Part shown: positions 1 through 28,840 of the stretch, one piece after another
Layout: every line of letters begins with the position of its first letter
Numbering within the stretch: the stretch's first letter is position 1
Source of the DNA: Halobacteriovoraceae bacterium
GTDB lineage: Bacteria > Bdellovibrionota > Bacteriovoracia > Bacteriovoracales > Bacteriovoracaceae
Assembly: GCA_002718735.1 (NCBI GenBank)
Contig: PBFR01000031.1
Location: 1-28,840, forward strand
DNA: 28,840 nt
Direction of reading: 5' to 3'
Notes under the pieces: model-generated
Seen by the model: the letters and a program-made list of their open reading frames with translations, nothing else
Database searches by the model: none
What the model was told of the DNA's origin: nothing
Translations under genes and position numbers: made by a program

Positions 1-172
1 TCCTGACGAGCAACAACAAGAGCAACAGCAGGAGCAAGGCAAAGAAACTAAAGGTGATGAAAAATTCCCAGATGAAAAAGTTCCTCAAGAGCAACAACAA
101 GAGCAAGGAAAAATACCTGACGAGCAACAACAAGAACAACAAGAGCAGGGACAAGAACAACAACAAGGTTAG
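1..172 (+). CDS. C-terminal tail of a Gln/Glu-rich protein (5' end outside window)
   Basis: The open frame enters from the left edge (first full codon at base 2) and ends at TAG 170-172, giving 56 residues. The tail is almost entirely Gln, Glu, Lys and Asp. It is built from imperfect repeats of a unit like PDEQQQEQ, with copies starting at bases 2, 83 and 116. No fold or motif is visible and it is probably disordered. Gln-rich tails like this occur on some cell-envelope TPR and von Willebrand A proteins, but the upstream domain that would identify the protein is outside the window, so no function is assigned. A strong terminator follows 27 bases after the stop, which supports this being the real end of a transcription unit. 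Confidence 0.7.
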   Translation, partial: PDEQQQEQQQEQGKETKGDEKFPDEKVPQEQQQEQGKIPDEQQQEQQEQGQEQQQG

Positions 173-198
173 TCCAGTCCTTATAAATGATTGTTACT

Positions 199-229
199 GG
201 GAGGCCTCATAGGCCTCCTTCTTATTTTT
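199..229 (+). terminator. Rho-independent terminator
   Basis: A perfect 8-bp stem GGAGGCCT / AGGCCTCC (200-207 with 211-218) has a 3-base loop and is followed by the T-rich run TTCTTATTTTT. It closes the Gln-rich gene. Confidence 0.9.
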
Positions 230-417
230 AAAGACTGTCCTGAATTTTGTGTATTGAGAGAAACCTCAACTCCTTAAAATCTAAACATTATTTCAGTACC
301 TTAACGAAATCGTCAATTCTTTTTACATATAAACCTTACTCGACTTTTCAAATAATCTTCATTTGATCATAAAAGTTGGCAAAATCAATTCATTCAAAGA
401 TTAAAAACATTTGAAGT

Positions 418-753
418 ATGAGTGAGAATAATTTGAAAAAGTTAATTGCAACATTGATACTACTAGGATCTTTTTCTGTATTTGCTGAAAACGATATAGC
501 ATGTAACTCGTATGGTTTTGATTGTTTTGATCAGGAGCAAAATCTTTGTGTTAACCACCTCCAAATTAGGCAGAGAGGACAACTATCAAGTAGCACCCAA
601 GACGATTTTAATACAGAACTAGCAAATGATGGCTATGAATTTTGGAAAATCTATTACCCAAGTCTAGTTCAAGAGTTTCAAGCAGAGTATGATAGGAATC
701 CAGAAAAAATTAATTTAAAAAAGTATGAAGATATCTTATTCATCTGTCGCTAG
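418..753 (+). CDS. small secreted protein, function unknown
   Basis: A 111-residue product with a basic N-terminus, a hydrophobic stretch (about residues 9-23) and a likely signal peptidase site after VFA, so it is predicted to be exported. Four Cys follow in the mature part (C29, C36, C44 and the penultimate C110), enough for two disulfides. No family was recognised. The ATG at 418 has only a weak purine stretch before it. A TTG at 433 would give a more typical signal peptide beginning KKLIATLILL, with GTGAGA upstream, and is a reasonable alternative start. The gene stands alone: a terminator lies well upstream and a transposase relic begins just after its stop. Confidence 0.6.
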   Translation: MSENNLKKLIATLILLGSFSVFAENDIACNSYGFDCFDQEQNLCVNHLQIRQRGQLSSSTQDDFNTELANDGYEFWKIYYPSLVQEFQAEYDRNPEKINLKKYEDILFICR

Positions 754-770
754 TTCAATGAGCAAATAAG

Positions 771-1061
771 TTTTTGGTGCTTTGAACCAATGTATTTAAG
801 AGAGTTTCAAATCTGGTGAGCAATACAAACTTGAATTTAAAATCTTTGGAAATATGGTTTTAATCGCATCAGGAAAACCTTTTAGTCCGTCAACAGAAGC
901 GATTAAAATATCTTCTACACCTCTACTTTGAAGATCTGCAAGAACAGACACCAATAAGTAGAAGACTCATTCTCACCGAAATAAATTCCAGGAACCTCTT
1001 TAATACCATCCTCATTGATTCCAAGACATACGTAGGCCGCTTTGGAGGTGATCGAAATTAT
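771..1061 (-). pseudogene. decayed IS256-family (mutator type) transposase fragment
   Basis: Read on the minus strand, three consecutive reading frames give pieces that line up with the core of IS256-family transposases. The first contains KAAYVCLGINEDG and GENESSTYW. The second contains RGVEDILIASVDGLKGF, the conserved segment with the second catalytic Asp. The third contains HQI, a TGA where the family has Arg, then NSLKY and SKHQK. Two single-base frameshifts (just after GENESSTYW and shortly before the HQI piece) and one in-frame stop make it non-functional. The N-terminal and C-terminal thirds and the terminal inverted repeats are missing. It explains an otherwise gene-free gap. The family match is by eye. 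Confidence 0.85.
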
Positions 1062-1098
1062 TTACACTGCCTATTTTGTTTTTTTTACGAGTATATTT

Positions 1099-2184
1099 TT
1101 AGAGTGTTTCTAAATCTACACTCTTTTCTACATCACCCCTAAGAGGCTCTACTAATGCACTCTTTAAAAGTGTTTCAAACAATGCCCAATAATCCCACTT
1201 AATTTGTGCAACTCTACCTGAGAAAGGAATTTTTCCCGCGACTAAATCATCGTCGTCTTTTCGATTGAAGAGCCTAAACCCTAAATCCAAAAGATTTTCC
1301 TTAAGGTTTTTGAAGAAGCCCTGACCTTCCTGCCACCCCTTAATCATTTCCGCGTCTTTGGTCACAAATTTTATGTATCCTTCGACCATCTCCCCCTTAA
1401 CAGCAGATTCAAAATAAACGCTTATTTTCCCACTGGTAGCGTCTACACCCCCCAACTTTTTCAAGTAAGGATTAAGCTTAACAATAGATACATTTTCAAT
1501 TTTGAGATCCACATCTAAAACCTTAGGATTGTGGAAAGGATTCATTTTCCCCTTTAATGAAATTACACCATCAAAGATCTCACCGGTTGCAGATATATCA
1601 GCATAACGCAGATCATTTCTTCCAGATGGAAGTACTTCAAGGTTTTTAATTAAGATGTCATTAAGTACAAGAGGAATCGCAACCTCATTCTTTTGTCTCA
1701 GATCACGCAACAAAAGTTCAACTTTTGTTATAAAAAGCTCCTTTAAAATATTGTCAATAGGTGGCCTTAATTTATCAACTTTAATTTTCTTTTCAGGCCT
1801 AGTCCTCTCTTCATCTGAAGTTGTATCTATAACTGCACCAACCTTCTCCACTCTTATTGAGTAATAGGCATTATCCTTTGCATGATCGAAATAAAGATAA
1901 TCGGCAATCACCTTTCCTACAGATGCTTTTACCATTGAATTAACCGTGGCTGAATCTTTGGCTTTTGGAGCACTTATTTCGAGGTCGTGCAATGTAATGT
2001 AGGACTTTGGATAATTAATATTCCAGTTTCCTAATTTAAAGGATGTATCAGAACCCATAGTACGATCAAGGAGTTTCTTTATTTCGGGCGTTAAGTATTC
2101 TTTATTAAGGGGGACTTTTGAATGGACGGATGCCACACTAAGAACCCCCACCATAACTAAAAGCACTTTATTCATAGTAGTCAT
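1099..2184 (-). CDS. exported AsmA/DUF748-like protein
   Basis: A 361-residue protein with an N-terminal signal peptide (hydrophobic segment about residues 5-21). The centre contains LNPYLKKLGGVDATSGKISV followed by a run of alternating beta-strand-like sequence. This resembles the NPY...G...SG.L motif of DUF748/AsmA-type periplasmic proteins, a superfamily linked to outer-membrane assembly and lipid transport. The family is inferred from that motif and the beta-rich pattern. It is the last gene of a three-gene minus-strand operon and its ATG at 2184 lies inside the end of the preceding gene (17-base overlap), so translation is probably coupled. A second ATG three codons downstream is an equally plausible start. 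An AT-only hairpin overlaps its stop codon, but no convincing terminator follows. Confidence 0.65.
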   Translation of the reverse strand: MTTMNKVLLVMVGVLSVASVHSKVPLNKEYLTPEIKKLLDRTMGSDTSFKLGNWNINYPKSYITLHDLEISAPKAKDSATVNSMVKASVGKVIADYLYFDHAKDNAYYSIRVEKVGAVIDTTSDEERTRPEKKIKVDKLRPPIDNILKELFITKVELLLRDLRQKNEVAIPLVLNDILIKNLEVLPSGRNDLRYADISATGEIFDGVISLKGKMNPFHNPKVLDVDLKIENVSIVKLNPYLKKLGGVDATSGKISVYFESAVKGEMVEGYIKFVTKDAEMIKGWQEGQGFFKNLKENLLDLGFRLFNRKDDDDLVAGKIPFSGRVAQIKWDYWALFETLLKSALVEPLRGDVEKSVDLETL

Positions 2185-2356
2185 ATAGCCAATCGTCTTC
2201 TTTGTAAGATTTATTTTCTTTGTTTGCTTTGCGCTCTTTCATGTATTCATAATAATTTGGGTAATAGCCATAATCACCATAATGACTATCTTCTTCTCTT
2301 TCTGGAAGAGCACAACTCACAACACATATCAAAAGTACCATATACTTAAGTTTCAT
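2168..2356 (-). CDS. small Tyr/Glu/Lys-rich lipoprotein
   Basis: A 62-residue product with start ATG at 2356. The start is chosen because GAGG sits five bases upstream and because it places a short lysine-bearing N-terminus directly before a hydrophobic segment ending in the lipobox-like V12-V13-S14-C15. After the Cys the protein is very rich in Tyr, Glu and Lys, with about 11 Tyr in 47 residues, and shows no recognised domain. Its Shine-Dalgarno sequence overlaps the stop codon of the upstream lipoprotein gene, and its own stop lies inside the next gene, so all three are probably made from one mRNA by coupled translation. Function unknown. Confidence 0.65.
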   Translation of the reverse strand: MKLKYMVLLICVVSCALPEREEDSHYGDYGYYPNYYEYMKERKANKENKSYKEDDWLYDYYE

Positions 2357-2363
2357 TGTGACC

Positions 2364-3047
2364 TCACATACTCTTAGCACACGTTTTTTTGCGCTCGACA
2401 AACTTTAAAAGCTCCTTACAGGTATAGTCTTTACCCATAATATTGCATTCAATATCTAAGCTTTGCCCACATGAAATAAGTGAGAAGGTTCGATCTCTTC
2501 TTCCTTTTATTTTCATATCGCAGGAAAATGGGATATCCCCTTCGTTATCTCTAGAAACAACTCCAGATGCCTTAACCTGATAGTTTGAAATGCCATCACC
2601 TTCATCACTTATAGTGGATAGATCCCAGCTCATTTCGTGTTCACTAAAGTTCAACTTATAAGTTTCTTCTTGGCATGTAGTTGTGTAGCTTTGGTTGGAA
2701 CAATTTCGAATAAATTTCTCATCCTCACAGCTATGTAAGCATTCTCCTTTTCCAAAGTTTTCCATATAAACTTTAAGTGAGTCACAAACCTCTGTATTTA
2801 CAAAATTCATGGCCTCACCCACACGACTATCAGTGGACTCAAGCCCCATCTTTAATTCAGTCAATATAGACGAGATAACAACTTCCTCAGCATCTTGGAT
2901 TTCTCGAGGTGCTTCATTTTCCCCTTCATTGTCCGTTTCAGTTCTTTCTGTTGGATTTTCATTTAACGGTGTAACGTTAGCATCACTATCTTTTTCACCG
3001 CACGAGACAAGAATTAGTGACATAAGAGCAAAAATAGTCCTTTTCAT
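2364..3047 (-). CDS. Cys-rich lipoprotein, function unknown
   Basis: A 227-residue protein with a classic lipoprotein signal: MKRT, a hydrophobic core and lipobox L13-V14-S15-C16. A low-complexity acidic linker (about residues 20-55, rich in Glu, Asp, Asn and Thr) follows. The folded part contains about ten further Cys, including CLHSC and CNQSYTTTC-type spacings, so it is likely a disulfide-stabilised envelope domain. The start is supported by AAGGAGGG eight bases before the ATG, the best ribosome binding site in this part of the window. It is the first gene of the operon that continues with the small lipoprotein and the DUF748-like protein. No named family recognised. Confidence 0.7.
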   Translation of the reverse strand: MKRTIFALMSLILVSCGEKDSDANVTPLNENPTERTETDNEGENEAPREIQDAEEVVISSILTELKMGLESTDSRVGEAMNFVNTEVCDSLKVYMENFGKGECLHSCEDEKFIRNCSNQSYTTTCQEETYKLNFSEHEMSWDLSTISDEGDGISNYQVKASGVVSRDNEGDIPFSCDMKIKGRRDRTFSLISCGQSLDIECNIMGKDYTCKELLKFVERKKTCAKSM

Positions 3048-3116
3048 GTAGATTCCCTCCTTATGAATTTTTCTATTTTGATTAAATTACTTTTGTCTCT
3101 TATTGCCCAATATTAA

Positions 3117-3139
3117 GGCCGTAAAACACCTATACGGCC
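3117..3139. other. inverted repeat between divergent genes
   Basis: GGCCGT (3117-3122) and ACGGCC (3134-3139) form a perfect 6-bp inverted repeat with an 11-base loop. It lies between the divergent genes starting at 3047 (minus) and 3169 (plus). A T-tract starts nine bases later on the plus strand, but the position upstream of both genes argues for an operator or leader structure over a terminator. No partner protein is evident. Confidence 0.4.
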
Positions 3140-3168
3140 CAGGCGCTCTTTTTGCATATTAAATAACT

Positions 3169-3729
3169 ATGAAGTTTTTTTTATCAATTAGTCTTATCTC
3201 AGTAGTAAGCACTGCAAGTCTAAGAGAAAAATTATTTATAATGGAGAAGAGTCACAACCCAGAAAATGTAATGATTATAGAAGTAATGCTTAATAAAAGA
3301 TGTGAGTTCGAGACATATGAGGATGGTTCTCTTCTCAATTTCTACTGGTTAATGGAAGATGGTAAATATACAAAAAATATTCACCCACTAATTAGGCATG
3401 GTATTGCTAAGCGAGTAGAATTTCGGGACAAAGAAAAAACAAAGACCTCCTTTAAAGTCGCTTTAAATGATTTAAAAGAATTAAGGCACGACCTCCCAGA
3501 TTCATCCCTAAAAGTTTCATCCCTAAAGGAGAAAGAAAGATGCTCAGTTCAGTCTGTGCTTGAACTGGGACCATCAAAGGGAAATAAAAAAATAAACCTC
3601 ACCAGAACTTTTTGCAAGGTAGAAACTAACTTTCTTGGCATTCCTGTTGGTTGTAAATTCATAGAACTTGAAGGAAAGAGTGTATCTTCAGGAAACCAAC
3701 TACAGGCAAAATTTAGAGCTAAAGATTAA
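3169..3729 (+). CDS. exported DUF4833-like protein
   Basis: A 186-residue protein with an N-terminal signal peptide (residues 1-18). The sequence LFIMEKSHNPENVMI, then FYWLMEDGK, then IRHGIAKRVEF follows the order of motifs I associate with DUF4833: an 'i.rSkn.N.v' strand, a 'YW' strand with 'dG', and a 'qr..AyG' segment. That domain is a small beta-rich domain of unknown function found mostly in Bacteroidetes and other Gram-negatives. The assignment is from memory of the motif order and is tentative. Two Cys (about residues 124 and 149) and a C159 could form disulfides. No clear Shine-Dalgarno precedes the ATG. The TAA overlaps the TAA of the opposing exporter gene by exactly four bases. Confidence 0.55.
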   Translation: MKFFLSISLISVVSTASLREKLFIMEKSHNPENVMIIEVMLNKRCEFETYEDGSLLNFYWLMEDGKYTKNIHPLIRHGIAKRVEFRDKEKTKTSFKVALNDLKELRHDLPDSSLKVSSLKEKERCSVQSVLELGPSKGNKKINLTRTFCKVETNFLGIPVGCKFIELEGKSVSSGNQLQAKFRAKD

Positions 3730-4754
3730 ACGAGTTTAAATACTAAAATAAGAGTGCTTATAAAATAAATTGCCAGGATAGACACACCTTCAAATCCAAT
3801 ATCACCAGGACCTTGTTTTTCCCTTCTAGCAAGCGCAATTGCTATAATTGAAGTCATCAGAAGGATAACACTACCTAAAAAGATCTCCTCCTTGCCATAG
3901 TAAGAATAAATTGTCCCTTCAAGGGAGAGGGCATCGGCGAGTACGAGCATTAAAACATCAAAGGTGTTCCCTCCTAAAATATTTGCAACGGCCATAGTTA
4001 AAGCTCCTTGCCTTACAGCAGAAAGGGAGACGACCAACTCTGGCAGAGAAGTTATGATGGCCGTAAAGAAACCTCCCATTATATTTTGTGAAAGCCCAGT
4101 AGTGCTAACTAACGATTCAGCTGATCTTGTAATTATATAACCTAGGACAGCAACGATTAAAGCTGATCCAATAAACTTAACAAGAAGCCAAAAGCTAGAT
4201 TCTTTATTGTCAGTCTTGGGCACATCAACTCTTGTTTCTTTTGTCTTTTTTGGTATCCAAAGAGGATTTTTATAGGTCTCTTGCAGCCATTTTAATCCAT
4301 ACAAATACATTGCAAGCATTACAACGCTTACAGGATGAATAAATAACCACTGTGGAATCTCAATGACGGCACCTAAAAATGAAAGCGACAACAGCGAGAT
4401 AAGTAGATTGCAAGATACTAAATTTGGAAGTGATGCTGCCGCATGCTCGAGGTTCACGTTACGATAACTCATATCAGCAATTATAAGAAAGGTTGTTTGG
4501 GCCGCGATGCCTCCGAGACAATTGTTTATCGCTAGAGAGTAGAAGCCATTGTAGGCAGAAAGTCCTGAAACAATGCTACCAGAGAGAGAAGTAATTGCCC
4601 CTAAAAACAGGCCTCCTACAAGAGCTTCACCCAGGCGGAATCGATCGGCCATGATATCAGCATATTTAACGAGCTTTATACCAATAGTAAGTAGCCCCAC
4701 AATACTGAATAAAAGACCCGCAATACTATAATGAAGCGGCCAAAGATTGAGCAT
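3726..4754 (-). CDS. CaCA-type (sodium/calcium exchanger-like) membrane protein
   Basis: A 342-residue polytopic protein with about ten hydrophobic segments in two halves, separated by a charged cytoplasmic loop (about residues 160-187). This is the layout of calcium/cation antiporters. The second half carries an intact alpha repeat: TSLPELVVSL (235-244, with E239) and ANILGGNTFD (257-266). The corresponding first repeat reads TSLSGSIVSG (55-64) and NNCLGGIAAQ (77-86), so the conserved Glu is Gly and the conserved Asn is Ile. In the family these residues coordinate the cation, so the protein may transport with altered stoichiometry or specificity. Monocistronic, with a weak ribosome binding site. 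Its stop overlaps the convergent neighbour by four bases. Confidence 0.8.
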   Translation of the reverse strand: MLNLWPLHYSIAGLLFSIVGLLTIGIKLVKYADIMADRFRLGEALVGGLFLGAITSLSGSIVSGLSAYNGFYSLAINNCLGGIAAQTTFLIIADMSYRNVNLEHAAASLPNLVSCNLLISLLSLSFLGAVIEIPQWLFIHPVSVVMLAMYLYGLKWLQETYKNPLWIPKKTKETRVDVPKTDNKESSFWLLVKFIGSALIVAVLGYIITRSAESLVSTTGLSQNIMGGFFTAIITSLPELVVSLSAVRQGALTMAVANILGGNTFDVLMLVLADALSLEGTIYSYYGKEEIFLGSVILLMTSIIAIALARREKQGPGDIGFEGVSILAIYFISTLILVFKLV

Positions 4755-4907
4755 TTAAAAATTAAAAGATAACTTTACCGAGAGTTCATCTTTGTTTTGT
4801 AAAAAATTTGTAAATTATTTAATTTTTTGTGCATGGCCAATGTCAACCACCTTTCCTTGTTTGATTATTTTGTTTTGGTTTAGAATTGGCACAACAAAAG
4901 GATTTAG

Positions 4908-6338
4908 ATGTTTTTCAAAAAGATTAAAACTCCAGGACTTGCACACTTATCCTATTTTATTGCAACTAATGGTGTTGCAATAGTTATTGATCCGAAAAGA
5001 GATATCGACGATTATTTAAGATTAGCGATAGAACATAACGCTCAGATTAAATATGTTATAGAAACCCACAGACAAGAAGATTTTGTCATTGGATCTAATG
5101 AACTCCATGAAAAAACTGGAGCAAAGGTTGTGGGGGGAAGACACCCTATTTTTAATCATTGCGACATTCAACTTGAGGACGGCGAATTTTTTAAAATCGA
5201 AGACATAACACTACTTTGCCTGGCAACACCAGGACACACACCTGAGGGACAAAGTTATGGAGTTTACCTTGAAGATAAAGACATCTGTTGGGGGGTTTTC
5301 ACAGGTGATACACTCTTTGTGGGCGACACCGGACGAACCGACCTGCCTGACCCTAATAAAACGGCACTTAATGCAAAGGTCATATACAACAGCATTAGGA
5401 CTAAGATCGCTCCACTTGGAGACCAAGCGATTATATTTCCGGCCCATGGCTCGGGCTCGGTTTGTGGGGGTTCCATTGCAAATTACGACCAATCCACAAT
5501 TGGTTTTGAGAAGTCTTACAATCCTGTATTCACCATGGATGAGTCTGAATTTGTAGAGCACAAATTAAGCGAACGTATACCAAGACCTCCATATTTTAGT
5601 TTAATGGAGAAGATTAATTACGAAGGGGGCTGGAGAATAGACCAAAATCTGGCCAATATTAAAATTCTCAAAGCTAAAGATTTTTTAGAACAATCTAAGA
5701 ATGGTATCATTATAGATACAAGGGCTCCTGAAGCTTTTGCCTCCGGACACATCCCAAACTCTTACAACATATGGCTTGATGGACTACAAGTATTTGGCGG
5801 ATGGTTTTGTAGAAAGGATACGCAGGTTTATCTTGTACTAGATAAACTAGAGGATCTCAACTTGGCAAGACTGATGCTTTCCAGGATTGGTGTGGGTAGA
5901 ATTAAGGCTGCATTGGCAAATGGTATTCCCGCTCTAAGACAAGCAGGTTTAGAGCTTGAAAGCTTTGCTGTTGCAGGCCCTAAGGAGTTGTTTCACAATA
6001 AATCCAACTTTGAAATTTTTGATGTTAGAGAAATCACTGAGTATGAAAGCGCTCATATAGAGGGATCTAAGCATTGTTTTGTTGGTCACCTAGAGGAATA
6101 CCTTCTTAAACATAGGCCATCAAATAAAAGGATCGCAACACTTTGCAGTGTTGGACATAGAGGGGCAATTGCGGCGAGTATCTTTGCCAAATTAGGTTAT
6201 AAAAATGTGTACAATATCTTAGGCGGCATGAATTCATGGAAATCTCTAGGCCTTCCGATCGAGGAAGGTCATAAAAAGGTTGTTTCAGCACCGAAGAAAA
6301 AGCTTGAAAACGCTGCCCAGTGGGGCAGCACTCATTAA
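4908..6338 (+). CDS. MBL-fold persulfide dioxygenase-like protein with two rhodanese domains
   Basis: A 476-residue cytoplasmic protein. Residues 1-230 are a metallo-beta-lactamase fold of the glyoxalase II/ETHE1 branch: ETHRQEDF (52-59), TPGH (H110), GDT (D134) and PAHGSG (H180). Residues 250-350 form a rhodanese fold without a catalytic Cys. Residues 360-455 form a second rhodanese domain with active-site loop CSVGHR (C413-R418). This architecture matches CstB/persulfide dioxygenase proteins that oxidise sulfane sulfur and handle thiosulfate. The usual THxHxDH motif is altered: H54 is kept, but the second His is Q56 and the last is F59. The three residues equivalent to the ETHE1 iron ligands (H54, H110, D134) remain. 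AAGGA lies six bases before the ATG. Confidence 0.85.
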   Translation: MFFKKIKTPGLAHLSYFIATNGVAIVIDPKRDIDDYLRLAIEHNAQIKYVIETHRQEDFVIGSNELHEKTGAKVVGGRHPIFNHCDIQLEDGEFFKIEDITLLCLATPGHTPEGQSYGVYLEDKDICWGVFTGDTLFVGDTGRTDLPDPNKTALNAKVIYNSIRTKIAPLGDQAIIFPAHGSGSVCGGSIANYDQSTIGFEKSYNPVFTMDESEFVEHKLSERIPRPPYFSLMEKINYEGGWRIDQNLANIKILKAKDFLEQSKNGIIIDTRAPEAFASGHIPNSYNIWLDGLQVFGGWFCRKDTQVYLVLDKLEDLNLARLMLSRIGVGRIKAALANGIPALRQAGLELESFAVAGPKELFHNKSNFEIFDVREITEYESAHIEGSKHCFVGHLEEYLLKHRPSNKRIATLCSVGHRGAIAASIFAKLGYKNVYNILGGMNSWKSLGLPIEEGHKKVVSAPKKKLENAAQWGSTH

Positions 6339-7057
6339 TTAAGATTCCACAAAGCAATAGCACTAAAGGTTCTATTAATTTCCTCTCCTCTAACATAGTC
6401 AGCATCAATGTTTGCTTGTTTCGAGATTTGAATTCTTCTGTAACTTAGAATAAGTCTTCCTTTAAAAGGTAAAAATGGAAGCATTGCAGACACGATACCA
6501 TCTACATGTCCAACTCCTCCTTCACCTTCTGGGCCATAGACATACTGATTATTTCGAACATCACCGACCCCAGCTCCAAGTCCAGCACTCACAAAAGGAG
6601 CAATACCAAACAAAGCATCAGAATAAAAGTAGACTCCTGAGTGGCGTAGAATGTCTTTGCTAAGTTGAATATTGGAACTAAATCCACGTCCTTTACGAAG
6701 GTTTAACTCAAAATAAAGCTCACTTGTTGGGGCCCGTTGATTTTTGAAATCCTCCTCAGACTCGCCAAGTTGAACAAAGGGCCCGCCTGGGCGGTTATCA
6801 TCAAAATAATTATAACCTATCCTATAGGTAATACCTTCACTAGGACTAACAAAGTAACTTAGTCCTCCCCTTCCAAGGTTTATCTTTTTAAAAAAGACAA
6901 AGTTTGGTGCCACTCCAAATATCGCCTCATCCCAAACCAACGCCCCGCGATAGACACGTTTATCTGAATAAAGAGACGCCAAGGTGATATCAACCTGAGC
7001 TTTAGTTGAGAAGCCGAACAAGGCCAATACAAGTATTAACTGAATTGTACTAAACAT
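6335..7057 (-). CDS. outer-membrane beta-barrel protein, MipA/OmpV-like
   Basis: A 240-residue protein with a signal peptide (residues 1-20, likely cleavage after KAQ). Alternating hydrophobic strands with many Gly and aromatic residues end in a short terminal strand finishing FSAIALWNLN. The sections GVAPNFVFF, GITYRIGYNYFDD and SAGLGAGVGDVRNNQYVYG fit MipA/OmpV-family barrels, a group of small outer-membrane proteins involved in scaffolding of murein enzymes or in permeability. The barrel call is firm, the family less so. No convincing ribosome binding site is visible. The gene is divergent from the SDR gene with only 45 bases between starts, and convergent with the persulfide dioxygenase-like gene through a four-base TTAA overlap. 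Confidence 0.65.
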   Translation of the reverse strand: MFSTIQLILVLALFGFSTKAQVDITLASLYSDKRVYRGALVWDEAIFGVAPNFVFFKKINLGRGGLSYFVSPSEGITYRIGYNYFDDNRPGGPFVQLGESEEDFKNQRAPTSELYFELNLRKGRGFSSNIQLSKDILRHSGVYFYSDALFGIAPFVSAGLGAGVGDVRNNQYVYGPEGEGGVGHVDGIVSAMLPFLPFKGRLILSYRRIQISKQANIDADYVRGEEINRTFSAIALWNLN

Positions 7058-7102
7058 GGTTTAATTAGATAATATAAAGTGTTACTTATCAATGGTGGTT
7101 TC

Positions 7103-7849
7103 ATGAAAAGTTTTAGACTTTCTGAAGTAAAAACATGTTTGGTCCTTGGTGGTGGTGATATTGGAATGGCACTGGCAAGAGTAATCAAAAAACGAAATCC
7201 GAACACAGAAATCATCATTACTAAGAGGAAGATTGAATACGTCTCACCTAAGGAAAGAGAAAAGTTTGTACTCTACCCACACGATCCTTTGAGTGAAGAG
7301 TCTTGGAGCTCCCTTTCAAACACAATTAAAAGTAATTTTGGGCATTTGGATTTAGTAATTTCAACATATGGCATTCTTCATGACAACGAGCTCTCACCAG
7401 AAAAAAAGATAGAAGACATTGCACTTTCAGGCCTTGTAAAAGCATTCCAAGTAAACACTTTCACAGCTCCTTTGGCAGTAAAGCATCTACTTAAATTAAT
7501 GCCTCGGGAGTCTTTAAGCACATTTGTATTTTTATCAGCAAAGGTTGGCAGCATCTCCGACAACTCAACGGGTGGTTGGTATGCCTACCGCTCTTCAAAA
7601 GCTTCACTCAACATGATGGTAAAAAATATGGCCATCGAGTTTAAAAATCGTAAAAAGAATGCGCTGGCCGTGGCAATACATCCAGGGACCACGGCGACAG
7701 AGCTATCTAGGCCTTATCTTTCAAACTTTAATCTTAAAGTTTGGGAACCAAATCAAACTGCAGAGCATATTTTAAGGGTGATTGATGGGTTAAAGCCCGA
7801 TAATAATGGAGATTTTTTAAACTGGGATGGCACTATTATTCCTTACTAG
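7103..7849 (+). CDS. short-chain dehydrogenase/reductase (SDR)
   Basis: A 248-residue protein. The start ATG at 7103 is preferred because GGTGG lies five bases upstream, over a longer version beginning at 7079. It has the SDR order of motifs: the nucleotide-binding GGGDIGMALA near the N-terminus (in place of TGxxxGIG), the 'N' strand VNTFTAPLAV, catalytic Ser in FLSAKVGSI, and YRSSK as the YxxxK pair. The C-terminal PGTTATELSRP is like the PG-motif of C-factor/CsgA-type SDRs. The substrate cannot be told from sequence. It overlaps the convergent small secreted protein gene by 14 bases. Confidence 0.85.
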   Translation: MKSFRLSEVKTCLVLGGGDIGMALARVIKKRNPNTEIIITKRKIEYVSPKEREKFVLYPHDPLSEESWSSLSNTIKSNFGHLDLVISTYGILHDNELSPEKKIEDIALSGLVKAFQVNTFTAPLAVKHLLKLMPRESLSTFVFLSAKVGSISDNSTGGWYAYRSSKASLNMMVKNMAIEFKNRKKNALAVAIHPGTTATELSRPYLSNFNLKVWEPNQTAEHILRVIDGLKPDNNGDFLNWDGTIIPY

Positions 7850-8285
7850 AGCTCTTCCACTTATGATGTGGATCTAAAGACATGAGAAACTTCAAAATTT
7901 CCTTTGAAGCAAGAGACTCATTTTGCATTAGCCACTTTTCTTCTTCCAGTTTTTCACTCAGAATTATTTCCTGTCCGTCCAATGACCCTAAGACTTGACC
8001 ATACTTGGAGTGCCTTTCACTTACCTTGGAGTGGAGAAATGGACCGAAACGGGCCAGATGCATATTTTCTTTTAACTCCCGAAGTCCTTCAGAAGTAAGG
8101 GAATTAAGAATTTCCTCGTTCTTCACCTTTGGACAGCACTTGCTCTCCAGAGAATGAATATCTCCATTCTTATATATAATTATTTCACTTACTGAAGAAG
8201 AGTCTCCATAGGCATACTTCAACAAGATTTCTTTTGAGAAGCAATTAAAGCTAAAAACTAAAATGACAGTTAATGTCTTAAGCAT
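7836..8285 (-). CDS. small exported protein, function unknown
   Basis: A 149-residue product. The start ATG at 8285 is chosen over one four codons upstream because GAGG sits at the right distance and the result is a compact signal peptide MLKTLTVILVFSFNCFSKE. The mature part contains a CC pair (in SKCCPKV) and is mostly charged, with the phrase LTSEGLRELKENMHLARFGPF. No recognised domain. Cys near the end of the signal sequence is not in a standard lipobox (FNC), so lipid attachment is doubtful. Its 3' end overlaps the SDR gene on the other strand. Confidence 0.6.
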   Translation of the reverse strand: MLKTLTVILVFSFNCFSKEILLKYAYGDSSSVSEIIIYKNGDIHSLESKCCPKVKNEEILNSLTSEGLRELKENMHLARFGPFLHSKVSERHSKYGQVLGSLDGQEIILSEKLEEEKWLMQNESLASKEILKFLMSLDPHHKWKSSSKE

Positions 8286-8385
8286 GTAAGGCCTCACAGG
8301 TTAACAATAGTCATGTTTAAAGTTAAAGTATTAAAGCTATAGTTTGAAGCCCTAAGGCCATACTTCTGTTTAACATGGGATATAT

Positions 8386-8856
8386 ATGAGTATTTTTTTT
8401 AGTGACTGGATGAGCCTGTTAAGAATTGTGATCATAAGCATCATTGGCTATGCAGGCCTAGTTTTATTTTTAAGAATATCAGGTCCACGCACCTTAACCA
8501 AAATGAATAGTTTTGACTTTGTGATAACGATTGCACTTGGTTCCACGTTTGCTGGCGGAATAATCCAAAAGAAAGTGTCTGTAGCAGATGTCCTCCTGGC
8601 CTTTATCATGCTCATAGGACTTCAGTTCATAGTTACAGGGCTCGCAAGTAGAAGTAAAAAGTTTAACCAAACAATTAAATCAAACCCTATAATTCTTTTT
8701 GAAAATGGCAATTACTTGATGGATAAGTTAGTAAGTTCACACGTTACAAAGGATGAAGTAGAGGCGGCCACAAGGGAACAAGGTTACGCATCGATGGAGG
8801 ATATAAAGTTTGTCATACTAGAAACAAATGGGAACCTTGTGGCAGTTAAAAAATAA
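8386..8856 (+). CDS. YetF/DUF421-family membrane protein
   Basis: A 156-residue protein with three N-terminal hydrophobic segments (about residues 10-30, 42-60 and 64-82) and a soluble C-terminal domain. The signature RISGPRTLTKMNSFDFVITIALGS is split as RISGPRTL and MNSFDFVITIALGS and matches the DUF421 consensus (R..GKR.l...n.fDfi..ialGs). It is then followed by NPIILFENG and a VEAATREQGYASMEDIKFVILETNG stretch, as in YetF-type proteins. These are inner-membrane proteins of unclear molecular function, often linked to spore or stress physiology in Firmicutes. It is shorter than the approximately 230-residue YetF, as in many Gram-negative versions. GGGA precedes the ATG. Confidence 0.85.
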   Translation: MSIFFSDWMSLLRIVIISIIGYAGLVLFLRISGPRTLTKMNSFDFVITIALGSTFAGGIIQKKVSVADVLLAFIMLIGLQFIVTGLASRSKKFNQTIKSNPIILFENGNYLMDKLVSSHVTKDEVEAATREQGYASMEDIKFVILETNGNLVAVKK

Positions 8857-8881
8857 AAAAGGGACGCCTTTAAGACGTCCC
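8848..8881 (-). terminator. Rho-independent terminator of nrdBA
   Basis: On the minus strand GGGACG / CGTCCC (8861-8881) forms a 6-bp GC-rich stem, followed by a run TTTTTTATTTTTT (8848-8860). It lies 24 bases past the nrdA stop and overlaps the last codons of the convergent YetF-like gene. On the plus strand the hairpin is not followed by T residues, so it serves mainly nrdBA. Confidence 0.9.
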
Positions 8882-8905
8882 TGCCAATAACTTATTACGA
8901 TTTGC

Positions 8906-11254
8906 TTAACTGCCGCAACTAATACATTCATCCTTGTTTTCCAAGGAACAAATCATTTGTTCGGTCATCTCTTCTTTAGTTACCTGGTTTGAGTTTTCAC
9001 GGATTGTAAATTTGATCGCATCAGCGGCTGCTTTTGTCCTCAGGTAATACATTCCAGTTTTAAGACCTAATTTCCAAGCGTAGAAATGCATGGAGTTAAG
9101 TTTTCCCATATTAACGTCGGTCATGTGAATATTAAGAGACTGGGACTGGTCGACAAATGCTCCCCTGTCAGCTGCCATTTCAATAATGGATTTTTGCTTA
9201 ATCTCCCATGCTGTCTTATAGAGCTCTTTAATGTCCGATGGAATCTTGTCAATGTTCTGAATTGAACCGTTATGTTGGATAATTTGATCCTTCATCGTCT
9301 CATTCCACAAATCAAGTTTAATAAGGTCTTTAACTAGGAATTTATTTACAACTGTGAATTCACCAGAAAGAGTTCTTCTTGTATAGATATTGGAAGTAAA
9401 TGGCTCAATACATTCATTATTTCCTAAAATCTGTGAAGTTGAGGCAGTTGGCATTGGTGCCACTAAAAGAGAGTTTCTTACACCATCTTTTAAAATCTTG
9501 TTTCTAAGACCTTCCCAGTCCCATCGCTCACCAGGCTTTACGCCCCACATGTCAAACTGGAACTCACCCTTTGAGATTGGGGAGCCTTCATAACTTTCAT
9601 ACGCACCGTCTTTCACAGCAACTTCGTGGGAAGCAGTCAAAGCCGCAAAGTAGATTGTTTCAAAGATATCTCTATTAAGTCTTCTTGCCTGATCGGAATC
9701 AAAAGGAATTTTAAGCTTGGCAAAAGTGTCTGCCAATCCCTGAACACCGATCCCGATAGGCCTATTCTTTAGATTAGAGAATCTGGCCTCTGGAACTGGA
9801 TAGTAATTTAAATCAATAATCTTATTCAGGTTCTTTGTGATTGTTTTGGTAATCTCATATAACTTATCAAAGTCATAACCTTCTCCAGTAACAAACTTGC
9901 CAAGAGAGATAGAGGCCAGGTTACATACTGCGATTTCATTCTCATCAGTGTATTGAATGATTTCAGTACATAGGTTACTAGATTTAATAGTACCCAGGTT
10001 CTTCTGATTTGACTTTGCATTTGCTGCGTCTTTATAAAGCATAAACGGAGAGCCTGTTTCCACTTGCGACTCAAGAATTGAGAACCATAGTTTTCTGGCA
10101 CTTACCTTCTGCTTTGCTCTGCCTTCACTCTCGTACTTGGTGTAAAGATCTCTAAATTCTTGTCCATGGCACTCATGAAGATTTGGTGCTTCATGAGGAC
10201 AGAAAAGCGACCACTCTGCATCTTGCTCTACCCTTTCCATAAAAAGATCATTAACCCAAAGTGCGTATAATAGATCTCTCGCCCTAAGCTCTTCTTTCCC
10301 ATGGTTTTTCTTCAACTCAAGAAAGTCAAAAATATCGGCATGCCAAGGCTCAAGGTAAATAGCAAAGGCACCTTTTCTCTTTCCACCACCCTGATCAACA
10401 TATCTTGCAGTGTCGTTAAACACTCTGAGCATAGGAACGATACCATTTGACTCGCCATTGGTTCCTTTAATAAAGGTCCCCTTGGAACGAATATTGTGAG
10501 CACTCAGCCCAATCCCACCTGCCGACTGACTGATAAGGGCACATTGTTTAAGAGTGTCATAAATACCTTCAATAGAATCGTTTTTCATCGTTAAAAGAAA
10601 ACACGAAGACATTTGTGGCTTTAGAGTTCCTGCGTTAAAAAGTGTTGGCGAAGCGTGGGTAAACCACTTTTGGCTCATTAAATGATAAGTTTCGATTGCG
10701 GCATCAATATCATCTTCGTGAATGCCAAGTGAAACTCTCATAAGCATATGCTGAGGTCTCTCAACAATCTTTCCGTTTACCTTTAATAGATATGATCGCT
10801 CTAAAGTTTTAAAACCAAAGTAGTCATACTCAAAATCTCTTGAATATGCGATCTCAGTTTCTATTCTATCTTTATGGTTCTGAGCATTTTCAAAAAGTTT
10901 ATCGGATATCAGGGCCGTCTGCTCCCCTGTTTTTGGATCTACATGATTGTATAGAAGCCCCATAGTTTCCAAAAAGGAGTCTTTAGTGTTTCTGTGCAGA
11001 TTACTCATTGAGATTCTTGCTGCCAACTTAGAGTAATCTGGGTGAATAGAAGTCATATAAGCAGCAACTTCTGCTGAGAGATTATCTAACTCAACAGTTG
11101 AAATTCCGTCAAAAATACCTTGAATGGTTCTTTTAGAAACCTCAACTGCATCTACATGGGCAATGTTAAGTCCATAGGTCAGCTTTTGGATACGGTGAGT
11201 AATCTTATCAAACTGAACGCTTTCTTTTTTACCTGATCTTGTCGTTACAAACAT
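8906..11254 (-). CDS. nrdA: ribonucleoside-diphosphate reductase, class Ia large subunit
   Basis: A 782-residue protein that reduces NDPs to dNDPs together with NrdB. Residues 1-90 are the ATP-cone allosteric domain, beginning [11 protein letters not shown]. The ten-stranded barrel carries the redox pair C218 (SSCFLL) and C444 (VCNLAS), the thiyl-radical C429 with N427 and E431 (NLCTE), and PMPTAS. The C-terminus has the shuttle Cys pair in [14 protein letters not shown]. These Cys positions coincide with the numbering I recall for human RRM1 (218, 429, 444), and long stretches read nearly like the animal protein, so it belongs to the eukaryote-like NrdA group. The start ATG at 11254 follows a GAGG, 15 bases after the nrdB stop. 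Confidence 0.97.
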
Positions 11255-11269
11255 TGTTTTCCTCTTTCC

Positions 11270-12244
11270 TTAGAAGTCAAAGTTAGTGTCAAATTCAAAA
11301 CTGTTATCTTGCAAAGAACTCATAACGCCAGCTTTTTGATATTCACTCACGCGTTTTTCAAAAAAGTTCGTCTTTCCCTGAAGTGAAATAAGTTCCATCC
11401 AATCAAAAGGATTGGTGGCGTTGTAGTGGGCATCATAACCAAGTTCTAGCAACAGTCGATCCGCTACAAACTCAATGTATTGACACATCAAGTCCGCATT
11501 TATCCCGATTAAGGATACTGGGAGCGCCTCGGATATGAATTTCTGCTCCAACGCCACCGCCTCAGTGATAAGTTCGTAAACTTTCTCTTTTGCTGGTTTA
11601 TTTTGAATATACTTATAAAGTATACATGCGAAGTCTGTATGTAGACCTTCATCACGACTAATCAGTTCATTTGAGAAAGTAAGCCCTGGCATTAGACCAC
11701 GTTTTTTAAGCCAAAAAATTGAGCAGAAACTTCCGGAGAAGAAGATTCCCTCTACAGCTGCGAAGGCCAGTAGTCTTAAAGCAAAGTCATCACCACTTTC
11801 AATCCACTTTAATGCCCAGTCCGCTTTTTCAGCGATACATGGAACATTATCAATGGCCTTAAAAAGATAGTCTTTCTCTTTTTTATCTTGAATATAGGTG
11901 TCAATTAAAAGGCCATATGTCTCAGCATGAATATTTTCCATCGCGATTTGAAAACCGTAGAACGATCTTGCTTCTGGAATTTGGAGGTCATTGTAAAACC
12001 TAAGAGCAAGGTTTTCGTTTACAATGCCATCACTCGCACTAAAGAAAGCTAGTACATGTTTAATGAAGTGTTTTTCATCTTCATTTAATTTTTTCCAATC
12101 TTCTAAATCTTGGTATAAATCGATTTCCTCAGCAGTCCAAAAGGACGCCATGGATTTTTTGTACATTTCCCAAATGTCGTCGTACTTAATAGGCAATAAA
12201 ACAAAACGGTCGTTGGACTCCTCCAACAAAGGCTCTTTCTTCAT
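11270..12244 (-). CDS. nrdB: ribonucleoside-diphosphate reductase, class Ia small subunit
   Basis: A 324-residue diiron/tyrosyl-radical subunit. Iron ligands are in register with the family: D72 (SDG), E103 and H106 (ENIH), E165 (VEG), E199 and H202 (DEGLH), with radical Y110 four residues after H106. The C-terminal tail ends FEFDTNFDF, like the NrdA-binding tail of eukaryotic R2. The frame stays open back to 12418, but the ATG at 12244 is chosen because AGGAG lies seven bases upstream and because family homology begins there ([17 protein letters not shown]). The upstream open frame is leader carrying the riboswitch. It is the first gene of the nrdB-nrdA operon. Confidence 0.97.
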
Positions 12245-12263
12245 GAAACTCTCCTCTCTCATG

Positions 12264-12277
12264 GTGTGTGTGTGTGT
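12264..12277. repeat. (GT)7 dinucleotide repeat in the nrdB leader
   Basis: Seven perfect GT units (CA on the mRNA strand), about 20 bases upstream of the nrdB start and just before its ribosome binding site. Confidence 0.9.
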
Positions 12278-12335
12278 ATGATTACGGGGTTTTCTAAAAT
12301 GTATGGAACTTTCTAATTTTTGTTGCTGAACATAA

Positions 12336-12438
12336 AAGTCACTCTCCTCGGTGTTTGTGATGACTTCGTAATCAGGATCTGACTTTACAGTTGCGGGACA
12401 GTGCTGGAATCTCACCAAGCTTCACTAACTACGAACAC
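12336..12438 (-). promoter_or_regulatory. cobalamin (adenosylcobalamin) riboswitch upstream of nrdBA
   Basis: On the minus strand the conserved B12-riboswitch core is present: GGTGAGATTCC (12416-12406), CCCGCAACTGTAA (12397-12385) and AGTCAGATCCTG (12384-12373). The stem around the first element is restored by compensating bases: AGT/ACT next to GC(U)UGG/CCAGC replaces the usual GGG/CCC. An outer 5-bp stem GTGTT/AACAC (12438-12434 with 12355-12351) could be P1. A downstream hairpin AAGTCA/TGACTT (12366-12361 with 12341-12336) has a loop containing GAGGAG and could be the regulatory P13-like element. The family switches expression off when AdoCbl is bound. Compared with typical members, the segment between CUGUAA and AGUCAG is absent. 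Confidence 0.87.
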
Positions 12439-12440
12439 TT

Positions 12441-12470
12441 TGTATAAGCTTTATATAATAAATCTGATAA
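12441..12470 (-). promoter_or_regulatory. possible nrdBA promoter
   Basis: TTATCA (12470-12465) and TATACA (12446-12441) are spaced 18 bases apart and would start transcription just before the riboswitch P1. Several other AT-rich -10-like boxes (for example TATTAT at 12460-12455) are nearby, so the exact hexamers are uncertain. Confidence 0.4.
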
Positions 12471-12538
12471 TTCAATGAAAATGTTTGTAAAAGCCCTGAC
12501 TAGGCGCTTCTATGCGAATTATGATATAAACAAAAGTT

Positions 12539-13126
12539 ATGAATATTAAATACTTACAGGCAATTGTTTTTGATCTTGACGGAACCTTGGTGGACTCAAG
12601 ACTAGACTTTGATAAAATGCGAAGAGATCTCGGCTTTCCACCCGGTGTACCAATACTTGAACACCTTTCACTTCAAGAAGATGAAAATTATATAAAAAAG
12701 TGCAATCAAATCATTTGTGAGCATGAAGAAAATGGAGTTCAGGTCGCAACCTTAATGCCTGGAGTTCACAAACTTCTTGAGATAATTAAAATAAAGGGCC
12801 TTAAGACAGGAATTCTCACAAGAAACAATTCCAATGTCACAAGACTGACTCTTGAAAAATTTAAATTGAAATTTGATGTTGTTTACTCTCGTGAGGATTG
12901 CCGACCAAAACCCCATCCAGAAGGACTTTTAAGAATGGCCAAAAACTGGGAAGTAAAACCAGAGAATATGCTTTATATAGGTGACTTTCTCTTTGATCTT
13001 GAAACAGCAAAAAACGCAAAGGCAAAGTCATGCTTATACCTCAATTCAAAGAATCATGAATTAAAATCACAAGCTGATTACGTTTTAGAGTCCTATGATA
13101 TCTTAATCAAAAGCCTCTCCTTATAA
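12539..13126 (+). CDS. HAD-superfamily phosphatase (phosphoglycolate phosphatase-like)
   Basis: A 195-residue cytosolic enzyme of HAD subfamily IA. Motif I is FDLDGTLVDS with nucleophile D12 and acid/base D14. Motif II Thr is T94 in GILTRNN, motif III Lys is K124 in CRPKPHP, and motif IV is GDFLFDLETA (D149, D153). The small helical cap lies between motifs I and II. Such enzymes hydrolyse small phosphate esters; the substrate is not predictable. No good ribosome binding site precedes the ATG. It is divergent from nrdB and overlaps the convergent glutamate dehydrogenase gene by 20 bases at the 3' end. Confidence 0.88.
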   Translation: MNIKYLQAIVFDLDGTLVDSRLDFDKMRRDLGFPPGVPILEHLSLQEDENYIKKCNQIICEHEENGVQVATLMPGVHKLLEIIKIKGLKTGILTRNNSNVTRLTLEKFKLKFDVVYSREDCRPKPHPEGLLRMAKNWEVKPENMLYIGDFLFDLETAKNAKAKSCLYLNSKNHELKSQADYVLESYDILIKSLSL

Positions 13127-14348
13127 GTGTATCTCTCACCCTATTTACAGCTATAGTGTACGCGGCCTCTCTATAACCATGACTTAATTTATTATTTTCC
13201 TTTGTGACACAAACCTCATTCCAAGCGTTTTTGAGCACCCTTTCAAATTCTCTTTCAACTTTTTCATCCAGCCATGGGTATCTTTGAGCATTTTGGGACC
13301 ACTCAAAAAATGAGACTGTAACACCACCTGAGTTTGCCAGTAGATCAGGAATTAATACTTTGTTGTTTTCCAGAAGTATGTCCTCGCCATCTTTTGTGAC
13401 GGGAAGATTTGCTCCCTCAACTACGAGTTTAGCTTGAATTTTATGGGCATTTTCTGAATTGATGACACCCTCTATCGCAGCAGGGATTAAAATATCACAG
13501 GGGGCTTGAAGTAGTTCTTCATTTGTTAAGTAATCACCATCTATGTCCAAATCTTCCAAGGAAAGCTTTCTGGATTCACTTAATTTTTGAGCGATATCTT
13601 TAACAATAAGACCTTTCTCATTGTATACGCCTCTCTTTCGATCGCTTATACCAACTATTTTGGCACCTAGCTTCTCAAGGTGTATCGCTGCACTTTGACC
13701 AACATTGCCAAATCCTTGAATGATCACTTTTGCTCTTTCAAGATCAATATTTTCTCTGGAACAAGCTAGTCTAGTGAAAAAAGCAACGCCCTTGCCTGTT
13801 GCCTCTCTTCTTCCAGTTACACCTCCAAGTTGCTTTGATTTACCAGTGACGACTCCAGGTTGATGTCCATTATTTTTTGCATAGGCCTGAAGAATCCAGG
13901 CCATTTCCTGCTCACCTGTTCCCATATCAGGTGCTGGAATATCTACGTTTGGGCCCAATAACATACCTACTTTTTCTACGTATCTCTTAGTTAAAGTTTC
14001 CAATTCATGTTCGGAGAGCTCATTTGGATCGCAGTTTATTCCGCCTTTTGCACCTCCAAACGGGATATTAACAAGCGAGGTTTTCCAAGTCATTACAGAC
14101 GCTAAACTTACAAAGTGCTTAAGATCTACATCTGGATGGAATCTCAAACCTCCTTTAAAGGGGCCGAGCGCATCGCTGTGTTGGACTCTATAGCCCTTGA
14201 ACACCTTAATGTCACCGTTATCCCTTTTGAGCGGAATCTCTACAATTACTTCTCTTTGAGATGAATCCAGCAATTTTGACATTTCTTCAGAACATCCAAG
14301 CTTGTTCATAACCAACTTTAACGCTCTATCATGGGTTGATTTCTCCAC
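13107..14348 (-). CDS. gdhA: glutamate dehydrogenase (Glu/Leu/Phe/Val dehydrogenase family)
   Basis: A 413-residue hexameric-type dehydrogenase that interconverts glutamate and 2-oxoglutarate plus ammonia. Visible motifs are KGGLRFHP, WKTSLVNIPFGGAKGGI with the catalytic Lys, PAPDMGTGEQEM, and the Rossmann GFGNVGQSA followed by ISDRKRGVYN. The length equals RocG/GudB-type bacterial enzymes. An upstream in-frame TTG exists at 14360, but GGAGGA lies directly over it and four to five bases before a GTG at 14348, so GTG is the likely start. Cofactor preference (NAD or NADP) cannot be settled by eye. The gene stands alone and overlaps the HAD gene at its 3' end. Confidence 0.95.
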   Translation of the reverse strand: MEKSTHDRALKLVMNKLGCSEEMSKLLDSSQREVIVEIPLKRDNGDIKVFKGYRVQHSDALGPFKGGLRFHPDVDLKHFVSLASVMTWKTSLVNIPFGGAKGGINCDPNELSEHELETLTKRYVEKVGMLLGPNVDIPAPDMGTGEQEMAWILQAYAKNNGHQPGVVTGKSKQLGGVTGRREATGKGVAFFTRLACSRENIDLERAKVIIQGFGNVGQSAAIHLEKLGAKIVGISDRKRGVYNEKGLIVKDIAQKLSESRKLSLEDLDIDGDYLTNEELLQAPCDILIPAAIEGVINSENAHKIQAKLVVEGANLPVTKDGEDILLENNKVLIPDLLANSGGVTVSFFEWSQNAQRYPWLDEKVEREFERVLKNAWNEVCVTKENNKLSHGYREAAYTIAVNRVRDTLIRRGF

Positions 14349-14476
14349 AGAATCCTCCAAATAGTTGTAATTAAAGCCTACCAGTGTTCACCTGTGTTTT
14401 GAATTTTGTCTAAGTTTATTCCAATCTAGGCGAAACTGGCCTTAAGAATCCCCTATAAACTCCCGAAAAGATTAAG

Positions 14477-16006
14477 GTGAAATTAATATATTTCTTATGC
14501 CTAATTATTACATTTAGTGCGCGTGCAGACTTCTTTGCACGCATTTCTAATTTTTTCAGTAAAGATGAAAATACATTCTCATCTCGCGAGGAGTACTCGT
14601 CTGAATATTGTTCCAAATATGAAAAAGAAGATGAACTTGATTACTTTGTAGGCTGTCGCGACAAAAAGACTTATGTGTCTTTTGACTTAGATAGCGATCT
14701 TGAAAAGGTTAACAGAAAACTGATTGAGCAAAGCTTTATGGATGACATTAAGTCAAAGGTAGTTTCTGACCTCTCAGGGGCACAAGAGAATTTGGCAAAA
14801 CTAAAGTTTTGTATTGAAGGCACAACTAACTCCAACTGCTCCATCACAATAAATAAGACCTTAGATGCAATCCGATCAAACGTCCCGGCCATGAGAATTT
14901 CAATGGCGCAAATGGACATGCCTGGAAAAATATTTTCCCCTACAAAACCCGAGCGATTCCAAAGAAAGCTTAAACACCCCCTAACAGGAAAAGCTTTAAA
15001 GCCTTTGACAGAGGGAGAAGTTCAATATCTTAAAGAGCACACAGATTACTTGGAAGCAAAATTTAGGTCCGAAGTAATTAAAGAAAATCCGAAATTCAAA
15101 ACTTGTGAAAATCAAACTCCATGTAAACAGGAGATGATCATTAATTCATTTATTGTTAAAAAGTTTGAAAACGAAAATAAAAAACAAAAAGATAACTATA
15201 ACAAAATACTGGACTCTAATCCCCTTTTGAGTTTTTTAGGGCTCACCGGCGATGAAAGTGATACAGAAATCATTGACAGGCTTCGACCAACTGTAACCAA
15301 ATTACATGACAACCTTAACAGTACTTTAAAGAAGGCAAAGTCAGCTAAAGGTGACGATATAAAAAAGCTTTTACTATTCACAAAGTCTAGTGAGTCACTT
15401 CTTCAGTCAAAAAAATCAAGATACTATTGTGATATACATGAAGATTTTTTAGATGAGTTGGATTTCGATGAACTTAAAAAGGATGTTGGACTTGTATCGG
15501 CATCAATAATCGGAGGGGGATTATGTGCCCTAACAGCAGGCGGGGCTTGTGTTATTGCAACTGCTTTGGGAACAGAAGGTGCTTCCTATCTAGTTGATTT
15601 AGGCCGAACGCGTGAACTTGAGAGAACATTCTACTCAGGTCTTGGAGATGTGGAGGAGTATGCTGATAAAAAAGAATCCCTAGCAACTGCCGGTAAGCTT
15701 GCCCTCCTCAGTGTTGCATCAGAAGGTGTAACCACAACCAATCTAGTAAAGAACACCTTTGTAAAAGCAAGCAAGCGACCAAGATTAAGAAGGGTCACAA
15801 CTGAATATAAAAAATTTCACAAGCTGTATAATCCAAACAATACCTATGATCTTGATGCTATGGATAGAGTGCACCTTGTAGATATCGCTCAAATATTAGT
15901 CAAAAGGCAAAAAAATAATAATCCAAACATCTCTCATGAAACATTGGATAAGTCAGTAAAGAAAGCACTCGATAAACTTATAAAAGAATGCCGAGGAACA
16001 GAATGA
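14477..16006 (+). CDS. large exported protein of unknown function, first of a coupled pair
   Basis: A 509-residue protein starting at GTG 14477, with a signal peptide MKLIYFLCLIITFSARA (likely cleavage after ARA). The mature part is charged and helical with scattered Cys (C45, C60, C112, C121, C210, C216, C318). A glycine-rich hydrophobic stretch follows at about residues 337-372 (GGGLCALTAGGACVIATALG), which could insert in a membrane or form a buried hairpin, and then a basic C-terminal region (KRPRLRR). No recognised family. It overlaps the next gene by four bases (ATGA), so the two products are made together. The glycine-rich segment recalls membrane-interacting secreted proteins, but this is only a resemblance. 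Confidence 0.65.
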   Translation: MKLIYFLCLIITFSARADFFARISNFFSKDENTFSSREEYSSEYCSKYEKEDELDYFVGCRDKKTYVSFDLDSDLEKVNRKLIEQSFMDDIKSKVVSDLSGAQENLAKLKFCIEGTTNSNCSITINKTLDAIRSNVPAMRISMAQMDMPGKIFSPTKPERFQRKLKHPLTGKALKPLTEGEVQYLKEHTDYLEAKFRSEVIKENPKFKTCENQTPCKQEMIINSFIVKKFENENKKQKDNYNKILDSNPLLSFLGLTGDESDTEIIDRLRPTVTKLHDNLNSTLKKAKSAKGDDIKKLLLFTKSSESLLQSKKSRYYCDIHEDFLDELDFDELKKDVGLVSASIIGGGLCALTAGGACVIATALGTEGASYLVDLGRTRELERTFYSGLGDVEEYADKKESLATAGKLALLSVASEGVTTTNLVKNTFVKASKRPRLRRVTTEYKKFHKLYNPNNTYDLDAMDRVHLVDIAQILVKRQKNNNPNISHETLDKSVKKALDKLIKECRGTE

Positions 16007-17265
16007 AGTTATTGTTAATTGCCCTTACACTGTCCCTCGCATATGGCCTGGAGATCGAAAACCTAACAGGTGATGCAGAAAGCGAGGCTAGAAGTGCTTA
16101 TATTTCAGCTAAAGAGCCAGGTGTTAGAGTTGCAATACTTGGTATAAAGGAAGCAAACTCAGAGTATGGTCCAGGTGATGTAAACTCCATGATTCAGGAG
16201 TATGAAAAAAGAATGACAAAGGAGTTGGCCGCCATCGACGCTCAAATAGTCAAAACAGACTTTAAAGGTTACTACATTACCTGCAATCCTTCCCCTGGCT
16301 GTCTAGAGAGAGCACTTCAAAAATTAAATTCAATTACTCCACCTAATCAAGATAGGCCGGTAAAGCTTGGAACTGCTCAAGTTAAAGCATCCAACTATAG
16401 AGAAGGTTATATTAAAGCGAGAATTCATTCTCACTTTCCAAACCAGACCGACGAGATGCACGTATTTATTCAAAAAAAGCTCAAAGAAGCTCTACTTAAA
16501 GCAACAGGCCAATCTGAACCGAGTAAGGACATAATCAAAACAAATGATTTCTCCAGAATTTTAGGAGATCAGATAGACAAGTTTAGAGCTGGTGGCCCGA
16601 AGGCAGTCTCCCCAAGGTATAGAGATCTCGTCTTAATGCTTGATCTTCTAGAGATCCCCTACAGTTCATCATCAGATATCGATAAGGAATTAAGTGAGGC
16701 CATTACGAAAAAAGGTGTTAAAAGAGGTGTTCACACAGTAAGTGCACAAACAGGAGATGATTTATTTATTGTGGTAAAAAAAGGAGATCAAAACCTTAGG
16801 CTTGTTGGCGCTGATGCCCGCGGTCTTGGGAGGGTAAACATGCTCACTAGGTTCAATGAATTTACAGACCACATGCTGGCAGGTAAAAAAATAGAAAATA
16901 TGGACCAGGTCTTTGAGCTCTCTACATCTGCTATAAAAAAGGCCGATGCCACAATGGAATTGAGCATGAAAAGATATGAAGAGATTTTAAACAACGAGCT
17001 CAAATACACTCGAGCTGGAAGTTTAGATAAGGCACTTGAGCAAACATTTGAAAAGTACAACCTCGCAAGAAAGGATGACATGAACCTTATGCAAATAAGA
17101 GCGGGTTCTTTAAAAGAGTGTACCAAGGATCATAAACAAATGATGAATAGAATTGGAGCTCTTCACAAAAGACTCAAAAAGCTCGAGGGCGGGGGTTTTA
17201 ATCATATTTATGGAAGTAGCTGTTTAGGATTAGAGTTACAGCTACTTCAAAAAGGTTTAAAATGA
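16003..17265 (+). CDS. exported protein of unknown function, second of a coupled pair
   Basis: A 420-residue protein. The start ATG at 16003 is selected over one five codons earlier because GAGGA is six bases upstream and the ATG overlaps the preceding stop as ATGA. The signal peptide is MKLLLIALTLSLAYG. The body is helical and charged, with two Cys in CNPSPGC (about residues 91-97) and a predicted alpha/beta section RGVHTVSAQTGDDLFIVV followed by LRLVGADARGLGRVNML. The C-terminal third is likely coiled-coil (repeated Leu/Lys/Glu heptads). No family recognised. Coupled translation and shared export suggest it acts with the upstream protein in the periplasm or outside the cell. Confidence 0.65.
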   Translation: MKLLLIALTLSLAYGLEIENLTGDAESEARSAYISAKEPGVRVAILGIKEANSEYGPGDVNSMIQEYEKRMTKELAAIDAQIVKTDFKGYYITCNPSPGCLERALQKLNSITPPNQDRPVKLGTAQVKASNYREGYIKARIHSHFPNQTDEMHVFIQKKLKEALLKATGQSEPSKDIIKTNDFSRILGDQIDKFRAGGPKAVSPRYRDLVLMLDLLEIPYSSSSDIDKELSEAITKKGVKRGVHTVSAQTGDDLFIVVKKGDQNLRLVGADARGLGRVNMLTRFNEFTDHMLAGKKIENMDQVFELSTSAIKKADATMELSMKRYEEILNNELKYTRAGSLDKALEQTFEKYNLARKDDMNLMQIRAGSLKECTKDHKQMMNRIGALHKRLKKLEGGGFNHIYGSSCLGLELQLLQKGLK

Positions 17266-17348
17266 AGTTGAAGGCCTAGGCCCAACCGCTATTGAATCTT
17301 TAGGACAGAGTGAAAACCACGATTATTTCGATTATCTTTCAATTCCAA

Positions 17349-18827
17349 CTAAGCCGCTATTCTTGACGATTTGAAATAGTCTTCAGCATACTTTGTATCC
17401 ACTCCCATAATATGAGTAAATAACCAGTTTTTAAGAAAGCTTGCAAACCTTGCGCGATCTAGATTGCCTCGATCCAAATCAACACCAAACCTTCCCACGG
17501 CCTCAAGTAAGTTTTCGTGTACTTTTTTATGGGAACTAAAACTGCTGTAGTTAAAGCTTTGCATGAAGCTTTCCTCATGTTGGAAGTGGTTTACGGTCAC
17601 ATTTTTAAGCTTCTCAAAAGAGTTCTTCATTTTACTTTGATCGTTGAGGTTCATTGACCTGATGAGGTCATTAATGCAATCTAGGATATCGATATGCTCT
17701 TTATCGATATGGTCAATGTTGACGGCATATTTCTGGTCCCATGGGATTTCTTCAATTTGAAATTGTCGAGTTATTCCAGTAACAGTTTGGATACCATCAA
17801 CAGACTTATCAAGATTCCCTAACTCTTTTTTAAGTTCTGATGCAAGTTTGGCCGTTTGACTTACAACGAGTGTGTTTCTTTGGACACCCTCACCTGCATT
17901 TGAGGTTGCCTCAGCAATTTCTTCCATAGACCTAACTTGTTCAGAAAAGGCCACAGAAACCTCTTGTATTTCTTTTTCAATGTTTGATGTTTCATTCGTA
18001 ACAGCAAGAAAGCTCTCTTTAAATCGATTTAAGGACTGCTCTGTTTGGGAAACTTGCTTCTCTAAGCTCCCCTCTAACGACAGTGCGCCCTCCTCCATTT
18101 CTTTAATGAGGTTAGAAACACTTTCTTTTGTGGTTTCTAGAGTTGACTGTATAGAAGTTGCACTCTTTCCACTCAAGTCGGCCAAGTTCCCAATTTCTTC
18201 AGCCACAACAGCAAACCCTCTTCCATGCTCCCCAGCTCTTGCAGCTTCAACGGATGCATTGAAAGAAAGAAGTTTAGTTTGAAAAACAATATCGTTAATA
18301 ACTCCAGTGCTTTCAACAACTTTTTCAAATTGTGCCCCAAGTGAAAGTAATTGCTCTTTGTTTTGGTTTAAGGTGTTTACGACTTTTTTATTATTGGAAA
18401 AGCCATCCTTTAGGGAGCTTTCCAATTCCTTAACCAAGGATGAACTTTGCTCAATACTTTTATTAATAGACGAAACTATATCTTTTATTGAATTAAAGCT
18501 TTCATGATTTTGCTGACTCAACGTTTTCACCTCATGGCAGGAGGCACCAGTTTGAGTCATGGCACTTGCTTGAGCGGAGCTAGATTCGTCCAGTTGCACA
18601 CATGAACTATTAATTTGCTCAACAGTTCCTTCCAAGTGATCTTTTATCTTAGAAATATCACCATGTAACTCAAGCAATAGCTTTCTCTGACTAATGCTCT
18701 TTCGGGCCAACAAAACTAATGAGATTAGCGAGAGGCCAATCCCCCCTCTTAAGTCGATAAAGGATGCTGTAATAGGAAGTGCCACCAGGAGCATAGGCCA
18801 CACATTTTCTTTCGAAATTATTCTCAT
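17349..18827 (-). CDS. methyl-accepting chemotaxis protein with C-terminal bacteriohemerythrin
   Basis: A 492-residue chemoreceptor. Two short hydrophobic segments at residues 10-41 anchor it with almost no periplasmic loop, so there is no external ligand domain. Residues 60-355 are the coiled-coil signalling domain, with hairpin tip [30 protein letters not shown] (about 182-211). Residues 360-486 are a complete hemerythrin domain: H378, H414, E418, H433, H437, H472 and D477 fit the seven ligands of a non-heme diiron site. Such fusions (DcrH-like) sense O2 or redox state and signal to CheA. AAAGGTGGT six bases before the ATG supports the start. Single gene, divergent from the DUF4430-like gene. 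Confidence 0.95.
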
Positions 18828-18880
18828 ATCTAAACCACCTTTAAACCTTTTCTACTAGGATTCTAGTCGTATTATCTTAA

Positions 18881-18934
18881 GAACTCTTAAGGTGAAAAAC
18901 CCTGATATAGCTCAGTTTTTCAGTGGAAGAGTTC
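18881..18934. other. 54-base long hairpin in divergent intergenic region
   Basis: GAACTCTT (18881-18888) pairs perfectly with AAGAGTTC (18927-18934). Inside, TGAAAAA (18893-18899) pairs with TTTTTCA (18916-18922), and TGA/TCA closes a TATAGC loop. The two main stems are separated by a symmetric AAGG/GTGG internal loop. About 19 base pairs form in total, without a flanking T-run. It lies between the starts of two divergent genes, so it is not a conventional terminator. Confidence 0.6.
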
Positions 18935-19031
18935 CATAATTGTATATAAGTATTTGATTTAACATAATTATCCAGAAAAAAACTGGTCAAAATACCTTTC
19001 AAAGCTGAAATTTTGCGCTACTAATTGCCGC

Positions 19032-19481
19032 ATGAAAAAACTGACAATTTTGCTTAATCTAATTATTTCCCAGGCTTTTTGTGCCAGCTTAACTGTAATT
19101 GGCCCTTGTGATGAAAAGCCCCTTTTCTCAGTAAATACAAAAATAAACTCAAAACAGAGTGTCGGCTCATTTAGCCTTGATGTATTTAACGCGAACAAGA
19201 TCCCATACCAAGGTACTTTTGAGGGGTTCAACTCTATTTTTGAAACACCCGTTGGACTTGATGCGATGGAAGTACTGAGCGACACAGAAATGAGGGCACA
19301 TGGTTGGTGTTACTCAGTAAATGGGGTTTCACCTGAGAAGTTTCCAGACGAGATATTTATCGAAGATGACGCTGAGGTTGTGTGGTGGTTTGGATATGCC
19401 CATCTTCTAGATGGTGAGTGGATTACTCAATGCTCTGAAACACATCTTATTGCTCCTGAGCAGTTTTGTTCATCGAATTAA
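19032..19481 (+). CDS. exported DUF4430-like protein
   Basis: A 149-residue protein with a signal peptide MKKLTILLNLIISQAFCAS. The core HGWCYSVNG (90-98) followed by an acidic turn and VVWWFGYAH (116-124) matches the pattern of DUF4430, a small beta domain resembling the C-terminal domain of transcobalamin/intrinsic factor and of some bacterial surface adhesins ('GW.Y.VNG ... GD.v.W.y'). Family call is by motif and moderate. Four or five Cys are present, so disulfides are likely. No Shine-Dalgarno is visible upstream. The stop overlaps the convergent GyrI-like gene through a shared TTAA. Confidence 0.6.
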   Translation: MKKLTILLNLIISQAFCASLTVIGPCDEKPLFSVNTKINSKQSVGSFSLDVFNANKIPYQGTFEGFNSIFETPVGLDAMEVLSDTEMRAHGWCYSVNGVSPEKFPDEIFIEDDAEVVWWFGYAHLLDGEWITQCSETHLIAPEQFCSSN

Positions 19482-19921
19482 GAAACAGGAAGTAAATACT
19501 TAATTATACAATCTGATTTGTCCGGAGCATAGTTCTCCGGATAGAGAAAGATCTCTTGTGCTCTTGTGACTTTCTTAAATTGATCAGGCCCAATGTCCTG
19601 CAGACTCTTTACTATATCCCTTGCATGGCCTTTGTGATGGATACACATAAAAACTCCTGCATCTAATACATACTCGCTTAGGCCATCGGTCCTTACATCA
19701 CACAAAGCATAGTATATAACAGCTCCCTTTGAGCCAGGGAGGTCATTTTCTATTATAGATACTTGAGAGAACCCTGAGATATTTTGATCTGAAACTTTCT
19801 TTTTTAACTGGGCCCATAGTGCTTTAATTTTAGATGGACGTTCATGAGGTGAGTTTGGCAGCTCACAGGATAGTCCATAAAACTGCCGCCTCTCAATATG
19901 AATTTCTTCTATACGAGTTAT
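19478..19921 (-). CDS. GyrI-like effector-binding-domain protein, apparent AUA start
   Basis: The open frame runs 147 codons from just after the yebC stop. The sequence contains ERRQFYGLSCELPN, ALWAQLKKKV, AVIYYALCDV, GVFMCIHHKGHARDIVKSL and EIFLYPENYAPDKSDC, ending KYLLPV. This is the strand-helix pattern of GyrI-like/AraC effector-binding domains, which bind small hydrophobic ligands. The gene spans the yebC 3' end as TAATA, with GGGAG seven bases before the ATA. No ATG, GTG or TTG occurs in frame until codon 73, far too late for the domain. Either AUA is used, or the start codon has mutated from ATG (TAATG), or a sequencing error is present. Confidence 0.6.
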   Translation of the reverse strand: MTRIEEIHIERRQFYGLSCELPNSPHERPSKIKALWAQLKKKVSDQNISGFSQVSIIENDLPGSKGAVIYYALCDVRTDGLSEYVLDAGVFMCIHHKGHARDIVKSLQDIGPDQFKKVTRAQEIFLYPENYAPDKSDCIIKYLLPVS

Positions 19922-20640
19922 TACTCTTCTCCCTCAAGATTGTGATAAACTCCAACAACGTCTTCATCGTCTTCAAGAAGTCCTATAAGCTTCTCAATCT
20001 GAGTATAGGTTTCTTCATCGACAGACTTAAAGTTATTCGGGATTCGCTGAAGATTTGCTTCCTCAGGGGTGATATTCATTTCTTGAAGCTTTGTCTGAAT
20101 GTCTCCAAAAGACTCCATTGGTCCCATTACTTCAAAGTTGCCCTCTTCAGTAGTATCAATGTCCTCAGCACCAACATCAATCATCTCAAGAGTGAATTCT
20201 TCTTCGTCAAGCTCTCCCTTTGGAACAATAAATACGGCCTTTCTATCAAAAATAAATTGAAGACAACCGTCTTTTCCCAAAGACCCATTACACTTATTAA
20301 AATAACTTCTTACATTCGCTGCAGTTCTAGTGGTGTTATTAGTAGATGCTTCAACGAATACACCAACTCCACCAGCGCCATAGCCTTCGTAGGTAATGTC
20401 TGAGTATCCTTCACCGTCGCCACCAAGTCCACGTTTAATAGCACGGTCAATATTGTCTTTTGGTACATTAAACTTTTTGCATCTCTCCAAAGCAATTTTA
20501 AGCAAAAAGTTTGTATCAGGGTCTCCCCCTCCACTTTTTACGGCCGTGGCCACATCATGCAACGCCTTAGTGTAGACCTGACTCTTTGCTCTGTCCGCAG
20601 CTCCTTTTTTAGCTGCAATCTTAGCTGATTTTCTTCCCAT
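19921..20640 (-). CDS. YebC/PmpR family regulator (TACO1-like)
   Basis: A 239-residue protein with the N-terminal helical domain MGRKSAKIAAKKGAADRAKSQVYTK, then GGGDPDTN, VPKDNIDRAIKRGLGGDGE, YEGYGAGGVGVFVEASTNN and NGSLGKDGC, all landmarks of the family. Members act as DNA-binding regulators and, in recent work, as ribosome-associated factors that relieve polyproline stalling. The N-terminus lacks the usual 'GHSKW', as in the group found in Bacteroidetes and some other bacteria. GGACGG lies upstream of the ATG. It sits fourth in a minus-strand operon, 52 bases after a membrane protein gene, and its stop shares one base with the proposed start of the GyrI-like gene. Confidence 0.93.
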   Translation of the reverse strand: MGRKSAKIAAKKGAADRAKSQVYTKALHDVATAVKSGGGDPDTNFLLKIALERCKKFNVPKDNIDRAIKRGLGGDGEGYSDITYEGYGAGGVGVFVEASTNNTTRTAANVRSYFNKCNGSLGKDGCLQFIFDRKAVFIVPKGELDEEEFTLEMIDVGAEDIDTTEEGNFEVMGPMESFGDIQTKLQEMNITPEEANLQRIPNNFKSVDEETYTQIEKLIGLLEDDEDVVGVYHNLEGEE

Positions 20641-20692
20641 GTTTCCGTCCAGTTATTTAATTTTTAATATTTTGGATAATTTACCAAAAACT

Positions 20693-21058
20693 TTAATGCT
20701 TGGGCAATGCCAAGAGCTTAAAAACAATATCTTTAAATACTAAGACAATGAATATGCTTAAAAAGGCCCCAAGCCCAAGTACTCCTCCGAGCCCTGCTAG
20801 AAGCACAGCAACATACTTGTAAAAAACGATAAAAATTATGGCTGCTAGAACGATTTCAATACCCGAGGCCTTGCTCATACCAATAAAAGAGCCGCCAAAA
20901 AACATAGCACCGTAATAGTTGGCCTCAAGAGGAATGATTAGGCCCAAAGTTAAGTAATATAGCAAGCTTGTCAGTGCACTGGCCCTAACAGCTCCAAGCA
21001 AATGGGTAGAATAAGACGTTAGAAGCCCGCCAAGCGCAACGGAAACAAACTCAAGCAT
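20693..21058 (-). CDS. small hydrophobic membrane protein, paralogue of its upstream neighbour
   Basis: A 121-residue protein with three to four transmembrane segments and many Gly and Ala. The stretch GAMFFGGSFIGMSKASGIE then LAGLGGVLGLGAFLSI lines up with CSCFAGMCSGELGLG and FTGLGGKLGTIAFLA in the preceding gene, so the two are divergent paralogues that may form a heterodimer. No transporter or enzyme motif is recognised. It overlaps the upstream gene by eight bases, which indicates coupled translation. Confidence 0.65.
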   Translation of the reverse strand: MLEFVSVALGGLLTSYSTHLLGAVRASALTSLLYYLTLGLIIPLEANYYGAMFFGGSFIGMSKASGIEIVLAAIIFIVFYKYVAVLLAGLGGVLGLGAFLSIFIVLVFKDIVFKLLALPKH

Positions 21059-21422
21059 AGCTGTGTCTCGTTAAAACAAAAATTGCACAAGCAAGAAAAG
21101 CAATCGTTCCAAGCTTTCCGCCAAGTCCTGTAAACTTATCATCCAAAACGATGAATAAAAGAGCTCCGATTACACTTATTACTATAAAACTTATAGCACC
21201 AAGCCCAAGCTCCCCAGAGCACATTCCCGCAAAGCAAGAACAATACAAGAGTGCCTCTAAGCGAGCTTTTACACCAGGTATTAACGACCCTGCTAGTGTC
21301 ACTGCACATGCGCTAAGTATTGAAGAGATATTCAAGGATGCAGCGATGATAAAAGTAAGAAAGCTTCCACAAAAAAAAATTGTGGAAAAAAGAACAACTT
21401 TTTTACTTAACTGAGAATTCAC
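21051..21422 (-). CDS. small hydrophobic membrane protein (paralogue pair, first member)
   Basis: A 123-residue protein starting at GTG 21422. GAGG sits four bases upstream, and this start makes its length match its 121-residue paralogue and gives a 20-base overlap with the preceding gene; longer starts would overlap that gene almost completely. About four transmembrane segments are visible (residues about 10-30, 33-50, 60-95 and 105-120), with Gly-rich SFAGMCSGELGLG-type sequence between them. Function unknown. The overlap with both neighbours makes it part of a tightly coupled three-gene set. Confidence 0.65.
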   Translation of the reverse strand: MNSQLSKKVVLFSTIFFCGSFLTFIIAASLNISSILSACAVTLAGSLIPGVKARLEALLYCSCFAGMCSGELGLGAISFIVISVIGALLFIVLDDKFTGLGGKLGTIAFLACAIFVLTRHSYA

Positions 21423-21612
21423 GGGCCTCAGTTTCAACAATACTCTTAACTTCATTGTTGGCACACTCAGCCCCTTTGTGACCAGGTTTTCCGAACTCAT
21501 TGCCATTGCTAATAAACACGGCCTCTTCATCCAGTTCCTCTAGTCTGCCAGTCCACTTTTTTCCATTTACAAGTACGACTTCAACCCATTTTCCAACCAA
21601 TGATTGATCCAT
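21403..21612 (-). CDS. small protein with possible LSm/SH3-like barrel
   Basis: A 69-residue cytosolic protein, MDQSLVGKWVEVVLVNGKKWTGRLEELDEEAVFISNG split by region: an opening 'GKWVEVVLVNGKKWTGRLEELD' strand pair, then 'VFISNGNEF', then a charged C-terminal helix NNEVKSIVETEAREF. The pattern (bend, strand, 'nG...G.L...d') resembles Sm/Hfq-like or SH3-like small barrels. This is inference, not a family assignment. AAGG lies seven bases before the ATG. It is the first gene of the operon that continues with two membrane proteins, YebC and the GyrI-like protein. Confidence 0.6.
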   Translation of the reverse strand: MDQSLVGKWVEVVLVNGKKWTGRLEELDEEAVFISNGNEFGKPGHKGAECANNEVKSIVETEAREFSVK

Positions 21613-21642
21613 ATAATGCCTTTATGTTCAGTTAAAGGTGCC

Positions 21643-21651
21643 ATTGTACCA
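21643..21651 (-). promoter_or_regulatory. possible extended -10 of the 21612-19478 operon
   Basis: TGGTACAAT on the minus strand (TACAAT with an upstream TG) lies about 30 bases before the first ATG. The -35 region (GTGCAA, 16 bases further up) is weak. Confidence 0.35.
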
Positions 21652-22064
21652 TCTTCACGCATTTTTGCACCCTTTCCCCAAAATAATTGCTTCAATTCGT
21701 GCACATCGTAGTTTTTGGAGTCTGATCTAAGCCCAAGTCATTAAAATTATTTGGTCACCGACATCAATAATTTAGTTAAGAAAATAAACCCTGTCTATAC
21801 TCTTCTTCTTATTGACACCCAACGATCCTTGGCCAGAGCATACCAATCATTAAATAAAGGTTCAAAAACCTATTAGTTCAAAGTCCACATACCTGGATCA
21901 AATAGAAAATTAATCTCAATTAGTAAGTTTTGTACAATATTTGGGAAGGTTACAATAAATCGTATTATTTTTTGACAGTTTAAAAAACAACATGGAATTA
22001 CTTCAACGAATCTGTCGCTCGCCCAGAATAAGCAATAAAATTTAGGTAATTTAAAAGGCTAATT
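21652..22064. other. intergenic region without a gene, leader of the 22065 gene
   Basis: About 410 bases with no coding sequence I can support. It is AT-rich. A consensus -35 TTGACA (21972-21977) is followed 17 bases later by a poor -10 (GAATTA at 21995-22000), which could drive the 22065 gene. A small 5-bp hairpin AGGTT/AACCT lies near 21860. A 41-codon TTG-initiated frame at 21751-21876 has no ribosome binding site and no recognisable product. Confidence 0.5.
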
Positions 22065-23207
22065 ATGAAATTACGTGTACTTACTTTATTAACCTTCATT
22101 CTTCACATAAACCCGGCAAATAGTGGAATGACTAACAATACAATCTTTAGTAATAGTCTAGAGTCCTTATGTGTGCATTGCTCAACAGAGGCAGCCAACA
22201 ACAATCATTCTTATCAAAAAAATTTCAGTACTAAGTTTGAGAACACAAATTCAACTAAGGACTTTGTTATTGTAGTTCAAAACAATGGAAGAATGAACTA
22301 TTACGAGAACTATGTTCTCAGGAACAATATAAGAAGTTTAGAACTAACCGATATTGGAAGTAACCTTATTTCCAATATGACTGACGAGCACAAGTTAAAA
22401 ATTTTTTACCACTTATCTTCTGACCTAAGCATTAATAATAAACCACTTTGGGTCCAAGAGAAGTCAAATCCACATGATTTATTTGGATTCTTTGCCGCAA
22501 ATAATAGCTCTTCTGTTATTTCCCTTAATTTATACCAACATCCAGAAGTGGCAGTTACAACTTACCTTCATGAACTTTTCCATCTATATGATCCTTATAT
22601 CCATAAAATTAGTAAAAAGGGTAACCCTTCTGAAGTTGAAAAGTTTATTGGAGAATATAGGGCCTACCTCGTTGAAATGAATTATTACTTACAGAAACAA
22701 GCGGCCAACGCACAAATGCTCTTAAGGCCTGTTGAGAATTACAAATTTCACGAGCAATTTATAAGCAGAGGAAAGGTTAATTACAATAAGCTCTATAACT
22801 ATCTACTTGATACGCACTACCCTACAAATGTTTCAAGAAACTGGTTTGTAGATAGAGAAACTCCAATTGAAATATTAATCGAAAAAAACAATGTTGTTGT
22901 TGGCAGAGAAGTAATAAATATTGAGTCAAATAGCCTTAACCCAGTTATGCACAAAGTTTTATCACGATATCTTGATCAGGATAAGACGGCCGCCTTTAGA
23001 GTAATTTCAAAGGTACGTTACAAAAAGATTTCTACTAAGAAGATTAAAGAGAAAAACATACAAGTGCAAAGAAAAATTAAGAGCACAATAGGAAAAGACA
23101 TTAAAAAGTATCTAAAAAACCACGGCCTTTTAGATATTAGAACTCTTACAACCGCTCCGATCCAAGGAACTTCATTTGGTCCAAAAGAACGAGGAAAAGG
23201 AGATTAG
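22065..23207 (+). CDS. secreted HExxH zincin-like protein
   Basis: A 380-residue protein with signal peptide MKLRVLTLLTFILHINPANS. The zinc-protease signature YLHELFHLYD gives H169, E170 and H173, and GEYRAYLVE gives E197 as a candidate third ligand 24 residues downstream, the spacing of gluzincins. The N-terminal part has CVHC (36-39). The C-terminal 90 residues are very basic (KKISTKKIKEKN, then KDIKKYLKNHG), which might bind nucleic acid, cell wall or a partner. No named peptidase family is recognised. AAAGG precedes the ATG. The next gene's GTG directly follows its TAG, so the two are co-translated. Confidence 0.6.
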   Translation: MKLRVLTLLTFILHINPANSGMTNNTIFSNSLESLCVHCSTEAANNNHSYQKNFSTKFENTNSTKDFVIVVQNNGRMNYYENYVLRNNIRSLELTDIGSNLISNMTDEHKLKIFYHLSSDLSINNKPLWVQEKSNPHDLFGFFAANNSSSVISLNLYQHPEVAVTTYLHELFHLYDPYIHKISKKGNPSEVEKFIGEYRAYLVEMNYYLQKQAANAQMLLRPVENYKFHEQFISRGKVNYNKLYNYLLDTHYPTNVSRNWFVDRETPIEILIEKNNVVVGREVINIESNSLNPVMHKVLSRYLDQDKTAAFRVISKVRYKKISTKKIKEKNIQVQRKIKSTIGKDIKKYLKNHGLLDIRTLTTAPIQGTSFGPKERGKGD

Positions 23208-25097
23208 GTGACTTCTAATCTCTTAAATATTTTACAAAAATTTATTGGACTTAAAGAAGTAGAGTCTCTAAGAAAATATTTTGCCCAAGTAGATATTGAA
23301 GAGGCATCCCATGAACAAAAGCTTATATACGTAAAGTTCTTGGCCTTGGTAGATTCAATCGCACTTGCGCAAATTTATATCGAAAAGTGGGGACTTGAAT
23401 CGGAATCAAACCTTTACGCGGAGTTAAACTACCTCGCTGGAGATTTAAATAAAGCAAAAAGCTACCTTCCGCAGATAGAAGATAGTTATCTTAAGGCTGA
23501 TATCCTATTGCTAGACGAAAACTTTAAAGAAGCTCAGCAGGTCTTAAAAAAAGAAAGTATCTCTGCCAAATGGTTTTATTACTCAGGTCGAATATACTCG
23601 CATTTAAATCAACTTGAAAAAGCTGATAAATCGCTAAATTCGGCCTTGAATTTATATTATAGACACAATGATGTTGTAATGACCTCAGTAATAATATCAA
23701 ACTTAGTCGTTCTCAAGTCAAGACAACAACAAAACCATATTGCATACTCTCTTTCAAATCAACTCAGAGAGCTACTAAAAAAAATAGAATTTAAGGATTT
23801 TCCAGAATCAAAAGCAAAGCTTTTAATTAATCAGGGACTCTACCTGGGCAATAATGGACATCCAGGTGAAGCTATAAGTTGTATTATTCGTGCAAAACTT
23901 ACCTTGGATAGGTTTCCTAATTCAAATGATTTCATTAGAGTTCAATTAACCTACGCATATAACATAATGGACCTGGGTTATATTAAAAAGGCCATAAGGA
24001 TACTTCAATCGATTACACCTGTAAAAAAATTCCAACAATTTGATAAATACAGATACCTAATGAAAGCTTATGCCCTTCTAGATGACTCCGCTGAATATGA
24101 GAAGGCACTAGAAAAAGCATATGAGTTCCAAGATAAATCGGACTCATTTGATATAATCCATTTAGAAATTGATAGGACAGAATCAGAGTTCTATTTGAAC
24201 CAAGAGCTTCCAAACTTTTTAAAGGCTAAAAATCTTACACAAAAATATGATGATCAAGAATCATATTACTATTTAATTAATAAAATAAATTTTTTAAGTT
24301 TAAACTTTGACAACTTGGATGATTCAATTAAATTTCATACTAAAAACTCTCTGTTTAAAGAACTAAATAAAGACCGAATCCTTGTCGCTCTCAAAGAAAT
24401 TCAGACCAAAGATTATTCCAACGCATTAGAACATCTAGATCGCATTCCTTTGAACTCTTCACCAAAAATAAAAGAACTAAAGGGGTTTCTAAAAGAGTTC
24501 TGCCAATCAAAATTAACTGGGGAGTTAAGGATTAATGATCAATTCACTTACAAAGACCCTATTTTAAAGATCATCCAACATTACTTGGATAGAGACACTA
24601 ATGATTCAACCTGCGAAGTTCTCGTTCTTTTCAAGAGCTTAAAAAAGCACCAAAAACATTTCCTAAAAAGATTACTTGAAATTTTAAACATCAACCTTTT
24701 AGAAAACATCACCTTTTTGAAAGACGGGAGGAAAGTGTCTCTTACAAGAATAGAAATACTCGAAATAATGAAGCACCCAGTAAAATCCATAATAGATTTC
24801 AAGCACAATATTATTTCCATTAGAGGTAACGATCTAAACAAAAGACTTAAAAGTGAAGTCCAAATAAACCTATTAGAGTTTTTGGTAAATAATCATTTGA
24901 GATATAAATCAAAAGAATCAATAATCTTAGAAGTTTTCCATAAAGCAATCTATGATCCATTAATTGATGATAATTTAATTTATGTTAATATTAACAGACT
25001 TAAAAAGACCTTAGGTTATAAAGATTCCATCCTTACGAAAGATGGGCATTACAAGTTGAACACAAAGGACTTATATTTAGGGATAAATGACTTATAA
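23208..25097 (+). CDS. TPR-repeat protein with C-terminal winged-helix DNA-binding domain
   Basis: A 629-residue cytoplasmic protein with no signal peptide. From about residue 60 to 430 it is all-helical with tetratricopeptide-type pairs (for example WFYYSGRIYSHLNQLEKADKSLNSAL and INQGLYLGNNGHPGEAISC split across repeats). Residues about 533-620 read as an OmpR/PhoB-like winged helix: an LLEFLVNN helix, 'SKESIILEVF', 'LIYVNINRLKKTLGY', and the hairpin 'SILTKDGHYKLN', the 'I.t..g.GY.l' wing. It is therefore likely a transcription regulator with a peptide- or protein-sensing TPR module. The GTG start is preceded by GGAG and abuts the zincin gene. Confidence 0.7.
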   Translation: MTSNLLNILQKFIGLKEVESLRKYFAQVDIEEASHEQKLIYVKFLALVDSIALAQIYIEKWGLESESNLYAELNYLAGDLNKAKSYLPQIEDSYLKADILLLDENFKEAQQVLKKESISAKWFYYSGRIYSHLNQLEKADKSLNSALNLYYRHNDVVMTSVIISNLVVLKSRQQQNHIAYSLSNQLRELLKKIEFKDFPESKAKLLINQGLYLGNNGHPGEAISCIIRAKLTLDRFPNSNDFIRVQLTYAYNIMDLGYIKKAIRILQSITPVKKFQQFDKYRYLMKAYALLDDSAEYEKALEKAYEFQDKSDSFDIIHLEIDRTESEFYLNQELPNFLKAKNLTQKYDDQESYYYLINKINFLSLNFDNLDDSIKFHTKNSLFKELNKDRILVALKEIQTKDYSNALEHLDRIPLNSSPKIKELKGFLKEFCQSKLTGELRINDQFTYKDPILKIIQHYLDRDTNDSTCEVLVLFKSLKKHQKHFLKRLLEILNINLLENITFLKDGRKVSLTRIEILEIMKHPVKSIIDFKHNIISIRGNDLNKRLKSEVQINLLEFLVNNHLRYKSKESIILEVFHKAIYDPLIDDNLIYVNINRLKKTLGYKDSILTKDGHYKLNTKDLYLGINDL

Positions 25098-25463
25098 CCC
25101 TGTATGAGCGGCCTTCTTAACTCTTCAAAAGTGTGTAAAACTCATGCCACCTGCCACGCCTATTAATCTTGACCAAACTCATATTTCACGCTCCTTTTCC
25201 ATCTCTATTGCACACAGGTTGGTAAATTTTACAGTTTATCAGAAAATCCCCTATAAACTTTTAAATTGAGCTCAGTAAATTTTTCATTAAAAATCGTAGC
25301 TGTAACTTAAATTACGTTGGCACACCCAACAAACATATGAAATTAACCTACATACATTGAAAAAACTTCCAAGTATGTAAAAGGTAGCTGTAAGCACGTG
25401 TAAGTCGTACCCCATAAACGTGAATGCTAAAGAATCCGAAAGTTAAACAATTCGGAGGAAATC
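25098..25463. other. structured, gene-free leader region with hairpins and a direct repeat
   Basis: No coding sequence. GTAGCTGTAA occurs twice (25296-25305 and 25384-25393) and brackets two hairpins. The first is GTTGG/CCAAC (25316-25330). The second is ACATAC(A)TTG/CAAGTATGT (25350-25378), nine pairs with one bulge. Neither has a T-run. A third hairpin overlaps the ribosome binding site of the next gene (separate entry). Confidence 0.55.
25435..25456 (+). promoter_or_regulatory. hairpin overlapping the ribosome binding site of the hydrolase gene
   Basis: TCCGAA (25435-25440) and TTCGGA (25451-25456) are perfect complements with a 10-base loop. The 3' arm runs directly into the Shine-Dalgarno sequence GGAGG, seven bases before the ATG at 25464. 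Folding would hide part of the ribosome binding site, a layout expected for translational control. Confidence 0.5.
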
Positions 25464-26441
25464 ATGAAACTTTTAATTACTTTAATTTACTTTTTAACAT
25501 TTGACTTGCTTGCATGGGAGAACATCGAATTTCAAGGAGAAAAGGATACAAAAATAGTTTTCACAAAGTTTGGAAACTCCCCTGGAACAAATGGCTCAAT
25601 ACTTATCTCAACAGGTCGAACGGAAGCATCAATAAAATATGAAAACATCGCCCATAACTTTATAAATGCAGGTTTTTCACCAATATATGTGATCAACCAC
25701 AGGGGACAAGGTTTTTCACAAAGAATGTTAAATGACCCCCATAAAGGTTATGTTGAAAACTTTTCCCACTACTACGAGGATTTTAACAAATTTGTAGAAA
25801 TTGTAAAAAATGATCCAGATACAAATTTGAACAAAATGTACCTATTAGCTCATTCCATGGGTGGGGCAATCGCCACAGGCTATCTACAGAATTTCAAAAA
25901 TTCATTTCGAAAAATTGCATACACAAGTCCTATGTTTGGTATCAAGCTAGATAAAAGTGAACTACTTACACTGGCCCAAACTGCGGTAAGTTGTTATACG
26001 CCTTTTGGACCAGAATGCATTGATTACGTTCCAGGTGGAGGTGCGTTTAATTTTGGTAAAGTAAATTTTGAAACAAATGAACTGACGAGAAACGAAGAGG
26101 AATATCATAAAATTTATGAGACATGGAGCCTTTTCCCTGAATTGCAACTAGGGTCAGCAACACTAAGATGGGTCAGAGAAGCAATACAGGCCAACCGGGT
26201 GATGCGCAAGAGCCACCAACTAACTAAGATGAAAAATGTAAAGGTTCTTCTACTACAGGCCGGAGAGGACAAAATCGTAGATAATGAAAGACAAAATGAG
26301 GTATGCAACAAAATAAATCAAATAAAACCCAGAAATTGTAAGAAGGTCACTTTTAAGAACTCATTTCACGAAATTCTAATTGAAAAAGATTCAGTTCGAT
26401 TTGAAGCACAAGACAAGATAATAGAGTTTTACAAAAATTAA
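25464..26441 (+). CDS. secreted alpha/beta hydrolase, lysophospholipase L2 (PldB)-like
   Basis: A 325-residue protein with a short signal sequence MKLLITLIYFLTFDLLAW. The oxyanion/cap segment NHRGQGFSQR (78-87) and nucleophile elbow AHSMGGAI (129-136, S131) are those of PldB/monoacylglycerol lipase-type hydrolases. The remaining triad residues are D269 in GEDKIVD and H302 in SFHEIL. Expected activity is hydrolysis of lysophospholipid or monoglyceride esters outside the cytoplasm. The start is supported by GGAGG. It is the first gene of a three-gene plus-strand cluster, 12 bases before the apyrase gene, and is under a possible ribosome-binding-site hairpin. Confidence 0.85.
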   Translation: MKLLITLIYFLTFDLLAWENIEFQGEKDTKIVFTKFGNSPGTNGSILISTGRTEASIKYENIAHNFINAGFSPIYVINHRGQGFSQRMLNDPHKGYVENFSHYYEDFNKFVEIVKNDPDTNLNKMYLLAHSMGGAIATGYLQNFKNSFRKIAYTSPMFGIKLDKSELLTLAQTAVSCYTPFGPECIDYVPGGGAFNFGKVNFETNELTRNEEEYHKIYETWSLFPELQLGSATLRWVREAIQANRVMRKSHQLTKMKNVKVLLLQAGEDKIVDNERQNEVCNKINQIKPRNCKKVTFKNSFHEILIEKDSVRFEAQDKIIEFYKN

Positions 26442-26453
26442 CGGTAACTAATA

Positions 26454-27710
26454 ATGAATGCCACATTAAAAGTAGTCTTAAGTTCATTACTATTAGTACT
26501 ATTCATTCAAAGTTCTTATGCAAATACCAACCACAAGTGCCACCTACTTCTTGATGCAGGAAGTAGTGGCACAAGGTTATATGCATTCAAGAAAAAGGGT
26601 GATTCATTTAAGCAATTATATAAAGATACAATAAATATTGGGGTATCTTGGAGTCTAGAGCAAAAATTGTGTTCACATAAAATTTGCACTCAAAAAGATA
26701 TTGAAAAGACTGTTTATACTTTAATAAATAGCTATCTATCAAAAGATAATGAATGCAAAGAAGGTATAGAAACAATAAATTTACTAGCAACTGCCGGCAT
26801 GAGGTTAGCGGAACAAAAACACGGTAGGGCCAGGGTTAAAAACCTTTATGCCCACTTAGAAAGAATTATTTTGAAAGCGCTGAAGACCTTCCATATACCC
26901 ATAGATAAAAATAAAGTGTCGGCCAGAACCATAACAGGCGCAGAAGAAGGAATTTACACCTGGTTGGCCGTCAACATACTAAAAGAGAACCACACAAACA
27001 CGGAGGGCATAATCGAAATGGGTGGAGCTTCAATGCAAATAGCTTATGCCTGTGAAAACGATCTCAACTGTAATGATAACTCTTTCAAAGTTAAATTCAG
27101 AAATTCCATAGTAAACCTTTTTAGTCATTCATGGCTTGGACTCGGTAGAAATGAAGCATACCGAATTTACAATTTAGAAAAAAGTAGGAGCTGCACCCAA
27201 TCAGATTCAAATAATTTTATATTAGAAAGGTGCATGTCGGATATATCAAAAATTTTCACCCAATACGAAAACAAAATTTACCTTAAAGATCATCTAAACT
27301 ATAAAGCAGCAACATCAGTGAAACAAGGTACAAAAATTCAGGTCAATATTCCTGCAGACAAAAGATTTCATGCCACTGGTGGTTTTGTATATGCTGAATT
27401 TGATTCTCTTCTTAGAAATGCACATGAAATCTGCAACATCAGCAAAACTGACTTAATTGAGAATAGAACACAATATCAAAGCATTGAAAAAACCCCTGAA
27501 GAATTAATTGAATCCGAATGCTTTGCAAATCTATATTACCAAGCTCTTATAGATTCTATCCCAAACTTAAATATAACCAGCAACTTAAAGAAAATGAAGG
27601 AAATCAACATCGATTGGATCTATGGAGCAATTAACTGCATAGAAACAAATTGCCTTGAATTTTATGAGCCTAACTGCAAATGGAATAAAAACTGGAACTG
27701 CATTCAGTAA
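26454..27710 (+). CDS. secreted GDA1/CD39-family apyrase (NTPDase)
   Basis: A 418-residue protein with a signal peptide (residues 1-24). The apyrase conserved regions are in order: ACR1 DAGSSGTR (34-41), ACR2 ATAGMR (112-117), ACR3 GAEEGIYTW with catalytic Glu 165 (162-170), ACR4 EMGGASMQI (188-196, for the usual DLGGASTQ) and ACR5 ATGGF (307-311). Family members remove terminal phosphates from NTPs and NDPs using divalent metal. They are mostly eukaryotic; Legionella carries a known secreted one. About 17 Cys point to a disulfide-rich extracellular protein. No strong Shine-Dalgarno is present, so coupling to the hydrolase gene is likely. Confidence 0.9.
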   Translation: MNATLKVVLSSLLLVLFIQSSYANTNHKCHLLLDAGSSGTRLYAFKKKGDSFKQLYKDTINIGVSWSLEQKLCSHKICTQKDIEKTVYTLINSYLSKDNECKEGIETINLLATAGMRLAEQKHGRARVKNLYAHLERIILKALKTFHIPIDKNKVSARTITGAEEGIYTWLAVNILKENHTNTEGIIEMGGASMQIAYACENDLNCNDNSFKVKFRNSIVNLFSHSWLGLGRNEAYRIYNLEKSRSCTQSDSNNFILERCMSDISKIFTQYENKIYLKDHLNYKAATSVKQGTKIQVNIPADKRFHATGGFVYAEFDSLLRNAHEICNISKTDLIENRTQYQSIEKTPEELIESECFANLYYQALIDSIPNLNITSNLKKMKEINIDWIYGAINCIETNCLEFYEPNCKWNKNWNCIQ

Positions 27711-27729
27711 AATAACAAAAGGAGAAACC

Positions 27730-28188
27730 TTGAAGAAATTAATTTTTTGCTTTTTTCTAATCTTACTTCACCCTATAACCTCCCTAGGTAGTGAGGAAGA
27801 CTTTTCAATTGATTATCAATACAGTACAAGGAATTCGGAATACTGCCAAATATATCTCGATTTTGCCCGTAACGCCTTAAGTGCAATTGGTGTCCCATCA
27901 AGCCATGCATTATGCGAAGGACGGATTTTAAAAATTAAAACATATAATTTTAATATAGGAGATCTCAAAAGGGGTGAAAAATTTTTATTTCTCGAAAAGC
28001 CTGGAGACTCTTATACATATTGGCACGGCTATTACATTACAAACTCAATTAATATCGTGAAGAATATTTTAAACAAAACAAAGTTACCCCTTAGATTTTA
28101 CAACAAAGCACGTAGTAACTGTTTTTACGGTCCATGGTATGAGTACGATGGCGACAATTTATACTGCCCCCTATTCATATCTCTCTAG
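27730..28188 (+). CDS. small secreted protein downstream of the apyrase
   Basis: A 152-residue product starting at TTG 27730, chosen because AAAGGAG lies six bases upstream and because it leads straight into a signal peptide KKLIFCFFLILLHPITSLGS. An ATG at 27655 inside the apyrase gene would put an unrelated 25-residue extension before the signal sequence and is rejected. The mature protein has about four Cys and is aromatic-rich at the C-terminus (NCFYGPWYEYDGDNLYC). No recognised family. It is 19 bases after the apyrase stop and probably in the same transcript. Confidence 0.7.
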   Translation: MKKLIFCFFLILLHPITSLGSEEDFSIDYQYSTRNSEYCQIYLDFARNALSAIGVPSSHALCEGRILKIKTYNFNIGDLKRGEKFLFLEKPGDSYTYWHGYYITNSINIVKNILNKTKLPLRFYNKARSNCFYGPWYEYDGDNLYCPLFISL

Positions 28189-28197
28189 TCACTTCAT

Positions 28198-28645
28198 TCA
28201 GAAAAGTAATGTTTGTATAGGACTTTGATTTTCAAGTGAGGCCCATTGGTTAAACAGATCTTTGGGCTCTCTATGAAAAAGCCTAATTAGCCCTATCAAG
28301 TTCATATTCCAAGGGACTTTATATCCTAAAGGGGAATGAAGTGTTGCTGGCGTTATTTAATTTTTGAAGTTTCATGACATCTTGCCATCTTCTTCGTCGA
28401 AAAAGATGACTCCATAAAAGTTTTTTGAGTCGGGCTCCCCTTGCCTGCAATACAAATCCAAAATATTGTTTCCAAGCGTTAATTCAAAGAAGGTTATCCA
28501 TTATTTTTGAAATCGCAAAACACGATTTTTTAGAGGGACCGTATATATTATATAGTTGCAAGTAGCTCTCAGGCCTTTGTGAAGGCTTCCTACCATCAAC
28601 TAGTTCGATATCACCCTTCAGCAAAGATTGAGACTTGTCATCATT
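28198..28645 (-). pseudogene. decayed gene fragment, family not recognised
   Basis: On the minus strand a continuous coding-like stretch begins SLLKGDIELVDGRKPSQRPE and runs to SKIMDN. It then shifts frame once into FELTLGNNILDLYCRQGEPD and NFYGVIFFDEEDGKMS. It meets TGA, six residues later TAA, and continues in the same frame with TPATLHSPLGYKVPWNMN and LFHREPKDLFNQWASLENQ to a final TGA at 28200. One frameshift plus two internal stops explain why no long open frame exists here. The LHSPLGYKVP phrase is reminiscent of the C-terminus of IS3-type transposases, but the rest does not support that, so no family is assigned. Confidence 0.5.
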
Positions 28646-28840
28646 TTTTATTTAGTTAATATCGTTTAGTATTGTCTACACTCGTTTTTGCACACCTCTA
28701 GCGCCGTAATTGCTCCAAATCCTGTTCATTGATGATTTTGAGATCTTCTCTACGGCCCCATGTCATTTAAATTATTTGGCCATCCGTCTTTTTTGTTCTA
28801 AATTTAGTTCATGGGTTTTGATGTTCTAAAAAATATTTCA
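28646..28840. other. no intact gene at the right edge
   Basis: No open frame with a ribosome binding site is visible to the window end. On the minus strand a short phrase TWGRREDLKIINEQDLEQLRR ends at a stop (about 28720-28785) and may be another fragment of a decayed transposase or helix-turn-helix gene. Confidence 0.3.

Follow-up and report, generated by a model that had tools for sequence, protein, structure and literature searches.

Our results suggest that a cobalamin riboswitch ahead of a class Ia ribonucleotide reductase operon acts on a very short upstream open reading frame (uORF) that lies between the switch and the first reductase gene, nrdB. The reading we favor, which we hold to be somewhat more likely than not, is that the AdoCbl switch gates the uORF, that translation of the uORF leads to expression of nrdBA, and that the class II enzyme NrdJ takes over when B12 is plentiful. 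To judge from the layout of the leader, the switch would control ribosome binding at the uORF and not at nrdB. This wiring would be unlike simple repression, since it is the uORF's ribosome-binding site that the switch covers.

The window, by which we mean the whole stretch of 28,840 nucleotides that was analyzed (contig PBFR01000031.1, Halobacteriovoraceae bacterium), contains the following features.

12331..12451 (-), AdoCbl (cobalamin) riboswitch, short form, from cmscan with RF01482; the model's 16-position insert is empty
12394..12398 (-), L5 of the kissing loop, UCCCG, from the sequence and from L5-L13 co-variation in the order
12340..12353 (-), P13-L13 hairpin CAC-[CGAGGAGA]-GUG, from the sequence; its loop holds the kissing partner CGAGGA and the Shine-Dalgarno AGGAG (12344-12348)
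12313..12333 (-), uORF MFSNKN-stop, ATG 10 nt after the L13 Shine-Dalgarno
12245..12312 (-), spacer of 68 nt from the uORF stop to the nrdB start, with a CA repeat at about 12263-12280
12242..12263 (-), predicted 7-bp hairpin CAUGAGA-[GAGGAGAG]-UUUCAUG, with the nrdB Shine-Dalgarno (12251-12255) in the loop and the start codon in the stem
11270..12244 (-), nrdB, class Ia ribonucleotide reductase beta subunit, ATG at 12244; PF00268, E 3.7e-117
8906..11254 (-), nrdA, class Ia ribonucleotide reductase alpha subunit; PF02867, PF00317 and PF03477; TIGR02506 at 734 bits (cut-off 341)

The riboswitch and the genes behind it

A cmscan of positions 11900-12800 under an E-value threshold matched RF01482 (AdoCbl) at 12331-12451 on the minus strand, with 42.2 bits, an E-value of 3.2e-6 and model positions 1-149 covered. 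At the Rfam gathering threshold cmscan returned zero matches in the window; the gathering score of RF01482 is 50, which the element does not reach. Because of this score we name it an AdoCbl-type riboswitch on other features. The whole aptamer model is covered, the conserved core segments are present, and the core is also kept in nine relatives. The L5-L13 kissing loop is present as well, made up of UCCCG and CGAGGA. In the alignment to RF01482 there are two non-standard pairs in the long closing helix and three in the terminal hairpin; the CAC/GUG stem with its eight-base loop is our reading by eye. On its sequence the element is an AdoCbl-type riboswitch, and we infer that it binds this ligand.

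A preliminary description of this DNA had placed a B12 riboswitch in the nrdB-nrdA leader and proposed a covariance-model scan. RF01482 bears the placement out, under the E-value threshold and not the gathering threshold, and the same element stands before nrdB in relatives. The motifs quoted then (GGTGAGATTCC, CCCGCAACTGTAA and AGTCAG) all lie on the minus strand where they had been positioned. The span given, 12336-12438, was in the right place but slightly too short at both ends.

The genes have the marks of a class Ia enzyme in their sequences: NrdA carries the ATP cone and the barrel, NrdB the di-iron ligands and the radical tyrosine. NrdB residues D72, E103, H106, Y110, E165, E199 and H202, which we take to correspond to D84, E115, H118, Y122, E204, E238 and H241 of E. 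coli R2, do not vary among the 26 sequences that we aligned, that of the window included. To this extent the enzyme is the canonical diiron/tyrosyl-radical reductase with all ligands that had been described. Another ATG in the nrdB frame, at 12262, comes after the CA repeat and has no Shine-Dalgarno. Relatives of NrdB also turn up in phage records (655 records, best identity 70%).

Two other genes of the window deserve mention. In the protein encoded at 17349-18827 a hemerythrin domain comes after a chemotaxis signaling domain; it might be a receptor for oxygen or redox state. At 26454-27710 lies a protein of the GDA1/CD39 nucleoside phosphatase family, better known from eukaryotes, which adjoins an alpha/beta hydrolase.

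Conservation across the order

We compared the window with the order to which genome G001 belongs, a group of predatory-type bacteria represented by 129 genomes, 93 of them with NrdB. An RF01482 match lies directly 5' of nrdB in G001, G037, G038, G039, G040, G085, G126, G127 and G128. The closest NrdB relatives in the order, G126 (97%) and G127 (95%), are both among them. We searched the DNA upstream of nrdB for the core motif, allowing up to two substitutions. The core was found in 9 of the 60 relatives whose upstream DNA was examined, about 150-200 nt from the gene, and in 0 of the 51 others; these 60 are drawn from the 93 NrdB genomes, and for loci L176 and L172 the upstream DNA amounts to 284 and 428 bases only. 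In the remaining 33 NrdB genomes no RF01482 match lies beside nrdB, as judged by comparing coordinates by eye in an order-wide scan whose filters lose weak matches.

The alignment of the ten nrdB leaders, the window's included, retains GGT...TCC, CTGTCCCGCAAC and CGAGGA. The switch-bearing relatives, at about 77-97% NrdB identity, have kept L5, L13 and the conserved parts of the core whole. This conservation of the core before nrdB argues against a chance match. Among the best 80 NrdB loci a similar cobalamin core was found within 500 nt in two: L001 of G001 (Halobacteriovoraceae bacterium), which is one of the nine above and whose NrdB, at 83%, is the closest from a named organism in this set, and L077, whose core-like motif lies 478 nt away with one mismatch. 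In the same check L009 had less than 300 nt of upstream DNA.

A low score is usual for these switches. RF01482 matches at E<=0.001 in 82 of the 129 genomes and exceeds the gathering cut-off in 11; counted as hits, 13 of 106 are over it. Hence, Rfam annotation at the gathering threshold would miss most cobalamin switches here.

Genes behind the switch elsewhere in the order

To the 106 RF01482 hits of the order we added the window, giving a set of 107 switches. The L13 loop is of the expected type in 92 of the 107, with at least three flanking pairs in 75. Loop L5 changes together with L13: UCCCG goes with CGNGGA in 79 switches, UCGCG with CGCGU in 6, UCCGG with CUNGGA in 3 and UGCCG with CGAGCA in 3. 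Mixed combinations number 0 among the 91 of 107 that can be classified (16 fall outside the table, and the loop patterns were chosen post hoc). The consensus UCCCG and the kissing loop itself are already known (PMC10653944, as excerpted).

The position of the downstream gene was classified by script where the L13 pattern could be parsed, and the 76 switches classed in this way as direct have a start codon 1-8 nt after L13. The pattern failed in 13 of the 107, of which by eye 12 run directly into the gene and one (L264, in the TonB cluster) is unclear. Thus, of the 97 switches that do not precede nrdB, 89 are direct (76 by script, 12 by eye, and L260, whose downstream frame has 79 aa), 7 are not direct and 1 is unclear. 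A single protein cluster makes up 69 of the switch-led downstream genes, and the TonB plug domain was found in all four members scanned. In this cluster the gene starts straight behind the switch in 68 of 69 cases (60 by script and 8 by eye, with L264 unclear). Because these genes start there, we conclude that L13 serves as the Shine-Dalgarno before TonB receptors.

Other genes are also led by such a switch. A 4HBT-type thioesterase follows it at 10 loci, which form one cluster (e.g., L088, L202, L198 and L082, of which L202 was scanned), and by eye at four more, L206, L232, L238 and L239. Such a thioesterase could possibly release CoA while an AdoCbl-dependent mutase stands still. At L081, L112, L113, L116 and L118 the switch precedes a small 4Fe-4S protein resembling the activase of class III reductases; the scan of L116 gave PF13353 only, and three of the five are not started directly after L13.

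An upstream open reading frame in all ten riboswitch-led nrdB leaders

In the nrdB leaders the arrangement is different. The loop is CGAGGA in 10 of 10. P13 stays paired although its stem varies among UCC/GGA, UUC/GAA, CCA/UGG and ACC/GGU, with at least three flanking pairs in seven of the ten; the window, L136 and L137 (the window group) have only one pair next to the six-base loop. A start codon, of whichever kind, follows L13 by 2-12 nt in all ten leaders and opens a frame of 5-34 codons that does not continue into nrdB. Starts that are not direct thus occur in 10 of 10 nrdB switches versus 7 of 96 others (Fisher 6e-10, from 7 vs 89 and with kinship ignored).

Restricted to ATG at 2-11 nt after L13, a range fixed after the leaders had been inspected, the count is 8 of 10 leaders against a mean of 1.5 in dinucleotide shuffles, none of 5000 of which reached 8. 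With the three closest leaders collapsed to one, ATG is found in 6 of 8, where 1.1 are expected, a value reached by 1 of 5000 shuffles. Five of the uORF ATGs fall inside the 1-8 nt range of directly started genes. The spacing in the window group is 10-11 nt, and two TTG starts lie at 9 and 12 nt. The window offers an alternative start, the in-frame GTG at 12342, 1 nt after the L13 Shine-Dalgarno. Read in this way, the start region under control of the riboswitch would belong to the uORF in 10 of 10 nrdB leaders, with wide spacing in the window group.

The encoded peptides include MFSNKN in the window and MFQRKN, MPLKN, MREIS, MNTHN, MVGNTLN and MLVEFE, besides longer frames of 28 codons in L133 and, started by TTG, of 19 codons in L268 and 34 codons in L084. 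Their conservation is limited to an initial M/L-R-E in 4 of 10. The uORF stops 29-98 nt upstream of nrdB in eight leaders and overlaps the nrdB start in two, L133 and L084. An in-frame fusion of nrdB to the start near L13 is ruled out, as each frame stops before nrdB or differs from it in frame. Away from nrdB, the uORF of L222 (before metE) reads MNIFVTS and that of L198 (before a thioesterase) MNFIITS, in different genomes, and the likeness of these seven-residue peptides hints at selection on the peptide.

The start region of nrdB

In all ten leaders nrdB starts 72-120 nt after L13, behind a Shine-Dalgarno-like stretch of its own. The mean unpaired probability of this Shine-Dalgarno ranges from 0.18 to 0.84 in folds predicted without ligand, and a consistent anti-Shine-Dalgarno was not found in the ten leaders, folded without ligand or pseudoknot. 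Simple re-initiation is therefore not obvious, given that nrdB has a good Shine-Dalgarno of its own, with no consistent counterpart to mask it, and that the uORF stop is distant. The CAUGAGA/UUUCAUG hairpin is predicted only in the window group, where its sequence is identical and so provides no co-variation. By eye, a hairpin AAAUCC ... GGAUUU or similar, with a CA-rich loop, is possible just before the nrdB Shine-Dalgarno in L084, L268, L133, L175 and the switch-less L140; CA-rich runs are found there also without a riboswitch.

We found no intrinsic terminator between the switch and nrdB in the window, where a single terminator-like site lies inside nrdB. The spacer of the window has 20 C against 10 G. 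C exceeds G in only 6 of 10 leaders, and such an excess is common without a switch too (38 of 51 switch-less nrdB leaders); for these reasons a Rho site as a special feature of the leader is unsupported.

NrdJ and the supply of B12

It had been predicted that the genome carries an nrdJ-type reductase and B12 uptake elsewhere, and we examined both in relatives. TIGR02504 (NrdJ) exceeds its cut-off in 61 of 129 genomes and in 7 of the 9 switch-bearing ones. Because G085 has the gene in two frames, we count 8 of 9; in G037 nrdJ was not found, and the prediction holds for the other eight. Including fragments, nrdJ is found in 8 of 9 switch genomes and in 29 of the 84 NrdB genomes that lack the switch (Fisher p 0.002, kinship ignored), and without broken genes in 7 of 9 and 27 of 84 (Fisher p 0.011, kinship likewise ignored). 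G126 and G127 encode a vitamin B12-dependent ribonucleotide reductase of 1168 aa (NF005736, over cut-off). L138 and L143, from genomes with nrdJ and no nrdB switch (G031 and G032), contain stretches such as ACACAATATATAG, which look like NrdR boxes.

A PduO-type cob(I)alamin adenosyltransferase is present in 8 of the 9 switch-bearing genomes, G126 and G127 among them (7 over cut-off, and a fragment in G038). CobS was found in 0 of 9, which hints at an external source of B12. The uptake prediction stands in part: a riboswitch-led gene of the TonB-receptor cluster occurs in 5 of 9 (G038, G039, G126, G127 and G128) and is absent from the RF01482 hits of the other four, G001, G037, G040 and G085. 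G127 additionally has a riboswitch-led periplasmic binding protein. These receptors and the binding protein would carry B12. From their gene content, several switch-bearing bacteria look like B12 importers able to run NrdJ.

How the leader might work

Translational cobalamin switches use the kissing loop to control access to the ribosome-binding site (excerpts of PMC10653944), and by analogy AdoCbl should shut the uORF. Binding of AdoCbl would favor pairing of L5 (UCCCG) with L13 (CGAGGA) and so hide the Shine-Dalgarno in L13, which in the nrdBA leader would serve the uORF. When B12 is scarce, the uORF would be translated and nrdBA expressed; when it is plentiful, the uORF would fall silent, nrdBA expression would go down and the AdoCbl-dependent NrdJ would take over. 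The step from the uORF to nrdB might be Rho termination after ribosome cover is lost, which we favor, or alternatively re-initiation. Ribosomes might open the predicted 7-bp hairpin whose loop holds the nrdB Shine-Dalgarno in the window group. What can be read from DNA is the switch with its kissing loop, the Shine-Dalgarno in L13, the start of the uORF and the separate one of nrdB, and, in relatives, nrdJ and adenosyltransferase; to these we add by inference ligand binding, the sign of control, uORF translation and its passing on to nrdB.

One could also argue that the switch represses nrdBA without any help from the uORF. L13 and the kissing loop would then alter how the leader as a whole folds, or favor termination of transcription, with the uORF as the leftover start codon of a riboswitch module that once stood before another gene. 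The kissing loop constrains the L13 sequence regardless of any uORF, the peptides are mostly unconserved, nrdB possesses its own Shine-Dalgarno, and the ATG in the window group is spaced wider than direct starts. Against it, between switch and nrdB in the window we find no intrinsic terminator, and in the ligand-free predicted folds of the ten leaders the nrdB Shine-Dalgarno is not consistently sequestered. Nor does the kissing loop explain why a start codon is kept beyond chance in diverged leaders. We regard this alternative as unlikely, although it is the one to be taken most seriously.

It is much less probable that translation of the uORF lowers nrdB, so that B12 would raise nrdBA. The uORF of metE in M. 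tuberculosis provides a precedent for this in a cobalamin switch (PMC11260477, as excerpted), but that uORF lies inside the aptamer and the nrdB uORF behind L13. The sign would also contradict the isozyme logic of a B12-free enzyme beside nrdJ and an adenosyltransferase. We give hardly any credence to a decayed or chance match that has lost riboswitch function. The score below the gathering cut-off and the non-standard pairs would fit such an element; against it stand full-length coverage of the model and the preservation of L5, L13 and the core segments, which are undamaged and recur in relatives whose NrdB identity is about 77-97%. A score below the cut-off is likewise seen in 64 of the 69 TonB-cluster switches.

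Gating of the uORF thus remains our preferred reading, and it can be extended, more tentatively, to the order as a whole. It may be, though we would not quite bet on it, that the switches of B12-independent genes (nrdBA, one metE and some others) act on an interposed mini-ORF, and that the act of translating, not the peptide, licenses the operon. An essential enzyme would in this way keep a basal supply while the same type of aptamer shuts TonB receptors directly.

Comparison with known systems

A class Ia reductase under B12 control is already known; the new element is the uORF in the expression platform. Among the matches listed, judged by titles and the starts of abstracts, we found no open-licence description of a uORF relay on ribonucleotide reductase or, for Bdellovibrio-like bacteria, of nrdBA under a cobalamin switch. 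If our reading is true, the uORF relay known from mycobacteria extends to another phylum and to an essential enzyme. The order would offer a natural comparison, with 68 TonB-receptor riboswitches without a uORF and 10 nrdB riboswitches with one. The findings also suggest that external corrinoids influence how the switch-bearing bacteria, in which CobS is absent, make DNA precursors.

The parallel to Streptomyces that had been drawn is in print: a cobalamin riboswitch precedes the class Ia operon nrdABS in a genome with AdoCbl-dependent NrdJ (Borovok 2006, via excerpts of PMC4991794). Both systems combine an AdoCbl riboswitch with a class Ia operon, and co-occurrence with NrdJ is here seen in relatives. 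In Streptomyces, a different phylum, control is described as transcriptional, whereas here the platform looks translational (L13 as Shine-Dalgarno); the leader here also has a uORF. B12-elements have also been proposed on the class III genes nrdDG of the delta-proteobacteria Desulfovibrio vulgaris and Desulfuromonas, together with a rule for B12-independent isozymes (PMC545781). There, too, B12 is thus proposed to repress a B12-independent reductase in the presence of NrdJ, but the enzyme is of class III and not Ia, and the excerpted text does not mention a uORF.

For the uORF itself, the closest precedent is M. tuberculosis ppe2, where a cobalamin riboswitch is combined with uPPE2 (PMC11260477) in what PMC12713380 calls a "uORF-dependent translational relay". 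As far as the excerpts of PMC11260477 go, the platform masks the start region of the uORF and not that of the main gene, as we propose for nrdB. Gene and phylum differ, and ppe2 has no Shine-Dalgarno and a four-base overlap with its uORF, whereas a separate Shine-Dalgarno precedes nrdB, and in eight of ten leaders the uORF ends 29-98 nt short of the gene. In the pe20 Mbox of M. tuberculosis a translational riboswitch likewise targets a short ORF and affects the downstream operon through Rho-dependent termination; unlike the nrdB switch, it has Mg2+ as its ligand, another aptamer and a highly conserved uORF (PMC12810186, as excerpted).
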